The notes under the pieces were generated by a model. The model was not told the DNA's origin, ran no database searches, and was given only the letters and a program-made list of their open reading frames with translations. A stretch of DNA of 64,000 nucleotides, from positions 1 through 64,000 of the forward strand of contig JAGRPI010000006.1 of NCBI GenBank assembly GCA_019449635.1, read 5' to 3'. Both the position numbers and the translations under genes were made by a program. The stretch is from Candidatus Ferrigenium bremense. Lineage in GTDB: Bacteria > Pseudomonadota > Gammaproteobacteria > Burkholderiales > Gallionellaceae. How positions within the stretch are numbered: position 1 is the stretch's first letter; each line of letters opens with the position of its first letter. This document shows, piece by piece, positions 1-64,000 of this stretch.

Positions 1-85
1 AATTCAATCTCTGGAAGTTACTTGAACCGGAATATAGGTAAACTGATTTCAAATCGGCACCAAAATTTATTGCTTTGTAAACCGC

Positions 86-104
86 GCCAATGCTTAGCAT
101 TGGC
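86..104. terminator. hairpin, possible terminator of an upstream gene
   Basis: A perfect 8-bp inverted repeat (GCCAATGC / GCATTGGC) with a 3-nt loop is followed on the plus strand by a short AT-rich stretch. It could be a weak intrinsic terminator for a gene ending before the window, but there is no real T-run. Confidence 0.3.
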
Positions 105-171
105 TTGATAATTTGTAAGTTAACCGGACACTACTGATTCCATCCGCATTCTTAATACTACGCCCGACTTC

Positions 172-1401
172 GTGGACGTGGAGCTATCCGGGTCGAACGA
201 TGGCTCCAGGGGGCAGTTGTATTTGGGAATGATTGCCAAATCGACAGATGGCATCGTGCGCTCGACAGCGTTTCAACCCGTAGCCGTACCAGGCGAAAAG
301 CAATTCCGTGTTTTATCACAGGGAATGAGGCCAAGCAGCTTAGGACCCCAGCAGACCGATTACCTGATGGTCATGGTTTATACCGGACAAGGTACAGTCC
401 TCCTTAGGAGCAAGTTTGATTGGCCCCATGTGTGGCAGGAAAAAAAGGCAAGCACCGTGGGCAGAGCAGTTGACAGTGTCGAGCTGAGCGAGGCGCATCC
501 ATGGCGGATATTTTCTTTGAACCTGGATGAAGAAGATTTCGCAGCACTTGATATCCTCATGAGGAAATGGAACGACCCTAAGGAACGTGACCATAACGGC
601 GAATGGAAGCTGGATAGTTTCAGGCAAGTGTTTGTCAATTATTCCAGCGGAAAACGCGATTGGAAGGGTGACTTGCAACGCATCAAAAGATGGCAGGCCT
701 TTAATCCGAAATCGGCTGGCGCGGCGATAGCCGAGGCCAAGTATTGGGCAGCTTACGCATGGCATATACGCGGAAATGAGACCAGTACACAGGCCGATCC
801 GGTGGCACTTAGGGTGTTTGGCGAGCGCATGCAGCGCGCCGAGAAGGTGCTGCAGGAAGCCAAGGATTTTTCTGTCGACAATCCGCTATGGTATGAGGCC
901 TATCTGGATATTGCCGTGGCCACCAAGCGCAAGGATAAATTTATCGAGGCGTTGTTCAATGAAGCGATTCGCAGACACCCCCACTTTCAGCCTCTGTATC
1001 TGAACATGGCTAAACACTGGGTACCACGCTCGGGCGATATGGCGGACTGGAACAAGGTGGACGGCGTAATCAAGCAAGCAGTAAGCAATGCTGCTGAAAT
1101 GGATAGCGCAAGCAATTACGCCCTGCTTTACGCGCAAATCAGCGAGCTACAAAAGTTCGAATTTGATTTGTTCCGGGATAGTCTGGTTTCATGGGTAAAG
1201 ATGCGTGATTCCTATGAGGGCCTGGTGAAACGCTATCCCAGTGCAGATAACCTCAATGAATTTGCTGCTTTCGCCTGCCGCGCCAATGATAAAAGCGCTT
1301 ACCTCAACATCCGGCCGCTAATCAAGCACATCGTGCCCAAAAAGTGGCCAGGAAATTATTCTTATGATCTATGCGATCGTCGGTTCCTACAGAACGTCTG
1401 A
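172..1401 (+). CDS. DUF4034-like protein, probably 5'-truncated
   Basis: Function unknown. The 409-residue product from a GTG start resembles the C-terminal two-thirds of the next gene: both have the W-A-Y-A-W-x-x-R-G type segment, an F-x-E-R-x-x-R-A-E stretch and a final C-x-x-x-F near the end, so they are tandem paralogues, probably of the DUF4034 group (family name from memory). The first 100 or so residues look like beta-strand sequence. The GTG at 172 has no ribosome binding site, and protein-like sequence in the same frame continues upstream to a TAA at 121-123, so the native start may be lost or may be a rare codon. Unlike its paralogue it has no signal peptide. Base composition is less GC-rich than in the rest of the window. 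It may be a decaying copy. Confidence 0.5.
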   Translation: MDVELSGSNDGSRGQLYLGMIAKSTDGIVRSTAFQPVAVPGEKQFRVLSQGMRPSSLGPQQTDYLMVMVYTGQGTVLLRSKFDWPHVWQEKKASTVGRAVDSVELSEAHPWRIFSLNLDEEDFAALDILMRKWNDPKERDHNGEWKLDSFRQVFVNYSSGKRDWKGDLQRIKRWQAFNPKSAGAAIAEAKYWAAYAWHIRGNETSTQADPVALRVFGERMQRAEKVLQEAKDFSVDNPLWYEAYLDIAVATKRKDKFIEALFNEAIRRHPHFQPLYLNMAKHWVPRSGDMADWNKVDGVIKQAVSNAAEMDSASNYALLYAQISELQKFEFDLFRDSLVSWVKMRDSYEGLVKRYPSADNLNEFAAFACRANDKSAYLNIRPLIKHIVPKKWPGNYSYDLCDRRFLQNV

Positions 1402-1447
1402 AACAGGCTGCTTTAACGATAACTGCAATCGAAAGGGAGTTAGGGGA

Positions 1448-3235
1448 ATGCATATTCAAAAGAAACGCAAGGTTTGCCGGAACGCCATGGGCATTATCAC
1501 CTTATTCGTGGCAGTGATGCTGTCAGGACTGTCTGTGGGAGCGCACGCGACTGGAGGTGCGATGCCCGTACCCCAGTTCCAGCACCCGTTTGCATTCAAG
1601 CAATATCACGTACATTACGACGTGAACGCTGACGGCACATACAAAGAGCAGGGCGATTTTGCAATAACCGTGCTGAATGAGCAGGGAGTTCAACTGGCGC
1701 GGCAAATGCCGGTCGGTATGCAAAACATGCCGATGTTCGTGACCGATCAGAATGTTGAAATAGCCACTGCTTACACGCTCAAAAGAAATGGTGAACATAT
1801 CGCCGCCATTCCCGTGAATTCGGCTCCGGTAGCGGGCGTTGTGCCGGCACAGATGAAGGTTTTTGCGTTCCAGCAGGTGGAAATAGGCGACACTCTGGTG
1901 CTTTCCTACCAAGCCATGCAGAAGAGGCCGATTATTCCCAACAATGTAGTTCTGGACCAGCAGTTTTCAAAATTCGTAGCGTATGACGATGCCGTGATAA
2001 GCTTGAGCGCACCCGCCTCGATGAATCTGCGCGTTGAAATTTCTGGAGTCGGCAAAGGGCAGAACACCACCGGTGGCAAAATCCAAAAATGGGAATGGCA
2101 ATACCGGAATAAACCGCCTGCAGCGCTGTCGCCCAATCAGCCACCACCCTTAGATCGAATCCATGTTTCGTCTTTTAAGGATAATCAGGCAGAGAGTGAG
2201 GCAATTCAGGCAGAGATAGAGGCAACGAAAAAGTTGATAACGGCACTTCAACCTCCGGCGTTTCAACCTCAAATTCAGGCAAGTCAGCACTGCCAGGTTT
2301 TCCCCAGCAATCCGAATGATGGCCCGGAGGCACTGAATATGTTTACGGCTCAAGTGGCTGATTTTTTCTGGCGCTCAGAAGATTTTTTGAAACGAGAAGT
2401 AAACGATTGGAATATCCCAACATGCGTGTTTGATGATGGTCGCCCAAGGTTGAGTGCGTTACTGGATGGATACGACCAGGCCTTTAGAAATGAAAGTGAT
2501 TGGAGCAAGAGCCTCGCTCGTGTGGATTATTTAAAGAAGAAATTTCCAAATCAAGCCTTTGTTGCCTTGGCTGAAGTCAAGTACTGGATAGAATACGCAT
2601 GGAATGCGCGTGGCGGTGGATATGCTTCTTCCGTTTCCAAGGACGGATGGAAGCTATTTCGTGAACGCTTGGAAAGGGCAGAAAGAATATTGATTGATAC
2701 TAAGTCTTATTCTGCCGATTTGCCTAATTGGTATTCTGAAATGATTATCGTGCAGAGCGCACTGGATCGTCCTGAAGATGAAAGAGATCAGGTGTTCCTG
2801 GAGGGTGTTAAACGGTTTCCAACTTTTTATCCGATCTACTTCACGATGCTGAATTACCTGTCACCTAAATGGGGTGGTACATGGAGAACCGTGGACAACT
2901 TGGTCAAGTGGTCTGTCGAGCACACCAAGGCTGAGGAGAGTAATTCGATGTACGCCAGGATTTATTGGGCCGCCGCCGGTGACCCTAAGGTCAATCTGTT
3001 CAAGGATACATTTGCCACCTGGTCAAAAATGAAGCACGGCTTTGAAAACTTGATGGTGCGCCATCCCAAGAGCAAATGGAACCTGAATAACTTTGCCAAA
3101 TTTGCCTGTATGGCGGGCGATAAGCAAACCTTCCTTAAGCTCAGGTCCCAGATCGGCAAAGATGTGATCGATGCGGCCTGGCCAGATAATACCTCGCTCG
3201 ATCTGTGCGAGACAAAATTCGGTTATGCGGAATAA
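1448..3235 (+). CDS. exported DUF4034-like protein with N-terminal DUF3857-like region
   Basis: The start is set at ATG 1448, preceded by GGGAG about 9 nt upstream; an in-frame ATG at 1364 lies inside the preceding gene and would bury the signal peptide. The 595-residue protein begins with a basic stretch and a hydrophobic segment ending near A-H-A-T, a good Sec signal. Residues about 45-240 look beta-rich and resemble the DUF3857 domain found ahead of transglutaminase-like proteins. The second half, about 300-595, is alpha-helical, Trp-rich and paralogous to the preceding gene. No catalytic triad is obvious. Expected location is the periplasm. Specific function is not recognised. Confidence 0.7.
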   Translation: MHIQKKRKVCRNAMGIITLFVAVMLSGLSVGAHATGGAMPVPQFQHPFAFKQYHVHYDVNADGTYKEQGDFAITVLNEQGVQLARQMPVGMQNMPMFVTDQNVEIATAYTLKRNGEHIAAIPVNSAPVAGVVPAQMKVFAFQQVEIGDTLVLSYQAMQKRPIIPNNVVLDQQFSKFVAYDDAVISLSAPASMNLRVEISGVGKGQNTTGGKIQKWEWQYRNKPPAALSPNQPPPLDRIHVSSFKDNQAESEAIQAEIEATKKLITALQPPAFQPQIQASQHCQVFPSNPNDGPEALNMFTAQVADFFWRSEDFLKREVNDWNIPTCVFDDGRPRLSALLDGYDQAFRNESDWSKSLARVDYLKKKFPNQAFVALAEVKYWIEYAWNARGGGYASSVSKDGWKLFRERLERAERILIDTKSYSADLPNWYSEMIIVQSALDRPEDERDQVFLEGVKRFPTFYPIYFTMLNYLSPKWGGTWRTVDNLVKWSVEHTKAEESNSMYARIYWAAAGDPKVNLFKDTFATWSKMKHGFENLMVRHPKSKWNLNNFAKFACMAGDKQTFLKLRSQIGKDVIDAAWPDNTSLDLCETKFGYAE

Positions 3236-3257
3236 CCAGCAGTATTCGGGAGAAACC

Positions 3258-4157
3258 ATGAAAACCATCTTCGCCGCCATCCTGGCAATGTCCATTTCAA
3301 CCTGCGTTTTTGCAGTAGAGGCCACCGCTCCGTCACCTGCGCGCGTAGCATCCAGTGATCAGGATCAACTGATCGACCGGCTGCTGACCGTTTCGGGTAT
3401 GAAGAAATTTCTGCAGAATCTGCCTGCACAAACTGCAACTGGCTTCATGCAAGCAGCATTGAGGAATGACGCCAGCGAAGACGAGAAAAAGGAGTTGGTA
3501 ACATTGCTGGGAGAGGCGTATCCAAAGGATGTGTTCGTCAACCGTGTCAGCGCCGCGTTGAAAACCAACTACAACGAGCAGCGCTACTCAAATTTTTTGC
3601 AACTGCTGTCCACTCCGCTTGCCACGAGGATGCTTGAGCTAGAGAAGCAGGAGCCCAATCCTGCCGACGTGCAGGCCTTTCTTGCGCAGGTTTCCAAACA
3701 CCCACTGCCGCCTGAGCGCATCAAGCTGATTCAGAGCATGGATACAGCTACCCAGAGCAGTACACTGCTAACCGCAATGACGATTGCTTCCATTGAAGCG
3801 GGGGCGTTTACGGCAGGAGACGATTGCAGTCTCGTTACCGCCAAGATCAAGAAGATGATTGTAAAGAGCCGTCCGGAAATCGAGAAGGCAAACCGTAGCA
3901 GCGCGCAGGTCATGCTGGCATTTACGTATCGCAATGTTTCGGACGCGGATTTGGCCAGCTATTTGAAAGTATATGAGGACAAAAACAGCAAGTGGGTGCA
4001 GGACATTGCACAAGCGGCCATCAAGGAACAATTCAAGTCGAGTATGGAAAAAGGTGCGCAGGGAATGAAGAGAATTGTTCAGGCCCACAAGCGTAAAAAA
4101 ACCATGTTTGCACCGAAGTGTGGGCAATCAGAATCACCAAACGACGAGCCCGTCTAA
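3258..4157 (+). CDS. exported hypothetical protein (DUF2059-like helical)
   Basis: ATG 3258 follows a CGGGAGA ribosome binding site 22 nt after the previous stop, so the gene is likely cotranscribed with the DUF4034-like gene. The 299-residue product has a short signal peptide (about residues 1-20, cleaving near V-F-A-V-E). The rest is predicted to be mostly helical. The block from about residue 40, with D-x-L-I-D-R-L-L and a later helix pair, is reminiscent of DUF2059 proteins, but this assignment is weak. The C-terminus is basic. Probably periplasmic, role unknown. Composition is low in GC like its neighbours. Confidence 0.6.
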   Translation: MKTIFAAILAMSISTCVFAVEATAPSPARVASSDQDQLIDRLLTVSGMKKFLQNLPAQTATGFMQAALRNDASEDEKKELVTLLGEAYPKDVFVNRVSAALKTNYNEQRYSNFLQLLSTPLATRMLELEKQEPNPADVQAFLAQVSKHPLPPERIKLIQSMDTATQSSTLLTAMTIASIEAGAFTAGDDCSLVTAKIKKMIVKSRPEIEKANRSSAQVMLAFTYRNVSDADLASYLKVYEDKNSKWVQDIAQAAIKEQFKSSMEKGAQGMKRIVQAHKRKKTMFAPKCGQSESPNDEPV

Positions 4158-4396
4158 AAAAAGAAGTGGTCAGACTGTTGATTTGCGCACTCCCTTGACC
4201 CACCTAGCCCATGAATTTGCATTTTCAGTTGCCCCGTTCGCAAGAGAAAAAGCTAGTGTAAATTCATGTCGCTAGGTTTTGCTGTATGGCTCTCATTACT
4301 CCGCGCAACTACTGGGTCAATATGGCGTGCAATTTGACATCAGCGTCTCAAATGGGCACATAGCAGCCCTTCGATTACTGCTTGCCGAGCCAAATT

Positions 4397-5023
4397 CTAC
4401 AGATAGCGCGCGAACCACGAGGCAGCGCTGCGCGCCGCCTGTTGCAGCGTGCCGGGCTCCTCGAAAAGGTGCGTCGCGTGGGGGATCAGGGTGAGTTCTT
4501 TCTCGCAGTTCATCAGCACATAGGCCTGCTGGTTCAACTCGATCACGCCGTAGTCCGCCGCGCCGACGATGAGCAGGGTCGGGGCGGTGACGCGGCTCAG
4601 GGCGACCTCTCCGGCGAGGTCGGGGCGTCCGCCGCGCGACACCACGGCGGCGACCTTGTCGCCCATCTTTGCCGCTGCCTGCAAGGCTGCCGCCGCGCCG
4701 GTGCTGGCGCCGAAGTAGCCGAGGTGCATGGCCTGGGTCTTCGGGTCGGACTGCAGCCACGCCGTGGCGGCGAGCAGGCGGCGCGTGAGCAGCGCGATGT
4801 CGAAGCGCGTCTCGTAATCCTGGTCTTCTTCGCGCGTCAGCAGGTCGAAGAGCAGCGTGCCGATGCCGTGCTGTTGCAGTACCTCGGCGACATAGGTGTT
4901 GCGCGGGCTGAAGCGGCTGCTGCCGCTGCCGTGGGCGAACGCCACCACGCCCTTCGTGGATGGCGGCAGGATCAGTTCGCCGTCGAGTTCGACCTGGTCG
5001 GCCGGGATATGCACGGTGCTCAT
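4397..5023 (-). CDS. dienelactone-hydrolase-like alpha/beta hydrolase
   Basis: This 208-residue cytoplasmic hydrolase has the nucleophile elbow G-A-S-T-G (Ser near residue 107), a likely acid Asp in the V-G-A-A-D segment and a catalytic His in H-A-T-H-L near the C-terminus. The order Ser-Asp-His and the length fit the small dienelactone hydrolase/phosphoribosyltransferase-associated hydrolase group. The substrate cannot be read from sequence. The start ATG at 5023 has AAGGAG 7 nt upstream. It follows the AmmeMemoRadiSam genes on the same strand, separated by a palindromic repeat, so it may be read from the same transcript. Confidence 0.8.
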   Translation of the reverse strand: MSTVHIPADQVELDGELILPPSTKGVVAFAHGSGSSRFSPRNTYVAEVLQQHGIGTLLFDLLTREEDQDYETRFDIALLTRRLLAATAWLQSDPKTQAMHLGYFGASTGAAAALQAAAKMGDKVAAVVSRGGRPDLAGEVALSRVTAPTLLIVGAADYGVIELNQQAYVLMNCEKELTLIPHATHLFEEPGTLQQAARSAASWFARYL

Positions 5024-5082
5024 GTCGTTTCTCCTTGCAGTTAGGAATAGTATGCCGCCCTTGATGATGCGCCATGCCTGCC

Positions 5083-5133
5083 GCCCTCTCCCCAGCCCTC
5101 TCCCCAGCCCTCTCCCGCAAGCGGGCGAGGGGG
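5083..5133. repeat. REP-like palindrome with tandem CCCTCTCCCCAG units
   Basis: Two and a half copies of a 12-nt CCCTCTCCCCAG unit run into a hairpin with arms CCCTCTCCCGC and GCGGGCGAGGG (one mismatch, 2-nt loop). This is the common proteobacterial GAGAGGG-type intergenic palindrome. It lies between the radical SAM and hydrolase genes. Confidence 0.75.
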
Positions 5134-5155
5134 ATGATGTCTCGCTTTGCGAGGC

Positions 5156-6244
5156 TTATGCCATCGTGATCGGGATGCGGCACGCGCCGAATGCCTTGGT
5201 GAATCTCTCGAAGCGTCCGGCGATCTGGGCATGGCAGTCCGGGCAATGGCCGTCGGGCGTAAGGCGGTATTGCATGATCTCGTACCAGTCGCGCACGATC
5301 AGCTCGCTGCCGCATGAAGGGCAAAAGGTAGTGTCCCCCTCGCGATTGTGCACGTTGCCGGTGTAGACGTAGCGCAGCCCCGCAGCCATCGCGATCTGCC
5401 GCGCGCGCACCAGCGTCTGCGGCGGGGTGGCGGGGACGTCGGTCATCTTGTAGTCCGGGTGGAAGGCGGAAAAGTGCAGCGGCACGTCCGCGCCGAGCTC
5501 CTTCGTGATCCACTCGCTCATCCTGCCGAGCTCTTCGTCCGTATCGTTATGTCCCGGGATCAGCAGCGTGGTCAGCTCGACCCAGACGTCGGTCTCCTGC
5601 CGGAGGTATTTCAGCGTGTCCAGCACCGGCTGCAGGTGCGCGCCGCACAGCTTGACGTAGAACTCGTCGGTGAAGCCCTTGAGGTCGACGTTGGCGGCAT
5701 CCATTTTGGCGAAGAACTCGCGGCGCGGCTGCTCGTGGATATAGCCCGCCGTGACCGCGACGGTCTTGATGCCGAGTGCGTGGCAGGCGTCGGCGGTGTC
5801 CATCGCGTATTCGGCGAAGATCACCGGGTCGTTGTAGGTGAACGCGACGCTCTTGCAGCCCAGTTGCTGCGCGGTTTTCGCGATGGCTTCCGGCGTCGCC
5901 TGGTCGGCCAGCCTGTCGAAGCTGCGCGATTTGGAGATGTCCCAGTTCTGGCAGAACTTGCAGGCGAGGTTGCAGCCCGCCGTGCCGAACGAGAAGATGC
6001 TGCTGCCGGGATAGAAATGGTTGAGCGGTTTCTTCTCGACCGGGTCGACGCAGAAACCCGAACTGCGCCCGTAAGTGGTGAGCACCATGATGTCGCCGGC
6101 GCGGCCGCGCACGAAACATGCGCCGCGCTGCCCTTCGCGCAGTTTGCAGTCGCGCGGGCACAGGTCGCACTGGATGCGCCCGTCATCCAGCAGGTGCCAG
6201 TATTTGGCCGGATATTGTTCGGCAATGCTGATCGGCTCGTCCAT
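5156..6244 (-). CDS. amrS: AmmeMemoRadiSam system radical SAM enzyme
   Basis: This is a radical SAM protein with the CxxxCxxC cluster motif in G-C-N-L-A-C-K-F-C, resembling pyruvate-formate-lyase-activating enzymes. An N-terminal C-D-L-C-P-R-D-C block and a C-terminal C-x-x-C ... C-x-x-C zinc-ribbon-like tail are typical of the AmmeMemoRadiSam family. ATG 6244 is chosen because GAGGA lies about 9 nt upstream; the longer reading from 6280 overlaps the preceding gene. The product is 362 residues. It sits with the AMMECR1 and MEMO genes in the order MEMO, AMMECR1, radical SAM, which defines the system. The reaction is not established; a role in RNA or protein modification has been proposed for homologues. 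Confidence 0.9.
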   Translation of the reverse strand: MDEPISIAEQYPAKYWHLLDDGRIQCDLCPRDCKLREGQRGACFVRGRAGDIMVLTTYGRSSGFCVDPVEKKPLNHFYPGSSIFSFGTAGCNLACKFCQNWDISKSRSFDRLADQATPEAIAKTAQQLGCKSVAFTYNDPVIFAEYAMDTADACHALGIKTVAVTAGYIHEQPRREFFAKMDAANVDLKGFTDEFYVKLCGAHLQPVLDTLKYLRQETDVWVELTTLLIPGHNDTDEELGRMSEWITKELGADVPLHFSAFHPDYKMTDVPATPPQTLVRARQIAMAAGLRYVYTGNVHNREGDTTFCPSCGSELIVRDWYEIMQYRLTPDGHCPDCHAQIAGRFERFTKAFGACRIPITMA

Positions 6245-6261
6245 ATCAATGTTCCTCGGGG

Positions 6262-6912
6262 TCAGCGCTCCTCGCGCCATTTGGTCACGGTATAGCGCGA
6301 CAGCTTCACGCCTTCTTCCCAGAAGTCATCGGGCAGCCCGGCCTTGCGCCTGAGCATGGCAAGGAATTCGCGCGGTTGTGCGAGGTCTTCCCACACCTGC
6401 GGCAGGAAGGTACTCCTGTAACGACCGTATTCGAACACGATGCCGTCCACGTTGGGGCGCATCTGCGCGAGCGCATCGGCCTCATCCCGGACCTCCATCG
6501 CGGTCGTCGGCGAGAGCAGCGAGATTTCGACAGTGGTGATATCGAGTTCCTCGCCGCTCAACGGCATGAAACGCGGATCGCGCAGGGCGGCGGACACAGC
6601 ATTGCTCTTGACGTCGGCGAGCAGCGGCCGGTGCGCCTGCAGCGTGCCGATGCAGCCGCGCAGTTCGCCGTCCTGCGTGAGGGTGACGAAGCATGCGCCA
6701 TGCTCGGCCAGCCAGGGTGCGGTCTCGTCAGCTGCACGAGGCACGCCCAAGGCGCGCGAAATCTCGGCGCGCGCGATCGGCAGCAATATGCGGCCATGAG
6801 ACTCAACCCCCCCACCCCCCTTATCAGGGGGGCTACGTTTTTCTCCTCCCCTGACAAGGGGAGGTTGGGAGGGGTTGAATGTGCCGGAGGTGCGACCGTG
6901 TTCAGTATTCAT
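6262..6912 (-). CDS. amrA: AmmeMemoRadiSam system protein A (AMMECR1 domain)
   Basis: The 216-residue product carries the AMMECR1 fold, with the signature around L-R-G-C-I-G-T-L (near residue 85) and the T-V-E-I-S-L-L-S-P segment. ATG 6912 overlaps the MEMO stop codon by 11 nt and has GAGG about 9 nt upstream, so this start is credible. Residues about 12-37 are low-complexity (Pro, Gly and Lys rich) and are encoded by a palindromic repeat element lying in frame inside the gene. The conserved domain begins only after it, at about residue 40. The gene is followed 17 nt later by the radical SAM gene. Confidence 0.88.
   Translation of the reverse strand: MNTEHGRTSGTFNPSQPPLVRGGEKRSPPDKGGGGVESHGRILLPIARAEISRALGVPRAADETAPWLAEHGACFVTLTQDGELRGCIGTLQAHRPLLADVKSNAVSAALRDPRFMPLSGEELDITTVEISLLSPTTAMEVRDEADALAQMRPNVDGIVFEYGRYRSTFLPQVWEDLAQPREFLAMLRRKAGLPDDFWEEGVKLSRYTVTKWREER
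6801..6881. repeat. palindromic repeat inside the AMMECR1-domain gene
   Basis: C-rich left arm (about 6803-6820) and G-rich right arm (about 6859-6879) surround two shorter hairpins (TTATCAGGGGGG and CCCCTGACAAGGGG). The structure matches a dispersed intergenic repeat type seen in many proteobacteria. Here it lies in frame within the N-terminal coding region. Confidence 0.7.
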
Positions 6913-7720
6913 GTCTCATTTCCTCGGTAAAGGCGAGGGCGGCATAGCCCACAACCTGGTCATGAGACCCCGCAGTGTCCCCGGAGTTTCGTAGGTCGAG
7001 CAAATGGGGCGTCAGGCGGTGCCGGCGCGCCGCGACGATCAGGCCGCTGATCGGCGTGCCGCCGCAGGCGTGGTCTGGTTCGATGGGCTGATCCAGCCTG
7101 AGGATGGCTTGCACGGTGCCGTGGTCCACGCGCTGCGCGACGGTGTAGGGCAGGTAATGCGACAGGTCGGAGCTGATCACGATCAGCGTCTCTTCGCCGC
7201 CCCACAGCACTTCCAGCACCTCGGCGACCTCCTCGGGCGTCGCCATGCCGACCGCCAGCGGCAGCAGGGTGAAATCCGGCAGCACGCTTTGCAGGAACGG
7301 CAGTTGCACTTCCAGCGAATGTTCCAGCGCATGCGCCTGCGCGCTGACGGTCACCTGCGGCAGGTGGGTGATGCTGTGCGCTCCTGCCGTATCCAGCATG
7401 ACCCGTCCGAGCGGCGTATCGAAGGCCTCCGCACCGGGCAGCGCCAAGCCGCGCACCGCGACGCGATGCGTGGGGCCGAGCAGCACCACGCGGCGGATGC
7501 GCTGTGCAATCGGTTGGAGCGTGGCATAGGCAGTCGCCGCGATGGGGCCGGAATAGATGTATCCGGCATGCGGCACGATCAGGGCTTTGGGGGGCAGGTC
7601 GTGCGGTTGCGGGACGTGGGTGCGTGCTTGGGCCAGCAGCGCTTGCACGTCATGCGCAAGCTGTCGGGCATCGGCGGGGTAGAACAGGCCTGCGACGGCA
7701 GGGGTGCGAATGGCGGACAT
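6902..7720 (-). CDS. amrB: AmmeMemoRadiSam system protein B (MEMO family)
   Basis: The 272-residue product belongs to the MEMO family, related to class III extradiol dioxygenases. It begins with R-x-P-A-V-A-G-x-F-Y-P, has P-H-A-G-Y-x-Y-S-G near residue 50 and metal-ligand-like His residues in G-P-T-H and S-S-D-L-S-H-Y. GGGAGG lies 5-6 nt before ATG 7720. It heads the AmmeMemoRadiSam cluster, 72 nt after the NuoF-like gene on the same strand, so read-through from the korAB-frdBA operon is possible. The biochemical role of bacterial MEMO proteins is unresolved. Confidence 0.92.
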   Translation of the reverse strand: MSAIRTPAVAGLFYPADARQLAHDVQALLAQARTHVPQPHDLPPKALIVPHAGYIYSGPIAATAYATLQPIAQRIRRVVLLGPTHRVAVRGLALPGAEAFDTPLGRVMLDTAGAHSITHLPQVTVSAQAHALEHSLEVQLPFLQSVLPDFTLLPLAVGMATPEEVAEVLEVLWGGEETLIVISSDLSHYLPYTVAQRVDHGTVQAILRLDQPIEPDHACGGTPISGLIVAARRHRLTPHLLDLRNSGDTAGSHDQVVGYAALAFTEEMRHEY

Positions 7721-7792
7721 GGCAACCTCCCTTCATGCGATGCCCTGAATATGAGGGCAGATGGGGAAGATTCAAGACTCTGAAATGGGCTC

Positions 7793-9064
7793 TTAACGCA
7801 ACGCCTGCTTGAACTCGTCGGGGAAGTGGTGGAAGGCGCTGTCGAGCAACTGTACGGCGCCGTTGATGAGATGGCAGCGGCCGCTGCCGGGCAGCATGGT
7901 GCAGAGGTTCTTCAGCGTGGCGAGATCGGCCGCAGTGCCGCATCCGGTGTCGATCCGGTCCAGCAGGCGGCTCATGTTGGCGGTGCCGATCTTGCACGAG
8001 TTGCACTGGCCGCACGAGGAATGGGCGAAGAAACGCTCGTATTCGGCCACCCGCTTGACGATGCCGGTACCTTCCGAAATGACGATCATCGCGCCCGTGC
8101 CCAGGTTGGCGCCGCGCTCGCGCAGGGAATCGAAATCCATCGCCACGTCGAGATCGACAGGCGTCAGCAGTGCGCACGAAGGTCCGCCGGTGAATACCGC
8201 CTTGAGTGGTTTGCCGGACAGCAGACCGCCGCCATGGACGAAGATGAGCTCGCGCAGAGGCGTGCCCATCGGCAGCTCGAACACGCCGGGGTGCAGCACG
8301 TCGCCACTCAGGGAGTAGAGCTTGGTGCCGGTGCCTTGGCCCTTGCCGAGGGCGCGGAACCATGCGGCGCCCTGCGCGATGATATGCGGCACGTTGGCGA
8401 TGGTTTCGACGTTGTTGATCAGGGTCGGGCAGCCGTGCACGCCTGCTTGCGCCGGGAAGGGCGGTTTGCCGCGCGGGAAGGGGAAGCGTCCCTCGACCCA
8501 TTCCATGGATGCGGTCTCTTCGCCGCCGATGTAGTGCCCGGAACCGGGCAGGAGCTGGAGTTCCATCGGCCTGCCGAGTGCGGCCGAGGCCTGCGCCAGC
8601 AGGTCGGATGCCTGCCATTGCTCGATCGCCGCCTTCATGGCCGCCAGCGAGCGGGCCAGATCGGGATTGGTGTAGAACACCACGCGGTTGACGCCGATCG
8701 CCAGCGCCGTCACGACGGCGCCCTCGATCACCTGATGAGGCGTTTCCTCGAGCAGCAGGCGATCCTTGAAGGTGCCGGGCTCGTCCTCATTGCCGTTCAC
8801 GATCAGGTATTTGTCCGGTTTCGGCGCTTCGGCGGCGACAAACTCCCACTTGCGCCATGCCGGGAAGCCGCTGCCGCCCAGGCCGCGCAGATCGGCCTGA
8901 CGCACTTCCGCCAGCACGGCGGCCGGGTCTTGCACGGCGCGCGCCAGCGCTGCGCCGCCGCCGGAACTGCGCCAGCGGGCAAGGTCGGCGCCGACGCGCC
9001 GATCCGGATGAAGCAGCAACTGGGCTGCCCCGATATGCGGTGTTCCGGCGATCAGCGGTTCCAT
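7793..9064 (-). CDS. NuoF-like NADH-binding flavoprotein, predicted fumarate reductase subunit
   Basis: The 423-residue protein has the NuoF architecture: G-L-G-G-S-G-F-P (61-68) and N-G-N-E-D-E-P-G (90-97) for FMN and NADH, G-E-E-T-A (181-185), and a 4Fe-4S site C351-x2-C354-x2-C357 with a fourth Cys at 397. These spacings match NuoF of complex I. ATG 9064 has GGGAGG just upstream and overlaps the frdA stop by 13 nt, giving tight coupling. No other nuo genes are present. Placed last in korA-korB-frdB-frdA, it most likely passes electrons from NADH to FrdB/FrdA in a soluble fumarate reductase, as described for Hydrogenobacter-type enzymes. NADH rather than another donor is inferred. Confidence 0.85.
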   Translation of the reverse strand: MEPLIAGTPHIGAAQLLLHPDRRVGADLARWRSSGGGAALARAVQDPAAVLAEVRQADLRGLGGSGFPAWRKWEFVAAEAPKPDKYLIVNGNEDEPGTFKDRLLLEETPHQVIEGAVVTALAIGVNRVVFYTNPDLARSLAAMKAAIEQWQASDLLAQASAALGRPMELQLLPGSGHYIGGEETASMEWVEGRFPFPRGKPPFPAQAGVHGCPTLINNVETIANVPHIIAQGAAWFRALGKGQGTGTKLYSLSGDVLHPGVFELPMGTPLRELIFVHGGGLLSGKPLKAVFTGGPSCALLTPVDLDVAMDFDSLRERGANLGTGAMIVISEGTGIVKRVAEYERFFAHSSCGQCNSCKIGTANMSRLLDRIDTGCGTAADLATLKNLCTMLPGSGRCHLINGAVQLLDSAFHHFPDEFKQALR

Positions 9065-10644
9065 ATGCCTCCCGCTGCGTAGGCCGGCAAGATCTGCGGC
9101 GCCTGCTGCGTCATGGGCAGCCCGGCGAGGGTCAGGGCGCGGCGCAGATGGTTGACATGTTCGAGGGTGACCTTCTTGGGACCGCGGTCGCGGTTGGCGG
9201 TGGCCGCGGCGCCGGCACGGCGCCCGAAGCTGATGATCTCGAGCAGCGCGTTGCCCATGAGGCGGTTGCGCCCGTGGATGCCTCCCGATACCTCGCCGAC
9301 CGCGTACAGGCCGGGGACCGTGGTGGCGCCGTTGGTGTCGATGACTGCGCCGCCGTTCTGGTAGTGCAGGGTCGGGTGCACCAGCAGGGGTTCGCGGCGC
9401 GGGTCGATGCCTGCGACATGGGTGCGTGTCATCAGGCTGGTGAATTGCTGCTCCAGCAGGCCCGGCTGGGCGCGTTCGAGGCGCGGCGTGTCGAGCCACA
9501 CGCCGGTGCGCTGGTCGTCAACGCAGACCCCGCGCCCCTCCCTGCACTCACGCAGGATGGCGGCGCATACCACGTCGCGCGGCTGGAGCTCGTCGATGAA
9601 GCGCTGTCCGAGGCCGTTCACCAGCAGGGCGCCCGCCGCACGCACGCCCTCGGTCACCAGCTTGCCAGCCAGGTGGGATGGGTGCAGCAGGCCCGTGGGG
9701 TGATACTGGAAGGAATCCAGCTCGCACAGGCGAGCGCCGATACGGTATGCGAGCACCAGCCCATCGCCCGTTGCGCCGAGGTGGTTGGAGGTCGGGAAGC
9801 CGTTCAGGTGCAGCCGCCCCAGCCCCCCCGTCGCCAGGATGACGGAGCGGGTGCGCACGATGCGCAGCTGGCCGTCCAGCAGTGAGGTGAGCACCGCGCC
9901 GACGCATTTCTGCCCTACTTCGTTGGACAGGAGTTCGACGGCGGGACTTTGCTCCCAGACCTCGATGCTGCGGTGCTGGATGACGGCCTCGCGCAGCACG
10001 CGCATCATTTCCAGGCCGGTGTAGTCGCGGCAATGGACGAGGCGCGGTGTGCTCATGCCGCCAGCGCGGCGCGTGTGCAGGTCGCCGCTGGGAGTCTGGT
10101 CAAGCTGCATGCCCAAGTTGATCAACCAGTGCAGTACTTCCGGGCCATCTCCGGCCAAGGCGGATACCAGCGCCGGGTCGCCGATATTATGGCCTCCGCG
10201 CAGGGTGTCCTGGATGTGCCGCTGGATCGAGTCTTCCGGCTCGATGGCGGCCTGGATGCCGCCTTCTGCCATGACCGTGTTGCTGTCGCCGAGGCGCAGC
10301 TTGGTAGCCAGCAGCACGCGCGCGCCGTTTTCGGCCGCTGCCAGTGCCGCCGCGCAGCCCGCGCCGCCGCCGCCAATCACCAGTACGTCGATGTCGGTCA
10401 CCGGGGCGCCGGCCAGGTCGGCCTCATCGATGAAGGCCTCGGCCTGCAGGAGTTCGGCCAGTTCGCGCTGGCAGCTGTCACCGGCGTTGGCGCCCACCGC
10501 CAGCTTGACCGCGCTGCCGCTCATGTGATCCGGATGGTAGGCGCTGAGCAGCGCGTCGATATCGCTGAGCACAGGCGGCTGCCCGAGCTCAGCATCGGCA
10601 CGGTAGCGGGCCAGCGCTTCGGCCAGAGGAATGCCCTTACTCAT
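9052..10644 (-). CDS. frdA: fumarate reductase flavoprotein subunit (soluble type)
   Basis: The 530-residue protein would reduce fumarate to succinate in the rTCA cycle. The FAD Rossmann motif G-G-G-G-A-G is at 91-96. Active-site segments are H315-P-T-G-L, T-E-G-V-R335, R356-D-V-V and H-G-R-N-R near 457-461. The position that in SdhA/FrdA carries covalently bound FAD (H-T-x-A-x-G-G) reads S121-N122-T123, so FAD is probably non-covalent, as in L-aspartate oxidase. About 85 residues precede the Rossmann fold, an extension not seen in membrane-bound FrdA. L-aspartate oxidase is the main alternative but the frdB and NuoF-like partners argue against it. The gene starts 22 nt after frdB. Confidence 0.88.
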   Translation of the reverse strand: MSKGIPLAEALARYRADAELGQPPVLSDIDALLSAYHPDHMSGSAVKLAVGANAGDSCQRELAELLQAEAFIDEADLAGAPVTDIDVLVIGGGGAGCAAALAAAENGARVLLATKLRLGDSNTVMAEGGIQAAIEPEDSIQRHIQDTLRGGHNIGDPALVSALAGDGPEVLHWLINLGMQLDQTPSGDLHTRRAGGMSTPRLVHCRDYTGLEMMRVLREAVIQHRSIEVWEQSPAVELLSNEVGQKCVGAVLTSLLDGQLRIVRTRSVILATGGLGRLHLNGFPTSNHLGATGDGLVLAYRIGARLCELDSFQYHPTGLLHPSHLAGKLVTEGVRAAGALLVNGLGQRFIDELQPRDVVCAAILRECREGRGVCVDDQRTGVWLDTPRLERAQPGLLEQQFTSLMTRTHVAGIDPRREPLLVHPTLHYQNGGAVIDTNGATTVPGLYAVGEVSGGIHGRNRLMGNALLEIISFGRRAGAAATANRDRGPKKVTLEHVNHLRRALTLAGLPMTQQAPQILPAYAAGGIWNR

Positions 10645-10666
10645 CTTGAATCAACCTTCGCCATTT

Positions 10667-11329
10667 TCATTTTTTGCCATCCTCGTCCCGGCAGGCTTCC
10701 GCGCGCTCCTGGCGCAACTCATCCAGCCGGTGGATCAGGTTGGGCGGACGCAGGTGAAAGTGAGCCGTTATGCGCCGGGAGAACAGCCCCACATGGGCGG
10801 GAGCGATCAGTTCCGGGCAGGCGGCGTCGCACAGTTCGCACATGACGCACTCGAAGAACGTTTCTCCCGCCTCGCGGTAGCGGCCTGCCACAGCCTGTGC
10901 CACGCCGTCCTCGACGGCAATGCCCTTGGGGCAGGCCTTGACGCAGCCATGGCAATGCCGGCAGCGCGAGGCTTCGGGGAATATCTTGTGGAAGCGCGCA
11001 TGGATGTCCCAGCCATCCTTGAAATCGCTGATCTCGTAATGGTGGCGGGGTGCAGATGCCGGCGGCAGGAACACGACCTCGATGCCTGCCTCGACGAAAG
11101 TCTGGCAGGCGAGGCCCACGGTCACTTCCTTGCCGCGCCGCAGCATGACGCGACAGGAGCCGCACACCCCTTCGAGGCAGCCGACACTCGTCACCTGCGG
11201 TACCCCGCCGTGCCAGGCAGCCTCGACCAGGGACATGCCCGGATGCGCGTTGACGGCAAGGCCGTTGATGGTCAGGGCAACGTCTGGCGTTTGTCCGCTT
11301 TCGTTTGCCGTGGCATTGTTTGTCGTCAT
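10667..11329 (-). CDS. frdB: fumarate reductase iron-sulfur subunit
   Basis: The 220-residue ferredoxin-like protein has an N-terminal 2Fe-2S domain (C51, C56, C59, C75) and a C-terminal dicluster domain with two complete 4Fe-4S motifs (C123-x2-C-x2-C-x3-C133 and C161-x2-C-x2-C-x3-C171). Classical FrdB/SdhB has 2Fe-2S, 4Fe-4S and 3Fe-4S, so the second intact 4Fe-4S motif is a difference. There is no membrane anchor gene nearby. ATG 11329 overlaps the korB stop (ATGA). It is expected to carry electrons from the NuoF-like subunit to FAD in FrdA. Confidence 0.87.
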   Translation of the reverse strand: MTTNNATANESGQTPDVALTINGLAVNAHPGMSLVEAAWHGGVPQVTSVGCLEGVCGSCRVMLRRGKEVTVGLACQTFVEAGIEVVFLPPASAPRHHYEISDFKDGWDIHARFHKIFPEASRCRHCHGCVKACPKGIAVEDGVAQAVAGRYREAGETFFECVMCELCDAACPELIAPAHVGLFSRRITAHFHLRPPNLIHRLDELRQERAEACRDEDGKK

Positions 11330-12225
11330 GGACGCGAGAGGTCGATGATCTTTTTCAGGTCGTAATCCTTGTGCCCCCCGACGCGCTTGACCAGTTCGGC
11401 CATGCGCTGGTGGAGGGCGGGGCGCTCGGCCTTGTACAGCAAGCCGGTGGGGATGCGGCCGGCTTTTTTCGCCGCAGTGACCACGTTCATCGCGGCATTC
11501 AGGTCGCTTATGTCGTGGGCAGGGTCAAGCTCGTCACAGGCGTTCCTGAAGGAGACTGCGGTATCCAGTTCGTTGAAAGACGGGCATTGCGAGAGCAGGT
11601 TGATGAAGGCGAAGCCGTTGTGCTCCATGCCCTCCTTGATCAGCTTTGCTCCCAGCTTGGCGTTGCCGGCAAACGCCTGCCCGACGTAAGTGGCGCCATA
11701 GGTGAGCATGTACAGGATCGGATCCAGGGGCTCTTCCATGCCGCCATATGGGGTAACCGCGGCCTTCATCTCCTCGCGCGAGGTGGGTGAGCATTGCCCC
11801 TTGGTCAAACCGTAGACATGGTTGTCCATCAGGATGTAGGTGATGTTGATGTTCTTGCGCGCCAGGTGCGGCATGTGTCCGCCGCCGATGGAGAAGCCGT
11901 CGCCGTCTCCGCCGCTGACCACTACGGCGAGGTCCGGGCGCGCCAGGTGGACGCCGGTTGCCACCGGGCCTGCACGGCCATGCAGGGTGTGCATCTTGTA
12001 GGAGTTGACGAAATAGGGCAGGCGCGAGGAGCAGCCGATCCCGGAAACGCTCACCAGGTGATTAGGGTCGACGCCGAGCTCGGAAAGTGCGCGCAACAGC
12101 CCTGTCAGCACGCCATAGTGGCCGCAGCCGGCGCACCAGAATGCCGGCGTCTTTTCATCCTTGAAATCCTTGGGTTTGAAGTCCACCTTGTTGAAGTGGG
12201 TGTGCGGTTGAAGGGGTGCGTTCAT
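11326..12225 (-). CDS. korB: 2-oxoglutarate:ferredoxin oxidoreductase beta subunit
   Basis: The 299-residue TPP-binding subunit has the cluster-binding C31-A-G-C34-G motif and the TPP/Mg site G-G-D-G-D-G ... G-G-G-H (105-117). With KorA it reductively carboxylates succinyl-CoA to 2-oxoglutarate using reduced ferredoxin. The two-subunit layout matches the 2-oxoacid oxidoreductases of aerobic or microaerophilic rTCA organisms. ATG 12225 overlaps the korA stop by 4 nt. A 2-oxoacid specificity other than 2-oxoglutarate cannot be excluded from sequence, but the operon with frd genes and the separate nifJ support KOR. Confidence 0.9.
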   Translation of the reverse strand: MNAPLQPHTHFNKVDFKPKDFKDEKTPAFWCAGCGHYGVLTGLLRALSELGVDPNHLVSVSGIGCSSRLPYFVNSYKMHTLHGRAGPVATGVHLARPDLAVVVSGGDGDGFSIGGGHMPHLARKNINITYILMDNHVYGLTKGQCSPTSREEMKAAVTPYGGMEEPLDPILYMLTYGATYVGQAFAGNAKLGAKLIKEGMEHNGFAFINLLSQCPSFNELDTAVSFRNACDELDPAHDISDLNAAMNVVTAAKKAGRIPTGLLYKAERPALHQRMAELVKRVGGHKDYDLKKIIDLSRP

Positions 12226-13943
12226 GCCAGTATCTCCTTGACTTTGTTTACTATCATTTCAGGCGTGAAGGGCATCCCGCCGCAAATGGTGTAGGACTCG
12301 GGGCGCAATGAAGTCTCCGCGCGCACGAAGTGGGCGAGCTGGCCCAGGAAGTTGACTTCCGGCAGGAGCAATCGTTTGCACGATGCACCGAAATCCTCGA
12401 ACTGTTGCACCGGCAGGGGGTTCAGCAGCTTGGGATAGAAGCCCTTGACGTTGTAACCGTCGGCACGCAGGCGTTGCAGCGCTTCGCGCACCACGCCGAT
12501 GGTGCTGCCCCAGGCGATGATGCCCAGGTCTGCTGTACCATTGCCGTCCACCTCGGCCGGGGCGACGTCATTGACCACGGTCTTGAGCTTGCTGAAACGC
12601 TTGTCCTGCATGGCCTCATGGTTGGCCGAGGTGTAGCTGGGCAGACCGCTCTCGCTGTGCTCGAGGCCGGTGGCGATGTGCAGGCCGCCGGGTGTGCCCG
12701 GGTCGGCCATCGGCGAGATGCCGTCTTCGGTAAATTTGTAGCGTTGGTATTCGCCTTCACCGTTCCAGCGTTTGCGCTCCACCAGCTTGTAGTTGGCCGG
12801 ATTCGGACAGGGCACGCTCTGTGTCGAGAATGCCAGGGAGCCGTCGGAAAGCAGCAGCACGGGGCATTGATACTTTTCAGCCAGATTGAACGCCACCACG
12901 GTCAGGTCGATGCAGTCCTGGACGTTTTCCACCGACAGCACGATGCGCCCGGCGTCGCCATGGCCGCCATGTATCGCCAGGAACAGGTCGGACTGTTCAT
13001 GCTTGGTCGGCAGGCCGGTGGAGGGGCCGCCACGCTGGACGTCGACGACCACGCAGGGCAGTTCGGCCATGAACGCCATGCCCAGCATCTCGCTCATCAG
13101 CGACAGGCCGGGGCCGGAGGTGGAGGTCATCGCCTTCTTGCCCGCGTAGGAGGCGCCGAGGACCTGGGAGATGGAGGCGATTTCATCCTCGGCCTGGATC
13201 AGGGTGCCACCGCGTTTTGGCAGATGCTTCGCAACGTAGATCGCGACTTCGGTCGCCGGTGTGATGGGGTAGGCGGAAAAGAAGTCCAGTCCCGCGATGA
13301 TCGCGCCGAGGCCGATGGCGTTGTTGCCGGACATCACGATGACTTCCTGTTTGGACTTGGGCGTCCCGATCGTCCATGGATCGGTCTTCTTCAGCGCAGC
13401 GGCCAGCTCGCGACCGCGCTCCAGAGCTTTCAGGTTGCCCTGTACGACTTCTTCGCCCTTGCGCGAGAACTTGGTGGTGAGCACTTCGCGCAGGGACTCA
13501 ATGGGGATGTTGAACAGTACCGACAACGCGCCCATCGCCACCATGTTCTTGGCGCGGGGGTTGTTCAGTTCCTTGGCCGTCTGGGTCATCGGGATGGGGT
13601 AGGCATGTACGCCGGGCGGAATGTCCGGTGTGAAGTCGCTCGGGCTGTCGTAGACGATGGCGGTGCCAGGCTTGAGGAAGGCACGGTTCATGTTGTAGGC
13701 TTCGCCGTTGAAGGCGCACAGGACATCGAAAATGTCGCCCTGATTGTACACCCGCTCGGTGCTGGCACGCACCTGGTACATGGCATAGCCGCCCTTGATC
13801 TCGGCCGGGAAGGTCTTGAAAGTGTAAACGTCGAGACCGGCGCGCGCGCAGGCCTGGGTAATGAAATCGCCTACGGAGATGACACCTTCGCCGCCTTCGC
13901 CACCGATTCGGATGATCAGATCGTTCTTGGTTATGCCTTGCAT
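12222..13943 (-). CDS. korA: 2-oxoglutarate:ferredoxin oxidoreductase alpha subunit (gamma-alpha fusion)
   Basis: The 573-residue protein fuses a gamma domain (about 1-185, with G-G-E-G-G-E-G at 14-20) to an alpha pyrimidine-binding domain (about 200-573, with Y-P-I-T-P-A-T-E at 225-232). This is the usual fused form in two-subunit KOR. It heads the five-gene operon korA-korB-frdB-frdA-nuoF-like, with GAGGAGT 6-8 nt before ATG 13943. An AT-rich upstream region holds two TATAAT hexamers on this strand. Together with KorB it catalyses one of the two ferredoxin-dependent CO2-fixing steps encoded here. Confidence 0.92.
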   Translation of the reverse strand: MQGITKNDLIIRIGGEGGEGVISVGDFITQACARAGLDVYTFKTFPAEIKGGYAMYQVRASTERVYNQGDIFDVLCAFNGEAYNMNRAFLKPGTAIVYDSPSDFTPDIPPGVHAYPIPMTQTAKELNNPRAKNMVAMGALSVLFNIPIESLREVLTTKFSRKGEEVVQGNLKALERGRELAAALKKTDPWTIGTPKSKQEVIVMSGNNAIGLGAIIAGLDFFSAYPITPATEVAIYVAKHLPKRGGTLIQAEDEIASISQVLGASYAGKKAMTSTSGPGLSLMSEMLGMAFMAELPCVVVDVQRGGPSTGLPTKHEQSDLFLAIHGGHGDAGRIVLSVENVQDCIDLTVVAFNLAEKYQCPVLLLSDGSLAFSTQSVPCPNPANYKLVERKRWNGEGEYQRYKFTEDGISPMADPGTPGGLHIATGLEHSESGLPSYTSANHEAMQDKRFSKLKTVVNDVAPAEVDGNGTADLGIIAWGSTIGVVREALQRLRADGYNVKGFYPKLLNPLPVQQFEDFGASCKRLLLPEVNFLGQLAHFVRAETSLRPESYTICGGMPFTPEMIVNKVKEILA

Positions 13944-14009
13944 CTACTACTCCTCAATAACATAGTGTTGGGGGGTATGCTGTCCGCGGGCGCTACCCTA
14001 ACGGCTGCA

Positions 14010-14028
14010 ATTATAAAAAATAATTATA
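14010..14028 (-). promoter_or_regulatory. AT-rich region with two -10-like boxes upstream of korA
   Basis: On the minus strand TATAAT occurs at 14028-14023 and again at 14015-14010, about 70-85 nt before the korA start. No convincing -35 hexamer is seen for either. This would place the operon promoter in the 230-bp gap between korA and the gamma-carbonic anhydrase-like gene. Confidence 0.35.
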
Positions 14029-14175
14029 CCGAAAAAATACTGTCGGAGTCATGCGAATTTTGGGGAGCGGGAGCCTTGCCAGAGTCCCGGACTGGGAGGG
14101 TTAATACGCTTTTGGTTTTTCGCCAAATGGTTGGTTGCACAAGAAAATCCGTACCTCCGCCTGCTGGTGCACGGG

Positions 14176-14727
14176 CTATATTCTGGATGCTTCCGGACGG
14201 TAGTTCAGATAATTGTTTTTCAGCTGGATGTAATGTTCGGACGAGTATCTCAGATGAGCGATTTCTTCAGGAGTCAGCGCACGGACGGCCTTTGCGGGGC
14301 GCCCTACGTACAGCATCCCGCTTTCCAGTGTTTTGCCCGGTGGAACCAGGCTGCCTGCGCCTATCATCACATGGTCGGGAATAACGGCATCGTCCAGGAT
14401 GATCGAACCCATCCCGATCAGGCACTCGTTGCCGATCGTGCAGCCATGAAGAACGACGGAGTGCCCGACAGTCACATAGTCGCCGATCAGCAAAGGCGAC
14501 CCGTCGGGCTTGCCCGGCGTCTTGTGGGAGACATGCCCCATGGTGAGATCCTGCACGTTGCTGCCCCGTCCGATCACGATGCGGTTCACGTCACCCCGCA
14601 ACACCGCGTTGCACCAGATCGAGCTGTCAGTGCCGATGGTTACATCCCCGATGATCTGGCCGGAGGCATGGACATAGACGCGCGCGCCGAGAGTCGGCGT
14701 GGTGTCGAGATAAGCAGCTAGAGGCAT
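14176..14727 (-). CDS. gamma-carbonic anhydrase-like hexapeptide repeat protein
   Basis: The 183-residue protein is a left-handed beta-helix of the YrdA/gamma-CA family. It shows repeated I-G-x-x-x-x-I turns and the three zinc-ligand-type His positions in M-G-H-x-x-H and V-G-H. ATG 14727 has GGAG 6 nt upstream; an in-frame ATG 20 codons earlier lacks a site. Members either interconvert CO2 and bicarbonate or act as acyl-transfer-like proteins of unknown activity. Near carboxylating enzymes a CO2/bicarbonate role is attractive but unproven. Confidence 0.82.
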   Translation of the reverse strand: MPLAAYLDTTPTLGARVYVHASGQIIGDVTIGTDSSIWCNAVLRGDVNRIVIGRGSNVQDLTMGHVSHKTPGKPDGSPLLIGDYVTVGHSVVLHGCTIGNECLIGMGSIILDDAVIPDHVMIGAGSLVPPGKTLESGMLYVGRPAKAVRALTPEEIAHLRYSSEHYIQLKNNYLNYRPEASRI

Positions 14728-14804
14728 GAAGGCTCCACAGGTGAAATGATAAATAGGCGATGGCTGTTTTAGCGCACCGGGCAGCATTTTAACCTTTTCA
14801 GAAG

Positions 14805-14943
14805 GACGCCTCTATAAATTCAAAATCCTAAGCTAGACAAGGCGCGAAGGAAATTTTAGCGCGCCGCATATGTTTGATATGTAAGCGTTAAAATTTCTTG
14901 AGCAACGCAGTATCGCGACGGAGTTTGGATTTATAGAGGTGCC
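14805..14943. repeat. 139-bp imperfect palindrome (MITE-like)
   Basis: Outer arms GCCTCTATAAATTC and GGATTTATAGAGGTGC are related in inverted orientation, and the complementarity continues inward through the paired GAAATTTTAGCGC and GCGTTAAAATTTC blocks to an ATATG/CATAT centre. The whole element could fold into one long imperfect hairpin. Its right end supplies the stop codon of the amidase gene. No ORF lies inside it. Confidence 0.7.
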
Positions 14944-16112
14944 CCGAAAACCTGGGCAGCCGCCAGAAGCTGGCCATCCTGACCCCGCGCGCCCAGAAAG
15001 GAAATTCCGAGCGGGCAGCCGTCTTGTTCGATCAGCGGCATCGAGACTTGCGGCAGCCCGGCGACGGCGGCGATGCAGGTATGCCGCATCGTGTTGATGC
15101 GCGATGCCCTTGCTTCATCTATCGGCCTACCCTTTAATGGCGCGACACCGGGGGCGGTCGGGAAGACGATGATGGTGCCGGGAGAAAGGATGTTTTCGAT
15201 CTGGCCGATCAACTGCTTCCTGACCAGTCTGCTCTCTTCCATGTCGTTCCGGGTGACAGAGGCTATTTTTTCCAGCCTGCCGCGTATCTCATCGCCGAAG
15301 GTATCGAGATTCCGGGAAATCCATGCGCCGTGCGCCTGAGTCAACTCCCACCACTGGATGTTTCGCAGCGCGTCGATCCAGGTTGAAAAGTCGGGCTTGC
15401 CTAATTCAGTCTCGACAATCTCGGCGGGCAAACTGGATAGCCGTTGAATAAAAGCGTCGTACTTCGATGCGATGCCGGGTTCTTTCGTGTCGAACAGGTC
15501 GCGCGCGATCACGAATTTATCGACCTTGAACTCCGGGATTTCGTTGCCGAGCAGCACGCTGCCCACTCTTGCCAGCATCTCCGGCGTCCGGGCAAACCAG
15601 CCGGCCGCATCGAAGCTGGGCGCCATCGGGTGCACGCCTTCCAGTGAAATGGCACCATGCGTCGGGCGGAAACCGTAAATGCCGCAATACGATGCCGGTA
15701 TGCGCATGGAACCGGCCGTGTCGGTGCCCAAGGCAAAATCCACCAGCCCGCCGGCGACCGCCGCTGCGGACCCGCTGGAAGAACCACCCGGAATCCTGTC
15801 CGGACATCTGGAGTTTAACGGCGTGCCGTAGTGGGCGTTCTCGCCATCGAGCGAAAAGGCCATCTCGTCGGAAATGGTCTTGCCGAGCAGGGTGGCGCCC
15901 TCGTTCAGCAGCATCCCGACGGCTGGCGCGGTCGTTTGCGCTGGCGGATGCATGCTTTTCCACTGGGGGTTTCCGGCGCCCGTCACAAACCCTTTGACAT
16001 CGTAAAGCTCCTTCACCGCAAAGGTCAGCGAAGAGAGCCTTCCTTCCTTGTGCGGCCCGACTGTGACCATCTCGCCAGGCACAAAGGCATGGCAGGTATC
16101 GACCGGTGTCAT
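14931..16112 (-). CDS. amidase signature family protein
   Basis: The 393-residue amidase has the Ser-cisSer-Lys triad: Lys in F-A-V-K-E-L-Y-D (near 34), cis-Ser in P-G-G-S-S-S-G-S (near 110) and nucleophilic Ser in T-D-T-A-G-S-M-R. It lacks additional GatA-specific context, so it is more likely a small-molecule amidase than a GatCAB subunit. The last four or five codons lie inside a palindromic repeat element and the TAA stop comes from that element, so the C-terminus may have been replaced. It starts 9 nt after the aldehyde dehydrogenase stop, so the two genes probably form an operon. Substrate unknown. Confidence 0.85.
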   Translation of the reverse strand: MTPVDTCHAFVPGEMVTVGPHKEGRLSSLTFAVKELYDVKGFVTGAGNPQWKSMHPPAQTTAPAVGMLLNEGATLLGKTISDEMAFSLDGENAHYGTPLNSRCPDRIPGGSSSGSAAAVAGGLVDFALGTDTAGSMRIPASYCGIYGFRPTHGAISLEGVHPMAPSFDAAGWFARTPEMLARVGSVLLGNEIPEFKVDKFVIARDLFDTKEPGIASKYDAFIQRLSSLPAEIVETELGKPDFSTWIDALRNIQWWELTQAHGAWISRNLDTFGDEIRGRLEKIASVTRNDMEESRLVRKQLIGQIENILSPGTIIVFPTAPGVAPLKGRPIDEARASRINTMRHTCIAAVAGLPQVSMPLIEQDGCPLGISFLGARGQDGQLLAAAQVFGAPL

Positions 16113-16121
16113 CGGCAGCTT

Positions 16122-17486
16122 CTAACGGACCCACACCGTCTTCGCATTCACGAATTCATGCATCCCCAGCCTCGACAGCTCGCGCCCGTAGCCCGAGGCC
16201 TTCACGCCGCCGAACGGCAGGCGCGGATCGGATTTGACCATGCCGTTGATGAAGGTGCTGCCGGCCTGGATATGTGCCGCCAACTGTTCGGCGCGTGCCG
16301 TGTCCTTGCTCCAGATCGATGAGCCGAGGCCGAAGCGGGTTTCGTTGGCGATGCGCAGCGCGTCTGCTTCGCTTGCGGCGCGGATCACGGTCGCCACCGG
16401 GCCGAACAGCTCTTCGTGCCAGGCGCGGGTGTCGGCGGTGACCTGATCCAGGATCGAGGGCTGGTAGAAGAATCCTTCCCGCTCGACCGGTTTGCAACCG
16501 GTCACCGCCACCGCGCCCTGCGCGATGGAATCGCTGACTTGCTGATGCAGCGTATCGCGCAGGTCGAGGCGCGCCATCGGGCCGATTTGCGTGGCGTCAT
16601 CCAGCGGGTCGCCGAGCCTGAGCGCCTCCACTCTGGTTTTGAGCTGGTGCAGGAATTCGTCCGCGATCTGCGGCACGACGATGAGGCGCTTGGCGGCGAT
16701 GCAGGATTGTCCGCAATTGTTGAAGCGCGAGGCCATCGCCATATTGATGGTGTGCTCCAGATCGGCGTCGTGCAGCACGATGAACGGGTCGGAGCCGCCG
16801 AGTTCCAGCACGCATTTTTTCAGATGCTGTCCGGCGCACGCCGCGACCTTGCGCCCGGCGGCTTCCGATCCGGTGAGCGTGACCGCATGCACATGCGGGC
16901 TGGCGATTACCCCGGCGACCTGCTCGACTTCGATCATCAGGTTGGTAAACAAGCCCTCCGGCAAGCCGCACTCGCGGAAAATGGCCTCTATGGCGAGCGC
17001 GCACTGCGGCACGTTCGGCGCGTGTTTCAGCAGCAGCGCATTGCCTGCCATCAGCGCCGGGGCTGCGGCGCGAAATGCTTGCCAGAACGGGAAATTCCAC
17101 GGCATGACGGCCAGCACCACGCCGAGCGGGTAATGCGCGATATAACTCTTTCCGGCATCCGATACCACCGGCTCGGCGCGCATGAATTCCTCGGCATGTT
17201 GCGCATAGTAGTCGCAGACAGTGGCGCACTTTTCGACCTCGGCACGCGCTTCGCGCAGCGGCTTGCCCATTTCCTGGGTGATGAGGGGTGCGTACCGGTC
17301 ACGCTGTGCATGCAGATGTATCGCCACATTGCGCAGCACTTCGGCGCGCCGGGAAAAAATTGTTTGCGCCCAGGCCTGCTGCGCACTGTGGGTTTTTTCC
17401 AGTGCCTGCTCCAGATGGCTGGCATCCCAACTGGAGTGGGTCCGAATTACCTGATGGGTGGTTGGGTTCAGGCTTGTAAATGGCAT
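16122..17486 (-). CDS. NAD(P)-dependent succinate-semialdehyde/aldehyde dehydrogenase
   Basis: The 454-residue product is an aldehyde dehydrogenase with P-W-N-F-P near residue 135 (cofactor site), catalytic Glu in L-E-L-G-G-S and catalytic Cys in N-C-G-Q-S-C. Its length and the short N-terminus resemble the Sad/GabD-type succinate-semialdehyde dehydrogenases. The gene is followed 9 nt later by the amidase, suggesting joint use of an amide or amine-derived substrate. No good ribosome binding site is seen before ATG 17486. The true substrate cannot be fixed from sequence. Confidence 0.82.
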   Translation of the reverse strand: MPFTSLNPTTHQVIRTHSSWDASHLEQALEKTHSAQQAWAQTIFSRRAEVLRNVAIHLHAQRDRYAPLITQEMGKPLREARAEVEKCATVCDYYAQHAEEFMRAEPVVSDAGKSYIAHYPLGVVLAVMPWNFPFWQAFRAAAPALMAGNALLLKHAPNVPQCALAIEAIFRECGLPEGLFTNLMIEVEQVAGVIASPHVHAVTLTGSEAAGRKVAACAGQHLKKCVLELGGSDPFIVLHDADLEHTINMAMASRFNNCGQSCIAAKRLIVVPQIADEFLHQLKTRVEALRLGDPLDDATQIGPMARLDLRDTLHQQVSDSIAQGAVAVTGCKPVEREGFFYQPSILDQVTADTRAWHEELFGPVATVIRAASEADALRIANETRFGLGSSIWSKDTARAEQLAAHIQAGSTFINGMVKSDPRLPFGGVKASGYGRELSRLGMHEFVNAKTVWVR

Positions 17487-17539
17487 AGTTTGAATGAGAA
17501 AATTCCAATGCGGGCATCACGGAGGCTGGGTTAGCAAAC

Positions 17540-17620
17540 GTAGGGCGTCAATAAGCGAAGCGCATTGCGCCGGGTGATAGATACATACGGCGCAATGCCC
17601 GTTGGTTATCGCGCCCTACA
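17540..17620. repeat. GTAGGGCG...CGCCCTAC palindromic repeat
   Basis: Left arm 17540-17572 and right arm 17589-17620 are near-perfect inverted copies (GTAGGGCG...GCGCATTGCGCCG / CGGCGCAATG...CGCGCCCTAC). This is a widespread proteobacterial intergenic repeat type. It sits between pntB and the aldehyde dehydrogenase gene and may serve as a transcript-stabilising or terminating hairpin. Confidence 0.75.
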
Positions 17621-17639
17621 TGCTCTGCCCACCCTGTTA

Positions 17640-19061
17640 CTACGACTTCAACGCGACGAGCACTTCGTCCAGCATCTTCTTGGCATCGCCGAACAACATG
17701 CGGTTGTTCTCCTTGTAGAACAGCGGATTGTCGACGCCCGCATAGCCGGAGGCCATGCTGCGCTTCATCACGATGGAGGTCTTGGCTTTCCAGACTTCCA
17801 GCACCGGCATGCCGGCGATCGGGCTGTTCGGGTCGTCCTGCGCGGCCGGGTTCACGATGTCGTTGGCGCCGATCACCATCGCAACATCGGTATCGGGGAA
17901 GTCCTCGTTAAGCTCATCCATCTCCAGCACGATGTCGTAGGGCACCTTGGCTTCGGCCAACAGCACGTTCATGTGGCCGGGCATGCGACCGGCGACCGGA
18001 TGGATGCCGAAGCGCACGTTGACGCCCTTTTCACGCAGCAGCTTGGTGATCTCGTAGACCGTGTGCTGTGCCTGCGCCACCGCCATACCGTATCCCGGCA
18101 CGATGATCACGTTCCTGGCTTCGCGCAGCAGTTCTGCGGTCTCGGCCGCACTGATAGCCACCGCTTCGCCGGCCGGTTGCGCGTCGCCGCTCGGCGCGGC
18201 AGCAGGTGTGCCACCGCCGGTGCCGAAGCCGCCTGCGATCACGCTGATGAAGTTGCGGTTCATCGCCCGGCACATGATGTAGGAAAGGATCGCGCCGGAA
18301 GAGCCCACCAGCGCGCCGGTGACGATCAGCAGGTCGTTCGACAGCATGAAGCCGGTCGCAGCTGCTGCCCAGCCGGAGTAGCTGTTCAGCATCGACACCA
18401 CTACCGGCATGTCGGCGCCGCCGATCGCCATCACCATGTGGATGCCGAACAGCAGTGCGATCACTGCCATCACGATCAGCGGTACCATGCCGGCACTGAC
18501 CGATTCGGCGTGCAGGAACTGCCAGCCGAAGTAAATGACGATCAGCAGGCCCAGCAGGTTCAGCCAGTGGCGTGCAGGCAGGAGCAGGGGCTTGCCGCCG
18601 ATCTTGCCGGACAATTTGCCGAAGGCGATGATCGAGCCGGAGAACGTGACTGCACCGATCAGGATGCCGATATAGATTTCCATCTCGTGGATGGCTTTCT
18701 CGGCACTGCTCAGGTTGGCTGCCGCTGCCGGGTCGATGTAGTTTGCAAAGCCGACCAGGCAGGCAGCAAGGCCGACCAGGCTGTGCATCAGCGCGACCAG
18801 TTCGGGCATTTGCGTCATCTTTACCACGCGGGCGGCGTAGATGCCGACGCTGCCGCCGACCACCATGGCGCCGATGATCCATGGAACACCGGCCATCGTG
18901 ACACGTGGTCCGAGGATGGTCGCCAGCACGGCAAGGGCCATGCCGATCATGCCGTAGAGATTGCCGCGCCTGGAGGACTCCGGATGGGACAGGCCGCCGA
19001 GACTCAGGATGAAAAGTATCGTCGCGCCGATATATGAAACGGTTGCCAGACTTTCAGACAT
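17640..19061 (-). CDS. pntB: NAD(P) transhydrogenase beta subunit
   Basis: The 473-residue membrane protein has about eight or nine N-terminal transmembrane segments (1-270) followed by the NADP-binding domain III, with [12 protein letters not shown] near 320 and the [11 protein letters not shown] segment near 400. It forms the proton-translocating transhydrogenase with PntA, driving hydride transfer from NADH to NADP+. It follows pntA by 11 nt. In this window it is the obvious source of NADPH for the monomeric isocitrate dehydrogenase. Confidence 0.95.
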
Positions 19062-19072
19062 GATTGTTTACC

Positions 19073-20662
19073 TTATTTGCGGAACATCGCCAGCATGCGC
19101 TGGGTGACGGCGAAGCCGCCGAACATATTGACTGAGGTGAGTGCAATACCCGCCACTGCAAGTCCCAGGATCCAGGTGTCGGGGCGGTTAATGCCACCCA
19201 TGGCTGGCGGAGCGATCTGCACCAGCGCACCGATGGCGATGATGCTGCTGATCGCATTGGTGACGCTCATCAGCGGCGTGTGCAACGCAGGGGTGACATT
19301 CCACACCACCATGTAGCCGACGAAGCAGGCCAGCACGAACACCGTGAAGTGTCCGAGGAATGCCGCCGGCGCATAGGCACCGATAAGCAGGAACAGCACG
19401 GCGGCGACACCGAACATGATCGCCAGCTTGCCTGCGGCCATCGGCTCACTGCTGCCGCCATGGCCGTGTCCCTTGGCCGCAGGCGCGGCCACTTTTGCGG
19501 CAGCCGCTTTGGCCGGCGCTGCCGACAGCTTGGGCGCGGGTGCCGGCCAGGTGATGTTGCCTTCCTTGATGACCGTCAGGCCGCGGATGGCGTCGTCTTC
19601 CATGTTGACGTTTATGACACCGTCCTTGGTCTTGCACAGTTCTTCGGTCAGGCGGAACAGGTTGGTCGCATACAGCGTGGAGGATTGCTTGGCCAGGCGG
19701 CTGGGCAAATCCGTATAACCGATAATCGTCACGCCGTGCTTCACCACAGCCTGGCCGGGTTCGGTCAGTTCGCAGTTGCCGCCCTGTTCGGCAGCCAGGT
19801 CGACGATCACGCTGCCCGGTTTCATGCTCTTCACCATCTCGGCGGTGATCAGCTTGGGCGCGGGCTTGCCGGGGATCAGCGCGGTGGTGATGATAATGTC
19901 CACCTCCTTGGCCTGCTTGGCGTACATCTCGCGCTGGGCCTGCTGGAAGCCCTCGCTCATTACCCTGGCGTAGCCGCCGCCGCCGGACCCTTCTTCCTCA
20001 TAATCGACCTTGACGAATTCGCCGCCCATCGACTTGACCTGGTCGCCCACCTCGGGGCGTGTGTCATTGGCGCGCACGATGGCGCCCAAGCCGACGGCGG
20101 TGCCGATCGCCGCCAGGCCGGCCACACCGGCACCGGCGATGAAGACCTTGGCCGGCGGTACCTTGCCTGCAGCCGTGATCTGGCCGTTGAAAAAGCGGCC
20201 GAAGGCGTTGGCAGCCTCGATGACCGCGCGGTAGCCGGTGATGCCGGCCATGGAGGTCAACGCGTCCATCTTCTGGGCGCGGCTCAGCATGCGCGGCAGT
20301 GCGTCGATGGCCAGCACAGTGGCTTTCTTCGCCGCGAGCTGCTGCATCAGTTCGGGGTTCTGCGCCGGCCAGATGAAGCTCACCAGCGTGCCGCCTTCGC
20401 GCATCAGGCCGACTTCTCCCGCTGTCGGGCCGCGCACCTTGAAGACGATGTCGGATGCGGACCACAGTTTGGCTGCACCGTCGATGATCTCTGCACCCGC
20501 GGCGCGGTAGACATCATCGCTGAAGTTCGCCGCATCTCCGGCGCCGGATTCGACGGCAACCTTGAATCCCAGCTTGATGAGCTTTTCGACGACATCGGGC
20601 ACGGTGGCCGCGCGCTTTTCCCCCGCGGCTATTTCCCTGGGGATTCCTATCATCAGTGTCAT
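19073..20662 (-). CDS. pntA: NAD(P) transhydrogenase alpha subunit
   Basis: The 529-residue protein has the alanine-dehydrogenase-like NAD-binding domain I (about 1-380, beginning I-G-I-P-R-E and containing G-A-G-V-A-G-L near 175), an Ala/Lys-rich linker near 380-410 and four C-terminal transmembrane segments. It is the single-chain PntA form rather than the split PntAA/PntAB form. ATG 20662 overlaps the stop of a short basic ORF just upstream (ATGA). With PntB it uses the proton gradient to make NADPH. Confidence 0.95.
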
Positions 20663-20778
20663 GAAGTTTTCCGTTTCGATTTAAGTTGTTTTTTTGATTT
20701 TGATTGTCGTTTCGACTTGATTGTTCTTTTTTGCCACACCATCAGAATGTTTTGCTGCATCTCCAAAATGTCATTCAT
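20659..20778 (-). CDS. possible 39-residue Lys/Arg-rich small ORF overlapping pntA start
   Basis: On the minus strand an ATG at 20778 opens 39 codons ending in a TGA that overlaps the pntA ATG (ATGA). The N-terminal 16 residues ([16 protein letters not shown]) could form an amphipathic helix. The remaining 23 residues contain 9 Lys and 3 Arg. No strong ribosome binding site precedes it (CCGGA directly before the ATG), and the A-rich DNA could give a basic reading by chance. It may be a translationally coupled small protein, a leader, or not coding. Confidence 0.3.
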
Positions 20779-20875
20779 TCCGGACGCGCGAACCTGTGAT
20801 GGTACTGCAAAAATCTTCCGGCTATCAACCTTCTTTTCGCTTTTTTACCGCACCATACGGTGCAAAAAATCGGAT

Positions 20876-21880
20876 TCAGGAAAAGAAGCGCTGATGGGCT
20901 TCGGGAGAGATGTTCATGCCTGTCGACTGCGCGCGTTGCAGGAGTTCCCAGTAGTAGCGGTAGGAGGCGCGGTCATGCAGTTGGCCTTCCTGCTGGATAG
21001 GCCCCCAGGCCGCGTCCTGGGCGGCGATCAGCAAGGCGGCGGCCTCGCTGACCTCCGCAAAATCCGGGCGCATGGCTTCGACAATAGGCTGGATCTGGGC
21101 GGGGTGGATGCTCCACATGCGCAGGAAGCCGAGTTCCTGCCGGGCGCGGCGGGCGTCCTCCCGCGCCACATTGGCATCGCGTATTTCGGTGGTGACGTTG
21201 TGGCTGGGCACGACGCCGTTGCCCAGTGCGGCGGCAGCGATCGCACATTTGGCGCGCACCACCAGCGCATGATCGAACTGGCCGGGCGAGCGCATCGCTG
21301 CGGCAGGGATCGCGCCGTGATGCGCGGAGACGAAGTCCATCAGGCCGAAGTCGAGGGTCTCGACATGCGGCAGGCGGGCGATCTCCCATGCTTCATGCAG
21401 CGCGCCGGGTGTCTCGATCAGCACATGGACGGGTATCTCGCGGGCGATGCCGTGGCGGTTTCTCAGTTCGTCGAGCGCGGAGACCTGCGTCAGGACATCG
21501 TTGGCGCTTTCCGGCTTGGGCAAAACGATATAGGCCACGCGCTGCCCGGCCCGGCTGATGATGATCTCCAGTTCGTCGCGCCAGAATGGATGACTGGCAT
21601 CGTGGATGCGGACACCGATGCGGCCAAAGCGGTTTTCGCCGGACAGGACCAACTCGGCGATCATGGCCGCATGTTCGCGTTCCTTGCCTGCCGGGGCGCC
21701 GTCCTCGCAGTCGGCGGTGATGTCAAAGATAGGCCGCCCGTCGACCGATAATGCGGCCTGGATCTGGAGCGCCTTGTGCAGCAGTTTCTCGCTGCCGGCA
21801 AAATGCTCGCACGCGGCAAGCTGGGGAAACGGCCGGCTGCCCGTGTAGAGTACGGCGGATGGGTGGAGGAGATTGTTCAT
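20876..21880 (-). CDS. HpcH/HpaI aldolase / citrate lyase family protein (CitE-like)
   Basis: The 334-residue TIM-barrel lyase belongs to the CitE/malyl-CoA lyase superfamily. It shows the Asp/Glu-rich D-C-E-D-G-A-P segment near 60, R-I-H-D near 92, the metal-ligand type L-I-E-T-P-G-A near 157 and the C-terminal M-W-S-I-H-P-A-Q-I. Family members cleave or form (3S)-malyl-CoA, beta-methylmalyl-CoA, citramalyl-CoA or citryl-CoA. ATG 21880 is chosen because the reading from 21922 runs into a repeat. No citDF genes are nearby, so it is not part of citrate lyase. It lies between pntA and pycB in the same orientation, but which acyl-CoA it acts on is open. Confidence 0.8.
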   Translation of the reverse strand: MNNLLHPSAVLYTGSRPFPQLAACEHFAGSEKLLHKALQIQAALSVDGRPIFDITADCEDGAPAGKEREHAAMIAELVLSGENRFGRIGVRIHDASHPFWRDELEIIISRAGQRVAYIVLPKPESANDVLTQVSALDELRNRHGIAREIPVHVLIETPGALHEAWEIARLPHVETLDFGLMDFVSAHHGAIPAAAMRSPGQFDHALVVRAKCAIAAAALGNGVVPSHNVTTEIRDANVAREDARRARQELGFLRMWSIHPAQIQPIVEAMRPDFAEVSEAAALLIAAQDAAWGPIQQEGQLHDRASYRYYWELLQRAQSTGMNISPEAHQRFFS

Positions 21881-21895
21881 TCTGGAAAAATCAGC

Positions 21896-21973
21896 CAGCC
21901 ACGGATAAACACGGATGCACACGGATTATCAATGGATTGTTTATCCGTGACAACCCGTGTGCATCCGTGGCTA
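21896..21973. repeat. ATCCGTG-type palindromic repeat
   Basis: AGCCACGGATAAACACGGATGCACACGG is mirrored by CCGTGTGCATCCGTGGCT, with an inner pair GGATTATC / GTTTATCC. It is a known style of dispersed intergenic repeat. It lies between the CitE-like gene start and pycB end. Confidence 0.75.
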
Positions 21974-22033
21974 ATTGCGGTTTTTTTAGGTTCATGCACA
22001 GTATTCCGTCCTGCGCATCAGGTTCGTCCGGAT

Positions 22034-23869
22034 TTACTGGATCTCGACCAGGGTCTCGTCCGGCGCGACGCTGTCGCCCTTTTTGACATGGACGCTGATC
22101 ACGACGCCGCTGATCGGCGCCTGGATTTCATTTTCCATCTTCATGGCTTCGATGACCAGTACGCCATCTCCCGCCTCGACCTTATCCCCGACCTTGACCT
22201 TGACATCGACTATGGTGCCGGGCATGGCAGTCGCCACGCAACCCTGATGGGACGGGCGGGGGCGATCGGTGCCTGATGCTTGGGCGGCAGGTTTTTTCTT
22301 GCCGTTGCCCTTTCCGCCGGAAACCTCGATTTCATTCAGGGTTTCGACTACGACTTCCTCAGAAATGCCATCGACAGAAACATAGAACGGACGCTGTGCT
22401 TCGCCGTGATGTCCGCTGCCGGTGAGTTTGATATGGAAAGTTTCGCCGTGCAGCGTCACCTTGAATTCGTTGGGCGCGTAGCGTTCTGACGAAGTGGTAA
22501 CGAACTCTTTGGGCAGCAACGGCTCCGGCTTAAGCGTGTCGGCGTTGCGTTCCTGCAGGAAGGTTTTTGCCATTTCCGGGAACATGGCGTAGGTGAGGAC
22601 ATCTTCCTCGCTTTTTGCCAGGCCTTCGCACGTGATTCCGAGCTTGTTCATCTCGTCTTCGAGCAGGTCCGCCGGGCGGCAGGTCACGACGTCCGCATCG
22701 CCGACCGCAAGTTTCTTGATCTGCTCGTTGACCGTGCCCGGCGCCTTGCCATAGTGACCGAGCAGGTAGTTCTTGACTTCAGTCGTGACCGATTTGTAGC
22801 GAGCGCCGGTCAGGATGTTCATGACGGCCTGTGTGCCGACGATTTGCGAGGTTGGCGTGACCAGCGGCGGATAGCCCAGGTCTTCGCGTACCCGCGGGAT
22901 TTCGGCGAGCACTTCGTTCATGCGGTTGAGCGCGCCCAGTTCCTTGAGCTGGTTGGACAGGTTGGAGATCATGCCGCCCGGCACATGGTTCACCAGTACG
23001 CGCGTATCCACGCCGGTGAAGGCGCTCTCGTACTGCCAGTACTTCTGGCGCACTTCGTAGAAATAGGCAGTGACCTCCTGTATTGCCGCCAGGTCGAGGC
23101 CGGTATCGTATGGAGTGCCTTGCAGCGCGGCCACGATGCTCTCGGTCGAGGAATGGCTGGCGCCTTCGCCGAAGGAGGAATTGCAGGTATCCAGTATGGT
23201 GGCGCCCGCTTCCACTGCCTTGAGGAAACACATGGAGGACAGGCCGGAAGTGGAGTGGCTGTGCAAATGGATCGGCAGGCTGACGGCAGCGCGCATCGCT
23301 TTGACCAGATCGGTGGTCGCGTAAGGCGTGAGCAGGCCGGCCATGTCCTTGATGCAGATGGTGTCGCAGCCCATGGTTTCCAGTTCGCGCGCCAGTTCGA
23401 CGAACTGGGGAATGCCATGCACCGGGCTGGTGGTGTAGCTGATGCAACCCTCGGCATGCTTTCCGGCTTTCTTTACCGCCTCGACGGAGACGCGCAGATT
23501 GCGCAGGTCGTTCATCGCATCGAAAACGCGGAATACGTCGATGCCGTTGTCCGCAGACTTGCCGACAAAGGCGCGCACCACGTCATCGGAATAGTGCCGG
23601 TAGCCGAGCAGGTTCTGCCCGCGCAGCAGCATCTGGATACGGCTGTTCGGCAAGGCCTTGCGCAATTTCTTGAGGCGTTCCCACGGGTCTTCTTTCAGGA
23701 AGCGCACGCAGGAGTCGAAGGTCGCGCCTCCCCAGGCTTCCAGCGACCAGAAGCCGATGTTATCCAGCTTGTGGCAGATGGGCAGCATGTCTTCGGTGCG
23801 CATGCGCGTCGCGATCACGGATTGATGGCCGTCGCGCAGGACCAGTTCGGAGATAAGGGTTTTTGCCAT
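22034..23869 (-). CDS. pycB: pyruvate carboxylase subunit B (carboxyltransferase plus biotin carrier)
   Basis: The 611-residue protein starts with the carboxyltransferase domain (R-D-G-H-Q-S near residue 12, HMG-CoA-lyase-like TIM barrel to about 300), then a conserved carboxylase domain, and ends with a biotinyl domain whose E-A-M-K577-M-E-N carries the biotin lysine. It is also similar to oxaloacetate decarboxylase alpha. Here it is 28 nt downstream of a biotin carboxylase gene with no oadB/oadG pump genes, so pyruvate to oxaloacetate carboxylation is favoured. This is the two-subunit pyruvate carboxylase known from rTCA bacteria and archaea. Confidence 0.88.
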   Translation of the reverse strand: MAKTLISELVLRDGHQSVIATRMRTEDMLPICHKLDNIGFWSLEAWGGATFDSCVRFLKEDPWERLKKLRKALPNSRIQMLLRGQNLLGYRHYSDDVVRAFVGKSADNGIDVFRVFDAMNDLRNLRVSVEAVKKAGKHAEGCISYTTSPVHGIPQFVELARELETMGCDTICIKDMAGLLTPYATTDLVKAMRAAVSLPIHLHSHSTSGLSSMCFLKAVEAGATILDTCNSSFGEGASHSSTESIVAALQGTPYDTGLDLAAIQEVTAYFYEVRQKYWQYESAFTGVDTRVLVNHVPGGMISNLSNQLKELGALNRMNEVLAEIPRVREDLGYPPLVTPTSQIVGTQAVMNILTGARYKSVTTEVKNYLLGHYGKAPGTVNEQIKKLAVGDADVVTCRPADLLEDEMNKLGITCEGLAKSEEDVLTYAMFPEMAKTFLQERNADTLKPEPLLPKEFVTTSSERYAPNEFKVTLHGETFHIKLTGSGHHGEAQRPFYVSVDGISEEVVVETLNEIEVSGGKGNGKKKPAAQASGTDRPRPSHQGCVATAMPGTIVDVKVKVGDKVEAGDGVLVIEAMKMENEIQAPISGVVISVHVKKGDSVAPDETLVEIQ

Positions 23870-23897
23870 GTCGTTAACTTGATTGGATAGGTTGAAA

Positions 23898-25316
23898 TTA
23901 AATGCCTTCGTGCGCCGCTATCACGGCTGAAATGGCAGCTGCCCTCAGTTCTGGCGGGATTCTTATGGTGTAATCGATCAGCTCCGGATGAGACTCCACG
24001 AATCCGGTATTGAAGTTCGCATTCCTGAAATCGGGATGTTTCAGGATTTCCTGGTAATACGGTATGGTCGTTTTGACGCCATAGATCAACATATCATTCA
24101 GCGCGCGGCGGCCGCGTTCGACGACCCCGTCCCAGGTGAGCGCCCAGACGGTGAGCTTGGCGCACATGGAATCGAAATAGGGCGGGATCTCGTAGCCGCT
24201 GTACATGGCGGCATCGATGCGCACGCCGGGGCCGCCCGGCGCATAGTAACGGGTGATCTTGCCGAAACTCGGCAGGAACCCGTTCTTGGGGTCTTCCGCA
24301 TTGATGCGGAACTCCATGGCGTAGCCGCGGAATCGGACATCTTCCTGCTGGTATTGCAGCTTAAGGCCATCGGCGATGCGAATCTGCTCCTGCACGATAT
24401 CGATGCCGGTAATGGTTTCCGTCACGGTATGCTCGACCTGGATGCGGGTGTTCATTTCCATAAAATAGAAATTGTTGTCCTGGTCGAGCAGGAATTCGAC
24501 GGTGCCCGCGTTTTCATAGCCCACGGCGCGGCTCGCCTTGACGGCAAGGCTGCCGATATATTCGCGCTGCGCCTGGGTGATCTGTGGCGATGGGGCAATC
24601 TCGATCAGCTTCTGGTTGCGGCGCTGGATGGAGCAGTCACGCTCGAACAAATGGATCACGTTGCCATGGCTGTCGCCCAGCACCTGCACTTCAATATGCC
24701 GCGGGTCGACCACGCATTTTTCCAGGAAGACTTCCGGCTGGCCAAAAGCCTTGCTGGCTTCCGAGATCACGCGCGCATAGTTGCTGATGAGGTCTTTATC
24801 GCTGTCGCAGCGTCGAATGCCGCGCCCGCCGCCTCCATTGGTGGCCTTGAGCATCACGGGGTAGCCGATCTTGTTTGCCAGTATGCGCGCCTCTTCCACA
24901 TCGGCCAGGTTGCCGTCGCTGCCCGGCACGCAAGGAATGCCGGCGGCGATCATCGCATTGCGCGCCTGTACTTTGTCTCCCATCTGGCGGATGACATCCG
25001 CGTTCGGGCCGATGAATTTGATATCGCGGCGCGCGCAAATCTCGGCCAGTTCGGGGTTCTCCGCAAGGAAGCCATAGCCCGGATGCAGTGCATCGCACCC
25101 CGAGGTAACGGCTATATTGACGATGTTGTGAGCGTTAAGGTAGCCGGTAACCGGCTCGGAGCCGATATGGTAGGCCTCGTCCGCTTTTTTTACGTGCAGC
25201 GCATGGCGGTCGGCATCCGTGTAAATGGCGACCGACTTGATGCCCATTTCAGAGCACGCGCGCACGATGCGCACCGCAATTTCACCGCGGTTGGCGACGA
25301 GTATTTTTGTAATCAC
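23898..25316 (-). CDS. pycA: pyruvate carboxylase subunit A (biotin carboxylase)
   Basis: The 472-residue ATP-grasp biotin carboxylase has I-L-V-A-N-R-G-E-I-A at the N-terminus, the Gly-rich ATP loop G-G-G-G-R-G-I near 162-168 and the E-M-N-x-R-x-Q-V-E-H catalytic segment near 290. It starts with GTG at 25316, with AGGAT 8 nt upstream. AccC is the main alternative, but the adjacent pycB and the lack of accB argue for pyruvate carboxylase. It charges biotin on PycB with bicarbonate. It is transcribed divergently from nifJ. Confidence 0.88.
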   Translation of the reverse strand: MITKILVANRGEIAVRIVRACSEMGIKSVAIYTDADRHALHVKKADEAYHIGSEPVTGYLNAHNIVNIAVTSGCDALHPGYGFLAENPELAEICARRDIKFIGPNADVIRQMGDKVQARNAMIAAGIPCVPGSDGNLADVEEARILANKIGYPVMLKATNGGGGRGIRRCDSDKDLISNYARVISEASKAFGQPEVFLEKCVVDPRHIEVQVLGDSHGNVIHLFERDCSIQRRNQKLIEIAPSPQITQAQREYIGSLAVKASRAVGYENAGTVEFLLDQDNNFYFMEMNTRIQVEHTVTETITGIDIVQEQIRIADGLKLQYQQEDVRFRGYAMEFRINAEDPKNGFLPSFGKITRYYAPGGPGVRIDAAMYSGYEIPPYFDSMCAKLTVWALTWDGVVERGRRALNDMLIYGVKTTIPYYQEILKHPDFRNANFNTGFVESHPELIDYTIRIPPELRAAAISAVIAAHEGI

Positions 25317-25900
25317 AAATTGATCCTGAGTCTGGCTAATTGCTGAAATACGGCCGGATTATAATTTTTTCAGGGGGTATCCCAATAGGCTATTGCCTAG
25401 GTTTTCGAGTGGGGCATTATAGCGGCATCGCCATGCCGTGCTCAATGGCAATTCGATTAAGTGTTCCCTTGGCTGATTATTTCTCCAGAAAGACTTCCAG
25501 TAAGGTATGGAGGGGTATGGGCATGCGAGCAGTATGGTAATGGCACATAAAAGATTTCGTAGCGCAAATAGTTGGGATAGAATATGCACATTTAGGCTTG
25601 CTGGATTTGTTGGGCACGGATTGTTTAATCTATGCTGCTGCTGGCCTTTTGATTGATATGAAAGATTCTGGTTGCGGCATCACGTTCGTTTGTAGCGAAT
25701 TTGGGCATTCTCTGAAACTTGCGTATTACTCGGCGGACCGCAGGATTTTACGGCGCTCTGCTGCAAGACTTCGCGTCCGCTAGCGGGCCCTATCGATCAA
25801 AACCCTGTGCAACCATCATGCGAATTTATGAAATATTCGGGTTAGTCCCATCTTGTTTTTGGATAACCGGCACATTATTACTGACTGAAGGAGTTTTTTG
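25317..25900. other. 584-bp divergent intergenic region between pycA and nifJ
   Basis: No credible gene is present; the short ORFs here have no ribosome binding sites and no recognisable sequence. It contains a likely pycA promoter (separate entry) and a TAGGC/GCCTA inverted repeat near 25386-25399 next to its -35 box that could be an operator. The nifJ side has AAGGAG at 25887-25892 but no promoter I can defend. Its length suggests shared regulation of the two carboxylation modules. Confidence 0.5.
25358..25385 (-). promoter_or_regulatory. putative sigma-70 promoter of pycAB
   Basis: On the minus strand TTGGGA (25385-25380) and TATAAT (25363-25358) are separated by 16 nt, followed 42 nt later by the GTG of pycA. 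The -10 is a perfect match and the -35 matches at four positions. Confidence 0.5.
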
Positions 25901-29488
<3,588 letters not shown>

Positions 29489-29561
29489 CCTGCCCCGACT
29501 TTCGCCGCTTGAAAATTACTTGTCTGGATTCACGTATTCACCGAACAGTAGGCAATTCACT

Positions 29562-29580
29562 GCGCTTGCTTGGCAAGCGC
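29562..29580. other. 8-bp stem hairpin between nifJ and ppdK
   Basis: GCGCTTGC-TTG-GCAAGCGC is a perfect stem-loop. No T-run follows, so it is not a standard terminator. It may stabilise the nifJ transcript end or act as a site for a regulator. Confidence 0.35.
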
Positions 29581-29675
29581 GTGAAGTTGTCTTGCGGGAT
29601 TGATGGTCGCGGTGAAGGCATCTGTTATGAATCACGTAAAGCTCGGTAATATGCAAATATCAAACAGGGGGTGTT

Positions 29676-32471
29676 ATGACTGATAGCAAAAAATATGTTT
29701 ACGAATTCGAGCAGGGTGATGGCAAGAACAAGATGCTGCTGGGAGGCAAGGGCGCGAATCTGTGCGAGATGACGCAGATCGGCCTGAATGTCCCCCCCGG
29801 TTTCACCATCACCACCGATGCGTGCACTGCCTACCTGGAAAAAAACAAACTGCCGGATGGCTTGCTGGCTGAAGTCAAGACTTACATGCAGGCATTGGAA
29901 AAGAAAACCGGCAAGGGTTTTGGCAGCGGCGAGAATCCTTTGCTCGTCTCGGTGCGTTCCGGTTCGTCCATGTCCATGCCGGGCATGATGGACACCATCC
30001 TCAATCTCGGACTCAACGAAACTTCGCTCAAGGGATTAATCAAGCAAACCGGCAACGAACGCTTTGCCTACGATACTTATCGCCGTTTCATCCAGTTGTT
30101 CGGCAAGATCGCGCTCAACATCAGCGACGAACATTTCGACGAACGCATGGCTGCGATCAAGCGCAAATACGGCGCGCCCCAGGATCTGGATCTGAACGTC
30201 GAACATCTCAAGGAACTGGCGGGCGAATTCCTGTCCATCGTCCAGAAGCATACCGGCAAGCCGTTCCCGCAAGACCCATACGAGCAGTTGGAAATTTCGG
30301 TGGGCGCGGTGTTCGGTTCCTGGATGGGCAAGCGCGCGGTTGATTACCGCAAACAGTTCAGGATCACCAAGGATCAAGCCAATGGCACGGCGGTGAACAT
30401 CTGCACCATGGTGTTCGGCAACATGGGCAACGATTCCGGCACCGGCGTGGGTTTCACGCGCAACCCCGGCACCGGCGAAAACGTCATTTACGGCGAATAC
30501 CTGGTCAACGCGCAGGGCGAGGATGTGGTGGCGGGTATCCGCACACCCAAGGCCATCGCCGAGATGGAGCAGGAAATGCCGGAGATATACCGCCAGTTGA
30601 TGACGCTGCACAACCGGCTGGAATCGCATTATCACGAGGTGCAGGATTTCGAATTCACCATCGAGAAGGGCATCCTCTATTGCCTGCAGACGCGCAACGG
30701 CAAGATGAACGCGCGCGGCATGGTGCGCTCCTCGGTGGAGATGTTCCATGAGGGACTGATTTCCAAGGAGCGTGCGCTGCTGCGTGTCGAACCGGCGATT
30801 CTGGAGCAATTATTGGTACCGCAGTTGGCGCCGAACTTTCATGGCAAGTCGCTGGCGCAGGGTCTGCCTGCCTCGCCCGGCGCGGCATCCGGCAAGATCG
30901 TGTTCGACGCAGATACCGCCGAGGCGCGCGGTCGTGCCGGCGAAAAGATCATCCTGGTGCGCGAAGAGACCAAGCCCGAGGATATTCACGGCTTCTTCCA
31001 GGCGCAGGGTATTCTGACCAGCCGCGGCGGCAAGACCTCCCATGCTGCCGTGGTCGCACGCGGCATGGGCAAACCCTGCGTGTCGGGGTGCGATCAGATC
31101 GTGATCAACGATCATCTGCGCAATGCCCAGATCGGCGAGACCACCTTGCAGGAAGGCGATGTCATCACCATCGACGGCGGCACCGGCCATGTCTATGCCG
31201 GCGAGGTGCCGACGGTGGAGGCCGAGTTTTCCGAGGAAATGGCTACCCTGCTGGCCTGGGCGGACGAGGTGGCGAGACTCAAGGTGATGGCGAATGCCGA
31301 CACTCCCGGCGACGCCCTGCGCGCGCGCGAGTTTGGTGCGATGGGTATCGGCCTGTGCCGCACTGAGCGCATGTTCAACAGCACCGACAGGTTGCCGATC
31401 GTGCAGGAAATGATCCTGGCCGAGACGAAGGAAGACCGGCAGGCCGCGCTGGACCGCCTGTTGCCGATCCAGCGTGCCGACTTCAAGGGAATATTCAAGG
31501 CGATGAAGGGGCTGCCCGTCACCGTGCGCCTGCTCGATCCGCCGATGCACGAATTTCTGCCCACCGCCGCGCAACTCGAATTGGAAATTGCCCACCTGCA
31601 CCAATTGCGCGATACCATCAATGGCCTGGAAGAGTTGCCTGAGACGCTCAAGATGCTCAATCCCAAGCTCTATCAGCAATATGCCGATGGCCTGATCAAG
31701 CTCATGGGCAGCCTGGATACCTTCAAGGAATCACATCTGGAGGAAGATGTTATCGGCAAGAAGGAAGTGATTCTGAAAAAGGTCAGGGCGCTGGCCGAAG
31801 TCAACCCGATGCTGGGTCATCGCGGCGTGCGGCTGGGCATCACTTACCCGGAAATCTACTCGATGCAGATACGGGCGATCCTCGAAGCCGCCGCCCTGTG
31901 CGCCAAAGAGGGCATCGAGATCTATCCCGAAATCATGGTGCCGCAGGTGGCCACGGTGGAAGAACTCAAGCGCATACACAGTTATGTCCAGCGCATCCAC
32001 CAGGAAGTGAATGCAACCCACGGCATCAACGTGCAATTCAAGTTCGGCTCGATGCTGGAAGTGGTGCGCGCCTGCGTGCGCGCCGGGCGCATGGCGGAAA
32101 CTGCAGAGTTCTTCTCGTTCGGCACCAACGACCTGACCCAGGCCACCTTCTCCTTCAGCCGCGAGGATGCGGAAAACAAGTTCCTACCCGCCTACAACGA
32201 AACCGGCATTCTGGAAGACAATCCGTTCGAGGTGCTGGATATCAAGGGTGTGGGGCAATTGATGAAGATGGCAGTGGCGAAAGGCCGGGGAACCAATCCG
32301 GGTTTAAAGATGGGTATCTGCGGCGAACATGGCGGGCATCCCGGCTCGATTCGTTTTTGCCATCATATCGGACTCAATTACGTCTCCTGTTCTGGGCCGC
32401 GTGTGCCTATCGCGCGCTTGGCGGCGGCGCAGGCCAAGTTGTTGGAGGAACAATATCAGGAACCGGTCTGA
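29676..32471 (+). CDS. ppdK: pyruvate, phosphate dikinase
   Basis: The 931-residue PPDK converts pyruvate, ATP and phosphate to PEP, AMP and PPi for gluconeogenesis from newly fixed pyruvate. The N-terminal ATP-grasp region starts with L-L-G-G-K-G-A-N-L near 22-30. The phosphohistidine is H456 in G-G-K-T-S-H-A-A, and the C-terminal PEP domain has G-T-N-D-L-T-Q and catalytic C882 in G-I-C-G-E-H-G-G. The length and N-terminus separate it from PEP synthase. A GGGGG-rich site precedes ATG 29676. It is 187 nt downstream of nifJ and probably cotranscribed. Confidence 0.95.
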   Translation: MTDSKKYVYEFEQGDGKNKMLLGGKGANLCEMTQIGLNVPPGFTITTDACTAYLEKNKLPDGLLAEVKTYMQALEKKTGKGFGSGENPLLVSVRSGSSMSMPGMMDTILNLGLNETSLKGLIKQTGNERFAYDTYRRFIQLFGKIALNISDEHFDERMAAIKRKYGAPQDLDLNVEHLKELAGEFLSIVQKHTGKPFPQDPYEQLEISVGAVFGSWMGKRAVDYRKQFRITKDQANGTAVNICTMVFGNMGNDSGTGVGFTRNPGTGENVIYGEYLVNAQGEDVVAGIRTPKAIAEMEQEMPEIYRQLMTLHNRLESHYHEVQDFEFTIEKGILYCLQTRNGKMNARGMVRSSVEMFHEGLISKERALLRVEPAILEQLLVPQLAPNFHGKSLAQGLPASPGAASGKIVFDADTAEARGRAGEKIILVREETKPEDIHGFFQAQGILTSRGGKTSHAAVVARGMGKPCVSGCDQIVINDHLRNAQIGETTLQEGDVITIDGGTGHVYAGEVPTVEAEFSEEMATLLAWADEVARLKVMANADTPGDALRAREFGAMGIGLCRTERMFNSTDRLPIVQEMILAETKEDRQAALDRLLPIQRADFKGIFKAMKGLPVTVRLLDPPMHEFLPTAAQLELEIAHLHQLRDTINGLEELPETLKMLNPKLYQQYADGLIKLMGSLDTFKESHLEEDVIGKKEVILKKVRALAEVNPMLGHRGVRLGITYPEIYSMQIRAILEAAALCAKEGIEIYPEIMVPQVATVEELKRIHSYVQRIHQEVNATHGINVQFKFGSMLEVVRACVRAGRMAETAEFFSFGTNDLTQATFSFSREDAENKFLPAYNETGILEDNPFEVLDIKGVGQLMKMAVAKGRGTNPGLKMGICGEHGGHPGSIRFCHHIGLNYVSCSGPRVPIARLAAAQAKLLEEQYQEPV

Positions 32472-32930
32472 TATCGGCGTTTAACTCGGGTCGTGCCTGG
32501 TTTGGCTCGACCCTCGTTATTGCCGGACTTGAATCTCGTTGACCTTTCTGAGGTCAACGAGGCAAGGCTGAGGAGCGTTTGGAGTTGACGTGAGGAAGAG
32601 GGTTTTCATGCGGTTCTGCTTGACCAAATTAATGCGATGCACTAAGTTTATGGCCTGCAATATGATATGGCTGGCGAGCTTTTTGAGGAAGGCTTCATGC
32701 GTCGTGTTGTCTGCTTCAAACTGGCTTAGCGCAGCGCAAAAATCCAGATGTGTCCGGTATCCATGCAGTATGGGGATCTCCGTTCATCACTTTTCACGCA
32801 CGCTGTTTCCCGGGCAGTTCAGGCAGGCCAGACACGACAACCGCCGGCGTATTGAATGCGGTTTGTTGGGCTTTTCTGTTAATGGGATCGTTGCAAACAA
32901 ACCAGTAATTATTTATTCGAGGTTGCCCTT
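32472..32930. other. 459-bp intergenic region with a hairpin, between ppdK and apbE
   Basis: A perfect 11-bp inverted repeat CTCGTTGACCT / AGGTCAACGAG lies at 32535-32545 and 32551-32561 with a 5-nt loop. A weaker pair GGGTCG / CGACCC lies just upstream. No T-run follows, so it is as likely an operator as a terminator. A 114-codon ORF here looks like noise. The apbE-rnf promoter should lie in this gap but I cannot place it. Confidence 0.45.
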
Positions 32931-33929
32931 ATGACTGCCGTAATGTCGCGCCGCCGCTTCATCACTTTTGTCGCCGCTGCTGCCGGCTTGCCGCTGCTGC
33001 TTAAGGCGGGGGCTAGCCAGGCCAAGCCGGTGCGCTGGGAAGGCACCGCGCTGGGTGCGCCGGCCTCCATCCAGCTTTACCATGCCGACGAGGCGCAGGC
33101 GCGTGCCGCCATCGCTGCCGGACTGGACGAACTGAAACGCCTTGAGGCGATTTTCAGCGTTTACCGTGCGGACAGCTCCATCTCGATGCTCAACCGCGAA
33201 GGCGTACTCGAAAACGCACCGGACGATTTCATCGCCATGCTGACACGCTCTTTGGCGCTGGCCAGGATCAGCGACGGCGTCTATGACCCCACTATCCAGC
33301 CGGTATGGCAAACCTATTTCCGCCATTTCACCGCAAACAATCCTGATCCTGCCGGGCCGACGCCACGCGAGCTCGCCGCCGCGCTGGCATTGGTGGACTG
33401 GCGTGCAGTCGAGGTGGACGCTGCACGCAAGCGCATTTCCTTCTCCCGCCCCGGCATGGGGTTGACGCTGAACAGCGGCGCGCAGGGCTATATCACCGAC
33501 CGTGTCGCCGATGTGCTGCGCGCCCATGGCTTCGACCGCATGCTGGTTGATATGGGCGAACCGCGCGCACTTTCGGCCAAGCCGGACGGCTCAGCCTGGC
33601 GCATCGGCATCGCCGATCCCGCCAATCCGGGCCGTACGGTTGTCACGCTGGATGTGGTGGATAAATGCGTTTCCACTTCGGGTGGGTACGGTACCTTGTT
33701 CGATTCCGCGGGTGCTTTCACGCATCTGATAGACACCCGCAACGGGCGCACAGCACCGGCGCTGCTGGGGGTCTCGGTGGTGGCAAACACTGGCGCTGTT
33801 GCCGACGGCCTTTCCACCGCCATGCTGATGGCCCCTGCCGAGAGCCGTCAACATATTCTCCGTTCTGCCGGCGGTCAGAAGGCGATCTACGTCACCCCCG
33901 AGGGTGTGGTTTCGACCGTAGAGGCATGA
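32931..33929 (+). CDS. apbE: FAD:protein FMN transferase ApbE
   Basis: The 332-residue ApbE attaches FMN to Thr residues of Rnf and related proteins. It has a twin-arginine-like or Sec N-terminus (S-R-R-R-F-I followed by a hydrophobic stretch to about residue 30), the G-A-x-A-K-G-like G-A-Q-G-Y region near 185 and the V-S-T-S-G-G-Y segment near 245. GAGG lies about 8 nt before ATG 32931. It overlaps rseC by 4 nt and heads the Rnf operon, so its substrates are very likely RnfG and RnfD. It acts in the periplasm. Confidence 0.93.
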   Translation: MTAVMSRRRFITFVAAAAGLPLLLKAGASQAKPVRWEGTALGAPASIQLYHADEAQARAAIAAGLDELKRLEAIFSVYRADSSISMLNREGVLENAPDDFIAMLTRSLALARISDGVYDPTIQPVWQTYFRHFTANNPDPAGPTPRELAAALALVDWRAVEVDAARKRISFSRPGMGLTLNSGAQGYITDRVADVLRAHGFDRMLVDMGEPRALSAKPDGSAWRIGIADPANPGRTVVTLDVVDKCVSTSGGYGTLFDSAGAFTHLIDTRNGRTAPALLGVSVVANTGAVADGLSTAMLMAPAESRQHILRSAGGQKAIYVTPEGVVSTVEA

Positions 33930-34432
33930 CCATGGACGAGTTTGCGCATAGCACTCAGGATTTCAGCGCGCCCGCGATGGTTGAGGGCATAGCTCAAGTA
34001 GTGAAGATAGAAGGCAAGACAGCCTGGCTGGTACCCGAGCAGGGTTCGAGTTGCGGCAGCTGCGCCTCCGCGTCCGCATGCGGTTCAAAGGGTGTTGGCA
34101 CCACGGCCAGCCGGCTGGAGAATCGCCGTTTCCGGATAAACAACGATGCCAACCTTGCCGTCGGTGAGCGCGTCGTGTTTGGCATTCGCGATAATGTGCT
34201 GCTCAAGGCCTCGATCGCCGCCTACGCCATCCCGCTCGCCAGCCTGCTGCTTGCCGGGTCGCTGGCGCAATGGAAGTTCGGCAGCGATCTCATCACCATG
34301 GGGGCGATGATCGCCGGCCTGGTAATCGGGCTGGGGGTTTCGCGGCTGGAGGCGAGGCGTTTATATACCAGGGGCGATCTCGCTCCGCTGTTTCTGCGCC
34401 GTGCCAGGCCCGGCGAAACGTGTAGTTCTTGA
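33926..34432 (+). CDS. rseC: RseC/MucC-family protein associated with Rnf
   Basis: The 168-residue membrane protein has an N-terminal cytoplasmic part with a cysteine cluster (C43, C46, C52 in the C-G-S-C ... A-C-G segment) and two transmembrane helices near 95-140. That is the layout of RseC/MucC, implicated with Rnf/Rsx in keeping SoxR reduced. ATG 33926 overlaps the apbE stop. A second in-frame ATG at 33932 is possible. Its place between apbE and rnfA suggests a role in assembly or electron transfer of the Rnf complex. Confidence 0.88.
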   Translation: MTMDEFAHSTQDFSAPAMVEGIAQVVKIEGKTAWLVPEQGSSCGSCASASACGSKGVGTTASRLENRRFRINNDANLAVGERVVFGIRDNVLLKASIAAYAIPLASLLLAGSLAQWKFGSDLITMGAMIAGLVIGLGVSRLEARRLYTRGDLAPLFLRRARPGETCSS

Positions 34433-34451
34433 GTAGGCAAGGGATAGCATA

Positions 34452-35033
34452 ATGAAAGAATACATACTCCTGATGTTCAGTGCGGCGCTGGTCAACAACG
34501 TCATTCTGGGCCGCTTCCTCGGTCTGTGTCCGACGATGGGCGTGACCACGCGCCTGGATGCCGCCGTCGGCATGGGCATGGCGACCACCTTCGTGATGAC
34601 GGTTGCGGCCATCGCTGGCTGGACGGCCAACACGTTCCTGCTGACCCCCTTCGATCTGGGCTATCTGCGCACCATCACCTTCATCCTGATCATCGCCTCC
34701 ACCGTCCAGTTCACCGAGTTGGTGGTCAAGAAAGTATCACCGTCGCTGTTCCAGTTGCTGGGCATCTACCTGCCGCTGATCACCACCAACTGCGCCGTGC
34801 TCGGCATCGCGCTGCTGCTGGTCGACGCCAAGATGAGCATCCTCACCAGCGTCCTGTTCGCCATCGGTTCCGCCATGGGCTTCAGTCTGGTGCTGGTCAT
34901 GTTTGCCGGCCTGCGCGAACGACTGGCCGTGATGGATGTCCCACGCCTGTTCGCCGGTCCGCCGATCGCTTTCATCGTGGTCAGCCTGCTGGCGCTGGCA
35001 TTCATGGGTTTTTCAGGTATGGGAGCGAGCTGA
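34452..35033 (+). CDS. rnfA: Rnf electron transport complex subunit A
   Basis: The 193-residue integral membrane protein has six transmembrane helices, with N-N-V-I-L-G-R-F-L-G near residue 15 and T-T-N-C-A-V-L-G near 115 that carry the conserved cysteines of RnfA/RnfE (an intramembrane Fe-S site). AAGGGAT precedes ATG 34452. It forms the membrane core of Rnf with RnfE and RnfD. Confidence 0.96.
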   Translation: MKEYILLMFSAALVNNVILGRFLGLCPTMGVTTRLDAAVGMGMATTFVMTVAAIAGWTANTFLLTPFDLGYLRTITFILIIASTVQFTELVVKKVSPSLFQLLGIYLPLITTNCAVLGIALLLVDAKMSILTSVLFAIGSAMGFSLVLVMFAGLRERLAVMDVPRLFAGPPIAFIVVSLLALAFMGFSGMGAS

Positions 35034-35035
35034 TT

Positions 35036-35608
35036 ATGGTTAGCATGTTGATCGCGGTCGGCAGTCTTACGTTAATCGGCCTGACGCTGGGTACCGTCCT
35101 CGGCGCGGCTGCGCGCAAATTCGCCGTGAAGGAAGACCCTCTGGAAGAGGAATTGAAGGCCATGATGCCCGGTTCGCAGTGCGGCCAGTGCGGCTATGCC
35201 GGCTGCTCCCAGTACGCGGCGGCGCTGGCCAAGGGCGAGGCTGCTATAACACTGTGCGCACCCGGTGGCAAGCCGTTGGTCGAGGCGCTATCCGCAAAGC
35301 TGGGCGTTGCCGCCGACCTCTCCGATATGGAGGACAAGGGGCCGGAACACGCATACATCATCGAGGACCTGTGCATCGGTTGCACGCGCTGCATTAGGGA
35401 GTGCTCGACGGATGCCATCATGGGCGCCAACAAGCTGATGCACACCATCATCGTCGATGCCTGTCATGGCTGCAGCAAGTGCGTCAAGGTCTGCCCCACC
35501 GATGCCATTGTCATGGTTCAGTACCCGATGACGCTGGCCAACTGGCATTGGCCCAAGCCGGAAATCGAGAATACGCCCCCCAAGCCCGCGCTTGTGCATG
35601 CGCAATAG
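35036..35608 (+). CDS. rnfB: Rnf electron transport complex subunit B
   Basis: The 190-residue protein has an N-terminal transmembrane helix (about 4-26), an Fe-S domain (C49, C52, C57, C74) and two ferredoxin motifs (C113-x2-C-x2-C-x3-C and C143-x2-C-x2-C-x3-C). RnfB is the subunit thought to exchange electrons with ferredoxin. The start at 35036 lies 3 nt after rnfA. It is compact, without the long C-terminal cluster array of acetogen RnfB. Confidence 0.95.
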   Translation: MVSMLIAVGSLTLIGLTLGTVLGAAARKFAVKEDPLEEELKAMMPGSQCGQCGYAGCSQYAAALAKGEAAITLCAPGGKPLVEALSAKLGVAADLSDMEDKGPEHAYIIEDLCIGCTRCIRECSTDAIMGANKLMHTIIVDACHGCSKCVKVCPTDAIVMVQYPMTLANWHWPKPEIENTPPKPALVHAQ

Positions 35609-35620
35609 GAGTTGTCACAG

Positions 35621-37114
35621 ATGAAACTATTCCCCATACGCGGCGGTATCCATCCGGAATACCGCAAGGATATGACCAGTGAGAAGGCTATCGTTGCCAT
35701 GCCGATGCCGGCTGCACTCTACATTCCGCTGCAACAGCATATCGGCGCTCCGGCCGAGGTGCTGGTAGCCGAGGGCGACCTGGTCAGGAAAGGCCAGATG
35801 ATCGCGCGCAATCAGGGGGCGGTGTCGGCATCGCAGCATGCGCCCACGTCCGGCCGCATTACCTCGGTGGCGGAGGTCGCGGCGCCTCATCCTTCCGGGT
35901 TGCCGCAGAAGACCATCATCATCGAGCCGGACGGCAAGGACGAATGGGCCGACCTGCCCGAGCCGATCGCCGACCCGTTTGCCGCCGATCCGCACACGAT
36001 CCATGACCGCGTCGCCCAGTCGGGTATCGTCGGCATGGGCGGCGCCGCCTTCCCGTCGGCGGTGAAGCTGAACCTTGGTGCCCAGAAGAAGCTCGAGACC
36101 CTGCTGCTCAACGGCGCGGAGTGCGAGCCTTACCTGACCTGCGACGACCGGGTGATGCGCGAGTATCCAGACGAAGTGATTGACGGTGCCCGCATCATGG
36201 CCCACGCGCTGGGTACGGCCAAGGTGGTCATCGGCATCGAACAGAACAAGCCGCAGGCGATCGAGATCATGACCAGGGCGGCCGCTGCCTTCCCGGAGAT
36301 CAAGGTGGTTGCCGTACCGGTGCAGTATCCGATGGGATCGGAGCGCCATCTGGTGCAGGCGATCACCGGTCGCGAGACGCCGGCGCGCAAGCTGACCGCC
36401 GACCTCGGCATCGTGGTGCACAACGTTGCCACCGCACGCGCCGTGCACCACGCCGTCCGCTTCGGCCGTCCGCTGGTCGCACGCGTGGTGACGGTGAGCG
36501 GCGGCGCGATACGCGAACCCAGCAACGTCATGACGCCGATAGGCACGAAGGTATCCGACCTGGTCGAATTCTGCGGCGGTTTCTCGGCGCGCCCCGAGAG
36601 TGTGGTCAACGGCGGGCCGATGATGGGCCAGCCGCTGCCCAGCCTGGACGTACCGGTGGTCAAGGGCACCTCGGGTATCCTGGCGATGACCGCAGAGGAG
36701 ATCAACAACAGCCCGACCTCCGCGTGCATCCGTTGCGGCGCCTGTGTCACCATCTGCCCGTGCGGCCTGTCGCCGGTGGATATGGCGGCCTTCATCCGCA
36801 AGGATAATCTGGATGTTGCCGCCAAGCTCGGCGTGATGGACTGTTTCTCGTGCGGCAGTTGCTCATGGGTATGCCCGTCGCACATCCCGCTGGTGCATTA
36901 CTTCAACTATGCCAAGGGGGTGCTGAGAGAGCTGGAGAGTGAGCGGCGCAAGAGCGAACGCATCAAGACGCTGGCCGAGGTGCGCACCATCCGCATCGAG
37001 AAGGCCGCCGAGGCCAAGCGCGCCGCCCTGGCCGCGAAAAGCAAGCCGGCTGCAGACGCTGCCCCGCCGGGCGGGGAGACCAAGGCTACCACCGAAGAAA
37101 AGGTCAACGCATGA
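35621..37114 (+). CDS. rnfC: Rnf electron transport complex subunit C
   Basis: The 497-residue NADH-interacting subunit has G-M-G-G-A-A-F-P-S and N-G-A-E-C-E-P-Y (NuoF-like FMN/NADH site, near 135-170) and two 4Fe-4S motifs (C-I-R-C-G-A-C ... and C-F-S-C-G-S-C ...) near 370-420. The C-terminal tail is Lys/Ala-rich, as in proteobacterial RnfC, but short. ATG 35621 is favoured over an in-frame TTG 9 nt earlier because AGGAG is well spaced from it. Confidence 0.95.
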   Translation: MKLFPIRGGIHPEYRKDMTSEKAIVAMPMPAALYIPLQQHIGAPAEVLVAEGDLVRKGQMIARNQGAVSASQHAPTSGRITSVAEVAAPHPSGLPQKTIIIEPDGKDEWADLPEPIADPFAADPHTIHDRVAQSGIVGMGGAAFPSAVKLNLGAQKKLETLLLNGAECEPYLTCDDRVMREYPDEVIDGARIMAHALGTAKVVIGIEQNKPQAIEIMTRAAAAFPEIKVVAVPVQYPMGSERHLVQAITGRETPARKLTADLGIVVHNVATARAVHHAVRFGRPLVARVVTVSGGAIREPSNVMTPIGTKVSDLVEFCGGFSARPESVVNGGPMMGQPLPSLDVPVVKGTSGILAMTAEEINNSPTSACIRCGACVTICPCGLSPVDMAAFIRKDNLDVAAKLGVMDCFSCGSCSWVCPSHIPLVHYFNYAKGVLRELESERRKSERIKTLAEVRTIRIEKAAEAKRAALAAKSKPAADAAPPGGETKATTEEKVNA

Positions 37115-38187
37115 GTATCGCAATCATGAAGAAGAGCGGGCCGTTTGCCCACGGGTTCAACACGGTCCAGAAGACCATGTTCACGGTGCTGCTGGCGCTG
37201 ATGCCAGCCACCCTTTTCAATCTCTATCTGTTCGGCTGGCCGGCGATCCTGCTGTTCACCATCACGGTCGGCGCCTGCGTGGCGGTCGAGGCGGCTTGCC
37301 TGTTACTGGCGGGCAAACCGGTGGTGGCGACTTTGGCCGACTGCTCGGCGATATTGACCGGCTGGTTGCTGGCGATGAGCCTGCCGCCCTGGGCGCCCTG
37401 GTGGATCGGCGTGCTGGCGGCGATCTTCGCCATCGCGCTGACCAAGCACGCCTTCGGCGGCCTCGGCCAGAATGTGTTCAATCCGGCCATGGTGGGTCGT
37501 ACCGTCATGCTGATCTCTTTTCCCGTGGCGATGACCGTCTGGGTCGCGCCGCATCCGCTGTTTTCGGCAGGCGCGCCGGGCCTTACCGAAGCCTTCGCCA
37601 TCACGTTCGGCGGCAACATGCCCGATACGGTGAGTGCGGCTTCGGCGCTGGGGTATATCAAGACCGAACTGTCGCGCGGCATCCCGGTGGCGCAGTCCAT
37701 GGCCCAGGTGCCCGACCTCATGGACATGACGCTGGGCTACCGTGCCGGCAGCATGGGCGAGACCTCGGCGATACTGATCCTGGCCGGCGGCCTGTTCCTG
37801 ATGGCGAAACGCATCATCTCCTGGCATATCCCGGTGAGCATGATGGGCTCGCTGTTCCTGATCGCGGCGCTGTTCCATGCCATTGACCCCGCGCGCTTCA
37901 CCTCCGGCACCTTCCACCTGATGTCCGGCGCCACTTTCCTGGGCGCGTTCTTCATCGCCACCGACTATGTGACCTCCCCGGTGTCCAAGACGGGGCAACT
38001 CATCTTCGGCATTGGCGTCGGCCTGCTCACCTGGAGCATCCGTAACTTCGCCGGCTACCCTGAAGGGATGGCCTTCGCGGTGCTGCTGATGAACTCGCTG
38101 ACCCCGATCATCGACCAATACACCCGACCGCGCGCTTTCGGACGCACCCGCAAAGGCGAACCGCTGCCCCTGGAGGAGAAGCCATGA
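37111..38187 (+). CDS. rnfD: Rnf electron transport complex subunit D
   Basis: The 358-residue membrane subunit has about nine or ten transmembrane helices and is related to NqrB. It overlaps rnfC by 4 nt. In most RnfD proteins a periplasmic-side S-x-A-T motif carries covalent FMN; the aligned stretch here reads D172-T-V-S-A-A-S178-A-L, with Ser where Thr is expected. A separate S-G-A-T at 272-275 lies in a helix segment that is usually S-G-G. Otherwise the sequence is normal for the family. Confidence 0.94.
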   Translation: MSIAIMKKSGPFAHGFNTVQKTMFTVLLALMPATLFNLYLFGWPAILLFTITVGACVAVEAACLLLAGKPVVATLADCSAILTGWLLAMSLPPWAPWWIGVLAAIFAIALTKHAFGGLGQNVFNPAMVGRTVMLISFPVAMTVWVAPHPLFSAGAPGLTEAFAITFGGNMPDTVSAASALGYIKTELSRGIPVAQSMAQVPDLMDMTLGYRAGSMGETSAILILAGGLFLMAKRIISWHIPVSMMGSLFLIAALFHAIDPARFTSGTFHLMSGATFLGAFFIATDYVTSPVSKTGQLIFGIGVGLLTWSIRNFAGYPEGMAFAVLLMNSLTPIIDQYTRPRAFGRTRKGEPLPLEEKP

Positions 38188-38840
38188 AATCGCAGCGCAC
38201 GCTGATACATGGGCTGATCCTCGGGGCTTTCTGCCTGGGCTTCGGATCGCTGCTCGTCATGACCAATGGCTACACCAAGGACGACATCGCCTTGCGCGCC
38301 CTGGAAGACCGGCAGAATTCGCTCGCGCAGGTGATTCCGGACAGCATCCACGACAACAACCTGGCAACGGATATCCTCACCCTGAAGAACGAGCAGGGTA
38401 GCGAGGTTACCGCCTATATCGCCACCAGGGAAGGCAAGGTGACCGGGGTGGCGTTCGAGACTTCCAGCACCGGCTACGCGGGCGCGATCAAGGTGATGCT
38501 GGGCGTGGATCCGGAGGGCAAGATCCTCGGCGCGCGCGTTCTGGCGCACAAGGAGACTCCGGGTCTCGGCGACAAGATCGAGGTGAAGAAGGGCGACTGG
38601 ATATTGCGCTTCACCGGCCTGAGCGTCGGCAACCCGCCAGTCGAAAAATGGAAGGTGAAGAAGGACGGCGGTATCTTCGACCAGTTCGCCGGCGCCACCA
38701 TCACGCCGCGTGCCGTGGTCAAGGCCATCCGCGAAGGGCTGCAGTTCTTCGACGCGAACAAGGCGAAACTAATGGAATTCAAGAGCGGCAAGACGGCAGG
38801 TGCAGAAGCCGCTGGCGCCGCAGCGAAGGGAGCAAAATGA
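38184..38840 (+). CDS. rnfG: Rnf electron transport complex subunit G
   Basis: The 218-residue protein has one N-terminal transmembrane helix and a periplasmic FMN-binding domain. The flavinylation motif A-G-A-T172-I-T fits the S/A-G-A-T-x-T/S consensus, giving T172 as the FMN-linked residue and a substrate of ApbE. The G-x-K-E-T-P-G-L-G-D segment near 120-130 is typical. It overlaps rnfD by 4 nt. Confidence 0.95.
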   Translation: MKSQRTLIHGLILGAFCLGFGSLLVMTNGYTKDDIALRALEDRQNSLAQVIPDSIHDNNLATDILTLKNEQGSEVTAYIATREGKVTGVAFETSSTGYAGAIKVMLGVDPEGKILGARVLAHKETPGLGDKIEVKKGDWILRFTGLSVGNPPVEKWKVKKDGGIFDQFAGATITPRAVVKAIREGLQFFDANKAKLMEFKSGKTAGAEAAGAAAKGAK

Positions 38841-38841
38841 A

Positions 38842-39522
38842 ATGACGACGATGGCTGAATACCGCAACATTGCGCGCGAGGGATTGTGGTCGAACAACGG
38901 CGTGCTGAGCATGATGCTGGGCCTGTGCCCGGCCATGGCCATGACCAACAGCGCCACCAACGGCCTCGGCATGGGGCTGGCGACGGCGTTCGTGATGACC
39001 GGCTCCGCCACGCTGGTGTCCATCTTCCGCACCCGCTTCTCCCAGGAGGTGCGCATCCCCGTCTTCGTGCTGATCATCGCGAGCATGGTGACCGTGGTGG
39101 ACATGTCCATGAATGCGTGGCTGCACGAGCTTTACAAGGTGCTTGGCCTGTTCATTCCGCTGATCGTGGTGAATTGCCTGCCGTTTGCGCGCATCGAGAT
39201 GGTTGCTTCGAAAAGACCCATCCTGCCTTCAATGGCGGACGGTTTTTTCATGGGGGTCGGCTTCACCCTCGCACTTACCTTCATAGGTGCGATAAGAGAA
39301 GTTGCCGGCTCCGGCACCCTGTTTGCCGACGCGTCGCTGCTGCTCGGTCCCGCCTTCAAGTTCATGGAGATGCGCGTGCTGCCTCCCGACACGGGGATAT
39401 TGATGATGATCCTGCCGCCCGGCGCCTTCCTGGTCACCGGTCTGGTGCTGGTGCTCAAGCGCATGATAGACGAGCGCTCCGCCAGGGTCGCCCAGCCCAG
39501 CGCCGCCCACTGCGCACCCTGA
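38842..39522 (+). CDS. rnfE: Rnf electron transport complex subunit E
   Basis: The 226-residue membrane protein has six helices and is homologous to RnfA. It has L-G-L-C-P-A-M-A near residue 27 and V-V-N-C-L-P near 105, the conserved Cys positions. ATG 38842 starts 1 nt after the rnfG stop with a GAAGGGAG site upstream. It completes the membrane core. Confidence 0.95.
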   Translation: MTTMAEYRNIAREGLWSNNGVLSMMLGLCPAMAMTNSATNGLGMGLATAFVMTGSATLVSIFRTRFSQEVRIPVFVLIIASMVTVVDMSMNAWLHELYKVLGLFIPLIVVNCLPFARIEMVASKRPILPSMADGFFMGVGFTLALTFIGAIREVAGSGTLFADASLLLGPAFKFMEMRVLPPDTGILMMILPPGAFLVTGLVLVLKRMIDERSARVAQPSAAHCAP

Positions 39523-39531
39523 GGAAAGAGC

Positions 39532-39816
39532 ATGAAGATCGGAATCGCCTACGCCCTGCCGCAACGCCAAGCCTGGTTCAACATCGTGGTGCCGGAAGGC
39601 GCCACCATCCAGGACGCCATCAACCGCTCGGGCATCCTCAAGCAGTTTCCCGAGATCGACCTTGAGAAAAACAAGGTCGGCATCTACGGCAAGGTCAGCA
39701 AGCTGGATGCCGTGCTCAATGACGGCGACCGTGTCGAGATCTACCGCCCCATCATCTGCGACCCCAAGACCGTGCCGCGCAAGGCCAAGGCCGGGGACGC
39801 TGCATCCGAGGAATAA
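39532..39816 (+). CDS. rnfH: RnfH family ubiquitin-like protein
   Basis: The 94-residue beta-grasp protein matches RnfH (I-x-Y-A-L-P near the start, K-V-G-I-Y-G-K-V near 47-54, D-R-V-E-I-Y-R-P near 70). GAGGAAAG precedes ATG 39532. RnfH often closes rnf operons, but its role is unknown; it is not a structural subunit of the complex. Confidence 0.9.
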   Translation: MKIGIAYALPQRQAWFNIVVPEGATIQDAINRSGILKQFPEIDLEKNKVGIYGKVSKLDAVLNDGDRVEIYRPIICDPKTVPRKAKAGDAASEE

Positions 39817-39884
39817 GCGGGGCTATTAAGCTGGAAAATCGCGTAGCGGCAGTAGTGGTGTATCTTGCTGTCAGGCGACCAGTA

Positions 39885-40628
39885 TCATGCATCCAGTAGC
39901 TCTGCGCGCATCAAGCGCAACAACAGGTCGTCGAAGGTATAGAAACCCTTGCCGCAATTTGCCAGCTGAGTTAGTGCAAAGGCAGCGCCGGTACCGAATG
40001 CCTCACGTCGGATGGATTCATGCGTAAGGCGCACGGTCTGGTGCGGGAAGCCGAAGATCACCTCGTGATGCCCGACAATGCCGCCCAGCCGCAGTGAGGT
40101 GATGCGCTCGCCTTCCACCTCCAGCGTCTCGGCGATCTTGCGCGCCGTGCCGGAGACTTCCGGCTTCTCCCTGAAATGCTGCTCAAGTATTTCCACGTCG
40201 GCAAACGGTGCGATCTTGCGCAACAGCCTGGCCGCCACGATCAGGAAATTGATTCCCAGAGTGATATTGGGCGAACACAGCACACGCGTGTCCTGCATCA
40301 GGCTGCGCGCATAGTCCAGGTCGCTCTCGGTATAGGCGGAAATCGCACTGACCAGCATGATGCCGCGTTTGCGCACTTCCTCGCCATAAGCGTGGAGGCT
40401 TTCCCGCGAGGAGAAATCAACCAGCGCATCCACCGGATGCTGCTCGAACAATTTCACGAACGGAATGCGGTCGATGCCGACGATAGGAACATCCGTACCC
40501 GGATGCTTCTGCAGTTCATCGTTCACTGACCGACGGGCAATCCAGCGCAGATCGAAGCGCGGGTCGCTGCTCAATACATTGGCAACCGCTTTGCCTGCCT
40601 TGCCATAACCGATGAGGCCAATGCGCAT
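39885..40628 (-). CDS. DapB-like dihydrodipicolinate reductase paralogue
   Basis: The 247-residue oxidoreductase has the NAD(P)-binding G-Y-G-K-A-G-K-A start and the DapB-type catalytic block E-Q-H151-F-R-E-K155 followed by S-G-T-A (159-162). The second His of the canonical H-H-R-x-K motif is Phe. Catalytic His and Lys equivalents are kept. ATG 40628 has AAGGAA directly upstream; a start 10 codons earlier is possible. It is convergent with rnfH and not near lysine genes. It may be true 4-hydroxy-tetrahydrodipicolinate reductase or a DapB-family enzyme with another substrate. Confidence 0.7.
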   Translation of the reverse strand: MRIGLIGYGKAGKAVANVLSSDPRFDLRWIARRSVNDELQKHPGTDVPIVGIDRIPFVKLFEQHPVDALVDFSSRESLHAYGEEVRKRGIMLVSAISAYTESDLDYARSLMQDTRVLCSPNITLGINFLIVAARLLRKIAPFADVEILEQHFREKPEVSGTARKIAETLEVEGERITSLRLGGIVGHHEVIFGFPHQTVRLTHESIRREAFGTGAAFALTQLANCGKGFYTFDDLLLRLMRAELLDA

Positions 40629-40783
40629 TTCCTTGCCCACTAACAATTCCTTTGCCATACATTTGCCGATAGGATAATACAGCCAAACTTCTGCGATGGG
40701 GCGAATGAATCTATTCTAATAAAAAGTAAAACACCTCCTGTCATGCGCTCATGCATAGCGGCTATGCTGGGTAACTCGCCATG

Positions 40784-40789
40784 TATAAT
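40784..40789 (+). promoter_or_regulatory. possible -10 box of the antiporter pair
   Basis: TATAAT occurs 28 nt before the start of the first antiporter gene in the divergent gap with the DapB-like gene. No good -35 hexamer is found at 16-18 nt, so activation or another sigma factor may be involved. Confidence 0.35.
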
Positions 40790-40817
40790 CAGGCCGTCAA
40801 TACAAGAAAGGCTGGCT

Positions 40818-42065
40818 ATGTCCATCACGATTCTGGCGATTGGCCTGATGGTCTTTTTCGCGCACTTTTTGTCCTTGCAGTTTCGCAGGACCAATATCCC
40901 AGACGTCCTGGTATTGATGTTGGCAGGCATCCTGCTCGGCCCGGTGTTGGGCATCGTCGCGCCACAGGATTTCGGCAAGGTCGGTTCGGTAGTTGCGACC
41001 ATCGCACTGGTGGTGATTCTGTTCGAGAGCGGCACCTCGCTGAATCTGGGTGTGCTGGGCAAATCGCTGGCGACTACCGGTGTATTGAGCCTGGTGTGCT
41101 TTGCACTGAGCGCCGTGATTGCCGCGCTGGTAGGGTTTTACGCTCTGGATCTGCCCTGGGTCCCGGCTGTTTTGCTCGGCGTCACACTGGGGGGCACGTC
41201 TTCCGCCGTCGTGATTCCCATGGTGGATGCGTTGCGCCTGTCCGAAAAACCTGCCGCCGTGCTGGTGCTGGAATCGGCATTGACTGACGTGCTGTGCATC
41301 GTCGGAGTGTTCGCGCTGCTGCAGGTATACACGCAGGGCGGCGTCGAGCCGGGCAGACTGGTCGGCAGCGTGCTGTCCACGCTGGTCTTTGCCGCAATCA
41401 TCGGTGTGCTGGGGGGTGTCGGCTGGATGCTGGTGCTGGGCAAGATCAGGGACTTTCCCAACACGATCTCATCCACGCTGGCGTACGTGTTCATCGTCTA
41501 TGGTCTCACCGAACAGCTCGGCTTCTCCGGCGCAATCGCCGCGCTGGCGTTAGGCGTCACCATGACGAATTTCGAGTCGTTCGGATTGGGACGCATCCAG
41601 AGCCTGTCAAGCAAGAGCATCGAGCCGCTGAATGAAATCGATCGGGTGTTTTACCGGGAATCGGTGTTCCTGCTGAAGACCTACTTTTTCGTTTATCTGG
41701 GCATTTCCATTCATTTCGGCGCGGCGCATCTGGCACTTGCCGCGATCCTCATGACGGCATTGATATTTGCCATGCGCATCGGCCTGACCCGCTTTGTTTA
41801 CCGCGATGCGGCATATACCCTGCGCGATTCCGCGATCACCTCGATGATGGCTCCAAAAGGGCTGGCCGCCGCGGTGCTGGCGGGGTTGCCGCTGCAGTAC
41901 GGTGTTGCAGGCGGAGAAACCATCCGTGATACCACCTACATGGTGGTGCTGGTCAGCATCGCGCTGTGCGCGCTGCTGGTGGCGGTGTACCCGCTGCCGG
42001 GCATGCAGAAATTCTATTCGCGCACGCTGGGAAAGCCGGCCATTTCTAACACACAAGAGACATAG
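40818..42065 (+). CDS. cation:proton antiporter (CPA1/NhaP-like)
   Basis: The 415-residue membrane protein has about 12 hydrophobic segments and the antiporter core G-G-T-S-S-A-V-V near 130 with E-S-A-L-T-D near 155, in place of the S-x-N-D form. It would exchange Na+ or K+ for protons across the inner membrane. ATG 40818 has AAGG 7 nt upstream. The next antiporter gene starts 3 nt after its stop, so both are one transcript. Confidence 0.85.
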   Translation: MSITILAIGLMVFFAHFLSLQFRRTNIPDVLVLMLAGILLGPVLGIVAPQDFGKVGSVVATIALVVILFESGTSLNLGVLGKSLATTGVLSLVCFALSAVIAALVGFYALDLPWVPAVLLGVTLGGTSSAVVIPMVDALRLSEKPAAVLVLESALTDVLCIVGVFALLQVYTQGGVEPGRLVGSVLSTLVFAAIIGVLGGVGWMLVLGKIRDFPNTISSTLAYVFIVYGLTEQLGFSGAIAALALGVTMTNFESFGLGRIQSLSSKSIEPLNEIDRVFYRESVFLLKTYFFVYLGISIHFGAAHLALAAILMTALIFAMRIGLTRFVYRDAAYTLRDSAITSMMAPKGLAAAVLAGLPLQYGVAGGETIRDTTYMVVLVSIALCALLVAVYPLPGMQKFYSRTLGKPAISNTQET

Positions 42066-42068
42066 AAC

Positions 42069-43283
42069 GTGGAACTGCACCAGTTCTTCCTCTTTCTTGC
42101 CATCATCCTGATTGCGGCGCGGCTGCTGTCTGAAATGGTGGCGCGCTTCGGTGTGCCATCTGTGATCGGCGAACTGCTCGCCGGCTTGCTCATCGGTCCT
42201 TCGCTGCTGGGCTGGGTGTCGCCCGACACCACCATGAAGCTGCTCGCCGAGATCGGCATCATCCTGCTGCTGTTCGAGGTGGGCATGGATACTGACCTGA
42301 GCCGCCTGGCGCGCTCCGGCAGCAAGCCCATCGTCGTGGCAATGTTCGGTTTTATCTTGCCGCTCACGTTGGGTTATGGCGTCAGTGTATGGATCTTTGG
42401 CTTGTCCGAATTCATCTCGCTGTTCATCGGGGGCACGCTCACCGCCACCAGCATCGGCATCACGGTGCGCGTGCTGGGTGACCTGGGCAAGCGCCAATCG
42501 GACGAGGCGCAGATCGTGATCGGCGCGGCGGTGCTGGACGACATCCTCGGCGTGATGGCGCTCGCGTTCCTGTATCAATTCGTGGCCGAACAACATGCCT
42601 CGTTCGATGCTCTGGCCGAGGTGGGGCTGTACATCATGTTATTCATGACACTCGCCCCCTTGGTCGCCAAACTGGCATCAGTGATGATCGACCGTCTCGA
42701 CCGGCAAGCGGCCAAACCCGGCCTGCTGCTGACCATGGCGCTTTCGCTGATCCTGCTGTTTTCATGGCTCGCGCACGCGGTGGGAGCGCCGGAGATCATG
42801 GGCGGCTTCGCCGCAGGATTGGCATTCAGCCAGCACTTCGGTTTCAGGCTCTGGATGGGAAAGGGCCAGGCCATCGAGTTCCAGCCCAGCCCGAAACTGG
42901 CGCACCGGCTTGAGGAGCAGGTGCGTCCGCTGATCCACACTTTCACGCCGATGTTCTTCGTGATGGTTGGGGTATCGCTTGACCTCAAGGCGGTGAATTG
43001 GGGCTCCGCATTCGTCTGGGAGCTGGCTGCCTTGCTGCTGCTTGTCGCCTTCCTCGGCAAGTTTGCGGCGGGTTTCTGCATCCGTGAGCCGCGCCATAAC
43101 CAGATGGCCATCGGCCTGTCGATGGTCCCGCGCGGCGAAGTGGGGCTGATCTTTGCGCAACTCGGTTTCAGCCAAGGCATTTTGAACGGAGAGCTGTATG
43201 CAGCCCTGCTCATAGTCATTGCCCTGACCACCATGTCCCCGCCGTTCCTGCTCAAATGGTTTTACGGCAGGGAATCGAAATGA
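42069..43283 (+). CDS. cation:proton antiporter (CPA2/KefB-NapA-like)
   Basis: The 404-residue protein has about 12-13 transmembrane segments and an ion-binding A-A-V-L-D-D-I-L-G motif near 155-163. The paired aspartates are typical of electrogenic CPA2 exchangers such as NapA. It lacks the C-terminal TrkA-N regulatory domain of full KefB/KefC. The start is GTG 42069, 3 nt after the preceding antiporter gene. Confidence 0.87.
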   Translation: MELHQFFLFLAIILIAARLLSEMVARFGVPSVIGELLAGLLIGPSLLGWVSPDTTMKLLAEIGIILLLFEVGMDTDLSRLARSGSKPIVVAMFGFILPLTLGYGVSVWIFGLSEFISLFIGGTLTATSIGITVRVLGDLGKRQSDEAQIVIGAAVLDDILGVMALAFLYQFVAEQHASFDALAEVGLYIMLFMTLAPLVAKLASVMIDRLDRQAAKPGLLLTMALSLILLFSWLAHAVGAPEIMGGFAAGLAFSQHFGFRLWMGKGQAIEFQPSPKLAHRLEEQVRPLIHTFTPMFFVMVGVSLDLKAVNWGSAFVWELAALLLLVAFLGKFAAGFCIREPRHNQMAIGLSMVPRGEVGLIFAQLGFSQGILNGELYAALLIVIALTTMSPPFLLKWFYGRESK

Positions 43284-43340
43284 CACAGTGAAGAGAAAGA
43301 GCGGTAAATATACCACTGACGCCGGACTGCCGGATTTGCG

Positions 43341-44168
43341 TTACTGCACTGCCCTTTGATGATCGAAGAAGAAGTTGGTGGCTGCCACAAAGCCTTCCAC
43401 GCTGCCGCAATCAAAGCGCCGGCCCTTGAAGCGATAGGCGATCACCTTGCCGTTTGCCGCCTGGGTCTGCAATGCATCGGTAATCTGCAACTCGCCGTTC
43501 TTGCCGGGCGGCGTATTCCTCAGGATGTCGAAGATGTCGGGAGTCAGGATATAACGTCCGATGATGGCAAGATTGGAAGGCGCATCCTGTGGGGCGGGCT
43601 TTTCGACCATACGTTCAACCCGGATGCATCCTTCATCCAGCGGCTGACCGCTGATGATGCCGTATTTGTTCACTTCCTCGGCAGGCACTTCTTCCACCGC
43701 GATGATGCTGCAACGGTGTCTTTCATGAATGCGCACCATCTGCGCCATGATGCCGTCCGGTTCTCCGATACACAGGTCGTCTGCCAGGATCACACCGAAT
43801 GGTTTATCCCCGATCAACGTTTCGCCCGTGAGAATGGCGTCGCCCAGGCCGCGCATATAGGTCTGTCGCGTGTAGGAAAAGGTGCACTGTTCGATCAGTT
43901 CGCGGATTGAGTCGAGCTTGCTTTCCTTGCTGGTGCCGCTGATTTGATCTTCCAGCTCATAGGTGATGTCGAAATGATCCTCGATGGCGCGCTTGTTGCG
44001 CCCGGTGACAAAGGCAATGTTTTTCATGCCGGCATCGAGCGCTTCTTCCACGCCATATTGGATCAGCGGCTTGGTGAGGATGGGGAGCATTTCCTTGGGC
44101 TGCGCCTTGGTGGCAGGAAGGAAGCGTGTGCCATATCCGGCTACCGGGAAAAGGCATTTGGTAATCAT
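43341..44168 (-). CDS. galU: UTP--glucose-1-phosphate uridylyltransferase
   Basis: The 275-residue nucleotidyltransferase has the G-Y-G-T-R-F-L-P-A-T-K signature near 8-18, E-x-x-D-A-G-M near 40 and the late G-S-V-E-G-F-V-A-A segment. It makes UDP-glucose. AAAGGAG lies 6 nt before ATG 44168. It is 54 nt after a glycosyltransferase gene of the same orientation, so it may provide the sugar donor for the solute pathway encoded upstream. Confidence 0.96.
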   Translation of the reverse strand: MITKCLFPVAGYGTRFLPATKAQPKEMLPILTKPLIQYGVEEALDAGMKNIAFVTGRNKRAIEDHFDITYELEDQISGTSKESKLDSIRELIEQCTFSYTRQTYMRGLGDAILTGETLIGDKPFGVILADDLCIGEPDGIMAQMVRIHERHRCSIIAVEEVPAEEVNKYGIISGQPLDEGCIRVERMVEKPAPQDAPSNLAIIGRYILTPDIFDILRNTPPGKNGELQITDALQTQAANGKVIAYRFKGRRFDCGSVEGFVAATNFFFDHQRAVQ

Positions 44169-44222
44169 GGTTCGCTCCTTTAATGTGCTGGTTCGTGGGA
44201 GTATTGTTCCTTGGCTGACCCG

Positions 44223-45431
44223 TTACTTGTTGTCTGCATCCACAGCCATTTTCAGCACCTCGAAAATACCCGGAATGGCCGATGTCACCCGGTTCCAGTT
44301 CGGAATGAGGGGGGTAGCCATCGGGTTTTCCATGAATATCCGGGATGCCATGGAAATAGCCTCGGTAAAGGCTTCCACCGCCATAGCCTCTTCGTGCCGG
44401 TCAAACTGGATACCGTTGATGACAGCATCGGCTTCGTATTTCATGATCGTATCCTCGGCCTGCCGCAAGTAGGATACGAGCAGGGATTTGAACAAGCCGT
44501 CCGAGAACACTACTCCCTCCGATGCCAAGGTCCTGAACAGGGACTTGCAGATATCCACTGTCATTTTCATCAAGCCTTTGCTTGCATCATCGGCAGAAAG
44601 CAATTGGTGTTTGTGTTCGTAGTTCGCGGCGATATCCACCTGGCAAACCCGGCGCGGCGAATAGTTCCGGTGTACTTCGGCCAGCGACCCGACCTCCAGC
44701 CCCCAGTCCCAAGGAATCCGGTTCACTCTTGCCAGTTCCGTTGTCATGCAGAATTCCCCGGAGAGGGGATAACGGAAGCTGTCGAGGAAAGTGAGAAAAT
44801 CATGTGGCCCGATGAGCTGCTGCAACGAGCGCACCAGCGGTGTCACCAATAGCCGGGTAACACGGCCGTTCAGTTTCCTGGATACTCGGCTGTAATAGCC
44901 TTTGCAAAACACGTAATCCAGGTTGGGATTGACTACGGGATAGCACAATCTTGCCAGCAGCTCACGGCTGTAAGTAACGATGTCGCAATCATGCAGGGCA
45001 ATGGCGTCGGATCTGCCCCTCGCAAGCACATACCCGTAGGCAAGCCATGCAGAGCGCCCTTTGCCGCGCTCACCCACATTAAATCCGTTACGTGCGAAGG
45101 TTTCATATATTTCGCTTATCCTTTTGCCGTCATTGTGGATGATTCTGACCTCCGTTGATATCGGCGCCATGAACTCCCGCACCCGCTGAAAATCTTTTTC
45201 CGAGGCCTTGTCCAGAACAAGCACGATTTCATTCAGATACTTTACCTTGGCAAGTTCCTGGACGATTCCGGGCATGGCCGGCCCCTCGAATTCAGAATAT
45301 AGCGCCGGCAGCACCAAGGCGACCGGCTTGATCCTTGAGAAACCGTACAACTCCGCCTCCAGCCGTTCCAGCGAGGGTTGGCCGAGCTGGTGCAGCGTAG
45401 TAATGATCCCTGTCTGATAAAAGTCTGACAT
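44223..45431 (-). CDS. glucosyl-3-phosphoglycerate synthase-like glycosyltransferase (GT81-like)
   Basis: The 402-residue cytoplasmic glycosyltransferase has a GT-A core with L-P-A-L-Y-S-E-F-E near 40, a nucleotide-sugar site with A-L-H-D-C-D-I-V (DxD near 150) and an acceptor region with W-G-L-E-V near 245. Together with its position beside an MPGP-type phosphatase this points to NDP-sugar:3-phosphoglycerate glycosyl transfer, giving glucosyl- or mannosyl-3-phosphoglycerate. AGGAGG precedes ATG 45431. The operon also has a second glycosyltransferase, so which one uses phosphoglycerate is open. Confidence 0.7.
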   Translation of the reverse strand: MSDFYQTGIITTLHQLGQPSLERLEAELYGFSRIKPVALVLPALYSEFEGPAMPGIVQELAKVKYLNEIVLVLDKASEKDFQRVREFMAPISTEVRIIHNDGKRISEIYETFARNGFNVGERGKGRSAWLAYGYVLARGRSDAIALHDCDIVTYSRELLARLCYPVVNPNLDYVFCKGYYSRVSRKLNGRVTRLLVTPLVRSLQQLIGPHDFLTFLDSFRYPLSGEFCMTTELARVNRIPWDWGLEVGSLAEVHRNYSPRRVCQVDIAANYEHKHQLLSADDASKGLMKMTVDICKSLFRTLASEGVVFSDGLFKSLLVSYLRQAEDTIMKYEADAVINGIQFDRHEEAMAVEAFTEAISMASRIFMENPMATPLIPNWNRVTSAIPGIFEVLKMAVDADNK

Positions 45432-45440
45432 GGCAGCCTC

Positions 45441-46145
45441 CTAGATATGTTCGATCTCGTCCTTGGCCTGCTCGGTGCGCTTTCCCGATGTCTCGCGCTC
45501 GATCACTCGCTTTGCCGCCTCGATGCCGCCCACGCCGAAGGCGATGGCGAGCGCCGCGACGATGCCGCCGAAGACGATGGAGAAGGCGGCGAGTACGATG
45601 CTGGGCGCGATCTGGAGCTGCTCCATGACCATCGCAAGGATCAGCACCGACAGCAGGGTACGCACCGTCTCGGCCAGAAGTTTGGCGTAGTGGAAGCCGC
45701 TGTTTGCGGCGGTGATCAGCACTGCACGGCTGACGAAATCTGACAGGACATAGCCGATCACCAGGATGATGGAGGCGGAAAAGACGCGCGGCATGTAGCC
45801 GAAGAACTGTCCCACCATCTGGTCGATTGCCGCAACCTTGAGCGCGCTCAGGCTGACCATCAGCGTGACGATGGCCAGCAGCCAGAACACAACCGTGGCG
45901 ACGACAGCCGACGGCTTGGACCAAAGGTCGCCCTTGCGCATCAGGGTGGTGAATCCCATGCGGTCGGACCAGCTGTCGAATTTCATCGCAGTGAGGAATC
46001 TGAGCAGGATCACCTTGATCAGCTTGGACAGCAAGATGCCCAGCACCAGGATTATCAGCATGGCCAGCAGGCCGGGCAGGAACACCTTGAATTGTGCGAA
46101 CAGCTCCTGCAACGGCTCAAAAATTGTTTCTATAAATTCCATCAT
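45441..46145 (-). CDS. MscS-like conserved transmembrane helix protein
   Basis: The 234-residue inner-membrane protein has four or five hydrophobic segments (about 20-45, 75-100, 110-135, 145-210). The last, Gly/Ala-rich helix (A-L-A-I-A-F-G-V-G-G) resembles the pore helix of MscS channels. The cytoplasmic MscS beta domain is absent, placing it in the small TM-helix family. GAGGAGG lies 6 nt before ATG 46145. Being inside a putative osmolyte operon, it may release or sense solute under osmotic change. Confidence 0.72.
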   Translation of the reverse strand: MMEFIETIFEPLQELFAQFKVFLPGLLAMLIILVLGILLSKLIKVILLRFLTAMKFDSWSDRMGFTTLMRKGDLWSKPSAVVATVVFWLLAIVTLMVSLSALKVAAIDQMVGQFFGYMPRVFSASIILVIGYVLSDFVSRAVLITAANSGFHYAKLLAETVRTLLSVLILAMVMEQLQIAPSIVLAAFSIVFGGIVAALAIAFGVGGIEAAKRVIERETSGKRTEQAKDEIEHI

Positions 46146-46156
46146 GGCACACCTCC

Positions 46157-47422
46157 TCAGGGTTGTTTCCAATTGGTTGTCAGATAGTCCTTCCCGTTTT
46201 CGAATTCCACACAGAGCTTTTCGATCTCGGCTTCCGCCTCGGCCTGCCCCATGTTCTGCGCCTCGATCACAAAGGCGGCAATCTTGCCGACATACAGCGG
46301 CATGAGCGACTTGATCAGGTGCTCGGCGGGCAGCTTCCTGCGGTGGAAGGCGAGGGCGTAATCATAGACGATCCGTGACCACAGGCTGGGCGGGAAGCGG
46401 AACAACGTGTCGTCCTGTGCGCCCAGCCGCTTCACCTCGCCCAGGTCGCCGGCGCCGAGGATGTCCAGCCAGATTTCATGCAAATTCCGCAGTCCCTCGC
46501 GGAAGATGTGCAGCATCCTCGTCGTGTTCACGTTGATGTGCTCCAGCCCCACGGTGTATTCGAAGCCGAAGGCAGGCACTGGTTCCGAGCCGTGGATCGG
46601 CATCCACACTTCGGGGTAGTCCTCCATCAGACCGAAGGTAGCGCTGACCACCTGGTAGAGCATGTCGCTCAGGTCCGCCCCGGGATCCTTGGCGTCGTGG
46701 ATCTTCGCGCCAAGGAAGGACTGCGCGACCCTGAAGCCGTTCGCCAGCGCCGTGGTGGTCATCCAGATGTCGATGCCGAAGCGCGCGACATCGGTCTGCC
46801 ACACGTCCTTGGTCAGGTAGAACTGCGCCAGCCTGCCGGAGAAACCGAAGTCCCCGCCGATCGGCTGGCGCACGCGTTTTCCGTAGAGCGCGCGGGTGAG
46901 CGGATAGACGATGCTGTTGGTGATGGTGCCGTCGAACTTGTGGCGGTGGTACAGCGGTGCGACGTAATCGAAGCCGCCCTCGAGCACCGGCTTCACCAGC
47001 AGTTCGATCCACTCCGGCGCGATGCTCCTGAGGTCCGAATCTACCACCGCGCAGGCTTTCGCGTCCAGCGTGCGCGCGATTTCGAACACCGAGCGGAAGG
47101 CGCTGCCCTTGCCGGGGATGCCGGAATAGGGAAACGCCAGCTTGGCGATGGGCGTCACGCGGTGGTGCAGCAGGATGGCATCGAAATCCTCCACGGAGGC
47201 TTGCCGCACGACCTCCGTGGTACCGTCGCTTGAGCCGCCGTCGGAGTTGACAATCACCGCCTTGTGCATTGGAAAGTACTTGGCCAGCCCGGCCTGCACC
47301 GCCCTGACCACATGGCCGATGGTGCGCGCGTTGTTGTAGCTCGGGATGCCGACCACGATGTCGGCCTGCCCGATCTGCGCAAGCTGGGTATGCACCTCGG
47401 CGCGCAGCACGGTGCCGTTCAT
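46157..47422 (-). CDS. family 2-type glycosyltransferase of a glycosylglycerate-like operon
   Basis: The 421-residue GT-A enzyme has V-G-I-P-S-Y-N-N near 24-31, N-S-D-G-G-S-S-D-G-T near 59-68 and a D-S-D motif near 128. The long helical C-terminal half (about 220-421) is similar in style to mannosyl/glucosylglycerate synthases. ATG 47422 overlaps the stop of the upstream phosphatase-kinase fusion gene (ATGA), so the products are likely made in fixed ratio. Donor and acceptor are not certain. Confidence 0.72.
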   Translation of the reverse strand: MNGTVLRAEVHTQLAQIGQADIVVGIPSYNNARTIGHVVRAVQAGLAKYFPMHKAVIVNSDGGSSDGTTEVVRQASVEDFDAILLHHRVTPIAKLAFPYSGIPGKGSAFRSVFEIARTLDAKACAVVDSDLRSIAPEWIELLVKPVLEGGFDYVAPLYHRHKFDGTITNSIVYPLTRALYGKRVRQPIGGDFGFSGRLAQFYLTKDVWQTDVARFGIDIWMTTTALANGFRVAQSFLGAKIHDAKDPGADLSDMLYQVVSATFGLMEDYPEVWMPIHGSEPVPAFGFEYTVGLEHINVNTTRMLHIFREGLRNLHEIWLDILGAGDLGEVKRLGAQDDTLFRFPPSLWSRIVYDYALAFHRRKLPAEHLIKSLMPLYVGKIAAFVIEAQNMGQAEAEAEIEKLCVEFENGKDYLTTNWKQP

Positions 47423-49593
47423 GGCCTGCCTGTTCCCGCCTGTGCATCCTTCTCGCACAGCACGATCTGCAAGTCCATCACATTCGTTCCGGTGGGCCCG
47501 GTCTTGAAATGTGCATGCCCGCCGGTCAATTCGTCGAGGCGGCGGAAGAAGTTGTACGAATCGTTGTTCTCCAGGTATACAAGCGGATCGAGACCGGCTC
47601 GGCGCGCCCGCGCCACGGTCTCGCCGTCCACCATCGCGCCCGCCGCGTCGGTCGGCCCGTCGCTGCCGTCGGTGCCTGCGGAAAGCATGGATATACCCGC
47701 CACGCCCTCGATCTCCAGCGCGAAGGCCAGCGCCAGTTCCTGGTTGCGCCCGCCCTTGCCGTTGCCGTGGACCGTGACCGTAGTCTCGCCGCCCCATAGC
47801 AGGCAGCGTCGTTCACCTGCCCGCATGCCGGCAAGCGCCGCGTGTGCACGGCGCGCAAGCAAGCGTGCGGCATCACGCGCCTCGCCCTGCAGTTCCGCGC
47901 CAACAATCTCCGTCACCAGGTCGAGTTGCCGCGCCTTTTCCGCCGCGGCAGCGAGTGCCTGGCCGATGCCGGCGACGATGGTGTTCTGCGCCCGGTCGAA
48001 GCAGGGAGCACCGGGCTTCACCGTCTCGGGCTCGTGCCCCTCCAGCCCGCGCTTCAGGTAGTCCCGCACGCGCGCGGGGATATGCTCCTGCAGTCCGAAT
48101 TTTTCAATCACCGCCCAGGCATCGGCAAAACTCGATGCGTCCGCTGCGGTCGGTCCGGAAGCAATCACATCGAGCCGGTCGCCAATCACGTCGGAGAGCA
48201 GCAGTGTCAGCACCTGCGCGGGAAAGGCCGCCTGCGCGAGCCGGCCACCCTTGACTGCCGAAAGATGCTTGCGCACCGTATTCAGCTCGGCGATGGACGC
48301 GCCCGCGTTGAGCAGCAGCGCGGTCGCATGCTGTTTGTCCCCTAGCGTCAGGCCGTCGGCGGGCGCGACCAGCAATGCGGAAGCGCCGCCCGAAAGCAGG
48401 CAGATTGCCAGCGTTCTGTCATCGGCGGCGCGCAGCATCTCAAGGATGCGCCGCGTTCCCTCCACCCCGGCTTCGCCGGGGACAGGATGGGATGCCTCGA
48501 CCTGCTCGATATTGCGCAGCGGCGCCTTGTGTCCCTGTTTCACGATCACCAGCCCTCTGGAGATGCGCTCACCGAGCAATTCCTCGATGGCCAGCGCCAT
48601 GCGCGCCGTGGCCTTGCCGGCGCCAGCCACGACGATGTGATCGTATGCCGCGAGGTCATAGGCCGCACCGGCCACATGCAGATGATGGCCTTCGATCCTT
48701 GCGGCATCGAGCACCGCCTGACAGGGATCGACGGCGGCAAGCGCGGCATGGAAAATTTCTTCCAGTATCCGGTAAGGGGCGCTTGCTTCAGCCGGTGTGG
48801 CGGCGAGCAGTTGCAGCACGGCGTCGTTCCAGCCGGCCGGGCCGGGGCGTTGCGTCTTCAGCAGGCCGGGCAGGTCGATGCGTGTGTCGAAGCCGCCGTC
48901 CGGGTGCCGCACCAGCACCGGGTGATCGACTGAGCGGAGCATGGGCAGATCGTTCAGGCTGTCGCCGAGGCCGATGCTCGCGACCGCACCGTACTCGCGC
49001 CGGTAGAGCGATTCCAACAGATTCACGGCGCGCCCCTTGTCGTGATTGCCCAGAACGTGGAAGAACTGCCCCTGGGTCCAGTGCAGGCCTGCCGTTTCGA
49101 TGGCTTGCAGGAAGCCTTCATCGGGTGCGCCATCGAACACGAAGGCTTCATCGAAATCGCGCTGTTTTGCCAGCACGGCCTCGTTGGGGGGGAGGCCCGT
49201 CAGGCCGGCGACCTCGCCGTCCGTCATGTCCCCGAAGCCGCGCACCCTGGCGCCGAACCGTTCGCGCAGCCCGGCGAAGCGGCTCCTGATCTCTGCATAG
49301 GGCATGCCGAGCCGGATGAGGCTATAACCGCCAAATACTTCCGCATTGGGCAGCGTCGAAAAATACCCGCGCGGGATGAATATGCCGCCGCCATTCTCGG
49401 CGATGAAAGGATGCCGATTATCCAGGCGCCGACGATAGACCTCGATCTCCGCGCGCGTCTTGCTGGAGCACAATACAAGCGGCACACACCGTGCCTGTAT
49501 GGTCTCCAGTGCCGGAAGGGCTGCGGCAAAGGAATAATCTGCCGAATCGAGCAACGTTCCGTCCAGGTCGCTAATGATTATCGTATCCGGCAT
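47419..49593 (-). CDS. fusion: mannosyl-3-phosphoglycerate phosphatase-like HAD domain plus glycerate 2-kinase
   Basis: The 724-residue protein joins two enzymes. Residues 1 to about 265 are a HAD-IIB phosphatase of the mannosyl-3-phosphoglycerate phosphatase type, with D9-L-D11-G-T, C-S-S-K-T-R near 42-47 and G-D-S-L-N-D (210-215). Residues about 275-724 are a DUF4147/MOFRL glycerate 2-kinase, with G-A-G-K-A (324-328), S-G-G-A-S-A-L-L (401-408) and the C-terminal G-G-E-T-T-V-T-V ... G-G-R-N-Q-E-L-A-L-A. GGAG lies before ATG 49593. The phosphatase would release glycosylglycerate from its phosphate; the kinase would phosphorylate glycerate to 2-phosphoglycerate, perhaps recycling glycerate from the solute. 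Confidence 0.85.
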   Translation of the reverse strand: MPDTIIISDLDGTLLDSADYSFAAALPALETIQARCVPLVLCSSKTRAEIEVYRRRLDNRHPFIAENGGGIFIPRGYFSTLPNAEVFGGYSLIRLGMPYAEIRSRFAGLRERFGARVRGFGDMTDGEVAGLTGLPPNEAVLAKQRDFDEAFVFDGAPDEGFLQAIETAGLHWTQGQFFHVLGNHDKGRAVNLLESLYRREYGAVASIGLGDSLNDLPMLRSVDHPVLVRHPDGGFDTRIDLPGLLKTQRPGPAGWNDAVLQLLAATPAEASAPYRILEEIFHAALAAVDPCQAVLDAARIEGHHLHVAGAAYDLAAYDHIVVAGAGKATARMALAIEELLGERISRGLVIVKQGHKAPLRNIEQVEASHPVPGEAGVEGTRRILEMLRAADDRTLAICLLSGGASALLVAPADGLTLGDKQHATALLLNAGASIAELNTVRKHLSAVKGGRLAQAAFPAQVLTLLLSDVIGDRLDVIASGPTAADASSFADAWAVIEKFGLQEHIPARVRDYLKRGLEGHEPETVKPGAPCFDRAQNTIVAGIGQALAAAAEKARQLDLVTEIVGAELQGEARDAARLLARRAHAALAGMRAGERRCLLWGGETTVTVHGNGKGGRNQELALAFALEIEGVAGISMLSAGTDGSDGPTDAAGAMVDGETVARARRAGLDPLVYLENNDSYNFFRRLDELTGGHAHFKTGPTGTNVMDLQIVLCEKDAQAGTGRP

Positions 49594-49718
49594 CCGCGCT
49601 CCGTTACTTGCTTGATTGCTTCGTTCTTGAACTCGTCCGTATATCGCTTGCTGCTCATCATCCTTCCGGTCTCATAAACACCATATCAGATGTCTATGAA
49701 ACTTGGGACGTACCAGGC

Positions 49719-51050
49719 TTATTGCTGCACAATGCCAAGCTTTCCTGACCACCAGGGGGTGATTGCGGGCAGCAGGGTCAGGGTCCAGATGACCACCCAT
49801 GCCGTCAGCGGCAGCAGCCGGGTCAGTTCCGGGAACTGTGCGGCGGCGATGACCGCCAGCACGACGGGGATCACGCCCGTCTCCCGCACGATGCTCATGA
49901 AGAGCTTGTCTTTCATGCTGAGATCGGTCGGCAGCAGGGACAGCATAACCGCCAGGGGGCGGGCGACGAGGATGAAGACAAGCGACACCAGCAAGCCGAG
50001 GAGCGCGGTGTCCCACAGGTCGCCTAGTGCGACAAACGGGCCCACCATCATGAAGATCGTCGGCTTGGCGATGCTCTCGATCTTGATCTCCATGGTGTGC
50101 AGCGTCTTGTGGAAGTATTCCTTGCCATGGTTGTAGTTGGCGAGCAGGCCGGCCACGAAGGCCGCCATGAACCCGTTGCCATGGATGGCTTGCGCCAGCA
50201 GGAAGGTCACCAGCGGGATGGCCAGCACAACCGCGAAATCGTAGGTGGTCTCCCCGACGTTGCGTTCGTTGTCCCGCGACTTGTAGATTTCATAAGCGTA
50301 CATCGCGCCCCAGCCGATGATGCCTGCGATGGCGCCGAACAGGAATTGCCCCCCCAGATGCAGCAAGTTCTCCGCGCTGGAGAGTCCCGAGACCAGGCTA
50401 CCCATCGAATCCACTGAAACGCCGGCCAGAATCATGGCCGCGACGGCGGCAGTGAAGATGGCGCCGGCCGCGTCGTTGAGGGCGCTTTCTGCGACCGAAA
50501 TGCTGGCGAGACGCTTGTATTCGTCCTTGAATACGATCCGCTTCAGGGTCGGGATCAGCGCCGCCGGATCGGTGGAGCCAAGAATGGCCGCGAGCAGGGC
50601 GGCGGTCTTGCCATCCAGCCCCAGCGCCATCAGGACAGGGAACATGACGAAGAAGGTGATGAGATAACCCACAAGGGCAATCATCGCGGTGGGGAAGGCG
50701 ATTTTCACGAAATCGCGCCGGTCCACTTCGTCGCCACCGCCCTTCAGGATGATGGCCGCGAGCGCGGTGCACACCACCACCGCGAGCATGACCGCCGCCC
50801 CGATGGGCGCCAGCGCGTCATGCAGGACGATGCCCACCAGCAGCTGCAAGGTGAAGTTGGGGAAAACGGTCCCCTCGGACAATTTGCTGCACGCCCAGCC
50901 GAACACCAGAAATAGCCCCAGACACCACAACGAAATCGCGATAGCCGTCTCTGTACCACCAAGCAGGGTCAGGTGTTCAAGAATCACCGGAGCAGAGAGG
51001 TTCAATAGGTAAGCGACAACAAACAGGCCAGCAATTTTTATGTAGTTCAT
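49719..51050 (-). CDS. CPA1-family Na+(K+)/H+ antiporter
   Basis: The 443-residue protein has about 12-13 transmembrane helices and the CPA1 pattern G-S-T-D-P-A-A-L-I-P near 170 and E-S-A-L-N-D-A near 200, where Asn-Asp is typical of electroneutral exchangers. No clear ribosome binding site precedes ATG 51050. It is divergent from the next antiporter gene across 168 bp. Confidence 0.86.
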   Translation of the reverse strand: MNYIKIAGLFVVAYLLNLSAPVILEHLTLLGGTETAIAISLWCLGLFLVFGWACSKLSEGTVFPNFTLQLLVGIVLHDALAPIGAAVMLAVVVCTALAAIILKGGGDEVDRRDFVKIAFPTAMIALVGYLITFFVMFPVLMALGLDGKTAALLAAILGSTDPAALIPTLKRIVFKDEYKRLASISVAESALNDAAGAIFTAAVAAMILAGVSVDSMGSLVSGLSSAENLLHLGGQFLFGAIAGIIGWGAMYAYEIYKSRDNERNVGETTYDFAVVLAIPLVTFLLAQAIHGNGFMAAFVAGLLANYNHGKEYFHKTLHTMEIKIESIAKPTIFMMVGPFVALGDLWDTALLGLLVSLVFILVARPLAVMLSLLPTDLSMKDKLFMSIVRETGVIPVVLAVIAAAQFPELTRLLPLTAWVVIWTLTLLPAITPWWSGKLGIVQQ

Positions 51051-51218
51051 GATTTGGATATTCTTGGGCTAACGGTAAGCGACATACGGGGAAATCGCGT
51101 GAAGTTAATGATTGGCTGTTGGACATGGGTGAGTGCTTGTCCATTTGATTTCTGCGCCATTATACTGCGTAGGCACCCGTGACGGTAATACCACGATGGA
51201 CAAACCATCAAAAAACTG

Positions 51219-52499
51219 ATGGGATTGCGCCTGGATAAACGGCCACGTATCCTTCATCAAATGGAATCCTCAGCCTCACTTGAATTGGCCAAGCACGCAC
51301 TGCTGGTGTTCGGCATCATCCTCGCCGTGGGAACCTTCTCCGGTTTGATCGCCCGATTGCTTCGTGTGCCCGACGTGGTGGTGTTCCTGCTGGTGGGCAT
51401 GCTGGCCGGCCCCAGTGTTCTGGGGCTGGTGGACATCAAGGCAGATTCCACCGTTAACCAGTTGATCCTGATCTTCGGTTCCAGCTATATCCTGTTCGAC
51501 GGCGGCGCATCGATCCGCCTCAAGGTGTTGAAAGAAGTCTGGATCACCATCGTGGTAATCGCCACCCTCGGCGTGCTGATCACCGCCGCCATTACCGGCG
51601 CGGCAGCTTGGTATTTTCTCGATGTGCCCGTTATCGTCGCGCTGCTGCTCGGCGCCGTGCTCGCCTCCACCGATCCGGCCACGCTGGTTCCGGTGTTCAA
51701 GCAGATCAAGATCAAGGAGCGTGTCGCACAGACGGTGATGAGCGAGTCCGCCTTCAACGATGCGATGGGCGCCATCGTCACCTTTACCGTGCTGGGTGTG
51801 GCGATGGGGTCAGGCGAATTCTCGGCGGGCGATGCGCTCGTCGACCTGCTCAAACAATCGCTGCTGGGCATCCTGATCGGCGGAATACTGGGCTATATGG
51901 CGGCTTTCCTCATCTCGCATGAAAAATTCGGCTTCCTCACCGAATACGCCCCGGTGGTCACCCTGATGGCGGTGATCGGAGCCTATATGGGGGCGGACGG
52001 CATGCACGCCAGCGGCTTCATGGCGGTGTTCGTGTTCGGCATCATGCTCGGCAACCAGGAGTCGCTTGGCTTCAAGCGTGTTCACCACGACGAGGCCATC
52101 CTCGAAGACTTCATCATGACCACCGCGCTGATCATGCGCATGTTCATCTTCATCCTGCTCGGTGCGCAGGTGGATTTCGGCCTGATGAACCAGTACCTGA
52201 TCGGGGGTGCGGCGGTGGTGGCGGTGTTCATGCTGGTTGCGCGCCCGGCGACTGTGTTCCTGTGCGCCTTGTCGGATCGCCGAGCCAAGTGGAGCTTCAG
52301 GGAAATGCTGTTCATGTGCTGGACGCGCGAAACCGGCGTGATTCCCGGAGCGCTGGCGGGTATGCTGGTCGGCATGAAAGCCCCCGGCGCGCAGATCATT
52401 GCCTCGGTGACTTTCATCGCCATCCTGATGACCATCCTGATCCAGGCCACCACGACCAAGTGGCTGGCGAAGAAGCTGGATTTGCTGGCGGAAGGATAA
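51219..52499 (+). CDS. CPA1-family cation:proton antiporter
   Basis: The 426-residue protein has about 12 helices and the CPA1 motifs A-S-T-D-P-A-T-L-V-P near 150 and S-E-S-A-F-N-D-A near 178. The start is uncertain: neither ATG 51219 nor ATG 51261 has a clear ribosome binding site, and 51261 would remove 14 weakly conserved residues. It ends 387 bp before the ATP-citrate lyase operon. NhaP-like K+/H+ or Na+/H+ exchange is expected. Confidence 0.86.
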   Translation: MGLRLDKRPRILHQMESSASLELAKHALLVFGIILAVGTFSGLIARLLRVPDVVVFLLVGMLAGPSVLGLVDIKADSTVNQLILIFGSSYILFDGGASIRLKVLKEVWITIVVIATLGVLITAAITGAAAWYFLDVPVIVALLLGAVLASTDPATLVPVFKQIKIKERVAQTVMSESAFNDAMGAIVTFTVLGVAMGSGEFSAGDALVDLLKQSLLGILIGGILGYMAAFLISHEKFGFLTEYAPVVTLMAVIGAYMGADGMHASGFMAVFVFGIMLGNQESLGFKRVHHDEAILEDFIMTTALIMRMFIFILLGAQVDFGLMNQYLIGGAAVVAVFMLVARPATVFLCALSDRRAKWSFREMLFMCWTRETGVIPGALAGMLVGMKAPGAQIIASVTFIAILMTILIQATTTKWLAKKLDLLAEG

Positions 52500-52886
52500 C
52501 TGTCGCTTTCCGCTGTGTGCTGCCTTGCCAGGGTAGCGTGTAATGGCGCTGTTCCGCCGCATACCCCTGCGGCTTGCAGGAAAGAGCCATAATTTTATTG
52601 TTAATTTTTCGTAAACTTCTTTATAATTTGCCCGACATGAAATAACTTGCTGGACATAAGAATAATCGAAGTGTCGGAGCCGGCCGGCTTGCCTGGTCCA
52701 AAGATGTCTCCCCCTGACTGAAGATGTTGGCCCTGACCGCGTAGCGGCCGGGAGATTCCGATGCGTGAAATAGCCATCGAGAGCAGGATTAAATGCCGCC
52801 CAGGCAGGTGTTGTCTGTGCAGTATCGGCAAGGATTTTAAAGCAACAAAAAACCGGAATTTAATTTAAAGAAGAGGTAAGGTAACT
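52500..52886 (+). other. 387-bp upstream and leader region of the ATP-citrate lyase operon
   Basis: It holds the promoter listed separately and then about 250 nt of GC-rich untranslated sequence before aclB, with several self-complementary segments (for example GAGCCGGCCGGC and GCGGCCGGG). No ORF with a ribosome binding site is present. I do not recognise a known riboswitch. Confidence 0.45.
52598..52627 (+). promoter_or_regulatory. putative sigma-70 promoter of the aclBA operon
   Basis: TTGTTA (52598-52603) and a perfect TATAAT (52622-52627) are 18 nt apart in an AT-rich stretch. Transcription would start near 52634, leaving a leader of about 250 nt. Confidence 0.5.
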
Positions 52887-54167
52887 ATGAATGTAAGTGG
52901 AATGCTCCACGGAGCTGGGTTGCTCAAGATCGTCGACTTCCCGGCATCCGAAGTACTCGGCCCGGAAGCCAGCGAACACGATATTCACAACTTGATCGAG
53001 CGTTGTGGCTCGGTTTTCGTCAAGCCAATATTCAGGGGCGGCATCGGCAAAAAGGGCAAGTCCGGGCTGATCGGACGCGCCAGCGACCTGAAGTCGGCGC
53101 TGGCCGAGAAAGAGCGCCTGTACTTTGCCGAATACAAGGTCGGTAATGCCGTCTACAAGTCGCGCGGGGTCACCTTCGAGGGTGCTGTTCCGGCCAAGCA
53201 CGAGATCTATTTCTCGATCACCGATTCGACCCGTTACCGCGCACCGGTCATGACGCTCACCCATCACGGCGGCATGGATATCGAGGAGCTGGACAAGACC
53301 CAGATCATCGAAGTCCCGTTCGATCCGCTGACCGGACTCAAGTCCTTCATCGTGTCCAATGCGCTGACCGACCTCGGCGCTCCCAAGGAAATCATTTCGC
53401 CGCTGGTACAGCATCTGCCCAAGCTGTGGGAACTGTACCACCACTACGGCATGTCCACGCTGGAACTCAATCCCATCCGCATGATGCCGGGCAAGTCCGG
53501 CTCGCTGATACCGGTGGCCTGTGACTTCAAGTGCGGCTTTGATCGCGATGATCCGCGCATGAACCGCCTGAGCCTGCCCGACGACCTGTTCGTCACCGAA
53601 GCCAATGACTTCGAGCAGGAGATCAACGAACTGCGTACCTATCAGGGCCAGAGCGACGTTTACGTGATCAACGACAAAGGCACGATCCTGGCTCCCACTT
53701 TCGGCGGCGGCGCGAATTCGCTGGTTACCGAAGTGCTGGGCAACGACGCCATCATCTCATCCGACTTCGGCGGCAACCCGCCCTACGAGAAGATGTACGA
53801 TGTGATGCGCATATCCCTCAAGTACTATCTCAAGCAGACGAATGTGCTGTTCATCATCGGTGGCAAGGCCAACAACACTGACATTTTCGTAACCTTCCGC
53901 GCCATGGCGGATGCGTTGCGCGACTACTTCAGCGAGCGTGGCCCCACACCGCTGTATGTGGTGATCGGTCGCGGTGGCCCGCAGGTGATACGCGGCATGG
54001 GCGCGTTCAAGGATGTGCTCGACTCGTTGCGCATTCCTTACAAGATCTTCGGCTTCGATTCCGCGATGACCGACGTGGTGAACTACGCGCAGGAAGCGGA
54101 TCGCTGGATGAAGAGCGGTGGCCGCGCCGAAGTGGCGAAGCTGCTGGGTCTGCCGGCGGATGCCTGA
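52887..54167 (+). CDS. aclB: ATP-citrate lyase small (beta) subunit
   Basis: The 426-residue protein has an N-terminal ATP-grasp domain like succinyl-CoA synthetase beta (K-P-I-F-R-G-G near 45) and a CoA-ligase-type second half. Segments T-F-G-G-G-A-N-S (near 271), F-I-I-G-G-K-A-N-N-T-D (near 324) and G-R-G-G-P-Q (near 356) match ATP-citrate lyase rather than SucC, which is encoded separately downstream. With AclA it cleaves citrate to acetyl-CoA and oxaloacetate using ATP and CoA, the defining rTCA step. AGAGGTAAGG precedes ATG 52887. It is the first gene of aclB-aclA-acn-icd-sucCD-fumA. Confidence 0.9.
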   Translation: MNVSGMLHGAGLLKIVDFPASEVLGPEASEHDIHNLIERCGSVFVKPIFRGGIGKKGKSGLIGRASDLKSALAEKERLYFAEYKVGNAVYKSRGVTFEGAVPAKHEIYFSITDSTRYRAPVMTLTHHGGMDIEELDKTQIIEVPFDPLTGLKSFIVSNALTDLGAPKEIISPLVQHLPKLWELYHHYGMSTLELNPIRMMPGKSGSLIPVACDFKCGFDRDDPRMNRLSLPDDLFVTEANDFEQEINELRTYQGQSDVYVINDKGTILAPTFGGGANSLVTEVLGNDAIISSDFGGNPPYEKMYDVMRISLKYYLKQTNVLFIIGGKANNTDIFVTFRAMADALRDYFSERGPTPLYVVIGRGGPQVIRGMGAFKDVLDSLRIPYKIFGFDSAMTDVVNYAQEADRWMKSGGRAEVAKLLGLPADA

Positions 54168-54185
54168 GATTGTTGAAAAACCATT

Positions 54186-54278
54186 TCACCACGAAGAGCA
54201 CGAAGAAAAACATTCAAGAACCGGATCGCTTTGAGTGATCGCCGATTGAATCTTCGTGACCTTTTTGTGCTTCGTGGT
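54186..54278. repeat. CACGAAG-type palindromic repeat between aclB and aclA
   Basis: Left arm TCACCACGAAGAGCACGAAGA (54186-54206) is complementary to the right arm TCTTCGTG...GTGCTTCGTGGT (54251-54278). This is a common dispersed intergenic repeat type. It separates the two subunit genes by 144 bp, unusual for a two-subunit enzyme, and may tune their relative expression. Confidence 0.75.
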
Positions 54279-54311
54279 AAACAAAAATTGAATTAAGCAA
54301 AGGTGAATGCA

Positions 54312-57014
54312 ATGAGAAAGCCTGGTATCAAAGACTTCAAATACTACGTCGGTATCCGCTCACTGGCCGATATCGCGACCCGCGAGGACCGCATCTGCGT
54401 GCTGAACATCACCGGCAACGAATCCCGTACCGTGACCCCGGTCAGCCACGCCTATTCCGGCGGCAACATCGTGTTCGGCACTTCCCCCGGCCGCCGCGGG
54501 CAAGTCGTCGAGACACCTGCCGGCAACATCCCCGTGTACAACAACGTGCGCGAAGGCATGGAAGCCGGCCACAAGTTCAACGTCGGCGTGGTCTACCTGC
54601 CGCCTTCCGCCGTGCGCGACGGCGTGGCCGAACTGATCCGCATCAATCCCGACGTCGAAAAAGTCATCATCATCACCGAAAAAATATCGGTGCATGATTC
54701 GCGCGAAATCCGCGCACTCGGCCAGCAACGCGGCGTGGATATCTTCGGCGGGAACTGCCTGGGTGTGGCCGACTCCTGGAACCAGGTGCGCATCGGCGGT
54801 GCACTGGGCGGCGACAACCCTGGCGAAACCCTGCGCAAAGGCTCGGTTGCCATCTTCTCCAACTCCGGCAACTTCACCACCACCATCGCCAATTACCTGT
54901 CCATCGGCGGCTGGGGCACCACGACGCTGATCTCCAGCGGCAAGGACATCTACATCAATTACGCGGCGCCTGAATTCGCCTACGCCATGGCCAACGACGA
55001 GCGCACCAAGGCGGCGGTGTTGTATTCCGAGCCGGGCGGCTACTACGAACACGATGTGGTCTTTGACAAGCCGGTGGTCGCCTGCGTGGTAGGCCGCTGG
55101 AAGGCCAGCCTGACCCGCGCCGTGGGCCACGCCGGCGCCATCGCCGGATCGGGCGACGACGCGCGCGCCAAGGAAAAATGGTTCATGGACAAGTTCGGCG
55201 TGAACGACCTGTATACCCCCGGCAATCCGGTATGCTCGAAAAAAGGCGCGGTGGTCACCAACATCGCCCACATTCCAGAGGCGCTGACCGCGGTGATGAA
55301 ACTGAATGGCGTTGAGAAAGACTTCGCGCCGGAAGGCAATCTGGAACTGAAGCCATGGTTCGGCGACAACCAGGGCCTGAAGCTGCCCGCTGCACTTGAC
55401 ATCCCCGTGGTCAAGGCCCTGGCGCCGTACGACATGCAGATCGCGGAACTGCTGAAGAACGTCGGCGCCATCTTCCCGCGCCAGTCCATGAAGGACTGCT
55501 CGGGCAGCTCGGTGATGGATCCCAAGACGCAAGTCACCAAGGTCAACAACATCTCCATCCTCGACTGTTCCAAGCAGCCGCTGGAATCCAACCTGTGCCT
55601 GGCGCTGGTGCGCGAGCTCAACGACGAGAACGACAACGCGCTGTACAACCTCGCGGTGGCCGCGCACGTCAACCTGCACGGCGATGCCATGCTGGCCGCT
55701 GCCGAAGCCGCGCGCGAAGCGGGCAATGCGCCCAACACCGCGATCAGCGCAGCCGTCGCCCTGCTGGGGCCGAAGCGTGCAGATGCCGCGCGCGCTGCCG
55801 CCGACTCCCTGACGGAAATCTTCGCGCACTCCGGTTTGGCGAAAGACGACGACGAACAGGCCAAGGTTACGCCTGCTGCGGCTACCGCAGAACAACTCGC
55901 CACGCTGCTAGGCTCAGCCCCCGACGCCAAGGCCGAAGCCATGCTCAAGGCCTTCGACAAGCGCGGTGCGAAATCCGTATTTGTGAAGTATCTGCGCTCG
56001 CTCAAAGGCCATCCCACGGCCGACGCCGTGCTGGCCGCACTGACCACCACCGTGGCCTGGGAGCCGCTGATGCGCAAGCGCATCTCCAAGCTGACCGTGC
56101 GCAACCTGCCCTGGTACACCAAGCTGTTCGGCATGATCATCGGCGCGTCCACCGAAGCCAAGCACCACGCAGCCGGCAGCTTCTGCGGCGTGGACAACCA
56201 GGAAATCCTCGACTCCTGGACCGTCACGCAACTGGCCTACATCTCGCTCTTGGGCGAGCGTCCAACCGCAGCCAGCCTGCTCCCGCTGCAAGTCATCCTG
56301 GGACTCATCATTTCCAACGGCGTGGGCACCATCTCGGCACAGGGCTGCAAGGGCGCGGTATCCGCCGACGGCCCCGAGTCGCCGGAGCGCGTGCAGATCA
56401 ACAAGGGCATGATCGGCTTCCTCACCCACACCGGCTTCGCCCACGGCGGCAACGGCTACGAAGGCATCCAGTTCCTGATCGAGAATTTCAAGGACACCTC
56501 GCTGGCTGATGCGGGCAATGCCAACCACGGCCTCGACCTGAAGAAGATGACCACCGACTTCGCCATCTCCTTCAACAAGGAGAAGAAGCAGAGCAAGGCG
56601 CTGGGTACCGGCGTGCGCAACATCCCCGGCGTGAACCACCCGGTGTTCAAGGGCCTGCCGGTCAACAAAGACCCGCGCGAGACTTTCATCTCCGAGTTCT
56701 TTGCCGAGCGTGGTGAGAAGAACGTGTTCCACGACTTCTACAAGACGCTGGTGCAGTCGCTGTACGACAACGGTGTGACCAGCAACGTGTTCTGCGTGAA
56801 CATCGACGCCGTGATCGCAGCCTCGTTGCTCAAGCTCTTGTGGCCGCGCTACCGCAACGGCCAGTTCAGCGAGAACCTGATGGAAATGGCCGCCTTCACC
56901 GCCTTCCTGTTCGGCCGCATGGCAGGATGTGCCGGCGAGATTGACGACCACATCAACCGCGGACGCAACATGGATACGCGCACGCCGGCTTCGTCGTGCA
57001 CGCATGTTTCCTAG
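54312..57014 (+). CDS. aclA: ATP-citrate lyase large (alpha) subunit, extended form
   Basis: About 900 residues (numbering from an in-frame GTG 3 codons upstream; ATG 54312 preferred for its spacing from AAAGG). Residues 1-330 match succinyl-CoA synthetase alpha, with phosphohistidine H276 in V-G-H-A-G-A-I. Residues about 628-900 match the citrate synthase module, with N-H779-P-V-F-K, D790-P-R and N-I-D835. The 330-620 stretch is extra compared with the roughly 610-residue Chlorobium AclA. In the citrate synthase part H714-G-G resembles true citrate synthase where ACLs have F-G-G, while the usual A-D-H-G position is N672. This may be the divergent 'type II' ACL reported from Magnetococcus and tubeworm symbionts (recalled, not checked). 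Confidence 0.85.
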   Translation: MRKPGIKDFKYYVGIRSLADIATREDRICVLNITGNESRTVTPVSHAYSGGNIVFGTSPGRRGQVVETPAGNIPVYNNVREGMEAGHKFNVGVVYLPPSAVRDGVAELIRINPDVEKVIIITEKISVHDSREIRALGQQRGVDIFGGNCLGVADSWNQVRIGGALGGDNPGETLRKGSVAIFSNSGNFTTTIANYLSIGGWGTTTLISSGKDIYINYAAPEFAYAMANDERTKAAVLYSEPGGYYEHDVVFDKPVVACVVGRWKASLTRAVGHAGAIAGSGDDARAKEKWFMDKFGVNDLYTPGNPVCSKKGAVVTNIAHIPEALTAVMKLNGVEKDFAPEGNLELKPWFGDNQGLKLPAALDIPVVKALAPYDMQIAELLKNVGAIFPRQSMKDCSGSSVMDPKTQVTKVNNISILDCSKQPLESNLCLALVRELNDENDNALYNLAVAAHVNLHGDAMLAAAEAAREAGNAPNTAISAAVALLGPKRADAARAAADSLTEIFAHSGLAKDDDEQAKVTPAAATAEQLATLLGSAPDAKAEAMLKAFDKRGAKSVFVKYLRSLKGHPTADAVLAALTTTVAWEPLMRKRISKLTVRNLPWYTKLFGMIIGASTEAKHHAAGSFCGVDNQEILDSWTVTQLAYISLLGERPTAASLLPLQVILGLIISNGVGTISAQGCKGAVSADGPESPERVQINKGMIGFLTHTGFAHGGNGYEGIQFLIENFKDTSLADAGNANHGLDLKKMTTDFAISFNKEKKQSKALGTGVRNIPGVNHPVFKGLPVNKDPRETFISEFFAERGEKNVFHDFYKTLVQSLYDNGVTSNVFCVNIDAVIAASLLKLLWPRYRNGQFSENLMEMAAFTAFLFGRMAGCAGEIDDHINRGRNMDTRTPASSCTHVS

Positions 57015-57172
57015 GAGCACCGATTTCCGATTTTTTGCGCAATTTTCCCGGAGCAGAACGCAAGATGGGTGGAGCTACAGTGCGGAACCCAATCGACAGT
57101 TCACCGATCTCCGATGGGTTGCGTTGTTTCACCCATGATTGATTATTAATTTGAAATTTATGGAGAGTATTC

Positions 57173-59122
57173 ATGACCGCACTTAACGTTGCACAGAAAA
57201 TCCTCCTGGCCAATGCGGCCGGGGGATTGAAGCAGCTCCCGGAGCAGGGCAAGCCGCTGGAGATCCAGTTCACCCATACCCTTTACCAGGACGCCACCGG
57301 CACCGCTGCCGCGCTGGCCTTCGAGAAGATGGGCGTGGATCGCGTGAAGACCACCTCGGTCATCGTGGTGGACCACAAGACCCTGCAAGTCGGCTACATC
57401 GACGGCGACGACCACCGCTACCTCGAAACCTTCAGCAAGAAATACGGCTGCTGGTTCTCGCGCGGCGGTCTCGGCATCTGCCATAGCGTGTTCCTCGAGG
57501 ATTTCGCGACTCCCGGCAAGTCGGTGATCGGTTCAGATTCGCACACCACCAACGCCGGCGGCATGGGCATGCTGGCCATGGGCGCGGGCGGCACGGACGT
57601 GAGCTTCGCGATGGCCGGCACTTCCTACAAGATATCAATGCCGAACGTAGTGCAGGTGAACCTCACCGGTGCGCTGCATCCGGGTGTGCTCGCCAAGGAC
57701 GTGATCCTGAACGTGCTCAAGGTGATCGGCATCAAGGGCAACAAGGATATCTGCCTGGAATACACCGGGCCGGGCCTGAAGAGCCTGAATGTCACCGATC
57801 GTGCCACCATCTGCAACATGGGCACCGAGGCCGGCGTCGCCTTCTCGATCTTCCCGTCGGACGAGATCACCAAGGCCTATCTCGAAGGGCGCAAGCGCGC
57901 TGGCGACTTCAAGCCGCTGGCCGCCGATACGGGCGCAACCTATTCGCGTACCGTCGAGATCAACCTGTCCGACCTGCAGCCGACCATCGCGCTGTATCCG
58001 CGCCTGAAGGGCATGGAGCCGGTATCCAAGCATGCCGGCATGCCCATCGATGCGGTGTTCATCGGCAGTTGCACCAATTCCAATTACGAGAACCTGGCGC
58101 GCGTCGGCGAGCTGCTGCGCGGCAAGAAGGTCAAGGTCGATACCGCTATCGCCCCCGGCTCGCAGGCTATTGCGCGCCAACTGGCGGCGGCCGGCTATCT
58201 GGAAGTCTTCTACGCCGCCGGTGTGCGCGTACTGGAAAACGCCTGCTCCGCGTGTATCGGCCAGGGTTTCAGCCCACCCAGCAATGGCGTGATGCTGTCC
58301 ACCGCCAACCGCAACTTCGAAGGCCGTTCCGGCACCGAGACCGCTGCCGTGCATCTGGTCAGCCCGGTGACTGCTGCGGCGAGCGCCGTGATGGGCAAGC
58401 TGACCGACCCGCGCGATCTGCTCGCTGACAATCCCGATCTCGTCATCAAGCTGGTTCCGCCAGTGGTTGACATGGATGCCTATGTTGCTCCACTGCCGCC
58501 TGCGGAAGCCGCCAAGGTGGTGATGCGCTACGGTCCGGATATCGCGCCGCTGCCGACGCTCGATCCGTTGCCGGCCAAGCTGGCGGGCGAAGTGTTGCTC
58601 AAGCTCGGCAACGAGATCACGACCGACCATATCCAGCCTGCCGGCAAATATCTGTCGCTGCGTTCCAATGCGGACGAGTACGCCAAGCAGGCGACCTTCG
58701 TCCAGGTGGACAAGACCTTCAGTACCCGCGCGGCGGCAGTGCGCGATGCGGGCGGTCATGGTTTCATCGTGGCCGGCGACGGCTACGGCATGGGCAGTTC
58801 GCGCGAGCATGCCGGGCTGTGCCCGCGCATCCTCGGCGTGCGCGCCATCGTGGCCAAGGGCTTCGAGCGTATCCACCTGGCTAACCTCGCCAACTTCGGC
58901 ATCCTGGGACTGACCTTCGAGAATCCGGCTGACCTGGAGCGCATCCAGCAGGGCGCGAAGGTGTCCCTCGACACCTCCGGCCTTGAAAGTGGCCAGCTCA
59001 AGCTGGTGGTCGAGGGCGTCGGCGACATGCCTCTCAAGCTCGCACAGGGCAAGGAAGATATTCCGATGATCCGCGCAGGCGGAGCGCTTTCGCTGTTCGC
59101 CAGCCAGATGAAGGCGGCCTGA
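57173..59122 (+). CDS. acn: aconitate hydratase (short, mitochondrial-like type)
   Basis: The 649-residue aconitase interconverts citrate and isocitrate. The 4Fe-4S ligands are C300 (G-S-C-T-N-S), C358 and C361 (A-C-S-A-C). S-D-S-H-T-T-N (121-127) and the swivel-domain G-M-G-S-S-R-E-H near 545 are active-site segments. It is about 250 residues shorter than AcnA or AcnB and resembles the compact form seen in other rTCA bacteria. GGAGAG precedes ATG 57173. It lies 158 nt after aclA in the same operon. Confidence 0.93.
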   Translation: MTALNVAQKILLANAAGGLKQLPEQGKPLEIQFTHTLYQDATGTAAALAFEKMGVDRVKTTSVIVVDHKTLQVGYIDGDDHRYLETFSKKYGCWFSRGGLGICHSVFLEDFATPGKSVIGSDSHTTNAGGMGMLAMGAGGTDVSFAMAGTSYKISMPNVVQVNLTGALHPGVLAKDVILNVLKVIGIKGNKDICLEYTGPGLKSLNVTDRATICNMGTEAGVAFSIFPSDEITKAYLEGRKRAGDFKPLAADTGATYSRTVEINLSDLQPTIALYPRLKGMEPVSKHAGMPIDAVFIGSCTNSNYENLARVGELLRGKKVKVDTAIAPGSQAIARQLAAAGYLEVFYAAGVRVLENACSACIGQGFSPPSNGVMLSTANRNFEGRSGTETAAVHLVSPVTAAASAVMGKLTDPRDLLADNPDLVIKLVPPVVDMDAYVAPLPPAEAAKVVMRYGPDIAPLPTLDPLPAKLAGEVLLKLGNEITTDHIQPAGKYLSLRSNADEYAKQATFVQVDKTFSTRAAAVRDAGGHGFIVAGDGYGMGSSREHAGLCPRILGVRAIVAKGFERIHLANLANFGILGLTFENPADLERIQQGAKVSLDTSGLESGQLKLVVEGVGDMPLKLAQGKEDIPMIRAGGALSLFASQMKAA

Positions 59123-61378
<2,256 letters not shown>

Positions 61379-61383
61379 AGGAG

Positions 61384-61473
61384 TAGGTCGGGTTAGCGGC
61401 TTTATCGCGTAACCCGACATAATCTGCACAAAACGTCGGGTTACGGTGCAAAACCGCATCTAACCCGACCTAC
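61384..61473. repeat. TAGGTCGGGTTA palindromic repeat (icd-sucC gap)
   Basis: Two hairpin units TAGGTCGGGTTA...TAACCCGAC and GTCGGGTTA...TAACCCGACCTA form a 90-bp compound palindrome. The same family recurs between sucD and fumA. Confidence 0.8.
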
Positions 61474-61505
61474 ATGTTTAACCGACAACGAATTTAGGGA
61501 CTACC

Positions 61506-62666
61506 ATGAACTTGCATGAATATCAGGCCAAGCAGGTGCTGCGCAAATACGGCATTGCCACACCGCGCGGCGTGGCGATAGACAGCGTCTCCCAGGCGGA
61601 CGGCGCGATGGCGGAACTGGGCGGCAGCGCCTGGGTGGTCAAGGCGCAGATCCACGCCGGCGGGCGCGGCAAGGCCGGCGGCGTGAAGCTGGTGCGCTCG
61701 CACGATGCTGCCAGGGAAGCGGTGAACGCGCTGCTCGGCAAAACCCTGGTGACCTACCAGAACGCGCCCGAAGGGCAGATGGTGTCGCGCCTGCTGATTG
61801 AGGAAACGCTGCCGATCAAGCGCGAGCTCTACATCAGCCTGACCGTGGATCGAGAGACCGAGCGCGTCGCGCTGGTCGCGTCGAGCGAGGGCGGCATGGA
61901 GATCGAGGAAGTCGCCGAGCACTCCCCGGAAAAGATCCTCAAGGAATTCTGCGACCCGCTGCTCGGCCTGCAGGACTTCCAGTGCCGCGCGCTGGCTTTC
62001 GGCCTCAAGCTGGAAGGCACGCAGATCGGCGAATTCTGCAAGCTCGCCAAGGGCCTCTATAAATTGTTCATCGAAAACGACCTCGCGATGGCCGAAATCA
62101 ACCCGCTGATCGTGACCGAGACGGGCAACCTCGTGGCGCTCGACTGCAAGATCGGCGTGGACGACAACGCGGTGTTCCGCCACAAGGATCTTGCCGCGAT
62201 GAACGACAACAGCCAGATCGACCCGAAAGAGGTTGCCGCGAAGGAATGCGAGATCAGCTACATCGCGCTCTCCGGCAATATCGGCTGCATGGTCAACGGT
62301 GCAGGCCTCGCGATGGCGACCATGGATCTTATCAAGCTGCACGGCGGCCAGCCCGCCAACTTCCTGGACGTCGGCGGCGGCGCCACTGCGGAAGTGGTGG
62401 CCAAGGCGTTCAAGATCATCCTGTCCGACAGCAACGTCAAGGCGGTGCTGGTCAACATCTTCGGCGGCATCATGCGCTGCGACATCATCGCCACGGGCAT
62501 CATCGCCGCGGTCAAGGAAGTCGGCGTGAAAGTGCCGGTGATCGTGCGCCTCGAAGGCACCAACGTCGAACTGGGGCAGAAGATGCTTGCAGAGAGCGGC
62601 GTCGGCGTGATCTCCGCCAGCGACATGACCGATGCGGCCAAGCGCGCCGTGGCAGCGGTCGCCTGA
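61506..62666 (+). CDS. sucC: succinyl-CoA synthetase beta subunit
   Basis: The 386-residue ATP-grasp subunit begins N-L-H-E-Y-Q-A-K and has the [12 protein letters not shown] nucleotide loop near 43-54. The G-G-G-A-T motif near 290 and G-G-I-M-R-C-D near 320 are typical. It activates succinate to succinyl-CoA, feeding KorAB. Short distance (35 nt) to sucD. Confidence 0.97.
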
Positions 62667-62701
62667 CATAACGGCAAACAGAAAATTTCAAGGACTCTCT
62701 C

Positions 62702-63583
62702 ATGAGCATTCTCGTAAACAAAGATACCAAGGTCCTGTGCCAGGGTTTCACCGGAAAACAGGGTACCTTCCACTCCGAACAGGCGATCGCCTACGGCACA
62801 AAGATGGTCGGCGGCGTGACGCCGGGCAAGGGCGGGCAGACGCATATCGGCCTGCCGGTCTTCGACACCATGCGCGACGCGGTGCGTGCCACCGGCGCAG
62901 ATGCCACGATGATCTACGTGCCGCCCGGTTTCGCGGCAGACGGCATCATGGAAGCGGCAGATGCCGGAATCAGGGTGATTGTCTGCATCACCGAAGGCAT
63001 TCCGGTGCTGGACATGCTCAACGTGAAAGCGGCACTGCGCGCCAACGACGCCATCCTGATCGGCCCGAACTGTCCCGGCATCATCACGCCGGGCGAATGC
63101 AAGATCGGCATCATGCCCGGCTTCATCCACAAGAAGGGCAAGGTCGGCGTGGTGTCGCGCTCCGGCACGCTCACCTACGAAGCGGTGTACCAGACCACAA
63201 GGCTCGGCCTGGGACAATCCACCTGCATCGGCATCGGCGGCGACCCGATCAAGGGGCTGGATTTCATCGACTGTCTGAAGATGTTCCAGGACGATCCCGA
63301 GACCGAGGCGATCATCATGGTCGGTGAGATCGGCGGCAATCGCGAGGAAGCGGCGGCGGAATACATCAAGGCGCACATCACCAAGCCGGTGGCCGGCTAC
63401 ATCGCCGGACAGACCGCGCCCAAGGGCAAGCGCATGGGCCATGCCGGCGCGATCATCGCCGGCGGCAAGGGGCTGGCATCGGACAAGATGGCAGCGCTCG
63501 AAGCGGCCGGTGTAGTGGTGGCAAAATCGCCTGCCGGTCTGGGCGAAGCGATGATCGAGGCGATCAGCAGAAAAGCCAAGTAA
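62702..63583 (+). CDS. sucD: succinyl-CoA synthetase alpha subunit
   Basis: The 293-residue subunit has the CoA-binding [10 protein letters not shown] near 15-24, G-P-N-C-P-G near 121 and phosphohistidine H247 in M-G-H-A-G-A-I. It is normal in length. AAGGAC lies before ATG 62702. Pairs with SucC. Confidence 0.97.
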
Positions 63584-63593
63584 TAATGCGGAC

Positions 63594-63687
63594 GTAGGTC
63601 GGGTTAGGCGCGGTTCCTTGCGCCGTAACCCGACGTTTCGTATCGATCATGTCGGGTTACGCGATAAATCCGCTAACCCGACCTACG
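63594..63687. repeat. TAGGTCGGGTTA palindromic repeat (sucD-fumA gap)
   Basis: GTAGGTCGGGTTAG...CGTAACCCGAC and GTCGGGTTACGCG...CTAACCCGACCTAC form a compound palindrome of the same family as at 61384-61473, with different internal loops. Confidence 0.8.
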
Positions 63688-63715
63688 TATACTGCTTTTT
63701 TCAGGATAAATCAGC

Positions 63716-64000
63716 ATGATCACCATCCGCCAGGAAGACCTCATCGCCAGCGTTGCCGACGCATTGCAATACATCTCCTACTACCATCCGCTCGACTACA
63801 TCCAGGCGCTGGGCAAGGCATACGAGCGCGAGCAGTCGCCCGCGGCGCGCGATGCCATCGCGCAGATCCTCACCAACTCGCGCATGAGCGCGCAGGGTCA
63901 CCGGCCGATCTGCCAGGACACCGGCATCGTGACGGCCTTCGTCAAGGTGGGCATGGACGTGCGCTGGGACGATGCGAAGATGAGCGTCGCCGACATGGTC
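63716..64000 (+). CDS. fumA: class I fumarate hydratase, N-terminal part (cut by window end)
   Basis: Only the first 95 residues are in the window. They match the N-terminus of class I (4Fe-4S, FumA/FumB-type) fumarases, including Y-Y-H-P near 23 and I-C-Q-D-T-G-I near 65, which carries a cluster cysteine. It would interconvert malate and fumarate. Single-chain versus split (alpha subunit only) form cannot be decided here. Confidence 0.85.
   Translation, partial: MITIRQEDLIASVADALQYISYYHPLDYIQALGKAYEREQSPAARDAIAQILTNSRMSAQGHRPICQDTGIVTAFVKVGMDVRWDDAKMSVADMV

Follow-up and report, generated by a model that had tools for sequence, protein, structure and literature searches.

The aclBA locus

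The window (the whole stretch of 64,000 nucleotides of Candidatus Ferrigenium bremense DNA that was analysed) carries the genes aclB, aclA, acn and icd, whose positions are given in Table 1 together with the domains and active-site codons of aclA. The aclA reading frame begins with an ATG at 54312, with AAAGG upstream, and its stop codon ends at 57014, in agreement with the length of about 900 residues that an earlier, sequence-only reading of this DNA had given. In the mechanical ORF call the gene has a GTG start at 54303 and is 903 aa long, and the residue numbers of the sequence-only reading follow this frame and are 3 too high, its H714, N672 and LHG at 458-460 being H711, N669 and LHG at 455-457 here. 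The aclB gene, whose product has Pfam matches to Citrate_bind (E 4e-16) and ATP-grasp_2 (E 5e-13), is separated from aclA by 144 bases.

Table 1. Genes of the aclBA locus, domains of AclA and codons of conserved residues (positions in the window)
Feature	Position	Strand	Size, basis or remark
aclB, small subunit, SCS-beta-like ATP-grasp and citrate-binding domain	52887-54167	+	426 aa
aclA, type II ATP-citrate lyase large subunit	54312-57014	+	900 aa
AclA residues 1-335, SCS-alpha-like (CoA-binding, phosphohistidine) module	54312-55316	+	Pfam CoA_binding, Succ_CoA_lig; 6hxq Z 31.1
H273 codon (GHAGA), phosphohistidine position, ACLY H760	55128-55130	+	invariant
AclA residues 336-403, SCS-alpha/CSH1 junction	55317-55520	+	alignment, low pLDDT
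CSH1, degenerate second citrate-synthase-homology domain, AclA residues ~404-618	55521-56165	+	domain model, structural matches, hhalign
CSH2, intact citryl-CoA lyase-type CSH domain, AclA residues ~619-900	56166-57011	+	sequence comparison
N669 codon, ACLY H900 position	56316-56318	+	invariant Asn in type II
H711 codon in HGG, ACLY F935 position	56442-56444	+	invariant
H776 codon in NHP, ACLY H975 position	56637-56639	+	invariant
D832 codon in VNIDA, ACLY D1026 position	56805-56807	+	invariant
R869 codon in FGR, aligned with Arg of type I LGRS (ACLY R1065)	56916-56918	+	invariant
acn, aconitase	57173-59122	+	649 aa
icd, monomeric NADP-isocitrate dehydrogenase	59150-61378	+	742 aa

The gene arrangement is that of type II ATP-citrate lyase (ACL), in that aclB and aclA adjoin and carry the SCS-beta and SCS-alpha modules, and are accompanied by genes for aconitase, isocitrate dehydrogenase and 2-oxoglutarate:ferredoxin oxidoreductase; type II ACL gene clusters with such neighbours have been described (PMC6315080). 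The nearest loci are from Gallionellaceae MAGs (Ca. Ferrigenium, Gallionella; 95-96% identity), and AclA is 55-60% identical over ~900 aa to the proteins of Magnetococcales, Nitrospina and gammaproteobacterial loci. An alignment of 34 full-length proteins (that of the window and 33 relatives from Gallionellaceae, Rhodocyclaceae, Azoarcus, Magnetococcales, Nitrospina and gammaproteobacteria) extends from end to end, including the middle region. Judged by its sequence, the AclA of the window is a postulated type II ATP-citrate lyase, and the product of aclBA is predicted to have ATP-citrate lyase activity. The suggestion of a distinct ACL class, made from the sequence alone, was thus correct, but this class had already been postulated (PMC3522073, PMC6315080, PMC6783814). 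An ACL of low similarity is known from Nitrospina (PMC3578206), and both MC-1 and tubeworm symbionts have been reported to cleave citrate (PMC6783814, PMC3522073).

The type II ACLs postulated in Magnetococcus MC-1 (Mmc1_3638/3639), the Riftia/Tevnia symbionts and Nitrospina gracilis belong to the same family and share the layout of two citrate-synthase-homology (CSH) domains described below. In the literature searched, these enzymes are called unusual or of low similarity, but neither two CSH domains nor a two-CSH AclA architecture is described, nor is a purified type II enzyme or its structure; hence the class is known, and its tandem CSH architecture is without earlier description in that literature. 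A sequence search of the PDB with AclA also returned no type II structure. Type I ACL (Chlorobium AclAB, human ACLY) resembles type II in its SCS-beta, SCS-alpha and CSH modules, in the phosphohistidine, and at the positions of H975, D1026 and R1065; however, it has one CSH domain with H at 900 and F at 935, where type II has N and H and, in addition, a second, presumably dead CSH domain. Whereas type I AclA is ~610-640 aa long and its single CSH domain contains ADHG and RFGG, the protein of the window has 900 aa, two CSH domains, and SNGVG and AHGG.

A second CSH domain in the middle of AclA

The sequence-only reading placed an SCS-alpha-like part at 1-330 and a citrate-synthase-like part at 628-900, and these are found at 1 to about 335 and ~619-900, respectively. 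The gap of ~290 residues that it saw between them is real, and is absent from type I AclA of a related phylum, which measures 623-639 aa where cleanly bounded (L084-L088, L101); the middle region is therefore foreign to type I AclA but standard in type II, being present in all of the 34 aligned proteins. Its proposed degenerate citrate-synthase-like block at 395-510 also exists, although as a complete second CSH domain that extends from about 404 to 618. AclA would thus consist, in order, of the SCS-alpha module, a junction, CSH1 and CSH2, the CSH module having been duplicated in tandem, and the ~290 extra residues would be accounted for by this tandem, half-dead CSH.

No Pfam family matched the middle region, and nothing significant was found for it among the PDB sequences. 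Weak matches to sorting nexins (E 0.6) were dismissed as chance. As the structural matches of the full-length AclA model were dominated by the SCS-alpha part, residues 388-621 were submitted to AlphaFold2 alone, and this model of CSH1 had a pLDDT of 87 and a pTM of 0.83. The best 50 matches obtained with Foldseek and VIA-align were all to citryl-CoA lyase, ACL CSH modules or citrate synthases. The Foldseek E-values were modest (5.8e-3 at best), and the VIA-align scores were above the value given for chance matches between helical structures (Z about 13): the best match, to the citryl-CoA lyase of Hydrogenobacter thermophilus (6hxp), had a Z of 16.9, and residues 17-231 of the model (AclA 404-618) aligned on residues 847-1075 of human ACLY with a Z of about 16. 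In the full-length model (pTM 0.59), type I ACL CSH domains often fell on the middle region and not on the C-terminal CSH domain. AclA 404-618, as modelled, is a domain of the citrate synthase/citryl-CoA lyase fold. The H. thermophilus enzyme, which is both the best structural match of CSH1 and the best PDB sequence match of CSH2, differs from AclA in being a separate single-domain enzyme with both the DHG and AHGG histidines.

Profile comparisons linked the two halves of the C-terminal part of AclA directly. In a comparison of residues 308-601 with 601-900 the E-value was 2.8e-7 (hhalign), and with more sequences and domain cuts that do not overlap CSH1 matched CSH2 at 7.5e-10. The matches to the single-CSH relatives described below were stronger, with E 6.8e-23 over 218 columns for CSH1 and E 2e-58 for CSH2, while the controls for CSH1 (reversed sequences and unrelated SCS) gave E 0.014 or worse. 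An HMM of the single-CSH relatives matched type II AclAs at 380-600 in 40 of 42 proteins and beyond 600 in all 42, its best reversed control reaching 0.2, and when genomes were searched with the CSH1 profile, one protein was matched in its CSH2 at 6e-6. The direct comparison of CSH1 with type I CSH showed no sequence-profile link (E 0.8), so that the tie to type I runs via the single-CSH relatives and the fold. A direct link to citryl-CoA lyase-like proteins was weak (E 0.009); this outgroup is itself weak, consisting of two proteins, neither of which reaches the NCBIfam citryl-CoA lyase cut-off, and a search of the class with that family yielded mostly longer proteins of the size of citrate synthase.

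These results leave almost no room for the view that the middle region has no kinship with citrate synthase and is a helical insert resembling it by chance. The lack of a Pfam match and of a significant PDB sequence match would fit such an insert, but not the profile similarity of 1e-22 to the single-CSH relatives with clean controls, a fold match that is independent of the profiles, or trees of the two copies that mirror each other. CSH1 and CSH2 are almost certainly homologous, tandem CSH domains.

Single-CSH relatives, active-site residues and the duplication

A search of the related phylum for the citrate-binding domain retrieved, besides type I AclA and further type II AclA, an AclA of 689 residues (L095) which is type II-like in sequence and has a single CSH domain. 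Two further single-CSH relatives (L103 and L104), 74-78% identical to it, come from the same order. These proteins (L095/L102, L103, L104) have the N, HGGNG, GHP, VNVDA and GR motifs and the junction in common with type II AclA, the latter corresponding to residues 336-403 of AclA, but they are ~690 aa long with one CSH domain in place of two. They were found in three genomes of one order, and in one of these (G294) the gene adjoins an aclB-like gene; a formate-dehydrogenase-like gene lies downstream at L095. A fused AclA has been reported for Planctomycetes DG20 (PMC5459899), and from the text of that report it appears to be of the same single-CSH, type II-like kind.

The single-CSH domain unites features that are split between the two copies of type II. 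Its SRQSMRNAS segment and AGNAPNT are CSH1-like, and its TNGPGTISAQGAK, HGGNG, GHPVF, VNVDA and LGR are CSH2-like. The single-CSH relatives have 191 invariant columns, of which CSH1 keeps 24, compared with a mean of 2.5 and a maximum of 8 for shifted alignments; another 51, including the N, HGGNG, GHP and GR, are kept in CSH2 only. The single-CSH AclA thus resembles a pre-duplication form, and together with type II provides a before-and-after pair for the duplication.

In the domain tree, a clade consisting of CSH1 and CSH2 had a support of 99/91 and each copy was monophyletic (100/99), with the internal branching of the two copies largely mirrored. Because the copies are sisters with mirrored branching, the best tree is most consistent with a single tandem duplication that preceded the diversification of type II. 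The AU test did not reject an alternative in which CSH2 groups with the single-CSH domains to the exclusion of CSH1 (p 0.21), and the exact branching of CSH1 accordingly rests on the 99/91 support in the best tree, in which long branches are present. A very divergent type II AclA (L096 777-3614, + strand; open frame of 946 aa, 38% identity to the protein of the window), which was retrieved in the same search, has both CSH domains and is basal in both domain subtrees.

The residue numbering could be anchored to human ACLY since the spacing in type I AclA matches that of ACLY: the successive distances from the E599 position to H760, H900 and D1026 are 161, 140 and 126, and F and H occur at +35 and +75 from H900. 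E599, H760, H900, R1065 and D1026 of ACLY have been discussed previously (PMC10115795). E123, H273, N669, H711, H776, D832 and R869 are invariant in the 34 type II proteins. CSH2 contains a lyase-type site in which the H975, D1026 and R1065 positions are kept but the histidine at the H900 position is not, N669 being present in all; H711 corresponds to the HG(G) histidine of citrate synthase. The single-CSH relatives carry the same residues as CSH2, including the N at the H900 position, and the swap of the two histidines relative to type I therefore predates the duplication. The sequence-only reading had rightly noticed both that a histidine in HGG occupies the place of a phenylalanine in ACLY and that an asparagine replaces the histidine of A-D-H-G; these residues are, however, class-wide and older than the duplication, and not special to this aclA. 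The LHG that it pointed out in the middle region is not a catalytic equivalent: this segment aligns with T-N-G-P-G of the single-CSH relatives instead of the HGG histidine, and the His in it is unconserved.

None of the CSH1 domains compared retains the HGG histidine, the GHP histidine or the catalytic Arg, and the loop that would carry GHP has been deleted. CSH1 is very probably non-catalytic. That it forms an additional functional active site catalysing a reaction of its own, for which one could cite the retained fold and the nearly invariant V453-N454 at the TN position, we regard as highly improbable in view of these losses. The domain nevertheless is retained by purifying selection despite its lost catalytic residues: within Gallionellaceae dN/dS was 0.11-0.17 for CSH1 and about 0.09-0.18 for CSH2, and against more distant loci (L020, L021, L023, L053) it was 0.33-0.44 and 0.16-0.31, respectively.

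The chemistry of the AclB and SCS-alpha parts, which passes from a phosphohistidine to citryl phosphate and citryl-CoA, is established for ACL and citryl-CoA synthetase, and the catalytic unit of citrate synthases is a dimer. By analogy, AclB and the SCS-alpha part of AclA would phosphorylate H273 and form citryl phosphate and then citryl-CoA, which CSH2 would cleave, or whose cleavage it would enable, with N669, H711, H776, D832 and R869. CSH1 would be a dead structural partner that stands in for one subunit of a citrate-synthase-type dimer, which is the most straightforward role for a dead CSH domain fused directly to a live one. A type II AclA with a tandem-duplicated CSH, in which CSH1 is the dead structural partner of CSH2, is probably the best overall explanation of the data, and it gives type II ACL a concrete, testable architecture. 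We see about an even chance that each AclA chain forms an intrachain pseudo-dimer with a single active site. More tentatively, and with the balance somewhat against it, this pseudo-dimer may be obligate, making the enzyme an asymmetric ACL with half the sites per dimer (e.g., A2B2, whose four CSH folds would provide two sites), in which citryl-CoA would be cleaved with H711, a histidine like that of citrate synthase, and not with the H900 machinery that type I uses.

Two other arrangements of CSH1 were considered. Halves of CSH1 and CSH2 might cross over into composite units, CSH1 then contributing directly to the active site, as a PrpC chain aligns over residues 395-886 of the full-length model (325 residues, 3.5 A), which is more than CSH2 alone could supply. 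The pTM of that model is 0.59, and CSH1 by itself is confidently predicted as a whole CSH fold, so such a swap seems improbable. Alternatively, CSH1 may be a former lyase domain with a regulatory function, binding an effector such as CoA, acetyl-CoA or another acid, and not the dimer partner of CSH2. Strong conservation at 394-407 and 468-475 and the combination of purifying selection with lost catalytic residues speak for such a role, and one group has argued that the CSH module of human ACLY is allosteric (PMC10115795). However, the 394-407 block is part of the junction inherited from the single-CSH ancestors, so that its conservation may be structural; we consider a regulatory CSH1 rather unlikely. 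To the dispute over a catalytic or an allosteric role of the ACL CSH module (PMC10115795), type II contributes a case where a CSH domain with the catalytic residues is naturally separated from one without them, and where two active-site histidines are swapped relative to type I.

Genome context and distribution

On the same contig, aclBA-acn-icd is preceded by genes for KorAB, PFOR, pyruvate carboxylase, a PPDK-like enzyme, PntAB, Rnf and Na+/H+ exchangers, and just downstream are those for SucCD, fumarase, an SdhA/FrdA-type flavoprotein, citrate synthase (gltA) and SucAB, the ordinary citrate synthase lying ~17 kb downstream of aclA. Together they form a reverse-TCA/pyruvate/PEP island of roughly 70 kb, which covers 11326-61378 in the window and continues to about position 79600 of the contig (L115). 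The genome has only two PFOR_II matches, both within the window, and a RuBisCO large subunit gene on another contig; with aclBA and PFOR_II it therefore contains key genes of both the CBB and the reverse TCA cycles, which have been found together in tubeworm symbionts and Thioflavicoccus (PMC6315080). The Rnf-type genes (RnfC, RnfD, FMN-binding subunit, ApbE; window 32931-39522) are near those for PFOR and aclBA and could be the source of the low-potential ferredoxin on which KOR/PFOR would draw in an iron oxidiser.

In the reverse Krebs cycle of Magnetococcales, Nitrospina, tubeworm symbionts and some Gallionellaceae, citrate is presumed to be cleaved by type II ACL. The ACL citrate-binding domain was detected in a fifth of the Gallionellaceae genomes (34 of 158). 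In the phylum sample, the middle domain was present in 39 of 398 genomes, nearly always in open frames of ~900-990 aa, and thus was not seen as a free-standing protein. One genome of the same genus (G079) has two ACL citrate-binding loci (L062), one of which holds an AclA fragment with just 70% identity to the AclA of the window; this suggests a second, transferred type II ACL in that genome.
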